From positions 1-44,317 of the IMG/VR virus record IMGVR_UViG_3300027792_000006: a stretch of DNA of 44,317 nt; one strand, written 5' to 3'. Origin of the DNA: a virus. Below the pieces are notes generated by a model, which worked only from the letters and a program-made list of their open reading frames with translations, searched no databases and was not told the origin of the DNA. Position 1 is the first letter of the stretch; every line of letters begins with the position of its first letter. Shown one piece after another: positions 1-44,317 of the stretch. A program made the translations under genes and the position numbers.

Positions 1-127
1 ATGAATACGAGATGTATGATGGCGATCAAGAGGAAATTGTATGCGGAAAGTGCGAAAAACTATTCAAGGCCACAGCAGACGTAACTCGAACATATTCAAC
101 TGAAAAGATTGAAGACAAAAATGCCCA
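1..127. repeat. Terminal direct repeat (left copy)
   Basis: Bases 1-127 are identical to 44191-44317. An exact 127-base overlap is what a de Bruijn assembler with k=127 leaves on a circular contig, so this most likely marks a circular or terminally redundant genome of 44,190 bp and not a biological repeat. Confidence 0.93.
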
Positions 128-134
128 AACGTAA
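12..134 (+). CDS. Small CxxC protein spanning the circular junction
   Basis: The frame encodes about 40 residues with one CGKC knuckle (IVCGKCEKLF), which suggests half of a zinc ribbon. The family is not recognised. A good Shine-Dalgarno (GGAG, 44171-44174) and ATG at 44180 lie just upstream across the junction, but that ATG reads only four codons (MAEI) before a stop. One base fewer in the GAAAT run at 44186-44190 would join it in frame to this ORF. I infer that the true product starts at 44180 and that either a sequence error or a real frameshift separates the two parts. The tail overlaps the next gene by 14 bases. Confidence 0.5.
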   Translation: MYDGDQEEIVCGKCEKLFKATADVTRTYSTEKIEDKNAQT

Positions 135-360
135 AAAACCATATAACGGACCGCGCCGGCCGCCTGAAGATTGGTACATGAACGCCTTCGATTTTAAGCT
201 TATCGAAGAAATTGACGGTTACAAAATCCGGCTGCAAGTATCCGCACCCGAAATCGAAGCAAAGGAAATAGAGGTCCACCGGCGCCAGGTCAAACTCTAC
301 GGTCTGGCAACCGGCACGGTCAGCATACCGGAATTTCTTTGCAAAAAGTACGGGATTTGA
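121..360 (+). CDS. Hypothetical small basic protein
   Basis: A 79-residue protein with a basic, proline-rich N-terminus (MPKRKKPYNGPRRPPEDW) and a mixed charged body. The family is not recognised. I chose the ATG at 121 with a weak GAAG upstream; an in-frame TTG at 109 is possible. It sits in the rightward accessory operon. The frame continues after its TGA into a duplicated C-terminal fragment (361-426) of the gene at 668-979, so the end of the gene has been rearranged. Confidence 0.6.
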   Translation: MPKRKKPYNGPRRPPEDWYMNAFDFKLIEEIDGYKIRLQVSAPEIEAKEIEVHRRQVKLYGLATGTVSIPEFLCKKYGI

Positions 361-426
361 AAATGCCCGACTATCGAACTTTATAACGCGAAACACGCGC
401 CAATAAAAAAGGTTAAAGATTCATAA
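361..426 (+). pseudogene. Duplicated C-terminal fragment of the 668-979 gene
   Basis: In frame after the preceding TGA, this stretch encodes KCPTIELYNAKHAPIKKVKD plus S and a stop. That nearly matches the C-terminus of the gene at 668-979 (KCPTIELYDVKHAPIKKVKD). The DNA 361-431 differs from 917-987 at about 8 of 71 positions. It has no start of its own. It is a relic of a tandem duplication or recombination, unless reached by readthrough of the TGA. Confidence 0.75.
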
Positions 427-446
427 GATTGTCAAGAGGGTTTTTG

Positions 447-671
447 ATGCATAAGATAAGCATTCGTTTTTTGATGGATGGAAAAACTCTATTTGAAGTA
501 CCAACATTTGTGATCCCGTTAGGATCACAACTACGGGAATGCTATGAAACTGAAGACGAGATCTTTGTTTTGGGATGGCCACAAGAAGACGATGAAAGTC
601 ATAACTGTGATGCGCTTGGTTGCTCAACTATGAGTCATGTTTTATATCGTTTTTCAAAGGTTAAATTATGA
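447..671 (+). CDS. Hypothetical protein
   Basis: A 74-residue acidic protein beginning MHKISIRFLMDGKTLFEV. The family is not recognised and no membrane segment is visible. The ATG at 447 is preceded by an AAGAGGG ribosome-binding site. Its TGA overlaps the next ATG (ATGA at 668-671), so the two genes are translationally coupled within the rightward accessory operon. Confidence 0.65.
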   Translation: MHKISIRFLMDGKTLFEVPTFVIPLGSQLRECYETEDEIFVLGWPQEDDESHNCDALGCSTMSHVLYRFSKVKL

Positions 672-979
672 AAAAAGACTGCCGCGAAAATTGTGTTCAT
701 TATAAACTGCATGCCGTTGATGAACGGGTCACGGTTTGCAATCACCCAAACGGCCCTGAAATCGTTTATCCCCGCGCCAATCCTTGGGCCTGCACCCTCT
801 GGAAAAAGAGATCAACCAAACTACCGCCGGCCGATCCCAATGATAAAGTATTTTGTATGGACAATGGCCATGACATGACCATCAAGCAGTGCAATATCTG
901 TCCGATCCGTCCGAAGTGTCCGACTATCGAACTTTACGACGTAAAGCACGCGCCGATAAAAAAGGTTAAAGATTCATAA
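668..979 (+). CDS. Cysteine-rich hypothetical protein
   Basis: A 103-residue protein with nine cysteines, including C-x3-C (CRENC) near the N-terminus and C-x2-C-x5-C (CNICPIRPKC) near the C-terminus. This pattern suggests a zinc or iron-sulfur site. The family is not recognised. The start is coupled to the upstream gene by ATGA. The last 20 codons are duplicated at 361-426, where most differences are synonymous or conservative. Confidence 0.7.
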   Translation: MKKDCRENCVHYKLHAVDERVTVCNHPNGPEIVYPRANPWACTLWKKRSTKLPPADPNDKVFCMDNGHDMTIKQCNICPIRPKCPTIELYDVKHAPIKKVKDS

Positions 980-1014
980 GATTGCAGATTATCAGATTAT
1001 TGGAGGAGATCTAA

Positions 1015-1806
1015 ATGCAAAAAACCAACATCGGATATTTAACCCACACCTACAACCCAATCGCCATGCGCTGTGATCGGGTCTCGCCCGGCTGCCTAAA
1101 CTGTTGGCATCTCCGCATGGCAAAACGTCTAACCGGCAACGTATTAATCGCACAAAATGAACGCAAAGCCCTGGCCGGAACCGGACCATTTGTCTTGCGT
1201 GAAAAAGAACTTTACGCGCCAGCGCATCTTAGAAAGCCCGCCATTATCGGTGTCCAATTCATGGGAGATGTACTTCATGAAGATGTACCAGTGAATTTTA
1301 TTGAAGAAGTATTGGCGACGATTACCAACTGCCCCCACCATACCTTTTTAATGTTGACCAAACGGGCGGAACGTCTGAAATTATTAACACCTGACAGGTT
1401 GAGAATTACAAGAATAGACACTTGGCCGATCAAAAATCTTTGGCCCGGCGTAAGCATATGCACCCAAGCCGAAGCAGATGAAAAAATTCCGATACTTTTG
1501 AAAACCCCAGCGGCTGTACGGTGGATCAGTGTTGAACCAATCTTGGAAGATTTAAATTTGAGCATAGCGTTTGAATATTTTCAGCCTCATAGCTGCATGC
1601 CCGCGCCGATCAACTGGTTAGTTCTCGGAGCTGAAACCGGCCCCCGCGCCCGGCCTATGAAATACGAATGGGCATTGTCGATTATCGAACAATGTGAAGC
1701 AGCCGGTGTCCCGGTCTGGTACAAATACGGCCCCGGCGATGACGGCTACTACGGTTCTGCGCCCGTGATCATGGGGAAGGTTTGGAATCAAAGACCTGGA
1801 CAATAA
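1015..1806 (+). CDS. Phage Gp37/Gp68 family protein (DUF5131)
   Basis: A 263-residue protein. The N-terminal stretch THTYNPIAMRCDRVSPGC with C20, C27 and C30 is the family hallmark (T-W/Y-N-P...C..VSPGC..C). It is followed by blocks such as FMGDVLHEDV, FLMLTKR, WPGVSI, RWISVEPIL and WLVLGAETGPRARP, all typical of DUF5131. The cysteine cluster and overall layout recall radical-SAM-like barrels, but the biochemical function of the family is not established. The start has a strong GGAGGAG ribosome-binding site. It is common as cargo in temperate phages. Confidence 0.9.
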   Translation: MQKTNIGYLTHTYNPIAMRCDRVSPGCLNCWHLRMAKRLTGNVLIAQNERKALAGTGPFVLREKELYAPAHLRKPAIIGVQFMGDVLHEDVPVNFIEEVLATITNCPHHTFLMLTKRAERLKLLTPDRLRITRIDTWPIKNLWPGVSICTQAEADEKIPILLKTPAAVRWISVEPILEDLNLSIAFEYFQPHSCMPAPINWLVLGAETGPRARPMKYEWALSIIEQCEAAGVPVWYKYGPGDDGYYGSAPVIMGKVWNQRPGQ

Positions 1807-1838
1807 TTATTAATTACTAATTATAAATTATTAATTAC
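1803..1838. repeat. AT-rich TTAATTA-type repeat
   Basis: An intergenic stretch of near-palindromic TTAATTA/TAATTAT units between the DUF5131 gene and a small ORF. It is about 90% A+T and partly self-complementary. Function unknown; it may be a dispersed element or a weak terminator. Confidence 0.4.
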
Positions 1839-1853
1839 CTGAAGGAGGTTTTT

Positions 1854-1988
1854 ATGTCCAAAGAAGAAAAAAAGCTAAAGCTAAAAATCATCGACCACAG
1901 GATCAAGCGAATCGAAGCGGAAAACCAGCTTAATGGGATCAGGATTGAATTACTTCAGGACCAGAAAGAAAAAATTCAAAAGGGATGA
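1854..1988 (+). CDS. Small coiled-coil protein
   Basis: A 44-residue highly charged helical peptide (MSKEEKKLKLKIIDHRIKRI, then a glutamine/lysine-rich helix). It is supported by an excellent GAAGGAGGT ribosome-binding site at 1841-1849 and a fitting ATG. The family is not recognised. Heptad-like spacing of I/L suggests a short coiled coil that could dimerise or cap another protein. Confidence 0.7.
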   Translation: MSKEEKKLKLKIIDHRIKRIEAENQLNGIRIELLQDQKEKIQKG

Positions 1989-1993
1989 TTGAT

Positions 1994-2035
1994 TATTTTT
2001 CCATGTATTCCGTGTGTTCCGTGTGTTTTGTGGTT
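1994..2035. repeat. Dispersed 'ttccgtg' repeat, copy 1
   Basis: Reads as tandem imperfect TTCCGTGTG units followed by GTGGTTAAAA. Related copies lie at 3371-3404 (reverse orientation) and 42238-42275. It fills most of the gap between the genes at 1854 and 2044. From memory, similar TTCCGTGTATTCCGTG repeats are dispersed in many Desulfobacterota genomes; this needs a search. Confidence 0.7.
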
Positions 2036-2043
2036 AAAATCTT

Positions 2044-2460
2044 ATGAGCCATAAACGTGATTGGGAACAGCTCGCCTGCCGGCACGGTTACCACCGGCTT
2101 AAAATGCGAACTGAAATAAAATCTTTATCCGAAAAAATGCTTTTCGATTTGAGCGTGGTGCAAAAATGCAGCCTGCGAAAAATAGAAAAATTGATCCAGA
2201 TCCCGGAAACATCCGTTTGCGAACAAATCAGGCATTATTCATGGTATGCCGGGGTTGAAATGCTGTACAGCAACAAAGCCATAAAAGAAATAGCCATGGC
2301 TCGCGGCGTACCGGCAAAGGAAGTCGAAAAAGAGCAAAACACGATCAAGATCTGTAACCGGTGCCATAAAAAATTCAAAGGACCAAATAAAAGAACATGC
2401 ACATCATGCGTTAAGAATCGATCGAATATATATGATTGTGATTTTGTGACGAATTATTGA
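2044..2460 (+). CDS. Putative HTH/zinc-ribbon DNA-binding protein
   Basis: A 138-residue basic protein. The centre (residues about 40-85, SVVQKCSLRKIEKLIQIPET, then a second helical repeat KAIKEIAMARGVPAKEVEKE) looks like two helix-turn-helix-like segments. The C-terminus carries a four-cysteine zinc ribbon (CNRCHKKF ... CTSC). It could be a phage transcription regulator, but the family is not recognised. It has no strong ribosome-binding site and follows a dispersed repeat. Confidence 0.65.
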   Translation: MSHKRDWEQLACRHGYHRLKMRTEIKSLSEKMLFDLSVVQKCSLRKIEKLIQIPETSVCEQIRHYSWYAGVEMLYSNKAIKEIAMARGVPAKEVEKEQNTIKICNRCHKKFKGPNKRTCTSCVKNRSNIYDCDFVTNY

Positions 2461-2482
2461 AAACTGATTTGAAAGGAAACTT

Positions 2483-2704
2483 ATGAAAGGAAAAATCAAT
2501 TCTGATGGCGTTCTCGAAATTTGCAGGTCTAAGGAATTTACAGAACAATCCTGCATACGCTTTAATGATAATGAGCTGGCATGTGGAGATGAATGTCCGG
2601 CATTTAGAGAGCCCGTGAAAGGTGAAGGGTTTACGACAAAGATCACGCTTTGCCGGGATATCGGGGATTTAATCTTTACAGAATTTTCCGACGAGAGGTC
2701 ATGA
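2483..2704 (+). CDS. Conserved small phage protein with cysteines
   Basis: A 73-residue protein (MKGKINSDGVLEICRSKEFT ...) with CGDECPAF in the middle and a late Cys (TLCRD). I recall similar small phage proteins of the pattern 'G.L.I.R......C.....CGD.CP.F.EP', with no assigned function. It has a GAAAGGAAAC ribosome-binding site. Its stop overlaps the next start by ATGA. Confidence 0.7.
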   Translation: MKGKINSDGVLEICRSKEFTEQSCIRFNDNELACGDECPAFREPVKGEGFTTKITLCRDIGDLIFTEFSDERS

Positions 2705-2910
2705 AGAAACACAATATGACGAAACCTATTACAGAATGTCAGCATCGCTATGGCGAATGGGCAAATACATCGTCAACTATCGAATATTATAAAGCACATT
2801 GCATTGACTGTGGCGCTTGTCTTTTTGAAAGCCCTTGTGCTCCTACACAAGATATTTTTAAAATTACTCCTGAAATATTGGGAGTAATTAAAATAAAAGA
2901 GAAATCCTAA
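2701..2910 (+). CDS. Small cysteine/histidine-rich protein
   Basis: A 69-residue protein with C and H near the N-terminus (ECQHRYGEW) and CIDCGAC in the centre, consistent with a small zinc-binding fold. The family is not recognised. The ATG at 2701 overlaps the upstream TGA, so coupling decides this start over a longer frame from 2650. Confidence 0.65.
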   Translation: MKKHNMTKPITECQHRYGEWANTSSTIEYYKAHCIDCGACLFESPCAPTQDIFKITPEILGVIKIKEKS

Positions 2911-2943
2911 AATCTTATAAATCTTTAATCTGGAATCAAACCC

Positions 2944-3369
2944 ATGCGCTATGCCCAAAACACTTTAGTATCGGTTGAAAAATCAAAAGCTGAAATCGAA
3001 AGCATTTTAAGCAAATATAAAGCCGACCAATTCTTATCCGGATGGGATCAGGATAAAGCCTATATTGCATTCAGGCTTGAAAACCGCACGATCCGATTCA
3101 CGATCGAGTTACCTTCCAAAACCGATAAAGCTTTCATCCGGACCCCTACCGGCCGACGCCGTAAACATGGAAACGATATCATGAAAGCATGGGAGCAGGC
3201 CTGCCGGCAGCGCTGGCGGGCGCTGGCCTTGGTTATCAAAGCCAAAGATGAATTTTTGGCGCATATCGTTTTACCCGATGGATCCACCGCCGGGGCCTGG
3301 CTCCGACCCCAAATCGCCCGCGCCTATGAAACTCACAAGATGCCGAAGCTTTTAATGATGGGAGAATAA
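2944..3369 (+). CDS. Conserved phage protein of unknown function
   Basis: A 141-residue protein starting MRYAQNTLVSVEKSKAEIES with the central block AWEQACRQRWRALALVIKAK and a C-terminus FLAHIVLPDGSTAG...PQIARAYETHKMP. This pattern is one I recall from many temperate phages as an unnamed conserved family, often in early operons near integrase or replication genes. No catalytic motif is evident. It is probably real given its length and familiar core. Confidence 0.8.
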   Translation: MRYAQNTLVSVEKSKAEIESILSKYKADQFLSGWDQDKAYIAFRLENRTIRFTIELPSKTDKAFIRTPTGRRRKHGNDIMKAWEQACRQRWRALALVIKAKDEFLAHIVLPDGSTAGAWLRPQIARAYETHKMPKLLMMGE

Positions 3370-3370
3370 T

Positions 3371-3466
3371 TTATACCACGGAACACACGGAATACACGGA
3401 AAAGTAAATTTTATAATAAATAAAAAAATAATACTCTGCGCTCTCTGCGCCTCTGCAGTGAAATAA
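3371..3466. repeat. Dispersed repeats, copy 2 (reverse) plus 'tctgcg' repeat
   Basis: 3373-3404 is the reverse complement form of the ttccgtgtattccgtgtg repeat (reads accacggaacacacgg...). 3433-3464 is a second repeat type, CTCTGCGCTCTCTGCGCCTC followed by TGCAGTGAAA. The two occupy the whole gap between genes at 2944 and 3468. Both types resemble host-chromosome dispersed repeats I associate with sulfate-reducer genomes. Confidence 0.7.
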
Positions 3467-3467
3467 T

Positions 3468-3773
3468 ATGCCCTTCAAACCCGGCCAAAAACCCGACCCA
3501 AACCGCCCGCGCAAAACCGGCGGGATCATGCACACCATCAAGAATGGCAAAGGCGGGTTTGAAACACTCAAAATAACCCGGAAGATTGCCATAAACAAAT
3601 TTTGCCTGAAGTGCATGGGCAAAAAATCCTTTGTAAAAGATTGCACAGACCAAACTTGTGAATTTTACCCATTTCGACCTTACAAAATACCCAATCAAAC
3701 TATGTTATTTAACATCAAATTGACACCAGGAACCATGAAAAACATTAAGAGACGTAAGGTAGGTCTCGCTTGA
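3468..3773 (+). CDS. Small zinc-finger-like protein upstream of integrase
   Basis: A 101-residue very basic protein. The N-terminus MPFKPGQKPDPNRPRKTGG is disordered and basic. A central cysteine cluster, FCLKCMGKKSFVKDC then TDQTCEFYPFRP, has four cysteines in a C-x2-C...C-x4-C pattern, and I recall this motif from small phage proteins. It could bind nucleic acid and is a reasonable candidate accessory factor for the adjoining recombination genes. Its TGA overlaps the next gene's TTG start. Confidence 0.7.
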   Translation: MPFKPGQKPDPNRPRKTGGIMHTIKNGKGGFETLKITRKIAINKFCLKCMGKKSFVKDCTDQTCEFYPFRPYKIPNQTMLFNIKLTPGTMKNIKRRKVGLA

Positions 3774-4201
3774 CCCAGAACGCTGAAAATGGTATAAATC
3801 AGATCGTCGATATTGATGGCTTGGCCGATGCCCTTGTCATGAAAAAACGAACCCTGCTCCGGCGCTGGCGCATTCTTCCCCATTTCTTCGCGCCCATGTC
3901 CGGACATGACGCCCGCGCCGCCCGGTTTATTGTTCCGGATGTGATTGATCACCTCAAAAAAACAGATGGTAATTATGGGAGTTTATTACAACAAGCGGCG
4001 GCGGTGGTGGGAAGTCAGCTTCCGATTCAACAAAACCCCTTACCGCAAAGCCGGGTTCAAATCGAAACACGAGGGGATAATTTGGGAAGGCCGCGAACGC
4101 GCCAAGCACGGGGCGCCGCAAACGATACCGACCCCTTCAATTTACTTTCAGGACATGGCCACAAAATATCTGGAGTGGTGCAAACTCCGGATGCAACTTA
4201 A
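3770..4201 (+). CDS. Putative excisionase-like HTH protein overlapping int
   Basis: Starts at a TTG coupled to the upstream TGA, with a TAAGGTAGG ribosome-binding site. The first ~65 residues look genuine: DIDGLADALVMKKRTLLRRW ... FIVPDVIDHLKK resembles a MerR/AlpA-type winged helix as used by recombination directionality factors. From about residue 65 on the sequence becomes low-complexity and lies out of frame over the integrase gene for more than 220 bases, so the tail is probably a by-product of integrase coding. The real protein may end early by frameshift or terminate at 4201. Confidence 0.5.
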   Translation: MTQNAENGINQIVDIDGLADALVMKKRTLLRRWRILPHFFAPMSGHDARAARFIVPDVIDHLKKTDGNYGSLLQQAAAVVGSQLPIQQNPLPQSRVQIETRGDNLGRPRTRQARGAANDTDPFNLLSGHGHKISGVVQTPDAT

Positions 4202-4982
4202 TTCAATCGGCCAGAAGATTTTTGTATACCGTTCATTTTTGCAATTTATAAACGGCGATCAACCCGCCCCGAATATAACAAGGCAAACCGTGTCGAAATA
4301 CCTGGAAACCCGCGCCATGACCAAAGGGAATAAATCCGCAAACCGACACCTCCGAGACCTTAAGGCATGTTATAATTGGGCAATCGAATCAGAGATCGAT
4401 CAAACCCTAATAAAAAATCCCTGCAAGGGAATCAAACCCCTGCCCGAAAACCCCTACATTCCCTATGTTCCGCCGCCGGAAGATATCGCCAAGGTTTTTC
4501 TGGTATGCACTCCGGACCAGCGGGAGTTTTTGCAATGCCTATATCATCTGGTCGCCCGCCGCGCCGAAATTGAGCGCCTAAAATGGGATGATATTAATTT
4601 CGATCAGCAGATTGCCCAGCTTTACACCCGCAAACGCCGCGGCGGCGCCCTGCATGCTCAAAACAAACCCATGAACGCAACCATAGCAGGCATCCTAAAA
4701 GCCCGTTATCAGCGCCGGGATAAAACATCCTCGCTCGTTTTTCAATTCGGCTCCGAAACACTCTCTCACATGATGCCGCGCTTATGCCAAAAAGCCGGGG
4801 TCAAACCATTCGGGCACCACGCCATCCGCCACCACGTTGCATCGTTTTTGCGGGACGCCGGCAAGAGCACCAAACACATTCAGTTGTTACTGGGGCACCT
4901 GCGCGAGAGCACCACAGAGATTTATGTTCATGTTCTGCCGGAAGGGTTGCGGGAATCGGTCCGGGTTTTGGAGCAAAAATAG
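3975..4982 (+). CDS. int: Tyrosine integrase
   Basis: A 335-residue site-specific recombinase. The N-terminal GVYYNKRRRWWEVSFRFN is an arm-binding-type domain, followed by a core-binding SAM-like domain (residues about 55-145) and the catalytic domain. Catalytic residues visible, numbered from this start, are Arg in VARRAE (195/196), Lys in TRKRRG (about 220), HAIR (His282...Arg285), LLGH (His308) and the nucleophile Tyr317 in EIYVHV. The start is chosen at 3975 by similarity to integrase N-termini; no strong Shine-Dalgarno is seen, so coupling or frameshifting from the overlapping upstream frame is plausible. attP follows 380 bases downstream. Confidence 0.93.
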   Translation: MGVYYNKRRRWWEVSFRFNKTPYRKAGFKSKHEGIIWEGRERAKHGAPQTIPTPSIYFQDMATKYLEWCKLRMQLNSIGQKIFVYRSFLQFINGDQPAPNITRQTVSKYLETRAMTKGNKSANRHLRDLKACYNWAIESEIDQTLIKNPCKGIKPLPENPYIPYVPPPEDIAKVFLVCTPDQREFLQCLYHLVARRAEIERLKWDDINFDQQIAQLYTRKRRGGALHAQNKPMNATIAGILKARYQRRDKTSSLVFQFGSETLSHMMPRLCQKAGVKPFGHHAIRHHVASFLRDAGKSTKHIQLLLGHLRESTTEIYVHVLPEGLRESVRVLEQK

Positions 4983-4994
4983 AAAGGAAAACCC

Positions 4995-5234
4995 ATGTCA
5001 GACCCTAAAAAAAAATTCATATGTAGCCTTTGCGGAATGATAGAAAACGATAATGATTTTGAGCTTCCATTTGGCAAGGATAGCATTTGTCCCAGCTGCT
5101 ATAATCAGCAAATGTATAAAATGGAGCGAGATTTAGTTGGAAATGATAATTATCATAAAGAAAAAATCATGATGAAAATGAAGGAATGCCTTGAATATTT
5201 ACACAACCAAGATTTCAAAAATGGAGTTCAATAA
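4995..5234 (+). CDS. Small zinc-ribbon protein with CLEYL module
   Basis: A 79-residue protein with a four-cysteine zinc ribbon (FICSLCGM ... ICPSCYN) in the first half and a helical C-terminus KMKECLEYLHNQDF. That C-terminal module recurs in two unrelated proteins of this phage (about 10441-10500 and 36061-36125). The function is unknown. It is the last gene of the rightward operon before attP. Confidence 0.7.
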   Translation: MSDPKKKFICSLCGMIENDNDFELPFGKDSICPSCYNQQMYKMERDLVGNDNYHKEKIMMKMKECLEYLHNQDFKNGVQ

Positions 5235-5239
5235 AAACA

Positions 5240-5260
5240 GGTCGTAAACCGGTCGTAAAC
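5240..5260 (+). promoter_or_regulatory. Integrase arm-type sites, P arm
   Basis: Two direct copies of GGTCGTAAAC (5240-5249 and 5251-5260), 11 bp apart, about 104 bp left of the attP core. The same decamer pair occurs on the other side of the core. This matches the lambda-family scheme of arm-binding sites for the Int N-terminal domain. Confidence 0.75.
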
Positions 5261-5363
5261 TTTCATTGATTGATAGGCTTTTATAGGCATTTATATACAA
5301 CTTTACAACAAAGTTTAAATTAATCTTTAATGATTCAATATACTTATAACTATATACTATGGA

Positions 5364-5424
5364 CTGCTAAGCGAGTGTACTGGGTAAACCGGTACCTCGG
5401 GTTCGAATCCCGATCTCTCCGCCA
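5364..5424 (+). other. attP: attP core: 3' part of tRNA-Ser(GCU)
   Basis: From CTGCTAA (anticodon loop, anticodon GCT) through a serine-type variable arm (GTACTGG/CCGGTAC), the T arm CGGG-TTCGAAT-CCCG and the acceptor strand ATCTCTCC with discriminator and encoded CCA, this is the 3' portion of a tRNA-Ser(GCU). The 5' half is absent, so it is not a functional tRNA gene but the identity segment that restores the host tRNA after integration. It lies beside int and is flanked by paired arm sites. Confidence 0.9.
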
Positions 5425-5481
5425 TTTCAATAAGTTATCAGCATTTTTTTAATACAAAAAACGGTCATTCAGGAAACATTA

Positions 5482-5501
5482 GGTCGTAAACAGTCGTAAA
5501 C
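5482..5501 (+). promoter_or_regulatory. Integrase arm-type sites, P' arm
   Basis: GGTCGTAAAC (5482-5491) followed directly by AGTCGTAAAC (5492-5501), the second pair of the decamer also found at 5240-5260 in the same orientation. It sits about 58 bp right of the core, between attP and the end of the late operon. Confidence 0.75.
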
Positions 5502-5504
5502 TTT

Positions 5505-5702
5505 TTATTTTCGTATGCGCTTTAACATCCGGGCGGTTTTGAGTTTTAAATGTTTTGCGCCTTTTTCCATGGCTGCGGCCATGGTCATTATGCTGGTCAA
5601 TTCATCTTGCAGCACGGCTTTTTGATCGATCGGAAGAGGTGTCCGAGCTTGCATGCCGGCGGATTTAAATGCATCGAATGATATAGCTTTTACTTTTTCC
5701 AT
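5505..5702 (-). CDS. Hypothetical small protein
   Basis: A 65-residue basic helical protein (MEKVKAISFDAFKSAGMQAR ...), last gene of the leftward late operon. The family is not recognised. Its start overlaps the end of the endolysin gene by 13 bases. It could be a lysis accessory or a small regulator near attP; nothing in the sequence decides. Confidence 0.55.
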   Translation of the reverse strand: MEKVKAISFDAFKSAGMQARTPLPIDQKAVLQDELTSIMTMAAAMEKGAKHLKLKTARMLKRIRK

Positions 5703-6148
5703 TCTAAATGGCCTTTGTCGGTATGATATAGTTTGCCTGTTTTATCGCGCAGCCAAACACCCCACTTAAATCCATAATGTTCAAATATCGGACCAATGGC
5801 GTTGTAATAGATCAGCTCCCAAGTGGGCCGGTTCTTTTGGTTCAGGGCCAGAATATCGACCGCACGGGATTTACCGTCTTTGTTTGGGATGTGCGGCGAT
5901 TGCATGGTCCATGTAATCGGGTGTTTGTTTTCATCGGCTGTAATGGACACCATGCCGGCGGATTTACGCAGGGCGTTGACCTGGTCTAAATTTTTGCGGC
6001 CTTGGGCATAAAGAGCTTGCTGCTCAACCTGCGTTCGCAAAACGCAAATGATCTGAAACGGTTTGTTTTTGAAATCCTGATCTGCTTGGGCTATGCGGAA
6101 AGCAGCAGCGGCTTCAGGAACTAAGTCATCTATATTGCGGGTCCCCAT
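5690..6148 (-). CDS. Endolysin, M15-type L-alanyl-D-glutamate peptidase
   Basis: A 152-residue protein. The N-terminus NIDDLVPEAAAAFR and ICVLRTQVEQQALYAQGR match the VanY/L-Ala-D-Glu peptidase fold (peptidase M15). Zinc-ligand motifs are visible as SPHIPNKDGKSRAVDI (the S..H...G.A.D element) and GHLEW near the C-terminus. It cleaves peptidoglycan stems during lysis. It lies directly after the spanin genes (one-base overlap), completing a lysis cassette. No signal peptide is seen, so a holin must release it. Confidence 0.9.
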   Translation of the reverse strand: MGTRNIDDLVPEAAAAFRIAQADQDFKNKPFQIICVLRTQVEQQALYAQGRKNLDQVNALRKSAGMVSITADENKHPITWTMQSPHIPNKDGKSRAVDILALNQKNRPTWELIYYNAIGPIFEHYGFKWGVWLRDKTGKLYHTDKGHLEWKK

Positions 6149-6465
6149 TATTCAATCCCCAATTCGATTTTTTTCTTTTTATAAATTTCGATTTGCCCGG
6201 CGTTCCACTCCGCAATTTGGCGCAACCGCGCCCGTGCGGTTTCAAGGCATTGCTGCAAGCGGTTGACGTGGTTAATCAAGCCCTGATAGGTGGGATCTCC
6301 ATCCCATTCACACGCGCCAAAATCCTCAAGGTATCCGACGGGAATGGGCGTAGGCTCAATTAGTTTGATATCAATCCGCGGGACGTTGCTGCATCCCAAA
6401 AAGGTGATCAAGAATAGGCCCAGGCACGCGCCGATTAAGGCAATCAACCGCCAACTGTTCTTCAT
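6148..6465 (-). CDS. Rz1-like outer-membrane spanin lipoprotein
   Basis: A 105-residue protein with an N-terminal hydrophobic segment (residues 6-24) ending in a lipobox FLGC (Cys25), so it should be lipidated and sorted to the outer membrane. The start is embedded out of frame in the end of the Rz-like gene, the classic Rz/Rz1 arrangement, and it extends beyond it. Rz1 proteins are usually proline-rich; here only a short PTPIPVG stretch is. It works with the inner-membrane partner to fuse membranes in the last step of lysis. Confidence 0.85.
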   Translation of the reverse strand: MKNSWRLIALIGACLGLFLITFLGCSNVPRIDIKLIEPTPIPVGYLEDFGACEWDGDPTYQGLINHVNRLQQCLETARARLRQIAEWNAGQIEIYKKKKIELGIE

Positions 6466-6787
6466 GGGTTTTGACCTCTGCTTTTAGTTTTTCGATAATA
6501 GTATTTAACGATCGAGTTTGGGCGGCATGTTGACGGCCGCGTTCTTGGTCTTCAAGGGCGTGCCGGGCTTGGTCCGCTTGCGATTGATCTAAAGCCGCGC
6601 TTTTTAGTTTCAGCAGTTTTTCCATATTGGCGGCGTCAGCTTTCATCTCGCCTATTTCCTGCCGCTGGGCGCCGTTCTTTTGGATCATTTTATAAACCGC
6701 GAACCCAAGCCCGGCCGTTGTCAAAAACAAAACGCCAATGATAACGGCCGGGATCTTGCCGCCTATTAATCCGAGTAGCCAGGTCAT
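6371..6787 (-). CDS. Rz-like inner-membrane spanin
   Basis: A 138-residue protein with an N-terminal transmembrane helix (residues 13-33) followed by a long charged periplasmic coiled coil (about 35-115), as expected of an i-spanin. The final third of the gene overlaps the o-spanin frame. The start overlaps the upstream holin-like gene by four bases (ATGA). The spanin pair implies a Gram-negative host. Confidence 0.85.
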   Translation of the reverse strand: MTWLLGLIGGKIPAVIIGVLFLTTAGLGFAVYKMIQKNGAQRQEIGEMKADAANMEKLLKLKSAALDQSQADQARHALEDQERGRQHAAQTRSLNTIIEKLKAEVKTHEEQLAVDCLNRRVPGPILDHLFGMQQRPAD

Positions 6788-7011
6788 TGAGACACCGGTT
6801 TATGTGCCGAATTGAATTTATATTCTTGAGAATATCCGTAGATAATTGCCGCAACTCCCGGAAACATGCCGCCCATAAATGCGGCAAGACCGCCCAATGC
6901 GGGAAGAAGCTGATCCGGTTTTTCTTTGCAAATAATAATAGTTGCTAAAGCCAAGATAAATCCAACCAATAAAAAAAGGACACCTAAAAGAAATTTGCGC
7001 TTGCTTTGCAT
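6784..7011 (-). CDS. Putative holin
   Basis: A 75-residue protein with two transmembrane helices (residues about 8-28 and 36-60), a positively charged N-terminus (MQSKRK) and a polar tail. Size, topology and position directly upstream of the spanins and endolysin fit a class II holin that permeabilises the inner membrane. The holin family is not identified from sequence. It has a good AAGGAG ribosome-binding site. Confidence 0.7.
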   Translation of the reverse strand: MQSKRKFLLGVLFLLVGFILALATIIICKEKPDQLLPALGGLAAFMGGMFPGVAAIIYGYSQEYKFNSAHKPVSQ

Positions 7012-7161
7012 AAAATATTCTCCTTGCTAATATGGTTTATATTTGCATTCATATTTTATATCCCTGCTGTGCTCATGACAAAACTCCTGGCTATTTTGAT
7101 TTAATTTTATTGGCCGCCCTCTATCGTTAATGCTCATCCATGAACGTTTTATACTATAAGA

Positions 7162-9033
7162 TTATAATCCATTTTGCTTGTTTCCTATTTCAATCCAGTC
7201 GCCGAATGCCCAGCCTTCATAAAGCATTTCAACCATCTGGCCTTGGGTTAAATATTTTGTTGTTCCGCTTGAAAACCGCGTGTTGGCTCCATGCGCTATT
7301 GCTATTGGCTGTGTATTGGTATTGATTATGATTAGTCGTTGTCCATACATGCGGCCGTTTGAGATCGCGGTTGATGTGCTGCTATACGCGGTAGTCCCGG
7401 ATGCGTTGGCACTTAAAATTGCAAAGCGGCCTGTGTCAGGCGGGCTCAGCGTAAATCCGGTCGCCACATTAACTTGATCGTCCGTGGATACGATGCCGGT
7501 CACGGAACTTATGCAAACATTGTCTATCCCTACCGGTTGATAACCAGCACTATCTGGGAGATTAAAACAGTAGCCGGAATTGATATTGCAGACATTCCCG
7601 GTGTATGTGTTGTTTGCGCCGTAGGTGACTTTTATCGAATCCTGCGCTACATTGTAAATTGAATTTCCCGTAAAAACATTATTGGAAGCATTGGATGTGC
7701 CTGAACCGGTTACAAGAATCCCCCATTGAGACGTTATGTTGGCAATTTGATTATTAGCAAATATACAATCGTATGCGTAGTCAAAATCTATACCAGACAG
7801 TCCACCAGTAATGGCATTAATGATATTGTTTTGTACCGTAATATAGCCGACTCGCTGCGCACCATCGTGAAAAATTCCGTAGGTGCCAGAAACGAAATTA
7901 TTGGTTATGGAGCCATTCGACGGAGCGTTGCCTTCACTGTCTTCTAACCCGATTCCTGGACAAGCATAGGTTTGATTCCCGTCAATTTTCCAGTAAGCGC
8001 AAGCGCCCTGCATAACAATTGCAGAACCGGTTCCGGTAGTGTGAAAAAAGTTGTTTGTAATTTGAGTGAAGTCGCAGTTTATTACACGAATGCCGTACTG
8101 TTTCACGCCGATGAAATCGCAATTATGCACACGGCACCCGCGACCAACGTTGACTCCATTGACATCACCATTTATAATGACACCGTTTGAAAACCAACCG
8201 TCTAATATGACATTTTCTACGGTGCAGTAATTGTTTATAATACGGATAGCGGCATATCCGGTTGTGTTGACACCATTCAACATCCGCATGGTTAGGGCGC
8301 GAACTGAAATTCTATCCGATGTCCCGCCGCTCGTGTCATCGGATGCAAAACCGTAAATGTTACCGCAGACGTTATAATCATAGAGCAAAATAGTTCCGTA
8401 TTTATTAGCTCCGGCAAACATAACGGTGGTATTGGATTTTACACCAAATTTCTGATCAATCGCGTAAGTTCCTGAACCGAATTGCACGGTAGCCGTAACC
8501 CCGCTTATCGCCTGCATTAAGGCTGTAACCCCGGAACGATTTTGAGCAGAGGTGTTGGTCGTATTAACATTAAACCATCCAGGGTGGAATATCCCACCAG
8601 CTGCAAAATGGATATTCGATACACCGCTTCCAAAGATTTGCTGATCTGGCTGCGCAATAATATTTGCGGGAGCGGGAAGGGTAACGCCTGATGTGCATCC
8701 GGATATCATGGCTCCATTTTCAAATTGAAGTTGCACGTTATTAGGAATAGTCCGGGATGTCACAAAATCATAGTAGGTGTAACCGGACGCTTTTACGTTT
8801 TTGAAAATCAACTTGCCGGGCTTGCCGTTCAATAATGTTACAAAATCCCATGCTGTTCGCTTTCCGCCTGTGGTTGTGGCTCCGGATTCAACCGTGGCAT
8901 CGACGTAGTATTCGTTAAACACATTGGGCGCCGCCTGGGCCATATCATCGGATGAGATCCAAAGAATATATGGAATCACGATGATCGCGAGCAATATTGC
9001 GTAGCTGAATTTTTTCATATTTTTAAAAATCAT
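7162..9033 (-). CDS. Beta-helix tail spike / pectate-lyase-like protein with Sec signal
   Basis: A 623-residue protein. After an N-terminal region the body (about 150-540) is built of N/I/G-rich repeats (NNYCTVENVI, INCDFTQITNNFF, GSITNNFVSG, ITVQNNII, FANNQIANI) typical of a right-handed parallel beta helix used to bind or cleave polysaccharide. The start at 9033 has a GGAGGAG site and ATGA coupling to the upstream gene. Oddly, residues 6-33 form a Sec-type signal (MKKFSYAILLAIIVIPYILW ... AQAAP). It is located between the tail fibre genes and the lysis cassette. Confidence 0.85.
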   Translation of the reverse strand: MIFKNMKKFSYAILLAIIVIPYILWISSDDMAQAAPNVFNEYYVDATVESGATTTGGKRTAWDFVTLLNGKPGKLIFKNVKASGYTYYDFVTSRTIPNNVQLQFENGAMISGCTSGVTLPAPANIIAQPDQQIFGSGVSNIHFAAGGIFHPGWFNVNTTNTSAQNRSGVTALMQAISGVTATVQFGSGTYAIDQKFGVKSNTTVMFAGANKYGTILLYDYNVCGNIYGFASDDTSGGTSDRISVRALTMRMLNGVNTTGYAAIRIINNYCTVENVILDGWFSNGVIINGDVNGVNVGRGCRVHNCDFIGVKQYGIRVINCDFTQITNNFFHTTGTGSAIVMQGACAYWKIDGNQTYACPGIGLEDSEGNAPSNGSITNNFVSGTYGIFHDGAQRVGYITVQNNIINAITGGLSGIDFDYAYDCIFANNQIANITSQWGILVTGSGTSNASNNVFTGNSIYNVAQDSIKVTYGANNTYTGNVCNINSGYCFNLPDSAGYQPVGIDNVCISSVTGIVSTDDQVNVATGFTLSPPDTGRFAILSANASGTTAYSSTSTAISNGRMYGQRLIIINTNTQPIAIAHGANTRFSSGTTKYLTQGQMVEMLYEGWAFGDWIEIGNKQNGL

Positions 9034-9518
9034 ACCCATCTCCTCCATGTGGTTCCATCGAATCCAAAAATCCCGGCTGAACCCGGAAAGATAGAATCGG
9101 TGGAATTGAATAAAAGGTTATAATCGCTGCCGATATTGAAAATTTTTATTTGAACGCTTTGTTCCCAAACGCCCGTCAAAATAATATTCCTGTTCGCGCC
9201 ATTCGGGTCAATGTACTTGATAACATCATACGGAACGGCTGCGATTGAAATATCATCCGTCGCCGTTGTTGTGGTTCCGATCGACGCGCCGCCGACCGAT
9301 TGCAATATCCAGCGCTTATCGCCGGGATTGACAGTCGGGGCGATAATAGCGGGGATTGATGCGGTTTCGGCCGAATCGACGTCCAGTAAATAAAAATAAA
9401 AAACACCCGCTTCGGCGACAGAAGCGAAATCGCCGTCGGAAAGAGATCCGCCGCTTATGCCGTCAAGAGCATTTACTCCGCCACCGGATAATTCGGTTTT
9501 GTGATATGCTGTAGTCAT
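9030..9518 (-). CDS. Tail fibre-associated protein
   Basis: A 162-residue protein starting MTTAYHKTELSGGGVNALDG with SLSDGDFASVAEAGVFYFYL. I recall this N-terminal pattern from small phage tail or fibre proteins. The C-terminal part is beta-rich and ends FDGTTWRRWV, typical of a fibre subdomain ('W...'). Its stop is coupled to the beta-helix spike, so it may be a short fibre or adaptor for that spike. The exact role is inferred. Confidence 0.7.
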   Translation of the reverse strand: MTTAYHKTELSGGGVNALDGISGGSLSDGDFASVAEAGVFYFYLLDVDSAETASIPAIIAPTVNPGDKRWILQSVGGASIGTTTTATDDISIAAVPYDVIKYIDPNGANRNIILTGVWEQSVQIKIFNIGSDYNLLFNSTDSIFPGSAGIFGFDGTTWRRWV

Positions 9519-9533
9519 AATACCCCCTGATCA

Positions 9534-10544
9534 TTACGAAATTTGGCTCGCAAATGTGTGGTCATTGGCGTAAAATAATAATCCACTTATTCCAGATGCT
9601 AAATCACCATTGACGTATGCTTTAAATTCAACCACGTCTCCAGCCACGAATGTTAATGCTTCTGAGTATGTTGCTGATACATCAAAAGAACCAGCATAAA
9701 CAGATCTCAATGTTCCGAATGCCACGCCGTTTTTATAAATGCGTCCATAAGCCGTTCCCGGACTTGAAAATATAGCAGTTAAGGTGAATGTTATTCTATA
9801 AGATCCGGATCGATTTATTTCCCATGAATGCAATGTTACCCAACTTGCTGACCCCGTTGAGTCTAAGGTCGGATAATCAATTACCAGGGCCGCACAGGCA
9901 TTGTTTATTGCAGAAGCGTTCGGCAAGGCTGCTCCAACAATTTGGCGAATGATATCGACATCGTCGAAAAACGAATCTCCAGCCGTGGATTCGTCGGTAT
10001 GGCCGCCGATTATCTTCACTTTTAAATATTGGCTTAAGGCTGTCGGGGTGAACGGCCTTGAAATATGTTCCGGAGAAGCGGCGCAGGCGCTGGAATTGTA
10101 CAAATCGACCGCCGCGCCGTTTACGACTTTGTCTTTATCGTAGTATTGAACCTGGATCAAATCTTTAACGCCGGTAACTGATGTATAGTGCAGGGCTCTC
10201 AAACAATACGTTATAGTTGGGGAGCATTCTATATAATCGCTCGTCAAGCTGCCGCCGCCGTTTCCAACGCCGCCAGGGTGGGTGAATTGCCATGACCGAA
10301 TCCCTTCCATAGGCGTAGTTTCGTCAAACGCGCCAGCGCCGCCGGCATAGAGGCTTTGGGTCCATCCGTCCGGAATACCGTCACTATCGGAGTCTATTTC
10401 AAAGTTTCCGTTCGGAACAGACCCGCGCAGGAGGGACCCTTGACCATACAGATATTCAAGGCACTCCTTAATCTTCAACATGACCGTTGTCGTTAAAAAC
10501 TTTCCTGAAGCTAATTGCGCCAGTGTCGGCAGATTCCAGCCCAT
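9534..10544 (-). CDS. Tail fibre/tip protein with carbohydrate-binding-like domains
   Basis: A 336-residue protein. Residues about 20-40 contain the module TVMLKIKECLEYLYGQG, also seen in two unrelated proteins of this phage. Residues 42-195 (VPNGNFEIDSDSDGIPDGW ... FFDDVDI) have the layout of a galactose-binding/CBM jelly roll. The C-terminal ~110 residues (YRITFTLTAIF ... VEFKAYVNGD ...) resemble a C1q/TNF-like beta sandwich. It is likely a receptor-binding or distal tail component. Confidence 0.75.
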   Translation of the reverse strand: MGWNLPTLAQLASGKFLTTTVMLKIKECLEYLYGQGSLLRGSVPNGNFEIDSDSDGIPDGWTQSLYAGGAGAFDETTPMEGIRSWQFTHPGGVGNGGGSLTSDYIECSPTITYCLRALHYTSVTGVKDLIQVQYYDKDKVVNGAAVDLYNSSACAASPEHISRPFTPTALSQYLKVKIIGGHTDESTAGDSFFDDVDIIRQIVGAALPNASAINNACAALVIDYPTLDSTGSASWVTLHSWEINRSGSYRITFTLTAIFSSPGTAYGRIYKNGVAFGTLRSVYAGSFDVSATYSEALTFVAGDVVEFKAYVNGDLASGISGLLFYANDHTFASQIS

Positions 10545-10556
10545 AAATTTATCTCC

Positions 10557-12989
10557 TTACCATATGCGATCTCCATCATCGCCGTTAGGTTTTAAACCGT
10601 TGCTGTCACAGATACAGCCGTATTGTTTTTGTGCGTTTGTGGCATCTGCCCAATCCAGACCGTCGTAACTTGCCGGAGCGATAATAATGAATTTTTTTGC
10701 GCTCAATTGTTGAGACTTCAACATGACTTTGTTTTTTTCCCGCGGTTCGCGCCGGATCACCATAAACGGCACATTGGAATAATCGTTTCCGTTTTTATCC
10801 TGAAGTTGGCTCGTGGAAAGATAGACATAATCGCCGGTCAATATTTCAGAATCTTTAAGCTCAACCGTGCAAGAGTGAATGGGCAAGGCGTCCCGCGACT
10901 GACAACGCAAGCGGGTCGGCATGGTTTTGGCGAATGCATTGACGTTTTCTTCCTGAGCATAACCGGCCCTCAGCCAACGCGAAAGGATTCGTTTCTCTGA
11001 AATATAGTTGTCTTCATTGACGCTTTCCGCTTCGGCATCGATCGCTATATCGAGCCGGTTAAAATTGAATGTTTCATCGTTTTTCTTTTCGGCGTAGCGA
11101 TCCCAGTAAAACGACACCCTGGATAGTTTCGATTTCTGATTCAGATCGACGCTTTCGGAACCCCCGACGATATTTTCCGAATCTGTGACCGCCGTATACG
11201 TGCGTCCGATTTGATTTGGGGTATTCCGTTTGATCGTAACTTTCAGGTTTTCGCCTACCCATGCCCTGCAGTTGAACAGCTCCACCAATTCGAAGAATAT
11301 CTTTTCGGCTTTTTCAGGCTCGTGAATGATCGCGGAGACATAAACTTCATCGTCCCCGGCTGAATCGTCCCGCGCCGCGGTGAATGCGGTCGAATCGACA
11401 TAGGCGGCATCGATGGCGCAATCGGTTAAAAGAATGGTCAGCATGTGGTCAAATCCGCTACCGGGCGCAAAATATCGGCACTTCTGGACTTTGGTATCGG
11501 CATTATGCGTGGCAGCCGTGGTGCTGAAATAACCGCGCCCATCGGCAGGCAGAGCCAAAACACCCGTTACGGATTTGGAACTGTATTTTATGATTTCATC
11601 ATCTATTTTAATATATCCGGCCGCATCAAGGGAAGAAATGCCGTCGCCGCTGAGGGTGATTTGGGTTTGGGTAGCACTGCAACCCGCCGCCACTTTTAAA
11701 TTGAGCTTTTCCGGGATTGTGATCTCATTCAATTTTTTCAACATGTCTACGGCTTCGACCTTGATTTTCCCTTTGTTCAAGGTGATATTGTCCAGAGTCC
11801 CAACAAAGCGTTGCCGTAATTCATATTGATTTCCGCCGGACGGATAGGTAAACGTCATCCATTCAACCCCGTCCATCCATTCGATGCCGTCCATCCATTG
11901 GACCGACTTATCGGTAACCGTTTGATCGTTCCACACAAAACCGTCATAAAGTTTTAAAATTCGGCCCTTATAATTCGGGTTTCGCGCCAAAAGCTTCTTC
12001 CAAAATGTACCTTGCACGGAGCTTCTGGAACTTCGATAGGGATCTATGCCGACATCGGTATCTTCTTCGTCGAAAAATTCGACTGTCACCCGGGCGTTGA
12101 CCGTTAAACTGGTTTTGATTTCGGTCGGCATATAGGTGACTTTATCGATATAGGGTCGCTCGCCGGTCGCCATGGGCAAAGGCCTTGCATCGGCGCTGCA
12201 AAAAGTATAGGTTTTTGTCGATTTGACGTAGGCTGTTTTGGCTCGACACGTCCGATAGGTGTTAAAGCAGGGTGGGATCAGGTCTCCGAATTCGCCCAGG
12301 CCATTCGCCACTTTAAAATAATCAACATGGCTTAGCATGTTATCGGTCGTATAGCCCCCTTGATAATACCAGATGAGCCCGTCCGTAAGGCCGGATTCGT
12401 AATCGCAATCGACGGTCCCCTGAGATACGTTATCCAGAAAAACTTCGACTGTGGCCGCAGCCACACCGGCCGATTTATCAACCTGGAATCGCCAGGTTTG
12501 CCATGCAGCTGTTGCGTTGCATTTTACGATATTGGCGCCCACTTCCGTAGTCAGCCCGGCTACCTTCGAAATATATAAACCGTCCGAGCAAAATAAAACC
12601 CGCAACTGCCAATCATCCGTAGCATAGACAAGCGTGGCATTATCGGAATTTGCCAATGTTCCCAAAGAATCGAAATAGGTTTTTATCTCAAGGGTAAATT
12701 CATCCGGAGGGGATATGATCACCATTGTTCGGCCGGCGGCGTCATCGGTACCGGAGCTCGCATTGCTGTCAAATCTGAATTGCCCGGCGGGGTCCTCTTC
12801 GGAAACCCCCACCCCTAAATCTGCATCGGTCCACAATGCTATATCGCTGCAATCGTCATTGAGGATATCCGGATCCGTGGCCGTGCATGCGCCCGCGCCA
12901 AACGTCAAGGAACAGTAATCCAGGATTATTTCACAGACCTGAACGGGTGTTCTGCTGATTGCATCCAATTCTGAATCGAAATCGGTCAT
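10557..12989 (-). CDS. Large tail tip / baseplate hub protein
   Basis: An 810-residue protein following the Dit-like gene (ATGA overlap). The N-terminus VQVCEIILDYCSLTFGAGAC is followed by an inserted concanavalin-like beta-sandwich (about residues 60-225, FTLEIKTYFDSLG ... AATVEVFLDNVSQGTVD). It then resumes CFNTYRTCRAKTAYV, as in siphophage tail proteins, with hub-like segments further on. Four cysteines cluster around the junctions. Its role is probably tail tip and host cell wall contact. Confidence 0.8.
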   Translation of the reverse strand: MTDFDSELDAISRTPVQVCEIILDYCSLTFGAGACTATDPDILNDDCSDIALWTDADLGVGVSEEDPAGQFRFDSNASSGTDDAAGRTMVIISPPDEFTLEIKTYFDSLGTLANSDNATLVYATDDWQLRVLFCSDGLYISKVAGLTTEVGANIVKCNATAAWQTWRFQVDKSAGVAAATVEVFLDNVSQGTVDCDYESGLTDGLIWYYQGGYTTDNMLSHVDYFKVANGLGEFGDLIPPCFNTYRTCRAKTAYVKSTKTYTFCSADARPLPMATGERPYIDKVTYMPTEIKTSLTVNARVTVEFFDEEDTDVGIDPYRSSRSSVQGTFWKKLLARNPNYKGRILKLYDGFVWNDQTVTDKSVQWMDGIEWMDGVEWMTFTYPSGGNQYELRQRFVGTLDNITLNKGKIKVEAVDMLKKLNEITIPEKLNLKVAAGCSATQTQITLSGDGISSLDAAGYIKIDDEIIKYSSKSVTGVLALPADGRGYFSTTAATHNADTKVQKCRYFAPGSGFDHMLTILLTDCAIDAAYVDSTAFTAARDDSAGDDEVYVSAIIHEPEKAEKIFFELVELFNCRAWVGENLKVTIKRNTPNQIGRTYTAVTDSENIVGGSESVDLNQKSKLSRVSFYWDRYAEKKNDETFNFNRLDIAIDAEAESVNEDNYISEKRILSRWLRAGYAQEENVNAFAKTMPTRLRCQSRDALPIHSCTVELKDSEILTGDYVYLSTSQLQDKNGNDYSNVPFMVIRREPREKNKVMLKSQQLSAKKFIIIAPASYDGLDWADATNAQKQYGCICDSNGLKPNGDDGDRIW

Positions 12990-13753
12990 TCCCTAATTCC
13001 AACAAAATCAAGATTTAGACTTCGCCTGACTGGGTTATAAGGCATGGCAAGCTTTGAACCATCTTTCAGACGAACTAAGTAAACCTCAAGCGGATGATTC
13101 GTTATTTCCCATGCGAAGAAAAACGGCTTCATTAATGAAAGATGATCGACCCACGCAGGATAAAAAGAGTTTTTACACCATGTCGGCGTTAAATTTTTAA
13201 ACTGAAGACCGATCGATCGCGGATAATGGCGTATGGTTGTACCCAATAAATATCCGGCTTTGGAAACTTCCGTATCGGCCACTATTTCTTCATGGTCCGG
13301 ATCGAAGTCGCCATAAGGATATCGCTCAAAATCCAATCTCTGGCCTACCGCCAAAATCGCCATTTTTGCCGCAACCGCCGCGGTTACAATTTTCAAACGC
13401 CAATATCGGACACTTACGAGAGTGAATGTTTTCATCAATACGTCATCGGTATCGACCGTGAATTCCGGGACACGTTCAGTCCAGCAACTATCGTCTGTTG
13501 AAGAAGCAAGGCTTAAATTTGCCGATGCTGTATAAAAATTGTGTCCAGCGATTGCCAGAGTATCGGCTGTGGCGGCCGCGCCGCAATCGACCTTGATATA
13601 TTTGGTCCCGGCAGAGTCCGCTTGCCAAAACGTGTAATCGCGCCAATCGATTAGATTGAGCACATTATAATCGGTTTCGGTATCGGTCGCCGTGGGGTCC
13701 GCGTCTTCGAATCGATTGTCGTATAAAATTAAAGGTTTCGCATTGGCCGCCAT
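12986..13753 (-). CDS. Distal tail (Dit)-like protein
   Basis: A 255-residue protein located directly after the tape measure gene (TAATG overlap), the standard position of the distal tail protein. Residues 25-140 show a discoidin-like beta-sandwich pattern (WQADSAGTKYIKVDCG ... RYWRLKIVTA). The C-terminal part (PFFFAWEITNHPLEVYLVRL) fits tail ring proteins. Assignment is mainly by position. Confidence 0.75.
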   Translation of the reverse strand: MAANAKPLILYDNRFEDADPTATDTETDYNVLNLIDWRDYTFWQADSAGTKYIKVDCGAAATADTLAIAGHNFYTASANLSLASSTDDSCWTERVPEFTVDTDDVLMKTFTLVSVRYWRLKIVTAAVAAKMAILAVGQRLDFERYPYGDFDPDHEEIVADTEVSKAGYLLGTTIRHYPRSIGLQFKNLTPTWCKNSFYPAWVDHLSLMKPFFFAWEITNHPLEVYLVRLKDGSKLAMPYNPVRRSLNLDFVGIRE

Positions 13754-15909
13754 TATTGTGCTACCTTATCTTCTATAGCCTTGGTTATACTGGGCATTAT
13801 ATTTCTGGCAAATTGATCATGATCAACCACATCGCCGTAAATATGCACGTTGATCATCGGTGGGCTTTTTTTTGTTTCTTTTTCGGCCGTGTCCTCAAAA
13901 ACAGGAGCGGTTGCCGATTGCGGGTAACTGTATCCGCCGGAACTTCCGGATCCGGATGATATTGACGCGCCGCCGGGCTCGGCTCGATCAACGGCATCCA
14001 TCTGAGCTTTTCCGTACATGATAGCGGCCGCCGCGGCAATGACGCCTAAAACCGGCCCGATATACGGTATCCCGGCCATGGCTTGGTAAGCGGCAATAGC
14101 AGCCTTGGCGGTATCGACTGCAATTTGAGCTTTTGAAAACGTTTTATAAAGTTTATAGGCTTTTGAATTTTCGTTTCCGGAAGCCGCATAATAGGCTTTG
14201 GCCATTCCCGCCATCGCTCCAAATGCGCTTGACGTTGTTGTTAGTGTGCGATTGGTTGTCGCTTGTTTTATCTGGGCGTCTCTTTCGGCGGCGGCTTCGG
14301 CATTCCTGGTTGTGGCATCCCAATAACCTTGATTCAAGGCAAGCATATCGACATAATGCTGATTGGCTCTTTCGATCTCTTGGGTATACTGATCTTCACC
14401 CTTAGCTATAGACCCAAGCTGATTTAAATTGTTACCCAGTTCGCCACCGCCGGCCTGATTCATAAAATCTTGAAAAATACGATATTGTTCCGCTTTGACC
14501 TGATAGTGATATTCCTCATCGGCCCTTAGCGCTTCAAGTCTTTCCTTATTTATCCTCAAAATTTCCTGTGATGTTTCCATCGCTATTTTGATTTCTTTTT
14601 CTTTTCGGGCCTCTTCATCCTTGAAGAACTGTTCAAGCATTCGCTCAGACTCACGGGCTTTCATTTCGTTGGCTCTTCGCACCATATCGATATCGCGGAA
14701 TAAGGCTTCCTGAAATTTTTCCGCTTCGGTATCTTTCATTTTTTTGCCGAGCTTATCGACGCTCTCAGTGTAGCCGTCCATGGCCGGTTTACCTTTGGTT
14801 GTTTGCATGACGGCAAGCTCTTTGGTCGATGCGATCATGACCGCAAAACTATCATTCGCTTTTCTTTGAGATTCAGCAGCAACGGAAGCCTCTGCTGCGG
14901 CGGATTCATTCAAAAATTTTCGAGCACTCGCAAAGAGCGTGACCTGGGGGATTAACTTATCTATTTTCTTGGCTATGCCGGTAATATCCATGGACACGGC
15001 AATAGACCGGGCGGTTTTTATGGAGTTGTCGATCATATCCATCCACTTTGCAAGGCCCTCCATTAATTTACCAATCGCCCATGACGTAGCCGCGCCGATT
15101 TCGTACCATAACCCGGCAATTCCGGCCACAATGCGGGGAATGAACTGCCCGATCATAAGTTGCGTATCTTCAAACGTGGCTTTCATGCGATTCATTTTAT
15201 CGGCTGTGCTGTCCAAGGCCGGTCCCATTTGGGAAATCTTTCCAGCCGCCGCTTCCATAATCGCATTGGCTCTTATTTGCATGGCCATTTCTTCACTGAT
15301 CGAATCTTTGACGATGCCGTGCTTTTCCGCATATTCTTTAAGTACGCGATTGAGATCGATAATAATGCCGTATTGCACAAGACCCTTTGACCGGCCTGTT
15401 GCCGCCGCCATTTCCATTGCTTCAAAAGCTTTAGGGATATCTCCGCCCACGACATCGGTCAACCGTTCGGCTTGCTCGATAAATGTTTTCATTTGTTCAG
15501 GATTTAACCCAAGGGTAAAGGCTTTGGCGGCCAACTCCCCTGCCCTTTGCATGGATAGCTGTCCACCGGATGCAACCTGAGCCAAACGGATTGCAGCATC
15601 GGCAGTCATGTTGTATCGAGATGAAAGCGCATTGAGCCCCATGCGCATTTCGTCAAACTGAGCCGCTTTTTCCATGAGATCCCAAGCTTTTTTCAAACCA
15701 TAAGCAATCGCAGCAATTCCGGCTGTAACAGCCATCCAATTTGTTTTGACTTTATTAAACGCATTGTTCATGCGGTCGCGCATGTTTTCAGCGTCATCGC
15801 CGGTTTTCTTGATATTGTTCCGGGCTTGCTCGAACCCTGCGGCCGAATCGTCAACCGCGCCTATGTGGACAACGACATCTTGAGAATTTGCGGAAATATT
15901 AACGGTCAT
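13753..15909 (-). CDS. Tail tape measure protein
   Basis: A 718-residue protein. It has helical regions (residues 10-60 and 410-540), hydrophobic helices (59-75, 265-285, 630-665) and the tape-measure core AQFDEMRMGLNALSSRYNM through the AAATGRSKGLVQYGI region. It sits right after the frameshifted chaperone pair. At about 2.15 kb it predicts a tail of roughly 100 nm by the usual length rule. The C-terminus carries IYGDVVDHDQFARNIMPSI, a motif also found in the control-region protein at 39800-40084. Confidence 0.92.
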   Translation of the reverse strand: MTVNISANSQDVVVHIGAVDDSAAGFEQARNNIKKTGDDAENMRDRMNNAFNKVKTNWMAVTAGIAAIAYGLKKAWDLMEKAAQFDEMRMGLNALSSRYNMTADAAIRLAQVASGGQLSMQRAGELAAKAFTLGLNPEQMKTFIEQAERLTDVVGGDIPKAFEAMEMAAATGRSKGLVQYGIIIDLNRVLKEYAEKHGIVKDSISEEMAMQIRANAIMEAAAGKISQMGPALDSTADKMNRMKATFEDTQLMIGQFIPRIVAGIAGLWYEIGAATSWAIGKLMEGLAKWMDMIDNSIKTARSIAVSMDITGIAKKIDKLIPQVTLFASARKFLNESAAAEASVAAESQRKANDSFAVMIASTKELAVMQTTKGKPAMDGYTESVDKLGKKMKDTEAEKFQEALFRDIDMVRRANEMKARESERMLEQFFKDEEARKEKEIKIAMETSQEILRINKERLEALRADEEYHYQVKAEQYRIFQDFMNQAGGGELGNNLNQLGSIAKGEDQYTQEIERANQHYVDMLALNQGYWDATTRNAEAAAERDAQIKQATTNRTLTTTSSAFGAMAGMAKAYYAASGNENSKAYKLYKTFSKAQIAVDTAKAAIAAYQAMAGIPYIGPVLGVIAAAAAIMYGKAQMDAVDRAEPGGASISSGSGSSGGYSYPQSATAPVFEDTAEKETKKSPPMINVHIYGDVVDHDQFARNIMPSITKAIEDKVAQ

Positions 15910-15912
15910 TTT

Positions 15913-16239
15913 TTATTCAACCTTATTTTTTTTGGCCTCTTCAATGCCGATTTTTTCAATTTCAGATTTCACAATTCCCAATTGATGCCATTCTCTATTC
16001 GTCAATTCGTGCCGTTCGATCGGACATCCTGCGTTTTGCAGGGCGATATATTCATAAAGTTTATAAATAACCGGGTCTATCGGTTCTTTCATCCATGGGC
16101 AAGGCGGACAAATTTCTTTATCAACATATTCCGCCGGGTTTTCTTCGTATGCCTTGCAATCCTCGCAATTCGGGATGTCATGCCGGGCATGAAGCAGCCT
16201 GACATCCGCAATCAGTTTTCCACGGAGATATCCTGATCT
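15913..16239 (-). CDS. Tail assembly chaperone extension (T of GT), frameshift-expressed
   Basis: Open frame of 108 codons with no convincing start codon, lying in the -1 frame relative to the G-like gene and running up to four bases before the tape measure ATG. It encodes a cysteine-containing helical domain (RHDIPNCEDCKAYEENP ... EICPPCPWMKEP). This is the lambda G-GT arrangement. The -1 frame is closed by a TGA at 16240-16242, so the shift must occur after it; GGAAAAC directly before the G stop (about 16212-16219) is the best candidate slip site. Confidence 0.8.
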   Translation of the reverse strand, partial: RSGYLRGKLIADVRLLHARHDIPNCEDCKAYEENPAEYVDKEICPPCPWMKEPIDPVIYKLYEYIALQNAGCPIERHELTNREWHQLGIVKSEIEKIGIEEAKKNKVE

Positions 16240-16538
16240 TCAAAAAGTTGGAAAACTACTCCGGCTTTCCATGTTAATGGAATTAAATCCTTTTGATCCG
16301 GCGTGATCGGCTTATCGTCGGACCCGACTAAATTTTCAATTTTGATCAAAAGCAGATCGAAAAACCCGATACGGGCATCAAGGCTATGGTCCCTCATTTT
16401 GTTTTTTTTGCCGACTTCATAACGATCGGCCAAAAATTTATTCAATTCCTTGTTTGTGGGTTGACGCAGGGTGAAAACAACCTCTTCTTCTCCTACTGTA
16501 ACCCTACCGATTAATTCATTTTGAATCTTAACCGCCAT
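16212..16538 (-). CDS. Tail assembly chaperone (G-like)
   Basis: A 108-residue protein (MAVKIQNELIGRVTVGEEEV ...) between the major tail protein and tape measure. Its size and position match lambda gpG. It is expected to bind the tape measure protein during tail assembly, in the cytoplasm. A -1 frameshift near its end would add the T domain. It ends with the codons GTG GAA AAC TGA. Confidence 0.8.
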   Translation of the reverse strand: MAVKIQNELIGRVTVGEEEVVFTLRQPTNKELNKFLADRYEVGKKNKMRDHSLDARIGFFDLLLIKIENLVGSDDKPITPDQKDLIPLTWKAGVVFQLFEDQDISVEN

Positions 16539-16602
16539 AATTTTCCTTTCTTTGCAGGTAGGGGTTCAAGATTTTGAACCCCTACATTTTAAAATTGAGT
16601 AT

Positions 16603-17670
16603 TTATGCCGCCAAATAAGCAGCCTTGGCGTTGTAAACCTGGATAATCGACGCCGGATTAGTTCCGTCATCGAATACTTCACATTCAAAATCTTGGGTCA
16701 AAATATCTCCGACTCCGCCCTTCGGAAATACCGGGTTTTTAATCTTAAAACGCGGTACAATTAACTGGAACCCATAGTAGTAGGTACCAGCCCCATCGAT
16801 AATGGCACCTTTCAAATCGAACTCAATCGCGCAAGCGGTTTGATTCAGGAAATAATCAAGTTCGGTTTCATCGTAAAAAATAAGACTGAACTTCAGATCC
16901 GCTTTGCGCCGGCCATAATCGCAGTCTTGAAAATATCCGTCCCCGCCAAATCCCGGTTGACCTTCCAGGGCATTGTCCCAAGACCATTCAAACGATTTTA
17001 AACGTGGATATAGGTTATCAGGGGTCGCGCTCGAGATATCTTCCGTGGCCTGGGTTAGATTCGCGGATATGGAAATATTCGCACCCGATTCGAGCCAAAC
17101 CTTGCAACCGGAAACCTTTAACCAGCTTTCGGTCACGGATGCGGCGAATGTAGTTGTCGATTCGGTAAAGCTTCCGGAGCCGATCAATCCTGCTTCCATG
17201 GCAACAAATCCGCCGGCTTCTCCGGAAATTTTTAACGTGTTGCCCTTAACACCGGAATGAATATACTGAAGGTCTCCATGCTTTTCTTCCACGCTGATAG
17301 ACGGAAGCGCCGTTCCTACCGTAACCGGGATATTTTTATGGAGATAAGCCGTCGCCGCTCCGTCCTGGGTTGCAGTCGTTGAACCCAACACAAGCGCACT
17401 AAACCCTGCTAAGGCATTGGGATGAGCTTTGGGCTCTTTATAGTTAAACTTATACCCATAGGATAAGATCTCCTGATCGTACCCGTGCTCCTTTCCGGTC
17501 ACTTCCCCTTTATCGTTTTCAATTTTGAATTCAGGGGTTGTATCGAGCTCAAAACCGATCATTGAACAGGCATTCGAGCCGTTCATGGTTACACCGGCAT
17601 TATAAGACGCTTCCTTTTTAAATAAGGAAGCCATGAACTGCCTGGTCCACCCTTTTTTAGTTATTGTCAT
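16603..17670 (-). CDS. Major tail tube protein
   Basis: A 355-residue beta-rich protein, long for a tube subunit. It carries typical segments (MTITKKGWTRQFMASLFKKE, PGFGGDGYFQDCDYGRRKAD, and a C-terminal FECEVFDDGTNPASI). Position between head-completion genes and the tail chaperones supports the call. The length suggests an extra surface domain. The start overlaps the preceding small gene by 14 bases, with a strong GAGGTGA-type site. Confidence 0.85.
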   Translation of the reverse strand: MTITKKGWTRQFMASLFKKEASYNAGVTMNGSNACSMIGFELDTTPEFKIENDKGEVTGKEHGYDQEILSYGYKFNYKEPKAHPNALAGFSALVLGSTTATQDGAATAYLHKNIPVTVGTALPSISVEEKHGDLQYIHSGVKGNTLKISGEAGGFVAMEAGLIGSGSFTESTTTFAASVTESWLKVSGCKVWLESGANISISANLTQATEDISSATPDNLYPRLKSFEWSWDNALEGQPGFGGDGYFQDCDYGRRKADLKFSLIFYDETELDYFLNQTACAIEFDLKGAIIDGAGTYYYGFQLIVPRFKIKNPVFPKGGVGDILTQDFECEVFDDGTNPASIIQVYNAKAAYLAA

Positions 17671-17866
17671 TTTCGTTCACCTCCTCATATTTTTTTCTTT
17701 TTGGGCCAGGCGTTTTTATTACCGGCTCTGTTTGCGTAATCTCAGATTGCAGGGGTTTAAAATTTACAGATTCATCGGGAACATCATAAACCTGCCCCGC
17801 GGTGTAAACCTTAAACTTCCCTTTTTCTTGCGGCACTTGATGACTTAACGTACATATCATTTCCAT
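17657..17866 (-). CDS. Small hypothetical protein before the tail tube gene
   Basis: A 69-residue protein (MEMICTLSHQVPQEKGKFKV ...) with a disordered lysine/glutamate-rich C-terminus. The start at 17866 has a clear TAAGGAGTAATTTC ribosome-binding site, preferable to the in-frame codon at 17899. It is likely a minor neck or tail factor; the family is not recognised. Confidence 0.65.
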   Translation of the reverse strand: MEMICTLSHQVPQEKGKFKVYTAGQVYDVPDESVNFKPLQSEITQTEPVIKTPGPKRKKYEEVNENDNN

Positions 17867-17877
17867 GAAATTACTCC

Positions 17878-18324
17878 TTAATAAGTGTAAGGGTCCCAAA
17901 TCTTCGTCACAAATTGGATGATGACCTTAAGACTTATTCCAAAATATTTTTTATCTTCATGTTCGGTTTGAATCGTTTCATCCGATACGGGCGATATGTC
18001 TTCAGCCAATCCGCCCAGCGTGGTATCGGGCGACGCCATGCAGGTATGGATATCGGCTATTAATTTTCGCATCACATCGGCCGTGCTGTTCGTAAAAATA
18101 TCTAGATCGACTCTAAGTTTATGTTCTTGCCTTCCGAACGTCAGGGCAGTCGTGTCAGCCATATCCCGATAAATCACGGCGGGAAGTTCGCTGTCTTCCA
18201 AGGCTGTTCCGCGCCATTCAAACACATTGCTTCCCAAGTTTGTTTGATAGCCATTGGCTGTCAGTATGGTTTGCAACCGGTCTTCAAAAGCTGCCATGAT
18301 GGTTTGACGAATGCTATCGGTCAT
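17878..18324 (-). CDS. Tail terminator / tail completion protein
   Basis: A 148-residue protein (MTDSIRQTIMAAFEDRLQTI ...) with a mixed alpha/beta pattern typical of siphophage tail terminator proteins (N-terminal helix, then SELPAVIYRDMAD and KLRVDLDIFTNS). It lies between the head-tail attachment gene and the tail tube, the usual location. It caps the tail tube for joining to the head. Confidence 0.7.
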   Translation of the reverse strand: MTDSIRQTIMAAFEDRLQTILTANGYQTNLGSNVFEWRGTALEDSELPAVIYRDMADTTALTFGRQEHKLRVDLDIFTNSTADVMRKLIADIHTCMASPDTTLGGLAEDISPVSDETIQTEHEDKKYFGISLKVIIQFVTKIWDPYTY

Positions 18325-18325
18325 T

Positions 18326-18640
18326 TCAATCCCTGCTTAAAAGCAAAACAGTCATCAATTTATCTTCGCTTGGCTGAATGCCTATAATTTTATAATTGAC
18401 TGCTGAAAGTCTTATTGTGTCTCCATGAACTGCCGGAGATGCATCCGTGGTTTTGCATTCGATTTGTGGGGATGAACTTTCGATATTCCCCGTAGCGGGG
18501 TTTACCAACTTAAATGCATCCGTGAAAAGGCCATCGATCGTTGCAGCCGTAGACCCGTGGGTAAATAATGCCGACACACCGAATTCATCCGGATCGATAA
18601 AAACATCGAGATCCAATTCCATTTGTGTTTTAAACGTCAT
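18326..18640 (-). CDS. Head-tail attachment protein (lambda FII-like)
   Basis: A 104-residue beta-rich protein: DLDVFIDPDEFGVSALFTHG near the start and GDTIRLSAVNYKIIGIQPSE toward the end are characteristic of the gpFII / phage head-tail joining family. It forms the bridge between portal ring and tail terminator. It lies one base from the next gene on each side. Confidence 0.8.
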   Translation of the reverse strand: MTFKTQMELDLDVFIDPDEFGVSALFTHGSTAATIDGLFTDAFKLVNPATGNIESSSPQIECKTTDASPAVHGDTIRLSAVNYKIIGIQPSEDKLMTVLLLSRD

Positions 18641-18850
18641 TTATCCCCACCATTTCAAGCCTAACGCCGCCAATCCACCGCCGATCAGCCCTCCCGTCCA
18701 TGAGTAAGCCATATTAAGAACTGATTTATTCTCGATTGCCGTCAGACGGTTATGAATATTTTCCAAAGTCTGATAAGTCATTTCTTCGCGTTCTTCCGGA
18801 CTGGCCTTTTTCCAATTATCCTTACAAACGACAATAAACCCGTTTCCCAT
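18641..18850 (-). CDS. Small protein with C-terminal membrane segment
   Basis: A 69-residue protein with a charged helical N-terminal half (SPEEREEMTYQTLENIHNRL) and a C-terminal glycine-rich hydrophobic segment (about 49-66). The layout is that of a tail-anchored membrane protein. It sits between capsid and head-tail attachment genes. It may be a second holin-like or membrane-tethered factor; the family is not recognised. Confidence 0.6.
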   Translation of the reverse strand: MGNGFIVVCKDNWKKASPEEREEMTYQTLENIHNRLTAIENKSVLNMAYSWTGGLIGGGLAALGLKWWG

Positions 18851-18927
18851 TTTTTTTCCTCAAAAGCTCCCCGGATTTGATCCGGGGAGCATAGGTATAT
18901 GTTTACGTTAAAGGTTACGGTAATGTT

Positions 18928-19896
18928 TTATGCGCAAATATTTCCGAGTAAATAACCGGCTCCCGTGAAGATGAAGCATTCATCTACATTTTGCCGGCAA
19001 CGGTAAACATTGCTTCGGTTCGATTCCACCCGATATTGTTCGGTTACAAGGTTTTGAGGACTGTCTTCAGTCCATAAAAAAGTCCGGCCGAGGACAGGTT
19101 CCTTCAAGTTTTGACCTCCGGAAGAAACGGCCGCCAATAAAATGTATTCGTCGTCCCATAGATCGGCGATCGAAAAACTCTGACCTTTCTTGGCGCTATC
19201 CCGGATGGCATTTCCAACAAGGACTTCTTCCACCCCAAAATATTGGCCAAGAATTCTTCTTTGAGCCTCTTCACCGCCTATTTCAATCGGATTCGTATAT
19301 TTCAACGCATCCTTGATTTCAGAGGTGATAAGGACCGTATCGAAAACTTTCTTGCTCATTGCAATTTTATTGGGTGTCAAACCCGATGCGGCACGCATGG
19401 CAAGTTTTGCGGTGTTCACATTTGCCCGCGGTGTCGCCGTTGCAGGAGTGGTCCATTCGATGGCCACGTTAGATGTTCCGGTAATGTTGGTCGTGTTCAT
19501 CAATTTGGCGGCAATTCGATATTCCTGCTTCCGCAAAATAATATCGACAGCCCGCATCACCGCAACTTCTTCGGCATCAAAAAATCTCCGATAAAGTTTC
19601 GATTCAACATCATCCACGAGTTCTTCCCAACCTTGCTCGGTGCAGGCATAGGTCCCGGTCTCGAATTCATAGTCACTTCGATTATATCCGCCCCTGGGTG
19701 ATCTGGCCGTGTCTTGTATTTTCAAAAGCGCTTCGATCGGGATTATCGGATAATCGGATGCTTGGAGGGCGGTTTCAAAGATCGGCAGTAATGTCAACCC
19801 GATGAAACCTCGTTGAGATGCTTCCAAATAATATTCATAGGCAATGGCCGCTAAATCCGGCCTTTGAATCGTTGTTGAAGAAGTAGGTCTTGGCAT
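18928..19896 (-). CDS. Major capsid protein
   Basis: A 322-residue protein with capsid-like order: N-terminal arm (RPDLAAIAYEYYLEASQRGF), LLPIFETALQASDYPIIPIE, then RSDYEFETGTYACTEQGWEE, and a C-terminal domain with KVFDTVLITSEIKDALKYT and the FLWTEDSP...VEQYRVESNRS block. This pattern is common in phages with lambda-type portal and S49 protease. It follows the decoration protein and has an AAGGGGG ribosome-binding site. Confidence 0.9.
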   Translation of the reverse strand: MPRPTSSTTIQRPDLAAIAYEYYLEASQRGFIGLTLLPIFETALQASDYPIIPIEALLKIQDTARSPRGGYNRSDYEFETGTYACTEQGWEELVDDVESKLYRRFFDAEEVAVMRAVDIILRKQEYRIAAKLMNTTNITGTSNVAIEWTTPATATPRANVNTAKLAMRAASGLTPNKIAMSKKVFDTVLITSEIKDALKYTNPIEIGGEEAQRRILGQYFGVEEVLVGNAIRDSAKKGQSFSIADLWDDEYILLAAVSSGGQNLKEPVLGRTFLWTEDSPQNLVTEQYRVESNRSNVYRCRQNVDECFIFTGAGYLLGNICA

Positions 19897-19979
19897 TGTT
19901 TTGTACCCCCTTTCAGGTCAATATTTTATGCCGCTTGACCGATCCGGGTTTTATCCAAATCGGTCAAGCAATTTTCAGA

Positions 19980-20978
19980 TTACGAAGTCAAGCATTGCCG
20001 GGTGATTTCAAGCCACGGGGTCAGCAAGATAAAATCATCCGTACCAAGTTCGCCGTCTTTCGGGTGCATGATCAAAGTCAACACAGACGGATTTGCGGGA
20101 ATGTCTGTACTCGCAATGGTTAGGGTTTTTTCCTGGTAATTACGGCCTTGGGCGGTTAAAAACTCGGTTGATTCTCCGCCGCAATTCGTATCCGTACCGA
20201 CACCGGAGCCTACGGCGCTAAAATAGGCCTCAATGGTGAAAACGGGTGAATCCGTCATTGTGCCGGCTGCCAGGGTTGTCGCCAACGCGCCCATGAGATG
20301 CACAATAAAAGAGTTGGTTACGTCGGCATCTTGCGGAATGACAAACTGAACCGCGATATCGTCCGGAGTGGCTACATTGTTCCAGCGCAATGCCAGATCC
20401 GATGTGGCCTGAGTCCATCCGGCGGCAGCGGTTACATCGGCGCTATCCGCAAATGCGGTTAGGGCTGTGCCGTCTTCCCGACAAATATGCGTAGGGAAAA
20501 TCGAATACTGGGCGGTTTTAATACCGACCATGATTTCCGCCAAGGCCGCTTCTACCGTAACCCCGGTTATAATCGACCCTGCATCGGCAACCGATACGCT
20601 GGCCGCGGTTGTGGAAATAACGGTAAAATCGATGAATTCGACGATATCGTTGACGGCCGTGGCCTCTTCGAGCGCAATGCCGATGGCGGTTCCATCGGAC
20701 GTGTCTTTGAGTTTACCGGCGGCAGCAGCGTAAAGCGTCGCTCCTACTGAAAATGCTTCGGCAGCAACACCTTCTTGGGTACCTGGAGCAGTCCGTAAAC
20801 GCACAGCCCCAATATCATCGGACGCCACAGCATATTCAGTCATGCCAATGTGTTGCTCCCCCGCTCCGGCGATGACAATAGCGGGCGGTACTGCAGCCGA
20901 TCCCGAAACCAGTTTAACGCGGATTTTCGCGCCTATGGCTTCATTGGCAGTAAATGATCTGTTTCCTTCATTTAACAT
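19980..20978 (-). CDS. Head decoration protein, DUF2190-like with C-terminal extension
   Basis: A 332-residue protein. Residues 1-115 (MLNEGNRSFTANEAIGAKIR ... ATLYAAAAGKLKDTSDGTAI) fit DUF2190 capsid decoration proteins. The remaining ~210 residues form a beta-rich domain (DLALRWNNVATPDDIAVQFV, IEAYFSAVGSGVG, ILLTPWLEITRQC) that is not part of the usual family length. It is likely a capsid-stabilising protein with a surface-exposed beta-sandwich, possibly adhesive. Confidence 0.8.
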   Translation of the reverse strand: MLNEGNRSFTANEAIGAKIRVKLVSGSAAVPPAIVIAGAGEQHIGMTEYAVASDDIGAVRLRTAPGTQEGVAAEAFSVGATLYAAAAGKLKDTSDGTAIGIALEEATAVNDIVEFIDFTVISTTAASVSVADAGSIITGVTVEAALAEIMVGIKTAQYSIFPTHICREDGTALTAFADSADVTAAAGWTQATSDLALRWNNVATPDDIAVQFVIPQDADVTNSFIVHLMGALATTLAAGTMTDSPVFTIEAYFSAVGSGVGTDTNCGGESTEFLTAQGRNYQEKTLTIASTDIPANPSVLTLIMHPKDGELGTDDFILLTPWLEITRQCLTS

Positions 20979-21033
20979 GGTAATTAACCTCCTTCTTTAA
21001 AAATATTAAAAGCTCACAACCTTGAGCCTTTTA

Positions 21034-21555
21034 TTAATCTTTTTTTATAGGTTTCAATTTGCTGACCCATTCGTCATGCAGATCCGGATTTTCCTTGGCA
21101 ACTTGCCTGATAGCTTTTACGTGTGAAATCTTTTCTTCTTTTTCGACTCGGGCGACTTCCGATTCAAAAGTCTTTTTTGCGGTTTTGGTTTCCACATCGG
21201 CAACCGCTGCGGCGCCCACCCTTTCGGTCTCCAAAGCGTCTTCTTTGAGAGCAGTTTGACGCGAACCTAAGATGATTTTTTCAGCCGCCACGATTTGCAG
21301 AGCCGCTTCCGCTTTTGTGCTTTTGCCGTCGGCAATCGCTTCTTTGATGATTTTCTCGTGTCCGGGCAGGGAAAGCTCCTGCAATCCCATGATCCGGCTG
21401 CGTTCCGCTTCACTACCGGAAACGAAACCTTCTTTTTTTCCTTGCTCAAGTCCCGCGGCATATCCGCTTTCACGCGCTTCTTTTTCAATCTCCGCTGTGA
21501 TTTGCGGATATGTTTTGGTCAATGATTGTTTTGTTACAAGATCTTTATCCGGCAT
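21034..21555 (-). CDS. Putative scaffold protein
   Basis: A 173-residue highly charged protein that is almost entirely helical (EIEKEARESGYAAGLEQGKK ... EEKISHVKAIRQVAKENPD). It directly follows the S49 protease gene, the position of the Nu3/scaffold domain in lambda. It probably directs capsid assembly and is then digested by the protease. There is no hydrophobic core, as expected of scaffolds. Confidence 0.75.
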   Translation of the reverse strand: MPDKDLVTKQSLTKTYPQITAEIEKEARESGYAAGLEQGKKEGFVSGSEAERSRIMGLQELSLPGHEKIIKEAIADGKSTKAEAALQIVAAEKIILGSRQTALKEDALETERVGAAAVADVETKTAKKTFESEVARVEKEEKISHVKAIRQVAKENPDLHDEWVSKLKPIKKD

Positions 21556-21576
21556 ATTATTTGCCTCCTTTCGAAT

Positions 21577-22491
21577 TTATGAATTTAAATGAATGGTTTT
21601 TCTGATCTGTTCTTCAACGGCCATCCTGACCGCCTGTTCTTGATCAGTTCCATATATTCCGATCAGCCGTTCCATGGTGGAAACACCGTCCACTAATCCG
21701 GCAGCAATCGCTTTTTTTCCAAAGAAAACTTTTCCTTCAGCCCAGGGAATCACTTGTTCTTTTCCGTCTTTTACGGGTTCCGGTGAAAGTTCCCTGAATT
21801 TGGATATATCGCCTACAAACACTTCATAAATATGATCGACTGCATCCTGAATCGATTGCCTGCCCGATTCGGTCAGGGGTCCTAATTCAGATGCAATGCG
21901 TTTATATTTTCCGGCTACGATTTCGGTTCTCTTAACGCCCATTTTCTCATCCGCCTTGCTGACATCTACATGCCGCGCCACAACCCCGATCGAACCGACT
22001 TTAACATTATCGCCGGATATAAAAATCTTATCCGCCGCGGCGCCGATGTAATAGGCGGCCGACGCCATCATGCCGTCTGAAAAAGTGATAATCGGTTTTT
22101 GTCCGCGGGCTTGATAAATTTCCGATGCCAGTTCCTGGGTTCCGTCCACATCCCCGCCGGGAGAATCGATGCAAAGCATGATGCATTCGACATCGTCATC
22201 TTTGAGCGCTTGGCGAAAATCACGCGCCACGAGTTGCGATGAAACACCGCCGGAAATTCTTTGAAACATATTCATGCGTTTGGCGATCACACCATCGATA
22301 AAAATCTTTGCCACTCCGTTTTCAACTTCATAAGGTTTTTCTTCGTTTTTCAGCGGGCGGCCCATGCTGGCTTCAATAGCGGCGATATCGATCTTCTCCC
22401 CGCGCAAGTGCGTAATATAAATTTCCTGAATTTCAACAAGTTTTTCAGGCAAAATCAGCCAGGGCGAAGTTATGATATCAAGCAGTTTCAT
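21577..22491 (-). CDS. Head maturation protease, S49 (SppA-like)
   Basis: A 304-residue S49 peptidase like lambda gpC. Visible are CIDSPGGDVDG (about 107-117, oxyanion region), the nucleophile in DGMMASAAYYIGAAAD (Ser about 144), VGSIGVVARH, and the likely catalytic Lys in AGKYKRIAS (about 195-197). I chose the ATG at 22491 (MKLLDIITSPW) with GAGGAGG upstream; a longer frame to 22578 would add a very basic stretch that merely overlaps the portal gene. It cleaves scaffold and portal during maturation. Confidence 0.9.
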   Translation of the reverse strand: MKLLDIITSPWLILPEKLVEIQEIYITHLRGEKIDIAAIEASMGRPLKNEEKPYEVENGVAKIFIDGVIAKRMNMFQRISGGVSSQLVARDFRQALKDDDVECIMLCIDSPGGDVDGTQELASEIYQARGQKPIITFSDGMMASAAYYIGAAADKIFISGDNVKVGSIGVVARHVDVSKADEKMGVKRTEIVAGKYKRIASELGPLTESGRQSIQDAVDHIYEVFVGDISKFRELSPEPVKDGKEQVIPWAEGKVFFGKKAIAAGLVDGVSTMERLIGIYGTDQEQAVRMAVEEQIRKTIHLNS

Positions 22492-24184
22492 CTTCAACGG
22501 CCTCCTCATTTTCGGAAACGACCTCTTCAGGTGCCTTTTCTTTTTTCTTTTTTTCCTGTTTCTGATTTGTGACTTCAACCGGGAAAGAAGCTTGTTTTGC
22601 CGATACCGGTTGCCACAAACCTATCTCCGCCAGGTCTTTTCTCTCTTTGCGAATCCGCGGCAGGTTCTTTTCCATGTCTCCGCCGGTAATCAGAGTCGTT
22701 TCTTCGTCAAGCGTACTAATTCCCAATTCCATGCGTATTTTGGCGGCGCCTGGATCTTTTTCCGGGTCAATATATCCGGGAGAATCGCCCGGCCATTGGG
22801 CGCCGGAATAAGCTTTACGAATCATGGGGTCCTTGAAAAATCCGGGTGCCGATACCCGCCCGGAAGCGACCGCTTCATAAAGCCAGATCTCGTAAACTAC
22901 TTGACAGAAATTGACCGCCAACCAATTGCGCCGAACGCGGAAAAACCGCCACGCTTCCAGTAGCGCCGCCCGGGATGCGGAATACGATGATGAAAAATGC
23001 CGGATGATAATTTCATAGGGAATTTCAAGGGCGGCTCCAATTTGCTCCAAAATGGCGGTGACAAAGGGATCGAATCCGGAATTCGGACGTTTGGGATCAG
23101 CCATTTCAATACTCTCACCTTTTGCCAGCCCTACAACCGCTCCATTTCCCAACTTTAAATCCGTGTCGGATGATTTAGCTCCGGTTTCCACTCCCATTCC
23201 GGTAAGGTCAAAGCTTGTGTCACCGCCGTCTGATTTTATAAAAACCGTGAACATGGCGGACACTACTGCCGCCATTAATTCCGCTTCCGTATATCGATCG
23301 AGCTGTTTTAGGGATTCGATGACCGGTGCCAGATATGGTATTCCGCGGGTTTGATTGGGCCTGGTCATGCGATTGTAAAGATGAATAACATTGCGGAGCC
23401 CGGTATTTTTTCCGAATGCCGAAATTTTGGTCCAGGTAAAATTTTCTTTGGTATAGCGGGAAGATCCCGGGTGCCGATCGCAAATGTGGTATTGAACCGG
23501 GGCGCCATTGGGATCTTTTTGAACACCCTGAATCAATGTATCGGTATCGGCCGCATTGCCTTCGTTGCATACCCGGTCGGCCTCAACGATTAAAAGTTTT
23601 AAATCATACGGGTTTGAGGATGCAGTGCGCTTGGGGACAATGAATACATCGCCATTGACAATGGCTTGACGAAAAACTAATTCTTGCAATGAGGCAAAAG
23701 TCAAAGTTCTGGCAGCGTCGCATTCCTGTGATTCGGCCCATAGCCGGAATTCGCGTTCCGTGTTTTCTTCCCAATCGTCCGCAGCCGTATCTTCCAATTT
23801 TAAATATTTACGATCGATGCGGGATTGGAGTTTAAGGCCGGTGCCGACAACATTGGTGAGATTCGAAGATATCGCGCCGACGGCAATCGGGGCATTGCGT
23901 TCCAGGTCGCGGGACCGGTTGCGAAGTTCCTTTAAATCAAAAACGGTGTCAGCGTCCGCATCGCCGCCATACGTAGTCCATTGGCTGGTCTGCCGACGAG
24001 TTCGGGATGCGCCGATATACGACCCGGCAATCATAGAAAAAGCCCGCGCCTTGGTGCGTTGCGCACCGCGTACAGGATCAAACCAATTGATGATTTTATC
24101 CGGTAGAGTGGATTTTATGACGGGCGAAGATTTTTTGGATTCTGATTTTTCGGCTTGAAAGAATAAATTTTGAATATTTAGCAT
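22478..24184 (-). CDS. Portal protein, lambda (gpB) family
   Basis: A 568-residue protein. The order DLKELRNRSRDLERNAPIAV, NLTNVVGTGLKLQSR, DWEENTEREFRLWAE, RQAIVNGDVFIVPKR and the C-terminal SYSASRAALLEAWRFFRVRR are hallmarks of the lambda portal family. It forms the dodecameric DNA channel at the head vertex. It ends in an acidic tail (EEVVSENEEAVEDETA) and overlaps both neighbours slightly. Confidence 0.95.
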   Translation of the reverse strand: MLNIQNLFFQAEKSESKKSSPVIKSTLPDKIINWFDPVRGAQRTKARAFSMIAGSYIGASRTRRQTSQWTTYGGDADADTVFDLKELRNRSRDLERNAPIAVGAISSNLTNVVGTGLKLQSRIDRKYLKLEDTAADDWEENTEREFRLWAESQECDAARTLTFASLQELVFRQAIVNGDVFIVPKRTASSNPYDLKLLIVEADRVCNEGNAADTDTLIQGVQKDPNGAPVQYHICDRHPGSSRYTKENFTWTKISAFGKNTGLRNVIHLYNRMTRPNQTRGIPYLAPVIESLKQLDRYTEAELMAAVVSAMFTVFIKSDGGDTSFDLTGMGVETGAKSSDTDLKLGNGAVVGLAKGESIEMADPKRPNSGFDPFVTAILEQIGAALEIPYEIIIRHFSSSYSASRAALLEAWRFFRVRRNWLAVNFCQVVYEIWLYEAVASGRVSAPGFFKDPMIRKAYSGAQWPGDSPGYIDPEKDPGAAKIRMELGISTLDEETTLITGGDMEKNLPRIRKERKDLAEIGLWQPVSAKQASFPVEVTNQKQEKKKKEKAPEEVVSENEEAVEDETA

Positions 24185-24393
24185 GGGGTTGCCCCCACAA
24201 TACGAATTCCGCCTCGGGTTAAACTTTTGACCTTAGCTTCCCAGAATTCAATTTTTTTTGTGATTTCAGCGGCATTCGCACGGGTCAGAGACCGGCCCGA
24301 AATAGAATAAGATTGGCCGGTAGCTACTGCTGTATCGGCCAATAACCATGCATCTAATGCCGCCTGTGCCTGTGCGAGAGTGATTCCAGCCAC
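24178..24393 (-). CDS. Head-tail joining-type small protein (DUF6148-like)
   Basis: A 71-residue protein: ITLAQAQAALDAWLLADTAV, SYSISGRSLTRANAAEITKK and GGIRIVGATPC. This matches the small family found next to lambda-type portal genes (DUF6148, functionally like gpW). It starts with GTG and is followed immediately by the portal (7-base overlap). Confidence 0.8.
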   Translation of the reverse strand: MAGITLAQAQAALDAWLLADTAVATGQSYSISGRSLTRANAAEITKKIEFWEAKVKSLTRGGIRIVGATPC

Positions 24394-24411
24394 TTACATT
24401 TCAAGCCTCTC

Positions 24412-24473
24412 AAAAAAAAACAGCCGTTCGTTAAATTACCAATGATTACAGGGTAATTTTACGGGCTGTTTTT
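24412..24473. terminator. Bidirectional terminator hairpin
   Basis: AAAACAGCC (24417-24425) pairs with GGCTGTTTT (24464-24472), and inside it TAAATTACC (24432-24440) pairs with GGTAATTTTA. A-run on the left and T-run on the right make it Rho-independent for both strands. It separates the portal/head genes from the divergent two-gene cassette, and would also stop leftward late transcription unless antitermination occurs. Confidence 0.8.
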
Positions 24474-24746
24474 AGGCGGTTTTACTAATTGATTTAATTG
24501 GGTAGGTTTCTGATCTTAAATTGATCTATTTTGATGATTTTAGGGTATTGACATAGTTTTAAAATACCCAACCAAAAACGACATTCAAATTCGATTATTT
24601 TAAAATAATTTACGGTTTATAAAAATATTCAATAAATTCAAATACTTAATATTAAAAATATTTTGCTTTATTTGAAAATAAATGCTTGACAACCTAAGCG
24701 ATTAGGATTATATTATAATCAACATTAACGAGAGGAGGATAATCCG
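24474..24746. promoter_or_regulatory. AT-rich control region with promoter and palindromic operator
   Basis: 273 bases without a gene. It contains TTGACA at 24686-24691 and TATATT at 24709-24714 (17-base spacer), a strong rightward sigma70-type promoter for the cassette. Between the hexamers lies a palindrome CCTAAGCGATTAGG (24693-24706), well placed for repression by the cassette's own product or by a host factor. The rest is AT-rich without other clear sites. Confidence 0.75.
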
Positions 24747-25160
24747 ATGATGACTGAGAGACAATATGACAATCTTAACAATGAGGGCGCCGACGGATAT
24801 AACCCAATCCGCCAAAATCGACTAGCCCGTGAGACTGCCGAAACTCGTGCCAATGTAACCGATGAGGACCGCCGATATCGCTTATTGACCATTATGGCGG
24901 CCACATCCACCAATGATCCGATGTATGTAGAGCTTAATGATCAATTGGCCGTGGTTGAGGCCCGGATCAAGGCCACTCATGATGTTAAGATGCGGGCTGA
25001 GTGGACGATTGAGACTACCAAGTCCCGCCGGCAGACTTGGAACGCTTGGGCATGTGGATTAAATGGCAATATATCCGGTAAGGTAATAGCCAATAAGGAG
25101 CGAGAGTTAGGTTGGACCATGGCAGACCTTAAAGAGGCCGTCAAAATGCATAATCTCTAA
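24747..25160 (+). CDS. Cassette protein 1, unknown function
   Basis: A 137-residue charged helical protein (MMTERQYDNLNNEGADGYNP ...) rich in Arg and Glu. No family is recognised. It has a strong GAGGAGG ribosome-binding site. It runs opposite to the surrounding late genes from its own promoter, and the next gene follows after 18 bases, so the two form a cargo (moron) cassette likely expressed in the lysogen. The promoter operator suggests autoregulation. Confidence 0.75.
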   Translation: MMTERQYDNLNNEGADGYNPIRQNRLARETAETRANVTDEDRRYRLLTIMAATSTNDPMYVELNDQLAVVEARIKATHDVKMRAEWTIETTKSRRQTWNAWACGLNGNISGKVIANKERELGWTMADLKEAVKMHNL

Positions 25161-25178
25161 CAATAAGGAGGACTTGCA

Positions 25179-25511
25179 ATGTGGACAAGACGTAGTTATG
25201 ATGTGTTGTACGATTGGCTGGACATCAATAAGCGGAAGAATTGTCGAAAAATAATGCGGGCCGATGGATTGGATGATGTGGTTAATCGTCTTGATAAGGC
25301 GGAGACATTGGGTGATTGGTATAAGATCACTCATGAGGCTGTGGCTGCCGTTGGACCTCAAGTAGTAGAGCAATCAGCAGATCAAGCCGAGGTCGAGCTT
25401 AATCAAGCCGCCGCCGCTCTCGGCCGCAAAGGCGGGTCTTCAAAATCAGCAGCGAAGCTTGCCGCCGTGCGCGAAAATGGCAAAAAAGGCGGGCGGCCAA
25501 AAAAATTATAA
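25179..25511 (+). CDS. Cassette protein 2 with basic GRKGG/GRPKK tail
   Basis: A 110-residue protein. The N-terminal 60 residues are helical (RRSYDVLYDWLDINKRKNCR ...). The C-terminus AALGRKGGSSKSAAKLAAVR then ENGKKGGRPKKL has two GxKGG boxes, resembling nucleic-acid-binding tails seen in small phage/plasmid proteins. It has an AAGGAGG ribosome-binding site. It converges on, and overlaps by six bases, the leftward gene at 25506-25847. Confidence 0.75.
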   Translation: MWTRRSYDVLYDWLDINKRKNCRKIMRADGLDDVVNRLDKAETLGDWYKITHEAVAAVGPQVVEQSADQAEVELNQAAAALGRKGGSSKSAAKLAAVRENGKKGGRPKKL

Positions 25512-25847
25512 ATATTCAAATTCAATCCGATTGACTATACTTTCTGGCGTGCATCCCTTATGTGATCGGCAAAACATATCAATAAATTCATCCGGAGTCA
25601 TATCCGGAAAACCTTCCAGAATAACTTCGTCTTGCGTAATGGCGTTTAATGGTTCCGGGCGTGTGTTTAGAACCCGATGCTGGCCAAGTTTTACGATCTT
25701 CTCGCCCTTTTTTAGACCCATGGCCTTTTCGACACCATTCTGTATATCGCCCGGTTTCAAATTCCACCAACCCAAACGGCGGGTGACCCGCTTTGTCCGC
25801 TTACGGTATTGCTCAGTTGTAATTGAGAAACTCATATTTCTGGGCAT
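25506..25847 (-). CDS. ASCH-like conserved phage protein
   Basis: A 113-residue protein: SFSITTEQYRKRTKRVTRRL, GWWNLKPGDIQNGVEKAMGL, LGQHRVLNTRPEPLNAI, DVILEGFPDMTPDEFIDMFC and NRIEFEYL. This is a familiar phage family with an ASCH-like (RNA-binding) beta-barrel outline. The function in phages is unknown. Start at 25847; a second ATG lies four codons in. It is part of the leftward operon between terminase and portal. Confidence 0.8.
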   Translation of the reverse strand: MPRNMSFSITTEQYRKRTKRVTRRLGWWNLKPGDIQNGVEKAMGLKKGEKIVKLGQHRVLNTRPEPLNAITQDEVILEGFPDMTPDEFIDMFCRSHKGCTPESIVNRIEFEYL

Positions 25848-25850
25848 GAT

Positions 25851-25994
25851 TCATCCATTAAAATAAAAAGACGTTGCGATTGCTGCGGGAATTAATGCCA
25901 ACCAATTTTTGCTTGTGACGCCAATAACCCCGCATACGATCCAAATCGTTAATACAAGTGATTCTGCACAATTTTCAAAAATAATTTCCATCAT
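25851..25994 (-). CDS. Small membrane protein
   Basis: A 47-residue peptide (MMEIIFENCAESLVLTIWIV ...) with hydrophobic segments at about 13-26 and 31-43. The double ATG at 25994 is preceded by GGAGAT. It ends four bases before the ASCH-like gene, consistent with operon membership. The function is unknown. Confidence 0.6.
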   Translation of the reverse strand: MMEIIFENCAESLVLTIWIVCGVIGVTSKNWLALIPAAIATSFYFNG

Positions 25995-26008
25995 CCGATC
26001 TCCATTTT

Positions 26009-26227
26009 TTATCTTTTTAATCCGATTCTCTTTTCTCGTTTTCCTATTAATCGGTTTCGACGACGGTATTTAAGAATTGGAGTTTTGATCGTCGAATATT
26101 CGTTTTTAAATCTAAAAACGGGTTTATTAAGTTTGCGTTTGTTTTTAATTCTATCGACTTCTTCTTGGATTTTTTTTAATAATTTAAAATAATCTGAATA
26201 ACAGTCATATCTATAAAAAAATATCAT
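26009..26227 (-). CDS. Small very basic protein
   Basis: A 72-residue lysine/arginine-rich, tyrosine-rich protein with no recognised family. It directly abuts the stop of the upstream HTH gene (TAA/ATG), suggesting coupling. The strong positive charge suggests nucleic acid binding. The AT-rich composition differs from the head genes. Confidence 0.5.
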   Translation of the reverse strand: MIFFYRYDCYSDYFKLLKKIQEEVDRIKNKRKLNKPVFRFKNEYSTIKTPILKYRRRNRLIGKREKRIGLKR

Positions 26228-26425
26228 TTATTTAACCATACGAGCTTTTTTATTACACCATTCCTGAATCGCGCTTTCAGTCGTTATCATTCTTTTTCCG
26301 AGAAGTCGGCCGGCTGGAAAATCCTCTTTAACTATCATTTTCTTAAGCGTATTAGGGCTCCATCCCATACGTGCCGAAACCTCTTTAATGCCCTGATATT
26401 CAGTTTTGCGGATTTGTTCCATCAT
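26228..26425 (-). CDS. AlpA/MerR-like HTH protein
   Basis: A 65-residue helix-turn-helix protein: YQGIKEVSARMGWSPNTLKK, DFPAGRLLGKRMITTESAIQ, EWCNKK. This is the excisionase-like winged helix used by AlpA-type regulators. It overlaps the end of the terminase gene (ATGA). It could regulate late genes or assist DNA packaging (compare small terminase DNA-binding domains). Confidence 0.75.
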   Translation of the reverse strand: MMEQIRKTEYQGIKEVSARMGWSPNTLKKMIVKEDFPAGRLLGKRMITTESAIQEWCNKKARMVK

Positions 26426-28365
26426 TCAATTCCCTTGCTGATAACCCTTCGGCCGATTATCGTTTTGGATTTTACGCTTTCAAATCCTTCTTCAATGTTT
26501 TGGTTTTTTAAACGCTGCGGGTGTTTCAAAATTTCTATGCCGCCCCAGCATTCCCGGTCACCCATAGCTATCGCTTCAACCAAACAGTCAAGCAAATGGT
26601 TATCGCGCGATACCTGCACCCATTCCCATTCGCCTCTTCTATTTTTTTGTTTTTCTTCCGCCAAAATGTGCTTTATTAACGTGTTGTCGACATCTTGATT
26701 AAAACTTATAGATCCGGGCGATCCGTTGGGTAGACTCATGAAATAGGATAAAGAATCTTTCAGGGCATCTGTGTTCAACATCCAAATATTAAGACCGCCG
26801 GGGATTGGCTTTCCTTGCTTACCCGGCATTTTATCGATTGTGGTTAGATTCATTTTTGCAACAGAAGAGGTTGAACGCCCCTTGGTTCCCAGCAGCCGTT
26901 TGCCATCCGATGCCGCCCGGATAATCGTATAAGCCCTTTCAGTCATAGTTTCATCGTCTTCATCTTTACCGCCGCCGGTGTCCATACCGGCCCGCCAAAC
27001 TGGATAGTAAAAACTTCCTGAAAAAGAATAATACCGGCTTGAAAATACAAATTCCCGGATTTCTCGAATCTGTTCCTCTTGATCTTTTCCAACCAAACTA
27101 ATAAACCCATAATCCAGCACATGCTTAATCATGCCCGGCAACCAAGCCAGTGAAAGAAACCAAAACCCTTTTTGACCTGGATCGATTCCGGCTGTGACCG
27201 CAAGAGCATCATCCGGACAGATCAACTTTGGAATGGGTATCCTTTTTTCTAAAAGTTCAACTTCTGATTTTTTTTCAGCCTTTTCAACATACGGCTCCGC
27301 CATCCATGAGTTTTCAAAATTCATCAGCGACGATGGATCATCTTTTGATTTTAAGTATTCGGCAATGACTTCTCCGAAAGAAAACCACGGCGTATCAAGC
27401 CGATTATATTGAAATCCTACCGATTTAGGTTTTATTTTTTCCATACATTCGTGAAATGATAATCCGCTGACGATATCCCGACACTCCGCATGCCGCACAA
27501 GTTCCATACGCCGATCTTCATGAATTGCTTCATTGCATTTTTCGCATTCATAAAAAGCCGTTTCTTCTATTTGTTTTATTTCAAAATTTTCATTATACCT
27601 TATGCCTTCTCGTTTAAATTTTTGTTTATGGCCGCAAAATGGACACGTTATAAAATATCTAAATCGAGCGATGCATCCGGCTTCAGCAACGGTTATATAC
27701 CCTCTCCCGGTTGTTGGCGTGCTTATGTAGACAATCTTCCGCGTGTATTTGAAAGTGTTTGTCCTCTCCTTCCCTAATTTAAGAGGAGAAGCTTCTTTTC
27801 CTGAAAATGGCGGATATTTATTTACCTCATCAAAAAAAACATATCTTGATGCCCTTTGTGCCAAAGATGAAGGGGACCCAGCCCATGCAAAATAAATCGT
27901 CATGGAAGTGAAGGTTTTTTTCTTTTTGCCTGTCTCTTCTTTTCCCGGCCTAACCATAATTTGGAGTTGGTCACAATTCCGGATCATATCATCCATGCGT
28001 TCTTGACTTACTTCATCAGCCAAATTTTCATTTGGTTCTACGACCATGGCTGGGCCCGGATCTTGTAAAACTCCAAAATTGATCATATTTAAAATTCCTT
28101 CGGTTCCGGAAGATTGAGTAGGTTTTTGCAAAACAATTTCCTGCACGCAATCATAACCGAAGGCATCCATGTAATAACGACTGACAGGATTATAATTTGT
28201 TTCCCACGGACCGCGCTTTTCTGATCTATAGGAAAGGACTCTATACTTGTCTGCACATTCGCTGACCGTCAAATCTTCAGGCGGTTCCCATGCCTTTTTC
28301 TCTTCTGGCCACCAGACATCTTTTTTAGTTTTAGGAGGCGTTATTTTTTTAGATTTCTTCTTCAT
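26422..28365 (-). CDS. Terminase large subunit (GpA family)
   Basis: A 647-residue packaging ATPase/nuclease. The adenine motif and Walker-A-like loop are in EIVLQKPTQSSGTEGILNM (about 98-116) and Walker B in YVFFDEVNKYP (about 167-177). A zinc knuckle CPFCGHK ... CEKCNEAIH is at about 239-280, and acidic nuclease residues lie in AGIDPGQKGFW and GMDTGGGKDEDD. It is the lambda/GpA type that cuts at cos sites, so cos packaging is likely. The start overlaps the small subunit. Confidence 0.93.
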   Translation of the reverse strand: MKKKSKKITPPKTKKDVWWPEEKKAWEPPEDLTVSECADKYRVLSYRSEKRGPWETNYNPVSRYYMDAFGYDCVQEIVLQKPTQSSGTEGILNMINFGVLQDPGPAMVVEPNENLADEVSQERMDDMIRNCDQLQIMVRPGKEETGKKKKTFTSMTIYFAWAGSPSSLAQRASRYVFFDEVNKYPPFSGKEASPLKLGKERTNTFKYTRKIVYISTPTTGRGYITVAEAGCIARFRYFITCPFCGHKQKFKREGIRYNENFEIKQIEETAFYECEKCNEAIHEDRRMELVRHAECRDIVSGLSFHECMEKIKPKSVGFQYNRLDTPWFSFGEVIAEYLKSKDDPSSLMNFENSWMAEPYVEKAEKKSEVELLEKRIPIPKLICPDDALAVTAGIDPGQKGFWFLSLAWLPGMIKHVLDYGFISLVGKDQEEQIREIREFVFSSRYYSFSGSFYYPVWRAGMDTGGGKDEDDETMTERAYTIIRAASDGKRLLGTKGRSTSSVAKMNLTTIDKMPGKQGKPIPGGLNIWMLNTDALKDSLSYFMSLPNGSPGSISFNQDVDNTLIKHILAEEKQKNRRGEWEWVQVSRDNHLLDCLVEAIAMGDRECWGGIEILKHPQRLKNQNIEEGFESVKSKTIIGRRVISKGIE

Positions 28366-28807
28366 CTTGAAAGATGCCCGTTTTACGGCTATACGTTTTC
28401 ATAATGTGACGGACTTGTTTATGAGCGACATCTTTTGCATCAGGCCATTTAGCAAGTCTTTTAGGGATGGACAATAAATCCGATTTGATGGTATAAACTC
28501 GTCTGACCAATTCATCGACAACCTCGCTCCGGTCCACGAGTTCACCTTGTAATTTTCTTAACTCCAATTCTTTTATTTCAGCTTCCGCTTTTGTTTTTCT
28601 TGTTCTTTCTTTGGTTAGTGTCGGCGACCCTTCGCCCTCAACGCATTTATGAAGATAGTCAATATACTTTTTTGTGGCTAAAACAAAATCCACTTTTCCC
28701 TTGACGACTTTCGGAAGAACGCCTTCATCAGCCAATTGCCTATAGCGCCTGGCTTTAATGCCAAACACCGCTGGACATATTTCCTCAAGTTTAACTTCAT
28801 TGGCCAT
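28349..28807 (-). CDS. Terminase small subunit (Nu1-like)
   Basis: A 152-residue protein. The N-terminal winged HTH (FGIKARRYRQLADEGVLPKV) is followed by helical Lys/Glu-rich segments (KTKAEAEIKELELRKLQGEL ... VDELVRRVYTIKSDLLSIPK), the Nu1/DUF1441-type arrangement. It recognises the packaging site and recruits the large subunit. It is adjacent to the terminase, with which it overlaps. Confidence 0.85.
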   Translation of the reverse strand: MANEVKLEEICPAVFGIKARRYRQLADEGVLPKVVKGKVDFVLATKKYIDYLHKCVEGEGSPTLTKERTRKTKAEAEIKELELRKLQGELVDRSEVVDELVRRVYTIKSDLLSIPKRLAKWPDAKDVAHKQVRHIMKTYSRKTGIFQDEEEI

Positions 28808-29387
28808 CGTTCATTTTTTCCAAAACGGTGAAATTAAATCCGCACTTCGGGCAGATAACTATATCCCCGCTTTTTTTGTTTTTAGATTTTTCTTCAGGAT
28901 CTTCGTTTGCGGAATTGATCGAAAAATTCATGATCTTAATTTCCTGGGCATCGAAGCCGGTCAAATCCATATCGGCGCCATCATCACTTAGATTGATCAT
29001 GATTTTTTTTAGTTCAGGTAGGTCGAATTCCCCGCCATGTTTATTTGCCGCAATATTTGCAAGCGTTTCTTTTTTTTCAGGCCAGTTGACCTCTCGATAT
29101 GACCAATCACCAAACGGAGTTTTAATCATACCCATAGCCACCGTACCCACTTTATCATTGTGCGGTCTTTTCTGAATGGGCCACGATGGATCAAGATTTT
29201 TAATTCTTTGATGCCCGCCGATTAGATGCTTTGTTTTTATATTGAAGACGATTCCAGACAGGTCGCCAAACTCCTGCATTGACTTTTTGAGCATGGCTAA
29301 TTTGGGATCTGTAATTTTCCTGGGGTTATTAGGGGATGCTTTTAAACTGCTTACCTGAGGCTTTTCTTTAATATCACTTTTTTTCAT
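28797..29387 (-). CDS. ParB/sulfiredoxin-like protein with zinc ribbon
   Basis: A 196-residue protein. The N-terminal LKASPNNPRKITDPKLAMLK ... GDLSGIVFNIKTKHLIGGHQR is the ParB/Srx nuclease-like fold, with GGHQR as the signature. The C-terminal CPKCGFNF is a half zinc ribbon. In phages such proteins lie next to the small terminase and are sometimes fused to methyltransferases. Role unknown, perhaps DNA processing or modification. It overlaps the small terminase by 11 bases. Confidence 0.85.
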   Translation of the reverse strand: MKKSDIKEKPQVSSLKASPNNPRKITDPKLAMLKKSMQEFGDLSGIVFNIKTKHLIGGHQRIKNLDPSWPIQKRPHNDKVGTVAMGMIKTPFGDWSYREVNWPEKKETLANIAANKHGGEFDLPELKKIMINLSDDGADMDLTGFDAQEIKIMNFSINSANEDPEEKSKNKKSGDIVICPKCGFNFTVLEKMNDGQ

Positions 29388-29516
29388 GCTTACCCTATCG
29401 ATTGTTCATTTTTTATGATTTTGCAATGCAACATCAAATTTTTTTCCACACACTCGAAATATTCGAGGTTTGAACTACACAAGATCATTCACACTTTTTA
29501 CAGGACCCATCATGTT
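29388..29516. other. Intergenic gap with perfect palindrome
   Basis: 129 bases without a gene between HNH and ParB-like genes. It holds CTCGAAATATTCGAG (29453-29467), a perfect inverted repeat with 6-bp arms, in an AT-rich setting. Proximity to HNH and terminase makes it a candidate packaging (cos) or regulatory site; no proof. Confidence 0.45.
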
Positions 29517-29885
29517 TTAAAAATTATATTTTTTATGTTCCTCTTTATGATGATGATCACATAACCATCTAACATTAAATGGTTTATCATAATCATCATG
29601 ATGAGCCTGTACATTTGGATCGTTACATAACTCGCAATTATTTTTTTGTATTTTTCCAATATGAATAGAATAATTTAATTTATTACGACATTTTACTTTT
29701 TTGTTATTACGTTCATTGTATGCTTTTTTCCATGCTGCCATCTTTTCAGGATGAACTTTCTTATATGTTTTAGTTATACTGCTATAGCATTCCTTGCATA
29801 TATTACGAACCCCAAATTTGCCTTTTGGAGCTTTATAAAAAAAGTTTAATTCTTTATTTTTTTTACAGCATGAACATTGTTTCAT
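29517..29885 (-). CDS. HNH endonuclease
   Basis: A 122-residue protein with an N-terminal zinc ribbon (CSCCKKN ... CKECY) and C-terminal HNH-type fold (CELCNDPNVQAHHDDYDKPF, then WLCDHHHKEEH). The pair of histidines in AHHDDYD and the DHHHKEEH tail are the catalytic/metal residues of the family. It could be a homing nuclease or a packaging cofactor as in HK97-type phages. It is low in GC, suggesting separate acquisition. Confidence 0.88.
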   Translation of the reverse strand: MKQCSCCKKNKELNFFYKAPKGKFGVRNICKECYSSITKTYKKVHPEKMAAWKKAYNERNNKKVKCRNKLNYSIHIGKIQKNNCELCNDPNVQAHHDDYDKPFNVRWLCDHHHKEEHKKYNF

Positions 29886-29890
29886 TGTAA

Positions 29891-30658
29891 TTAATTATAT
29901 GCCCCTAATTCTTTTAATGCCTCACTATAATCAGATAGCAATCGTGTTCGTATGATTACGTCTGCTGTTTCAAAAAATTTATAGCGCCTACGATATTGAG
30001 GTTGTTTGACAAACATTAATATGGGTGTGATTGATGATCCCCACTTGCCAAATGATGCACGTTTATAAATGCCCTGTGCTAAATGGCTTTTCTTGCTCCT
30101 TACTGCAAAGTATTGAAACCCTCTTATGCCTTTCTTTTTAGACCCTTTGGCTAATCGTGCTTTTCCTTTTGCAGTCATGTTTGATGAATACCCTCTTGTC
30201 ATTTCAGCAGCAGAAAAGAATGATAAAATCTGTCTGATTTGACCAACGCTCATATTGCCATATTGATCGATATTAGCGCCTTTGCCAGGTACTATTGACA
30301 TTCCCTTGGGTAGTATGCGGTATTGTTTTAGGGCAATTTCTGAGCGCTTATCATTTCGTTTTCCGCCAAATATTTGAGGGATTAAAATATTAGACGGTTT
30401 TGTTCCTTTACCCAAATCATCCGGCATGATAGTTGCGATAGGATTATTGCTTGTTGCCTTTTTTACAAGTAGGCTATTTAGCATATAGGATGTGGGTCGA
30501 TCAAATGATTTAATCATTTCAGATCGCAATGCATCCCAAACATGATATGCCGTTTTATTGATTCCATTGATTACTGCCTTTGAAATCATGCGTTGAACTC
30601 TATCGAGTCCTTTTACGGTTTCATCTATTCCAATCACATTAACTTTAATATAAATCAT
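29891..30658 (-). CDS. Minor tail component (gpZ-like)
   Basis: A 255-residue basic protein. It shows segments I recall from phage tail proteins: MLNSLLVKKATSN, NILIPQIFGGKRNDKRSEIA, YGNMSVGQIRQILSFFSAAE, GFQYFAVRSKKSHLAQGIYK and TPILMFVKQPQYRRRYKFFE. It is separated from the other tail genes by more than 11 kb, on the far side of the terminase. Its start overlaps the O-antigen-ligase-like gene by four bases. Confidence 0.75.
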   Translation of the reverse strand: MIYIKVNVIGIDETVKGLDRVQRMISKAVINGINKTAYHVWDALRSEMIKSFDRPTSYMLNSLLVKKATSNNPIATIMPDDLGKGTKPSNILIPQIFGGKRNDKRSEIALKQYRILPKGMSIVPGKGANIDQYGNMSVGQIRQILSFFSAAEMTRGYSSNMTAKGKARLAKGSKKKGIRGFQYFAVRSKKSHLAQGIYKRASFGKWGSSITPILMFVKQPQYRRRYKFFETADVIIRTRLLSDYSEALKELGAYN

Positions 30659-32355
30659 GAGTTTCCCTTTTTAAAAAACATTGCTTTTCGTTTTTCAGCT
30701 TTTTTTGTTCTTTTTTTATTTGCTTCATTTATCTTTGTCGTGACTTTTTTATACGATTCGGTTATGCTTTCAACCTTTTTAAGCCCTTCGTGAGCCGGAA
30801 GGTATCCCGGATAAAGAGATAGCGATTCATTAAAGGCGGTTTTGGCAAAATTCAGGAGTCCATTTTGCAAAGCAGCAACCCCAGCTAAATGCCATAATTG
30901 CCATTTTAAAATTGTCCCATCATAATAGAATATTGCCTTCAATGCGGATATAAGGCCTTCTATATGGTTTCGATAAAGCGCCGCATGATGCTGTAAATAT
31001 ATATTATTGGTAGGTTCTGCTTTTATGGTTTCAAGACTAAATTTTCCAATATTTTTCTTATCTTCTATTTTTGCGATATCTTCCAATTTTAAGAAATAGA
31101 AATTTCCTTTTAGTCTTTTAAAAACGAACAGATAGGCTATATACAAAATGACTGCGACGAGTATCAATCCCGGAAGAAAAGAAATCTGAATTGCCGCCTG
31201 TTGTAGAGTTGAATTTGCCCATAATGCCATAATCGGAAGCGCCGTAGCGCTTGTTCTGATGGAAAAGAAAAATGCCGAATTTACGATAACGGCAATGATA
31301 CCGCCAAATAAAAATGGATTCTGAGATAAGTTTGATAAAACCATGATTAAAATACCTACCCATAAAGCAAACCCAACAAAACCTATTTCCAATAGTGTTT
31401 CGATGTGATCATTGTGGGCTCGCTTTGCGGATAACGAAGGGTTTTTAGGCTTATCAATCAAATTACCTAATATTGTTGGATCTATCCTGTTCATTTCTGC
31501 TTGCGTATTAATTAGATGGTATCGAAAAGCTCTGGGTCCTAAACCAAACAATGGATATTTTTTGATCAATTCCCATGATGCTTTCCAGTAATAAATGCGT
31601 CCTAAAAACGAATCGTTAAGCATTTTGGAATAATGCTTTAACATGAATTTTATGATGAAAAAGAAAATGACAGCATCGGCAATTAATAGCCAATGCGATA
31701 AAAATTTAAACTGAAAGTATAAACCAATTGAGATAATACCTATCAATGTGCCTAACCACGCTGCCCGGCAGCGGGCAAAAAATAAAGCCACTGCAATCGG
31801 AATCACTCCAAAAAACCAAAAATAACTACTATAAAACGTGAGTGATAGGCCAATAAAAAAACACGGTGTTAAATAAGCGCCGATATAATTTGTGTTTCCC
31901 AGCCATGCAAAACACTTTTTAAATTTATAAAGTGTTTTTGTGTAGAATGGATCGATAAAATCCTTTGAAAAAAATTGCTGGGATAAACCATAGGCGGCCA
32001 TGAATGGGGCGGTAATGAAAACAGCAGTTAAAACATATTCAGCCGGCAAGCGAGAGCAAATTATAAAAAAATAAAACAACGAAAACCATCTTACCAGATC
32101 AAATATTGAATCGGTTTTGTTTATAGACCAAAGAATAGAAATTGTCAGCAGACATAAAAAATACAGGAACCAAATTCCGGCAGCACTGGTCACGTATGGG
32201 ATTTGCCCATATATGATTATATGATATAAAAGAGATCCGATCGATAAAATAGTTAGGACATGATTTTTAAAATCTTCCATTCCGAATAATCCGCGCATGC
32301 GTAGAATTGGAACAAGAATACAAGCCAAACCAACATAAATATAATCAATCATCAT
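30655..32355 (-). CDS. O-antigen ligase/polymerase-like membrane protein with TPR tail
   Basis: A 566-residue multi-pass membrane protein (about ten hydrophobic segments between residues 5 and 430). The Wzy_C/WaaL family motif is visible: WELIKKYPLFGLGPRAFRYH, then KRAHNDHIETLLEIGFVGF (about 305-325), where the His and the E..G..G pattern mark the periplasmic loop. The C-terminal ~150 residues contain TPR-like helices (GLISALKAIFYYD ... AKTAFNESLSLYPGYLPAHE). It would modify host surface polysaccharide, a known way for temperate phages to change receptors. Confidence 0.85.
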   Translation of the reverse strand: MMIDYIYVGLACILVPILRMRGLFGMEDFKNHVLTILSIGSLLYHIIIYGQIPYVTSAAGIWFLYFLCLLTISILWSINKTDSIFDLVRWFSLFYFFIICSRLPAEYVLTAVFITAPFMAAYGLSQQFFSKDFIDPFYTKTLYKFKKCFAWLGNTNYIGAYLTPCFFIGLSLTFYSSYFWFFGVIPIAVALFFARCRAAWLGTLIGIISIGLYFQFKFLSHWLLIADAVIFFFIIKFMLKHYSKMLNDSFLGRIYYWKASWELIKKYPLFGLGPRAFRYHLINTQAEMNRIDPTILGNLIDKPKNPSLSAKRAHNDHIETLLEIGFVGFALWVGILIMVLSNLSQNPFLFGGIIAVIVNSAFFFSIRTSATALPIMALWANSTLQQAAIQISFLPGLILVAVILYIAYLFVFKRLKGNFYFLKLEDIAKIEDKKNIGKFSLETIKAEPTNNIYLQHHAALYRNHIEGLISALKAIFYYDGTILKWQLWHLAGVAALQNGLLNFAKTAFNESLSLYPGYLPAHEGLKKVESITESYKKVTTKINEANKKRTKKAEKRKAMFFKKGNS

Positions 32356-32362
32356 TCATTTC

Positions 32363-32767
32363 CTATATTATTTCTTTGTGGGATTTTAAATTTTTTGATA
32401 CCGAATTTTCAATATTTTGAAGCATCGGATTACGTTTATTGCCCCATTCCTGGCTTATCTGCACAAACTTGTTTTTGTCCCAAAAAATGCCCATGCCTAA
32501 ATACAAACAGACCTTAAAAACCAGCCAACACGGAATTAAAATACAAATCCCGGTCATGCTGATATGCCATCCCATTTTAACCGCGATCTGTTCCGCAACC
32601 AGATAATAAACGGCGACGGATTGGAAACCGGTTAAACTCTTTAAAAAGCCTATTTCACTTTCACCAAGGCAATAAATCTGCTTCCAATTTATATAGGTTT
32701 TAAAAGCTCTAAAACGCACCTGTTCGTCTTTAATGAACAGCTTAAACCATTTTCCAGGATTGCCCAT
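32363..32767 (-). CDS. Hypothetical membrane protein
   Basis: A 134-residue protein with a hydrophobic segment (about 71-96, ISMTGICILIPCWLVFKVCL) and a shorter one before it (SVAVYYLVAEQIAV). The family is not recognised. It sits 7 bases upstream of the O-antigen-ligase-like gene, so it may act with it, or belong to the upstream replication cluster, with which it also overlaps by one base. Confidence 0.65.
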   Translation of the reverse strand: MGNPGKWFKLFIKDEQVRFRAFKTYINWKQIYCLGESEIGFLKSLTGFQSVAVYYLVAEQIAVKMGWHISMTGICILIPCWLVFKVCLYLGMGIFWDKNKFVQISQEWGNKRNPMLQNIENSVSKNLKSHKEII

Positions 32768-33036
32768 TATTTCACCAATGCTTTGATCATTTCTTGTTTT
32801 AATTTTTCTATAACAATCGGATGTCCGATATATGTTTTTATTCCATCTTTTTCTTTGGTGATAAAAACTCTTTCTAATGGAATTAAAATTGGTTTCATTT
32901 TTTTAAACGGTTTCCATGGAAAAGAAAACCATCTTTCCCGCCATGATCGAGATACCCACTTTGTCTGTACACAAATTAAATTTTCGATCAAGCGCACTTT
33001 TCCAAAATCCCATTTTTTTAAGACCTGTGTATTCAT
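32767..33036 (-). CDS. Hypothetical basic protein
   Basis: An 89-residue basic, tryptophan-rich protein (TKWVSRSWRERWFSFPWKPF) with no recognised family. ATGA coupling to the RusA stop and overlap with the downstream gene show it is part of the operon. No membrane helix is evident. Confidence 0.6.
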   Translation of the reverse strand: MNTQVLKKWDFGKVRLIENLICVQTKWVSRSWRERWFSFPWKPFKKMKPILIPLERVFITKEKDGIKTYIGHPIVIEKLKQEMIKALVK

Positions 33037-33485
33037 TCTTTAAACTCCATTATTTCAACTTCTGTTCTTGGATTTTCTTTGCAGTGAATTCGACGGCTGC
33101 CGTCCCAGTGCTCGATCATGCCATCATTTTCGTAAATGATGCCCTGTAAACAATCGGCGATTGAGGCATAGCTGCCATCGACGTCCGGTTTCGGTCCGCT
33201 GTAATAAATCATCGCCTTTATGCAAATAGGCCCGGTCATTAATTGCTTTAAGGCCGGAACATAAAAATTACTTTTCCCTTTGCCAATGTTTCGGATGCAA
33301 ATTTGATCTTTCGATGGATTACAAAAATCAATACCTAAACGCGCCGATCTTTCCCATTGAACATACGCTTTAGATGAAAATATTCCCGGCCGCGGCGCTC
33401 GGGTTCGGCTGCGAATTAATCCGGGCGCTTTGCTGTTTTTCTTTGACCGGATAGATCCCGGTAAAATGACTTTAATCGATCGCAT
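33033..33485 (-). CDS. rusA: RusA-family Holliday junction resolvase
   Basis: A 150-residue protein. The N-terminal MRSIKVILPGSIRSKKNSK and the catalytic block KPDVDGSYASIADCLQGIIY then ENDGMIEH are characteristic; the aspartates in PDVD and ENDG are the metal-binding residues. It resolves recombination/replication intermediates. The ATG at 33485 with AAAAGGA is preferred over the upstream TTG at 33494. Confidence 0.92.
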   Translation of the reverse strand: MRSIKVILPGSIRSKKNSKAPGLIRSRTRAPRPGIFSSKAYVQWERSARLGIDFCNPSKDQICIRNIGKGKSNFYVPALKQLMTGPICIKAMIYYSGPKPDVDGSYASIADCLQGIIYENDGMIEHWDGSRRIHCKENPRTEVEIMEFKE

Positions 33486-33651
33486 AAGGTTCAAGTCCTT
33501 TTTTCACAACAAACCAAACAGGCGCTTTAATTATTTTTTCTTCTTCATCAACCGATGCCGTTGACTTTGGAATCCAGACTTGCTTTTCATCAAATTGCAC
33601 AAACCAAGCTTCATCGGTTTCGTTTACGATCTGATCAAATTGGATTTTCAT
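33472..33651 (-). CDS. Small phage protein, RusA-associated
   Basis: A 59-residue protein (MKIQFDQIVNETDEAWFVQF, DEKQVWIPKSTASVDEEEK, APVWFVVKKGLEPY) with a single beta-barrel-like fold outline. I recall similar short proteins near RusA in phages; the function is unknown. The start overlaps the upstream stop by ATGA, and the end overlaps RusA. Confidence 0.7.
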   Translation of the reverse strand: MKIQFDQIVNETDEAWFVQFDEKQVWIPKSTASVDEEEKIIKAPVWFVVKKGLEPYAID

Positions 33652-34274
33652 AAAGCAACCCTTTCCGCGAAATTGGTTAAAACATCCCCTACCGGCCGTA
33701 ATCGTACTGGCTCGTTTTTTATTTCCTGTTGCTTGGGGACCGGAAGCTGTTTCCGTCGCGCCGGGAATTTGATTAACAGCGGAGCTTTTTTCCATTCCAA
33801 TCCGCGGGCATTGTTTTGAATTTCATGCGTTCCCGGAAGATATTCCAGATGTCCTTTTTTCTTCGCCATAGTCGGGTAAAATTTCAGAAAATCTTTTTTC
33901 AGCCATGTCCATTCTTCTTCCGTTGCAGTGCTGAATTTCACCCATCCGCCCAGCATTTCGATGACGCTGTGAATCGCGCCATCCGGAAATTTAACTGACT
34001 CATAATTCCCAACGCGCTCAACGGCATAAATGACAAGATTAAGAGCAATAACGGCTTTATCTTCCTGCCGTTCGGCAATGTATTTCAATAATTCGTTCGG
34101 TTTTGGGAAAAAAGAGCACTCCCGCAGTGCGATCTCGAATGCTTGTTGACATTGATCGTCCGAATACGGCGCTAAGATTTTCCAATACATATTTTTTATA
34201 ACATCGGTTATCTTGCGATGATGAAGTTCACCTAAACCGGTCATGTACTCTTTAAACATCTTCTCGTCACGCAT
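33648..34274 (-). CDS. DUF6475-like replication-associated protein
   Basis: A 208-residue protein. The segments MTGLGELHHRKITDVIKNMY, FEIALRECSFFPKPNELLKY, and FPDGAIHSVIEMLGGWVKFS with EEEWTWLKKDFLKFYPTM match a family common in phage replication modules (DUF6475, often downstream of a DnaT/O-like protein). It is possibly a helicase loader. The C-terminal 45 residues are basic and disordered. Confidence 0.8.
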   Translation of the reverse strand: MRDEKMFKEYMTGLGELHHRKITDVIKNMYWKILAPYSDDQCQQAFEIALRECSFFPKPNELLKYIAERQEDKAVIALNLVIYAVERVGNYESVKFPDGAIHSVIEMLGGWVKFSTATEEEWTWLKKDFLKFYPTMAKKKGHLEYLPGTHEIQNNARGLEWKKAPLLIKFPARRKQLPVPKQQEIKNEPVRLRPVGDVLTNFAERVAL

Positions 34275-35154
34275 CTTGCGGCGGGCTCCATTCGTTAAAA
34301 CTTTTAATATTTTCCAAGGTCACCTTCGAAACTTTTCCATCAAAATCTTTGGCGCCAACTTTGTCGCCGTCCCGCGGGTAAAACGATAGCCAGCCGGCTT
34401 TGATCGCCCGGTTGATTAACGAGATCGGGTCGTAGCCTTGGCTTTTCAAATCATCTAATTCCCGAAACGCTAAAACCTGGGCGTAATCGGTCATTGGTTT
34501 TTTGGCTTTTTTTCTGGCTTCGAGAAAATGTTCCCAAAGCGCCGGCGGGATGTAATCTGGCAAAACCGGTTTTTGTTCTTTGGCTTTTAAAATTTTTTTT
34601 ACTGGTTTTTCAGTTGGCGAGGGCGATAGCCCTTCCTGTTCCTGTTCCTGTTCCTGTTCCTGTTCCTGTTCCTGTTCCTGTTCCTGTTCCTGTTCCTGGC
34701 TTCGATGGGGCTCCGAAGGGGCTTCTAAGGGGCTATCTAAATTTAGGTGAAAATCTTCTCTATATTTTAATAAAAAATCACGGTAATACTTTGATTTTCT
34801 ATAGTTTTTTAACTCTCGCTCTATTCCTTTTATGCGCTTGTCAGCTGGGTCTAATTTGTCCCCAATTTGTTTATGAGCCATTTCGCACACCCAAACTATC
34901 TCATGCTCTGCGTCATAGTGGCTAAAATGGGCTTCGGAGAGGCTTCGAAGGGCCTTAGAAGCCCCTTCAAAAGAAATATTACCGATTTCATGAACAAGGG
35001 TAGGCAACGGTAAATAATACAAACCAATCATATTTGAGGATGGAGCCGTCATAAGATAAAACGCAACAAGCTGGGCGTCGGCGCCCGCTTTCCTAATCTC
35101 CCTGCCTGTTTCCCCAATCCAAAACATCCCGGAAACCTGCGAATATTCCCTCAT
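34267..35154 (-). CDS. Phage replication protein with winged helix and QE repeat
   Basis: A 295-residue protein. The N-terminal ~125 residues form a winged-helix domain (GADAQLVAFYLMTAPSSNMI, LYYLPLPTLVHEIG, EGASKALRSLSEAHF) as in O/DnaD-type initiators. Residues about 152-174 are eleven Gln-Glu pairs from a hexanucleotide repeat. The C-terminal part (LWEHFLEARKKAKKPMTDYA ... LINRAIKAGWLSFYP) is the DnaT-like helicase-interacting domain. It follows the helicase-methyltransferase gene and probably initiates replication at a nearby or internal origin. Confidence 0.82.
   Translation of the reverse strand: MREYSQVSGMFWIGETGREIRKAGADAQLVAFYLMTAPSSNMIGLYYLPLPTLVHEIGNISFEGASKALRSLSEAHFSHYDAEHEIVWVCEMAHKQIGDKLDPADKRIKGIERELKNYRKSKYYRDFLLKYREDFHLNLDSPLEAPSEPHRSQEQEQEQEQEQEQEQEQEQEQEGLSPSPTEKPVKKILKAKEQKPVLPDYIPPALWEHFLEARKKAKKPMTDYAQVLAFRELDDLKSQGYDPISLINRAIKAGWLSFYPRDGDKVGAKDFDGKVSKVTLENIKSFNEWSPPQDA
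34633..34698 (+). repeat. Hexanucleotide repeat TTCCTG x11
   Basis: Eleven perfect tandem copies of TTCCTG (CAGGAA on the coding strand, giving Gln-Glu pairs) inside the replication gene. An AT-rich stretch (34739-34830) lies immediately beside it. Slippage changes length by two residues without frameshift. The layout recalls an origin embedded in an initiator gene. Confidence 0.9.
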
Positions 35155-35224
35155 AAACTGCCTCGTAATTACCTATAGATATTAAGTAAAACTACTGATT
35201 TATAAGTAAAAATTTTTACTACAC

Positions 35225-37558
35225 CTAAAAAAGCTTTTGTTGATTCCTGGCCGCTTCAGCTGCTTGGATGTTTTTAACTGCTAAATCGAAATAACTCTGT
35301 TTTAATTCATGGCCAACGCCGCGCCGGCCAAGTCTGATCGCTTCAAATAGTTCCGAACCGACCCCAGCAAATGGCGTGTAAACCAAATCTCCCGGATTGG
35401 ACCATAGGCTCATCGCTCTTTCGATCGTATCCAACTGTAACGGACAAATATGCTTTTCATCTTGTTCACCGCGCCCTGCCCTACCGTTCAGAGTTTTTCC
35501 GTAGTCGATATCATCCCAAATCGGAGATGCCCACATCTGCCAGGTGTCCACCGTGATATTGCATTTGATCGGATGATCAGAGTCACCCGGCTTGCGAAAT
35601 ACAAGCAGATAATCAGGTAGCCCTACTCTACTCATAGCCGCATCCTTTTTAACCTGCTTATGGAGTAACCCAAGCGCCTTGGTGCGCTGCATTTCGGTTA
35701 CCGGGTTCTTCCAAATCGTGACACGAGAATGATAGATAAACCCGGCGCCCTCAAACACACTCCGAATCATGTTTGAGAAATCCCGCAGCCCGATAAACCC
35801 CTCTTTGCCCTTTTGAATCGGCAGATCCATGCAATGCACCGCCACATTGCGGCCGCGCCACATAACCCGGAATAGATCGTCAACCAAAAACCGAAACGCG
35901 GTTAAAAACTCCTGATAGTCTTTGGAATTGCCCATATCTTCAATGGAATCCGAGTATGTGTAGAGTTCCGCAAAGGGCGGGCTAAAAATACTAAACCCGA
36001 TGCTTTCATCTGGAATCGATTTGATCAATTGAACACAATCCCCGCGTTTAATCACGCAGTTCTCGCTCTCAAATTCTTGATCAGACAGGTATTCAAGGCA
36101 ATCCTTAAGTTTATTCATAACCGTTGACTCTTTCAAAACATCTAAATTACAAGCTGCTGTCATATGATTCTGCATCGATTCGAAATCCTCTTTCTTTCGC
36201 CGAACGCTCTCAATCACGTTCTGCATGGTGTCGGTGGTGATCAAATAGATATTAACCGGTTCCTTTTGCAAAAACCGATAGGACCGGCGGATAGACTGAT
36301 AAAGCGCCTCAAAGGAAAAATCCAGGGAGGCGAAAACCTGATTATGGCAGTTTTGGAAATTCAACCCGAACTGGGCGATCTTGCTTTTTGTGATCAAGAC
36401 CCGGAATTCATTGTTTGCAAAGCCAAGCAACCTCTCTTCTTTGACTTCGCGCTTATCACTGCCCCGGACCTCAACCGCACCCGGAATCAGCTTTTTCAAA
36501 AGATCCGCTTCTCCGTCTTGTTTCACCCAAACTATGAAATTTTCAGCGCTTGCGTTTACAATTTCCGCCGCCAGATGCATGCGCTCTTGCCGTGTCGATC
36601 TCAATTCGAGATTAAAATCAGTCGCGCTGACCGCTGTGTCATTGAAAAGCCGGCCGTTATCTCGTTTTGGCGTTTTGATTTGCTTTTCGATTAAATTTAA
36701 TGGCGGTAAATCGAACCCAGCCATAGGATAACCAATATCAGCCGGTTTATTCAGCATGACCGACCAGGTGGAAACAAACCGCCAAAAATCTTTGATTGCA
36801 TGCCCTTTCAAACGCCATTTGGCCGTCTCCCCGCCATCGTGCACAAAGTACATGGAAAGCATCTCGTTCCGGCTCATGACATTCAGGAATTCGGCATGAT
36901 TGCCCAGCTCCATAGGGTCATTCGGGCTCGGGGTTGCGGTACAGGCCAGTTTATAAGGTGTGTTTTGAAAATTCTGGATTATGGCGTTGCGGGTCTTACC
37001 TTCGAAGTTTTTTAGGATACTGGATTCATCCAGGACAACCCCTGCGAACGCGCCACAGTCAACGTTATCAAGCTGATCGTAATTGGTGATATAGATTCCG
37101 GGCACATCCTGGAAAACACCATCAGAAATACGGTTGACCAAATATCCAAACCTCTCCCCCTCCCGGATTGTCTGCCCGGATACGGCCAAGGGCGCCAAGA
37201 TCAAAACCGGATTGCTCGTATGTTCAGCCACATGCCGCGCCCATTCCAATTGCATGATCGTTTTACCCAGCCCACAATCGGCGAAAATGGCATACCGCCC
37301 GGCTTTCAGCGCCCGGGTGACAATATATTTCTGAAAATCAAATAGCGCTGGGTTTAAGACCAGAGCATCGAATCCGCTTTCCACACGCCGGCGCTGTTTG
37401 GTTTTGAGAAATTCGAAATAGGCTTCTGATCTTTTTGCTGATGTCGGCAAAATGATATTGGAAGGGCAACCCGGACCAGGGGTGTTAGGGACTGAATCCA
37501 AGGAGGGACTGGGATTCAATTGGTCCGGGTTGCCGTTGGGAAAAGCTTGGTTATGCAT
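35225..37558 (-). CDS. SNF2-type helicase fused to DNA methyltransferase
   Basis: A 777-residue fusion. The helicase part has Walker A ADCGLGKTIMQ (about 93-103), DEAH-like LDESS (176-180), CTATPSPND (motif III) and SIRRSYRFLQKEPV (motif VI). The second part is a beta-class amino methyltransferase: FSPPFAELY (motif IV at 526) and FAGVGSELFEA (SAM-binding, 730). SPPF favours N4-cytosine over N6-adenine. Between them lies the module TVMNKLKDCLEYLSDQ with an internal ATG (residue 481). It modifies phage DNA, probably with ATP-driven tracking. Confidence 0.9.
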   Translation of the reverse strand: MHNQAFPNGNPDQLNPSPSLDSVPNTPGPGCPSNIILPTSAKRSEAYFEFLKTKQRRRVESGFDALVLNPALFDFQKYIVTRALKAGRYAIFADCGLGKTIMQLEWARHVAEHTSNPVLILAPLAVSGQTIREGERFGYLVNRISDGVFQDVPGIYITNYDQLDNVDCGAFAGVVLDESSILKNFEGKTRNAIIQNFQNTPYKLACTATPSPNDPMELGNHAEFLNVMSRNEMLSMYFVHDGGETAKWRLKGHAIKDFWRFVSTWSVMLNKPADIGYPMAGFDLPPLNLIEKQIKTPKRDNGRLFNDTAVSATDFNLELRSTRQERMHLAAEIVNASAENFIVWVKQDGEADLLKKLIPGAVEVRGSDKREVKEERLLGFANNEFRVLITKSKIAQFGLNFQNCHNQVFASLDFSFEALYQSIRRSYRFLQKEPVNIYLITTDTMQNVIESVRRKKEDFESMQNHMTAACNLDVLKESTVMNKLKDCLEYLSDQEFESENCVIKRGDCVQLIKSIPDESIGFSIFSPPFAELYTYSDSIEDMGNSKDYQEFLTAFRFLVDDLFRVMWRGRNVAVHCMDLPIQKGKEGFIGLRDFSNMIRSVFEGAGFIYHSRVTIWKNPVTEMQRTKALGLLHKQVKKDAAMSRVGLPDYLLVFRKPGDSDHPIKCNITVDTWQMWASPIWDDIDYGKTLNGRAGRGEQDEKHICPLQLDTIERAMSLWSNPGDLVYTPFAGVGSELFEAIRLGRRGVGHELKQSYFDLAVKNIQAAEAARNQQKLF

Positions 37559-38591
37559 GCGTATCCTCTATTTGTTTGATAAACGTAAAAAATTGAAACG
37601 CCACTTGGGGCACGATTGCGTTACCGAGTCCTCGCAATCTGTCCACCCGATTGGGAACCCCATCACCCACTCTACAAAGGCGGGCTGCAACTTCAGGCCA
37701 CGGTTCTTGCCAATAACATTCAAGCAATTCAATTTGTCTTCTAATGAAAGTTGGTGACCCTTCATTTCCCTTCGCAAGCTGGCTGCTTTTGACGTTCCGC
37801 CATGATGCCCAAGATGTGTGTCCGGTGTCGGTAACATCCTGCTTATCACTGTGACCAAATCGTTTCCGTCGCTCCCTTCCCGGTTCTCTCTCGCATAATC
37901 CGGCCCGGATGACGTTCCCTTCGGAGTTGGCAACATCATTGAAATCTGTCCTGGAAGGCCGTTTCTCGGATCTCCCGATATCTCTCCCCGCTTCTCTGCA
38001 TCGTTCGCCCGGGGCGTTGCAAGCATGGCAACCTGCGTCACTAACGAATGTTTTCCCGCTATCTTGTTCGGGCATGGATAAGGCCCCCTGTCCGAGTCTG
38101 TCGCTACGCAAGTTCGCAATAATCCAGACTCGTTTTCGGGTATGCGGGGCGTTGACGCCGCAAGCTGGAATAATAAACGTCTGCGTTTTGTAGTCCGCAT
38201 TTTCCAAATCAATAAGCACTTGGTCGAGTTCCATTCCGATGATTCCAGGCACATTTTCTGCAATAACCCAAGCGGGCCGGACCTCGGAAATGATTCGGAG
38301 CATTTCCGGCCAGAGGAAACGGTCATCTTCCTTGCCTCTTCGCTTCCCGGCGCAAGAAAACGGCTGACAGGGGAATCCACCGGAAATAATGTCAACTGGT
38401 TTAAGGTCTCCTCCGCTTTTGATTCTTTTAATATCGCCATATCTTCTTGCTTTCGGAAAATGCTTTGCTAAAACCTTTTGACAAAACGCATCATTCTCGA
38501 TCTGCCAAACCGTTTCAATCCCAGCCCATCGCGCCGCCAAATCGAAACCGCCGAGACCGCTGAATAAAGAACCGTGAATCATTTCAAACAC
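37551..38591 (-). CDS. DNA (cytosine-5) methyltransferase
   Basis: A 346-residue enzyme. The motifs are SLFSGLGGFDLAARWAG (I, about 8-24), GGFPCQPFSCAGKRRGKEDD (IV, catalytic Cys), AENVPGI (VI), HTRKRVWIIA (VIII) and RLRGLGNAIVPQ (X). It adds C5-methyl groups to cytosine, protecting phage DNA from restriction. The target recognition region (about 165-290) is unusual in composition and is fully overlapped by a second long frame (37568-38440). It overlaps the fused helicase gene by eight bases. Confidence 0.92.
   Translation of the reverse strand: MFEMIHGSLFSGLGGFDLAARWAGIETVWQIENDAFCQKVLAKHFPKARRYGDIKRIKSGGDLKPVDIISGGFPCQPFSCAGKRRGKEDDRFLWPEMLRIISEVRPAWVIAENVPGIIGMELDQVLIDLENADYKTQTFIIPACGVNAPHTRKRVWIIANLRSDRLGQGALSMPEQDSGKTFVSDAGCHACNAPGERCREAGRDIGRSEKRPSRTDFNDVANSEGNVIRAGLCEREPGRERRKRFGHSDKQDVTDTGHTSWASWRNVKSSQLAKGNEGSPTFIRRQIELLECYWQEPWPEVAARLCRVGDGVPNRVDRLRGLGNAIVPQVAFQFFTFIKQIEDTHA
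37568..38440 (-). CDS. Nested alternative-frame protein inside the cytosine methyltransferase gene
   Basis: A 290-codon frame in +1 phase to the methyltransferase and wholly inside it. It carries recognisable protein motifs: MLATPRANDAEKRG, two MLPTP boxes (MLPTPKGTSSGPDY and MLPTPDTHLG), and near the end LQPAFVEWVMGFPIGWTD. The latter two I recall as a stand-alone phage protein family found near cytosine methyltransferases. The start has only a weak AAGAAG site, so expression is unproven, but the motif conservation in both frames is unlikely by chance. Confidence 0.55.
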   Translation of the reverse strand: MAILKESKAEETLNQLTLFPVDSPVSRFLAPGSEEARKMTVSSGRKCSESFPRSGPLGLLQKMCLESSEWNSTKCLLIWKMRTTKRRRLLFQLAASTPRIPENESGLLRTCVATDSDRGPYPCPNKIAGKHSLVTQVAMLATPRANDAEKRGEISGDPRNGLPGQISMMLPTPKGTSSGPDYARENREGSDGNDLVTVISRMLPTPDTHLGHHGGTSKAASLRREMKGHQLSLEDKLNCLNVIGKNRGLKLQPAFVEWVMGFPIGWTDCEDSVTQSCPKWRFNFLRLSNK

Positions 38592-38842
38592 GGCTTATAA
38601 GTTTTTTTCATCCCGGTCCCAGGGTATGGATACCAGCCATCTTCCCGCGGATAGAGATGCCAAAGATGATCATTCCGGCCGGGTTGACCGGGTTTAGCGA
38701 CCAAACATTGATTTATATCCACACCATACAAACGCGCCAATTCCGGGGCATCGATGAAATACTGGTCCCCCGATTTCCACGACGCGCCAATACCCGGGTG
38801 CAGCACATATTTGATTTTTGGCTTGGGCTCGTACCGCCTCAT
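38579..38842 (-). CDS. Conserved small phage protein
   Basis: An 87-residue protein: YVLHPGIGASWKSGDQYFID, APELARLYGVDINQCLVAKP and LWHLYPREDGWYPYP. I recall similar proteins in siphophages as an unnamed family near methyltransferases; the function is unknown. Coupled by ATGA to the small membrane protein upstream and overlapping the methyltransferase start by 13 bases. Confidence 0.75.
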   Translation of the reverse strand: MRRYEPKPKIKYVLHPGIGASWKSGDQYFIDAPELARLYGVDINQCLVAKPGQPGRNDHLWHLYPREDGWYPYPGTGMKKTYKPCLK

Positions 38843-38976
38843 CGAAACAGCTCCTTAACCACACTCCAAATACACATAGCCAACAGGCCGATAAAAATTA
38901 CGACCAAGACCAGAATGGCGAACATCACCTTAAAAAATTTGTAGACAAACGCATACGTCGAATCAAATGTTCTCAT
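38839..38976 (-). CDS. Small single-pass membrane protein
   Basis: A 45-residue peptide with one transmembrane helix (about 14-38; KVMFAILVLVVIFIGLLAMC). ATGA overlaps on both sides show it is genuinely embedded in the operon. The function is unknown; it could be a holin-like or superinfection protein. Confidence 0.7.
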   Translation of the reverse strand: MRTFDSTYAFVYKFFKVMFAILVLVVIFIGLLAMCIWSVVKELFR

Positions 38977-39275
38977 TTGGGCCCCATCGCGCCATTGGGC
39001 ATGATCGGAACGATCATATTCGGTTGTTTTTTTGACCCTGTTTTGAAATCCATTTCCGTCCCAGTCCCTGGAAAATAATAATAATTGATATCAAACGGCT
39101 TTTCGGCTGTTGGGATCTGCCAGATCGTCTGATAGATCACCTGCTGACCCGCCGGAGGCGAATGCCATACGGAAAACCACATCCCGGCTGCCGCGCCACT
39201 GCCGAAAATCCCTAAAACCGCTAAAATTATTAAAGGCCATCGCGCCATTAAATGATTTTGCGGACTCAAAATCAT
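38973..39275 (-). CDS. Membrane-anchored hypothetical protein
   Basis: A 100-residue protein with one transmembrane segment near the N-terminus (about 12-35, PLIILAVLGIFGSGAAAGMW) and a hydrophilic tail outside. The ATG at 39275 has an AAGGGG site, better than the upstream start at 39311. The family is not recognised. ATGA-coupled to the next small membrane protein. Confidence 0.65.
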   Translation of the reverse strand: MILSPQNHLMARWPLIILAVLGIFGSGAAAGMWFSVWHSPPAGQQVIYQTIWQIPTAEKPFDINYYYFPGTGTEMDFKTGSKKQPNMIVPIMPNGAMGPK

Positions 39276-39296
39276 GTAACCCCTTGAATTTACTAT

Positions 39297-39347
39297 GTAG
39301 ACGGTTGTCAAACATTCGTAGACATTTGTCTAACACACGTATACGTG
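39297..39347. promoter_or_regulatory. Tandem palindromic operator cluster
   Basis: TAGACGGTTGTCAA (39298-39311) and TAGACATTTGTCTA (39319-39332, perfect palindrome) are spaced exactly 21 bp centre to centre, followed by the perfect palindrome CACGTATACGTG (39336-39347). They lie just upstream of the gene at 38973-39275 and just downstream of a ribbon-helix-helix gene, whose product is the obvious candidate ligand. Confidence 0.65.
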
Positions 39348-39366
39348 ACATTCCCTGCCGCCATTG

Positions 39367-39624
39367 CTACGCTTTAATCACATCACGCAGCGGTTTATCT
39401 GCGTATAATTCAAGAAAGGCGGAATCTCTTAAATCAGCCATGAGACCCTTAATCGCATATTCAGTGCATAGATCGCTTACAGATATCCCTTTTTCCCGTG
39501 CCGAATCTTCCAAACGCCGTTTGAATGTTTCCCCGGCCCGAAAGGATATCGAACCCATTTTTTTCTCGTTTGGCGGGCTAATCACCCGGGAAAAATCAAA
39601 CTCAATTTGCTGGCTTATCTTCAT
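39367..39624 (-). CDS. Ribbon-helix-helix regulator
   Basis: An 85-residue protein. GSISFRAGETFKRRLEDSAR, then EKGISVSDLCTEYAIKGLMA matches the beta-strand plus two helices of the RHH (Arc/MetJ/CopG) fold, which binds palindromes as a dimer. It likely controls downstream genes through the tandem sites at 39297-39347. Confidence 0.8.
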   Translation of the reverse strand: MKISQQIEFDFSRVISPPNEKKMGSISFRAGETFKRRLEDSAREKGISVSDLCTEYAIKGLMADLRDSAFLELYADKPLRDVIKA

Positions 39625-39799
39625 GTTGCAAAGTCCTTACGACATATGGGATAATAAGGGCAAATTAAGGGCAAGGGCGGCGCAAATCGGAGGGATGCCG
39701 GAAAACGCCGCGCCCTGCCCCACCTCGGGGCTCGACCCACCACAATGGCGGGCCGATTCTTTAATAATGCAATCTAATTAATTGCTGCCCCGAACTTTT

Positions 39800-40084
39800 T
39801 TAGATGTCAGAAGCATGATCATTCCAAACCTTTTCAAGGCTCGGAATGAGTTGATCACGTACAAATTGATCGTGATTAATAATATCACCGCTGATAATTA
39901 TATTGGTTTCAGGCTTTTTGAGGAGCGGCGCCAACTTCTGCGCCAGTTCTTCATAATCAAATGGTGTCCGAAATGGGCATTCCCGGCATGCCTCCGCCAG
40001 TTTTAAACTGGGCGGTGCCGGCGGCGGCTTTGGCCGGTCTTCCGGCCTCTCAAATCGTGGAACATTATTCGGCGTTTTGCGCAT
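39800..40084 (-). CDS. Control-region protein with tape-measure-like C-terminal motif
   Basis: A 94-residue protein. A proline-rich linker (RPKPPPAPPS) leads to ACRECPFRTPFDYEELAQK, and the C-terminus SGDIINHDQFVRDQLIPSL closely resembles the tape measure C-terminus (YGDVVDHDQFARNIMPSI). It lies one gene after the Cro-like gene (20-base overlap). The function is unknown; the shared motif suggests binding to the same partner as the tape measure. Confidence 0.7.
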   Translation of the reverse strand: MRKTPNNVPRFERPEDRPKPPPAPPSLKLAEACRECPFRTPFDYEELAQKLAPLLKKPETNIIISGDIINHDQFVRDQLIPSLEKVWNDHASDI

Positions 40085-40328
40085 ATTTATTATTTCCTTG
40101 TGGTTGATCCGATTCGGCCGGCGGATCGTTGGGATAAAGAAGTTCCATTTCGGATACCGCGCCCTTGAGAATTTTGGAAAGTATTCTGGATAACTTAGGT
40201 GATGGGTTCCTATGACCGTGTTTTATCAAGGAAAAATGTGTACAGGTGATCTGGGCCTGTTTAGCAATTTCGGAATCTTTTAGGCCTGATAATTTACATG
40301 CGTTGATTAGTTTGAAATTCATAATCAT
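40065..40328 (-). CDS. Cro-like XRE-family regulator
   Basis: An 87-residue protein with an N-terminal helix-turn-helix (LKDSEIAKQAQITCTHFSLI, then KHGHRNPSP). It faces the CI-like gene over shared operators, the Cro position. The promoter -10 (40329-40334) ends at the first ATG (40328), so transcription should start near the second in-frame ATG (40322). The mRNA may be leaderless from there. Confidence 0.85.
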   Translation of the reverse strand: MIMNFKLINACKLSGLKDSEIAKQAQITCTHFSLIKHGHRNPSPKLSRILSKILKGAVSEMELLYPNDPPAESDQPQGNNKYAQNAE

Positions 40329-40381
40329 ACATTATCAAAATGATAATTTACTGTCAACCTAAAAATTAACAATATGATAAA
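40329..40381. promoter_or_regulatory. Left operator/promoter region with two CI-type operators
   Basis: Operator 1 is ATTATCAAAATGATAAT (40331-40347), a perfect palindrome; operator 2 is ATTAACAATATGATAAA (40365-40381), overlapping the CI start codon, 34 bp away centre to centre. The leftward promoter is TTGACA (complement of 40352-40357), 17-base spacer covering operator 1, then TAATGT (complement of 40329-40334). Both cro-like and cI expression are therefore under this control. Confidence 0.85.
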
Positions 40382-41015
40382 ATTAGAATCAATTAAAAAG
40401 AAAAATCTAAAAAGGCTTATGAATGAGCGTGGCTTAAATAATGAAAATTTAGCCAAGCTTCTAAATGTTGATCCCAGTAGAATTTCGAATTTACTTCGCT
40501 CTTCATCTAAAAAGGGATCACGAAGTATTGGAAAATCTGTGCTTTCTGACTTATGTAAGGTTTTAGTGGTTGATGAATCAGAATTTTATAAGGCTGATAA
40601 TATCCATGCATTTCAAACTCAGCGAGTTTACGGACCTTATCATATTACCGAATGGGACGAACTTAATAAAATAAATCAATCGTCAAAATGGATGTTGCGT
40701 GAAAATCAACCGATATATTTAACAAAACCGGCCGGATTAAATACTTTTGGTCTTGAAGTATTGGACGATAAAATGGAACCAAGATTTTTAAAAGGCGATA
40801 TTATTTTGGTCGATCCAGATGCAAAAATAGAAAGCGGCGTACCTTGGGTTATAAAAATAGATGACCAAATTGTATTAAGGGTTTATAATGAATTCGAAAA
40901 TGAAATTCGCTTAAAAACGCTAAACATTAAAAACCCTGACATTGTTTTCAGTAAAAATAGCGAAGTAAAATATGTTTTAATCGGAAAAGTCGTGGATATA
41001 ATTCCTAAATTATAA
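40374..41015 (+). CDS. CI-like repressor with inactive S24 domain
   Basis: A 213-residue protein: N-terminal XRE HTH (RGLNNENLAKLLNVDPSRIS), linker, then an S24/LexA-like domain (FGLEVLDDKMEPRFLKGDII; VPWVIKIDDQIVLRVYN). In active members the motif is D-S-M-E-P with Ser as nucleophile; here it is D-K-M-E-P (Lys133), and the usual catalytic Lys position appears as Arg169. Self-cleavage is therefore unlikely and SOS induction is not expected. It has no clear Shine-Dalgarno and its ATG lies within operator 2, pointing to autorepression. Confidence 0.9.
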   Translation: MIKLESIKKKNLKRLMNERGLNNENLAKLLNVDPSRISNLLRSSSKKGSRSIGKSVLSDLCKVLVVDESEFYKADNIHAFQTQRVYGPYHITEWDELNKINQSSKWMLRENQPIYLTKPAGLNTFGLEVLDDKMEPRFLKGDIILVDPDAKIESGVPWVIKIDDQIVLRVYNEFENEIRLKTLNIKNPDIVFSKNSEVKYVLIGKVVDIIPKL

Positions 41016-41027
41016 GGAGAAAATAAA

Positions 41028-41555
41028 ATGCTAAAAAAAATAATAATGCTTTTTTTGCTTTGTTTATACCTCTCTGTGCCAATTTTAGCAAATCAAGGAA
41101 CAGGAGCTATTATTAAAGAAGATTGCGTATCATACTCAAATTCAAAAGGAGAAAAAGAGGAATATAAAATAACCGCCGGCACATTTTGCGCTTTCTGGAA
41201 AGGAATGAACTGGGGAGAGTATAAATCTGAAAATGGCTATATTCGCGTTACCCTATTTGAAAATAATGACTATGGTACGGAAAAAATGACATGGGTTTTA
41301 GAAGATAAGCTTGAATTTTTCTTTTTCCCATGCATGCAAAGCTCCGTTGGATTTTTACAGACAAAGCAAAATGTTTGCGTTCCTGTTCAGGTAAAAGGAT
41401 TTCAGCACCAATGGAATCTTGAATTTAAGGTCGCCGCTAAATCAAAATGCAAAGAATTTGGAATCGAACCGCCTAAAACTACCGTAATTTCCATTATAAC
41501 CACACCATTAAAAACCAATACAACCACGCCGAATCAGCCCGTTATTGATAAATGA
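41028..41555 (+). CDS. Secreted lysogenic-conversion-type protein
   Basis: A 175-residue protein with an N-terminal signal peptide (MLKKIIMLFLLCLYLSVPIL, cleavage near ILANQ). The mature part is beta-rich with five cysteines and a disordered Thr-rich tail. It follows the CI gene by 12 bases with an AAGGAG site and ends at a terminator, so it should be expressed in the lysogen. The family is not recognised. It probably acts in the periplasm or outside; superinfection exclusion is one possibility. Confidence 0.8.
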   Translation: MLKKIIMLFLLCLYLSVPILANQGTGAIIKEDCVSYSNSKGEKEEYKITAGTFCAFWKGMNWGEYKSENGYIRVTLFENNDYGTEKMTWVLEDKLEFFFFPCMQSSVGFLQTKQNVCVPVQVKGFQHQWNLEFKVAAKSKCKEFGIEPPKTTVISIITTPLKTNTTTPNQPVIDK

Positions 41556-41587
41556 TATAAGTATTTAAATTTTAAAGATAATTTCAT

Positions 41588-41612
41588 ACCCGCATATGCG
41601 GGTATTTTTTTA
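41588..41612 (+). terminator. Rho-independent terminator after the lysogeny operon
   Basis: Hairpin TACCCGCATATGCGGGTA followed by a T-run; perfect stem with no loop strain beyond the central bases. It ends the cI plus secreted protein transcript, 33 bases after the stop. Confidence 0.85.
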
Positions 41613-41621
41613 TCAAAAATA

Positions 41622-41675
41622 ATTATCATTTTGTTAATTATTTTTATTGACAATTAATTAACATTTTGGTAATCT
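41622..41675 (+). promoter_or_regulatory. Right operator pair and early promoter
   Basis: Operators ATTATCATTTTGTTAAT (41622-41638) and ATTAACATTTTGGTAAT (41657-41673) are 35 bp apart and match the left operators in 14-16 of 17 bases. The promoter TTGACA (41647-41652), 17-base spacer, TAATCT (41670-41675) overlaps the second operator. It drives the rightward operon beginning at 41710 and should be shut off by the CI-like repressor in the lysogen. Confidence 0.85.
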
Positions 41676-41709
41676 ATGCCTAACATAACAAATCACGGAG
41701 GGAAAAAAC

Positions 41710-42030
41710 ATGAACAAGTATTTTGCAGAACAAGTTTTGCGTATTGATTGCGCCATGGCCGAAATGGCCACTCAAATAGCCGGAATTAAAAAAACCGTCG
41801 CCGAATACTCACAATCGCTTTCGATCGCGCCGGCAACTCGATTAACGACTACAGAGATTGTAAGGATGATTGAGCGCAACACCGATCTATACAAAGAGAA
41901 TCTAAAATTGCGCAATGAACTCGAAAAAATTCATTCTTTTCTTACAAGTCGTTCACAAGACAAAGCCCTAATATACGATTCCGATGTTTGCTTGTTGCGA
42001 CAACAAATCCGTGAGGCGCTAAAATCATGA
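41710..42030 (+). CDS. First gene of the rightward early operon
   Basis: A 106-residue helical protein (MNKYFAEQVLRIDCAMAEMA ...) with a coiled-coil centre (ERNTDLYKENLKLRNELEKI). CACGGAGGG is the ribosome-binding site. The family is not recognised. As the first product of the CI-regulated promoter it might be a regulator such as an antiterminator or antirepressor, but nothing shows it directly. Confidence 0.7.
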   Translation: MNKYFAEQVLRIDCAMAEMATQIAGIKKTVAEYSQSLSIAPATRLTTTEIVRMIERNTDLYKENLKLRNELEKIHSFLTSRSQDKALIYDSDVCLLRQQIREALKS

Positions 42031-42104
42031 ACCCAATTAAGGAAATCATCATTGCCGCGTTATGGATTTTGGCTTTTTTTGTTGCGCTTTATCTATGGGT
42101 CTAA
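42027..42104 (+). CDS. Tiny membrane peptide
   Basis: A 25-residue peptide (MNPIKEIIIAALWILAFFVA ...) that is nearly all one transmembrane helix. Its ATG overlaps the upstream TGA (ATGA). The function is unknown; coupling in the operon supports it being real. Confidence 0.55.
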   Translation: MNPIKEIIIAALWILAFFVALYLWV

Positions 42105-42105
42105 A

Positions 42106-42231
42106 GTGATAAAATTTTTTATCAAATTGATCGATCGTTTTTTTGAATGGCTTGGCATGCCGATTACGGGTCCCAATTATCCACCGCAAGAGGCGGAAAC
42201 AGATATTGAAGAAAGGCGGAGAAGAAAATGA
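42106..42231 (+). CDS. Small protein with GTG start
   Basis: A 41-residue peptide (GTG start at 42106) with a hydrophobic/aromatic N-terminal part (IKFFIKLIDRFFEWLGMP) and an Arg/Lys-rich end. Its TGA overlaps the next ATG (ATGA). The family is not recognised. It may be an amphipathic membrane-associated peptide. Confidence 0.5.
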   Translation: MIKFFIKLIDRFFEWLGMPITGPNYPPQEAETDIEERRRRK

Positions 42232-42470
42232 GCAATGATTTTTCCGTGTATTCCGTGTTTTCCGTGGTTAAATCCTTCTTTAATTCCTTCAGTGGTTCCT
42301 TGCACCCCGATCCCCACCACTTTGCCATGCGCCCAGCGTACCGACACCGCTGCCCGTCAATTGTCAAAGCGGAAAACAAGCGGATCAATGCGATCATTCT
42401 AAAAATCTTTTTCGCGATCATCTACACCGGGATATGTGCCGCCCTGATTTGCTTTTTGGCAAGAGGATAA
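42228..42470 (+). CDS. Membrane protein with inserted dispersed repeat
   Basis: An 80-residue protein. The C-terminal half has a transmembrane helix (about 55-78, IILKIFFAIIYTGICAALIC). Residues 5-18 (FSVYSVFSVVKSFF) are encoded by a copy of the ttccgtg repeat, which keeps the frame open. The middle (SLHPDPHHFAMRP) is atypical. I infer that a repeat landed in the start of a small membrane-protein gene. Coupled by ATGA to the upstream gene. Confidence 0.5.
   Translation: MSNDFSVYSVFSVVKSFFNSFSGSLHPDPHHFAMRPAYRHRCPSIVKAENKRINAIILKIFFAIIYTGICAALICFLARG
42238..42275. repeat. Dispersed 'ttccgtg' repeat, copy 3
   Basis: TTTTTCCGTGTATTCCGTGT then TTTCCGTGGTTAAAT, nearly identical to the copies at 1994-2035 and (reverse) 3371-3404. 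Unlike those, this copy lies within an open reading frame. Confidence 0.75.
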
Positions 42471-42473
42471 ATC

Positions 42474-42740
42474 ATGTCCGAATACTACGTGATAAAAACA
42501 GATACTTGCCCCGATTGCCAAGGCCGCGCCTCTGATACCTATGGTCCTAATTGCATTGCTTGTAATTGCACAGGAAAAATTCAATCGGTTGCCACACTAG
42601 AAGAGGCATTGGCTAAAAGTTCCATCGGCATTGAGTTTCAAACTCTGCTGAAAAATATGAATGAACTCGTGGATAGGGTCATGAAAGAGATACGGGCAGG
42701 GATTACCGGGAACCTTAACAAATCAAAAGGAGGGCATTAA
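42474..42740 (+). CDS. DnaJ-type zinc-finger protein
   Basis: An 88-residue protein with CPDCQGRASDTYGPNCIACN and a following CTGK: CxxCxG-like repeats as in the DnaJ central domain. The rest is a helix (EALAKSSIGIEFQTLLKNMN). It may be a zinc-binding adaptor. The family is common in phages but functionally unknown. Confidence 0.7.
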   Translation: MSEYYVIKTDTCPDCQGRASDTYGPNCIACNCTGKIQSVATLEEALAKSSIGIEFQTLLKNMNELVDRVMKEIRAGITGNLNKSKGGH

Positions 42741-42742
42741 CC

Positions 42743-42937
42743 ATGTCGGAATCCAGACATGCTTATTATGTGGCTCTATGCATGACCGCCGAACATATCA
42801 ATCCGATCGATTTTCCGGCGACCAGTGCGGGGCTTGATCGAGCGATTGCAATTGAACAGCATATCCAAGATGAGTTTGACGCCCTGAACGTAAATCTGAA
42901 ACCTGCGAACGTCAGCACACCCGCGCCACATAAATAA
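42743..42937 (+). CDS. Hypothetical small acidic protein
   Basis: A 64-residue protein (MSESRHAYYVALCMTAEHIN ...) with a short helical core and disordered end. It has a GGAGG site and follows the zinc-finger gene by two bases. The family is not recognised. Confidence 0.6.
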   Translation: MSESRHAYYVALCMTAEHINPIDFPATSAGLDRAIAIEQHIQDEFDALNVNLKPANVSTPAPHK

Positions 42938-42997
42938 ACGCAGGGTTGTGACTGATCATCGGGGAGTTCGGAGATAATTCAGGGCGATTGAGTTCAT

Positions 42998-43099
42998 GCG
43001 CGGCCCGCGGTAAAATTGCAGATAAACATTTTTTAAAGGAGGTGCATTCAAAAATGAATCAAATAAACGAGCAAAAAAATATTAAACAGCGGGCCGCGC
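42998..43099. repeat. Perfect 11-bp inverted repeat enclosing a ribosome-binding site
   Basis: GCGCGGCCCGC (42998-43008) pairs with GCGGGCCGCGC (43089-43099); the loop contains the AAGGAGGT site and start codon of the gene at 43054. The GC-only arms stand out in this AT-rich region. A transcript hairpin would include the translation start in its loop. Confidence 0.65.
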
Positions 43100-43338
43100 C
43101 TTCTTTAATTTCTCAGGATCAGAAGATTCAGCAACTTGAAAAACAGTTATACGATCACAAACTAAAGGAAAGAGCAATAAGGGAAGCGCTTCAAAATGCT
43201 AAATGCCTCGATCAAATGGATCAAGTTAAGTGGCGGTTGTTGGTTGTTGAAAGCATTATCACGGACAATCAAGAATTTTTTGAACATTGGAAACGTCATG
43301 TCGAAATCATCGACCGTAAATCAGAAATCAAAGGTTAA
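43054..43338 (+). CDS. Coiled-coil protein
   Basis: A 94-residue helical protein (SQDQKIQQLEKQLYDHKLKE ...) with heptad-like leucines and a Lys/Arg-rich end. AAAGGAGGT at 43037-43045 fixes the start at 43054, which is better than the upstream TTG at 42988. The family is not recognised. Confidence 0.7.
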   Translation: MNQINEQKNIKQRAAPSLISQDQKIQQLEKQLYDHKLKERAIREALQNAKCLDQMDQVKWRLLVVESIITDNQEFFEHWKRHVEIIDRKSEIKG

Positions 43339-43342
43339 ATCT

Positions 43343-43483
43343 ATGACCCAACTCGAATTTAAAAACTTTCTCCCGCCCCAGGCTTCATTTCTCCGATGCC
43401 GGATCTGCGACCGCGCCTTGTCCGATCCCGCGAGCGTTCGATCCGGCATCGGCCCCATCTGTAAGAGAAGGATGAAGGATTAA
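43343..43483 (+). CDS. DUF6011-like zinc-binding protein
   Basis: A 46-residue protein with FLRCRICDRALSDPASVRSG then IGPICKRR. This CxxC-(x)n-S-x-GIGPxC arrangement is the DUF6011 signature. It is probably a compact zinc-binding protein of unknown role. Confidence 0.78.
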   Translation: MTQLEFKNFLPPQASFLRCRICDRALSDPASVRSGIGPICKRRMKD

Positions 43484-43485
43484 TA

Positions 43486-43659
43486 ATGAAGGATAAATTA
43501 AAAGAGCAATTCAAAGATTTGATCTTGCAAAAAATTACAAATGAAGCATGGAAAAAATTAACCACAGAACCAAATTTTGATTTTGAAAAACTAATACGGT
43601 CTATTATCAAGCGATGGGAAGAAGAAAAAGCCCGAAACAAGGAGCTGGGAATCGAATGA
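43486..43659 (+). CDS. Small helical protein
   Basis: A 57-residue charged helical protein (MKDKLKEQFKDLILQKITNE ...). GAAGGAT precedes the start, and its stop overlaps the next start (ATGATG). The family is not recognised. Confidence 0.6.
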   Translation: MKDKLKEQFKDLILQKITNEAWKKLTTEPNFDFEKLIRSIIKRWEEEKARNKELGIE

Positions 43660-43856
43660 TGCTCTGTAGAAATTGCCGACCATTAATCGTAAACGGGGAA
43701 TGTCTTTGTACTGAATGCGAAGAAGCCGGAAAGCTTATCTATGCTGAAAAATGCCCTCGCATAGAAATCGGGGATTGCGAAGAGTGCGTGAAGGAATGGG
43801 AAAGGCGGCTACCGGAAGACGACCCGGATGATGAGGATCTGACAAAGGGCGAATGA
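43656..43856 (+). CDS. Small zinc-ribbon protein
   Basis: A 66-residue protein with CRNCRPLIVNGECLCTECEE and later CEECVKEW: at least three CxxC knuckles, consistent with zinc-ribbon folds, and a very acidic tail. Coupled at both ends by short overlaps. The function is unknown. Confidence 0.65.
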   Translation: MMLCRNCRPLIVNGECLCTECEEAGKLIYAEKCPRIEIGDCEECVKEWERRLPEDDPDDEDLTKGE

Positions 43857-44044
43857 ATAAAGACGAGCGATATATCCAATATGAAGAGGGTGTAACCTTT
43901 ATCCCTAAATGCGAACAATGCGGTCAGTATGTCGTTGCAGATAAAAATATTTTTGTGAATGATCAGACTGGCTTAAGCGATAAGCCGAACGCTACTTGCA
44001 AAAAATGCGGACGAACTCACATGATTTTTATGGGGTTTATATAA
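43853..44044 (+). CDS. Small zinc-ribbon protein
   Basis: A 63-residue protein with CEQCGQYVVADKNIFVN ... CKKCGRTHMIF: a textbook four-cysteine zinc ribbon. ATGA coupling with the upstream gene. The function is unknown; small zinc ribbons like this are typical of early phage operons. Confidence 0.68.
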   Translation: MNKDERYIQYEEGVTFIPKCEQCGQYVVADKNIFVNDQTGLSDKPNATCKKCGRTHMIFMGFI

Positions 44045-44054
44045 CAACGAAACG

Positions 44055-44163
44055 TCTGGGGCGGCGTGGTGGGAACACGTTGAGGGCAAACGTAACTCAG
44101 TGGATGCGCCCGGTTGTATAAAACGATATGTCCACAAAGCAAGTTCGAATCTTGCCCCCAGGT
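44055..44163 (+). tRNA. tRNA-like element, atypical or degenerate
   Basis: A perfect T arm (GCAAG-TTCGAAT-CTTGC, 44139-44155) is followed by acceptor strand CCCCAGG, which pairs with TCTGGGG at 44055-44061 with one wobble. Between them GCGTG...CACGT can form a D arm, TTGAG...CTCAG an anticodon-like arm with an 11-base loop, and GTGGA...TCCAC a variable-like arm. A D-loop-like ACTCAGTGG is also present. The 109-base length and the loop exclude a normal tRNA; it may be a decayed or tRNA-like RNA. Confidence 0.4.
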
Positions 44164-44190
44164 TTTTAAAGGAGAAATCATGGCTGAAAT

Positions 44191-44317
44191 ATGAATACGA
44201 GATGTATGATGGCGATCAAGAGGAAATTGTATGCGGAAAGTGCGAAAAACTATTCAAGGCCACAGCAGACGTAACTCGAACATATTCAACTGAAAAGATT
44301 GAAGACAAAAATGCCCA
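44191..44317. repeat. Terminal direct repeat (right copy)
   Basis: Exact copy of 1-127; see the left copy. Confidence 0.93.

Follow-up and report, generated by a model that had tools for sequence, protein, structure and literature searches.

A gene nested in the +1 frame of a phage C5-cytosine methyltransferase probably encodes the DNA-recognition half of the enzyme

A single stretch of phage DNA very probably encodes one C5-cytosine methyltransferase as two polypeptides, of which the nested one forms the DNA-recognition half. We analyzed the 44,317-nucleotide IMG/VR virus record IMGVR_UViG_3300027792_000006 (the window), in which the gene for the catalytic chain (alpha) contains a second gene (beta) in its +1 frame. 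In sequence alignments, the alpha frame contains neither a target recognition domain (TRD) nor motif IX, both of these are provided by beta, and relatives of the enzyme join these parts in one chain. To our knowledge, long same-strand overlaps in which both frames are under selection have rarely been demonstrated in bacteria and their phages. The alpha/beta overlap is seen in phages and in the genomes of many bacterial phyla, and along its length coding constraint shifts from one frame to the other.

Results

The window carries phage genes for terminase gpA, a tail tube protein, and an S24-type repressor; all window coordinates given here are on the minus strand. The alpha ORF (37551-38591) encodes 346 amino acids when read from a GTG at 38591, and an ATG at 38582, which gives a protein of 343 amino acids and overlaps the stop codon of the upstream ORF in the ATGA configuration, is the likelier start. 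Alpha matched phrog_363 (E=4e-76) and Pfam DNA_methylase (PF00145; E=1.8e-42), the latter over residues 8-166 only, and its alignment to M.HhaI was confined to the part containing motifs I-VIII. The order of motifs in C5-methyltransferases, I, IV (PC), VI (ENV), and VIII, is preserved in alpha. Motif IV (GGFPCQPFS, including the catalytic PC) lies at 38355-38381, motif VI (ENVPG) at 38244-38258, and the motif VIII region (PHTRKRVWIIA) at 38115-38147; the residues invariant in the alignment are G72, P74, C75, and Q76 in the first, E112, N113, and V114 in the second, and R152 and R154 in the third. There follow a hydrophilic, apparently passive linker (residues 160-306; 37674-38114), which is encoded by the same bases as the beta modules, and motif X (GDGVPNRVDRLRGLGNAIVPQ; 37569-37667), which was conserved in alpha when beta was held fixed. 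The TRD and motif IX, due between motifs VIII and X, are missing from the alpha frame and present in beta.

The next gene in the operon (35225-37558) shares 8 nt with the end of the alpha ORF and encodes a 777-amino-acid protein in which SNF2/helicase domains (Helicase_C, E=2e-5) are fused to an N6/N4 DNA methylase (N6_N4_Mtase, E=2e-12). Since this methylase lies directly downstream of the C5 enzyme, a single operon of the phage appears to provide two activities that methylate DNA. Elsewhere in the window, 30655-32355 encodes 566 amino acids that include a Wzy_C O-antigen ligase domain (E=3e-18), possibly a surface-modifying cargo gene. The beta protein of IMG/VR contig 3300009082_000559 (L002) is 100% identical to that of the window, and the two records probably represent the same or a near-identical phage.

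A preliminary description of this DNA had pointed to a 290-codon ORF in +1 phase inside the cytosine methyltransferase. Such an ORF is indeed present at 37568-38440, running from an ATG to a stop codon, and it is this ORF that we propose as the DNA-recognition subunit, beta. The start of beta is uncertain, the candidates being the ATG at 38440, with a weak Shine-Dalgarno sequence, and a TTG at 38393-38395, with GGAGGAG at 38408-38414 and a spacing of 12 nt. The N-terminal domain of beta (R1; 38123-38377) lies over alpha motifs IV-VIII and is a proposed docking segment. It is followed by four modules, of which module 0 (LLRTCVATD...; 38027-38122) has a degenerate first box. Module 1 (MLATPRANDAEKRGEISGDPRNGLPGQISM; 37937-38026) has close copies on distant alpha backbones, module 2 (MLPTPKGTSSGPDYARENREGSDGNDLVTVISR; 37838-37936) belongs to a family common to mycobacteriophage and Gordonia phage enzymes, and module 3 (MLPTPDTHLGHHGGTSKAASLRREMKGHQLSLEDKLN...) occupies 37697-37837. 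The motif IX segment (LKLQPAFVEWVMGFPIGWTD; 37637-37696) comes last, and full-length single-chain methyltransferases have this segment in their main frame.

The motifs quoted in the preliminary description were found where it had placed them, FVEWVMGFPIGWTD in beta and GDGVPNR...RLRGLGNAIVPQ in alpha. Its impression that the beta motifs looked familiar was well founded: FVEWVMGFPIGWTD corresponds in position to C5-methyltransferase motif IX and resembles it, although the Arg-Glu found in the canonical TPRE is absent, and the MLPTP boxes mark the beginnings of recognition-domain modules. It had also seen family-like motifs in both frames; both are family motifs, with the correction that they belong to the same enzyme.

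Across the family, one to eight modules opening with xPTP occur per gene, with a median length of 36 amino acids. Modules that were at least 80% identical were found on alpha domains that were only 29-37% identical, indicating that modules have been exchanged. The RANDAEKRGE module was among the search patterns, which inflates its frequency and leaves its presence on distant backbones unaffected.

Beta matched phrog_1008 (E=5.3e-33, residues 10-270), and no significant match was found in Pfam or NCBIfam, nor any match in a profile search of the PDB. An AlphaFold model of beta alone, built from 13 sequences, was poor (pLDDT 47.6), and we therefore modelled a fused relative, L288, instead. L288 matched both phrog_363, the alpha family (E=1.7e-72), and phrog_1008, the beta family (E=2.9e-55), and covered positions 1-314 of 324 of Pfam DNA_methylase. 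Its AlphaFold model was of moderate quality (pLDDT 74, pTM 0.75), with low confidence over the module, and in a search with this model the top hits were M.HhaI and M.HaeIII (best E=5e-15), with a TM-score of about 0.55 to M.HhaI. These family and Pfam matches, together with the model, tie beta to the position of the TRD and motif IX without recourse to a structure of beta itself.

To gauge how often an open beta frame would arise by chance, we shuffled the synonymous codons of alpha, keeping the alpha protein fixed, and counted stop codons in the beta frame from the first conserved beta residue to motif IX. For the window gene alone, 4.55 stops were expected, and the probability of finding none was 0.0024. 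The median expectation was 5.1 stops per gene among 114 nonredundant homologues (clusters at 70% identity), 33 of which had a beta-frame start codon with a Shine-Dalgarno sequence of at least 5 nt, compared with 6.1 expected. Because these 114 homologues had been recruited via beta, they are a biased sample, and loci fetched via alpha provide less biased support. Using the alpha catalytic domain, we fetched 80 phage loci, 5 of which end before the region concerned; among the 75 informative loci, the motif IX segment lay in the +1 frame in 74, in the +2 frame in one (L258), and in the alpha frame in none. The +1 frame of classical HhaI-like C5-methyltransferases (n=29) contained at least 8 stops (median, 15). 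We conclude that the overlap is not a product of chance and that beta is a real gene with wide conservation.

We next measured synonymous change as the share of codons for identical residues that differed synonymously, in 40 pairs of homologues with no member shared. In alpha, this share was 0.595 before the start of beta and 0.305 over motifs IV-VIII, which share their bases with the beta N-terminal domain, and it was lower over those motifs in all 40 independent pairs (Wilcoxon, 1.8e-12). Single-frame relatives also had less synonymous change over motifs IV-VIII (9 of 9 independent pairs). They are not a clean control, because the two that we inspected, L288 and L289, still encode one module and the beta N-terminal domain in +1, although such remnants explain the reduction only partly. 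We therefore used the 29 HhaI-like enzymes as the negative control instead, and in these the corresponding values were 0.500 and 0.571, with a reduction in only 5 of 13 pairs. Thus, the synonymous change that the preliminary description had proposed to check was halved over the overlap in the alpha/beta family and not in classical C5-methyltransferases, and its suggestion that a DNA-modification locus here contains a sizeable overlapping gene is supported by both the stop-free frame and the synonymous constraint.

Conservation of each frame was assessed by scoring relatives whose alpha catalytic domains were less than 45% identical against codon-permuted sequences. Over motifs IV-VIII of the window, alpha scored 77.3 bits compared with 18.2 bits for the null, and beta scored 30.0 compared with 17.5 bits (z 6.3). 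Over the modules, the scores were 36.7 compared with 17.3 bits for beta (z 8.2) and 18.5 compared with 17.3 bits for alpha (z 0.8), such that alpha had no conservation there beyond a by-product. With alpha held fixed, the family median z for beta was 4.6 over motifs IV-VIII and 6.0 over the modules, and the third frame, which served as an inner control, gave 2.7 and 1.6 for the same regions. Over motifs IX and X, in a comparison that included close relatives, both frames exceeded the null. Judged by these comparisons, both the alpha and the beta frames are under coding constraint, and over the modules beta appears as the conserved frame and alpha as a passive open frame.

The two chains are divided differently in different members of the family. 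In layout A, that of the window, alpha carries motifs I-VIII and X, and the nested beta carries the modules and motif IX; this layout accounted for 166 of 190 classified loci, a set that was not dereplicated. In layout B (L005, L007, L017, and L035), alpha ends after motif VIII, and beta has the modules, motif IX, and motif X; the break in mycobacteriophages is like that in layout B, with a frame-0 ORF that stops just past motif VIII and a +1 ORF that runs to the end of the enzyme. Layout C has a single frame, in which the modules and motifs IX and X follow motif VIII, as in gp4 of Gordonia phage Stultus, gp22 of prophage T49-1, and about nineteen further viral contigs; L029 and L032 are among the single-chain relatives. 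The beta N-terminal domain is missing from the main frame of the single-chain enzymes. In layout D (L290, L291, L292, L293, L294, and L295), alpha contains motifs I-VIII, IX, and X, and the +1 ORF, which consists of the N-terminal domain and xPTP modules only, stops where the motif IX region begins. The presence of motif IX in the alpha frame of these six loci implies that motif IX is not essential to beta. A genome scan returned loci with titles from Bacillota, Pseudomonadota, Bacteroidetes, Acidobacteria, Planctomycetes, Verrucomicrobia, and others, many of them metagenome bins.

Some members do not fit these layouts neatly. L288 (2001-3029) and L289 (2001-3044) have modules in the main frame, yet their +1 frame keeps the beta N-terminal domain and one module, and these enzymes may draw recognition modules from both frames. 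In L171, motif IX is in the alpha frame, and in L258 it is in the +2 frame, with motif X in another ORF; the frames of these two members are swapped as if by a single indel, for which a sequencing error is a possible cause.

We weighed three other explanations for these observations. Some similarity is common in overlapping frames of conserved proteins, and even the third frame, which is not used, had slight conservation across motifs IV-VIII (z 2.7), so that the conservation of beta might be a by-product of alpha motifs and codon bias. We rejected this explanation, which we consider extremely improbable, on the basis of the codon permutations, the synonymous change, and the classical negative control: over the modules of the window, it is beta (z 8.2) and not alpha (z 0.8) that is conserved; synonymous change was halved in 40 of 40 pairs, with no drop in the classical enzymes; and single-chain enzymes encode the same protein segment in their main frame. 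Alternatively, beta might be expressed but have a role other than target recognition, for example, in anti-restriction or regulation, its overlap with the enzyme being incidental. Its want of a significant relative in Pfam or the PDB would allow such a role, but the modules and motif IX fill the TRD position in single-chain enzymes, and alpha lacks both in its own frame, which makes this explanation very unlikely. Homologues of beta were found only in C5-methyltransferase genes, which was one of two parts of the refuting outcome named in the preliminary description, the other being undiminished synonymous change. Such confinement is expected of an enzyme subunit, and the segment does recur in the main frame of single-chain methyltransferases.

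The remaining alternative is programmed ribosomal frameshifting, in which a +1 shift after motif VIII would lead the ribosome into the modules and join alpha and beta in one chain. The natural occurrence of single-chain versions and the arrangement in mycobacteriophages, where the +1 ORF goes on to the end of the enzyme from a frame-0 ORF that has stopped, are in keeping with this idea. However, the beta N-terminal domain, which lies upstream of any shift, is itself conserved as protein, and beta-frame starts with Shine-Dalgarno sites are more frequent than expected. Furthermore, motif X stays in frame 0 in most members, so that a second shift back would be required. We therefore regard frameshifting as unlikely and favor two separately translated chains, with beta as the recognition half.

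Discussion

In the enzyme that we propose, alpha (frame 0) would be the catalytic chain, with the AdoMet-binding and catalytic motifs I-VIII, a long hydrophilic linker, and a C-terminal motif X. Beta (+1) would contribute its N-terminal domain, a tandem array of xPTP modules of ~36 amino acids at the position of the TRD, and then motif IX. The two chains would be translated separately from one mRNA and then form one methyltransferase, with the beta N-terminal domain as the candidate for docking on alpha. Each module may steer methylation to its own site, as in the multispecific enzymes of Bacillus phages (PMC8936443), and methylation of several sequences could protect the phage from several host restriction systems. 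The methyltransferase activity and site specificity of alpha/beta are predicted from sequence. The preliminary description had not covered the view of beta as the missing recognition half, the lack of motif IX in the alpha frame, or the precedent of M.EcoHK31I.

In M.EcoHK31I, too, the small chain is encoded within the gene for the large chain, in an overlapping frame. According to PMC3404938, which cites Lee et al. 1995, this enzyme (YGGCCR) consists of two polypeptides, with motifs I-VIII and X in the larger and motif IX in the smaller. The large chain of the window also has motifs I-VIII and X, and its small chain has motif IX. However, the predicted TRD of M.EcoHK31I was assigned to the larger subunit (PMC3404938), whereas in the window the TRD position is filled by a tandem array on the nested chain. 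Because the TRD assignments differ, we do not classify the window enzyme as an EcoHK31I-type member, only as one that works like it. M.AquI (CYCGRG) is a C5-methyltransferase that naturally consists of two polypeptides, the split lying in the variable region (PMC3404938). Its layout, in which the second chain contains both motif IX and motif X, is matched by the layout B relatives L005, L007, L017, and L035, whereas the window has motif X in alpha and genes that overlap almost completely. The multispecific C5-methyltransferases of Bacillus phages (SPR, H2, and others) have several tandem TRDs in one enzyme (PMC8936443). Their modules of about 40 amino acids resemble the four of the window in tandem arrangement and size (family median, 36 amino acids), but these enzymes are single chains, whereas the window array is on the nested +1 chain.

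Since M.EcoHK31I and M.AquI already consist of two polypeptides, the principle is not new; what look like features of a new variant are the tandem exchangeable recognition array in a nested frame and the variable split points. Our literature searches, which covered few subscription journals, found no nested C5-methyltransferase gene beyond these two enzymes. On a broader scale, we lean slightly toward the view that alpha/beta enzymes represent a class of C5-methyltransferases, widespread in phages and bacteria, in which specificity resides in a nested +1 gene. Its exchangeable modules would be swapped, lost, and multiplied while the catalytic chain merely stays open, and the array, either alone or together with motifs IX and X, would have moved between the nested and the main frame several times to give split, AquI-like, and single-chain forms.

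This work suggests that, where a phage C5-methyltransferase has been annotated from the alpha gene only, the protein is in many cases an inactive half that needs coexpression of beta, which, if true, bears on cloning, methylome prediction, and anti-restriction work. It also offers a proposed function for a family that has had no label other than "DNA methyltransferase." Annotations commonly describe both of the overlapping genes as "DNA methyltransferase" or "DNA methylase" (e.g., in NC_048718, NC_041909, and MN310542). The beta family, phrog_1008, is named DNA methyltransferase though it has no catalytic motifs, and the annotations state no recognition role. The nesting itself has caught the attention of some annotators, as in Paenibacillus phage Shelly, where the phrog_1008 gene is annotated as "g55 internal gene."
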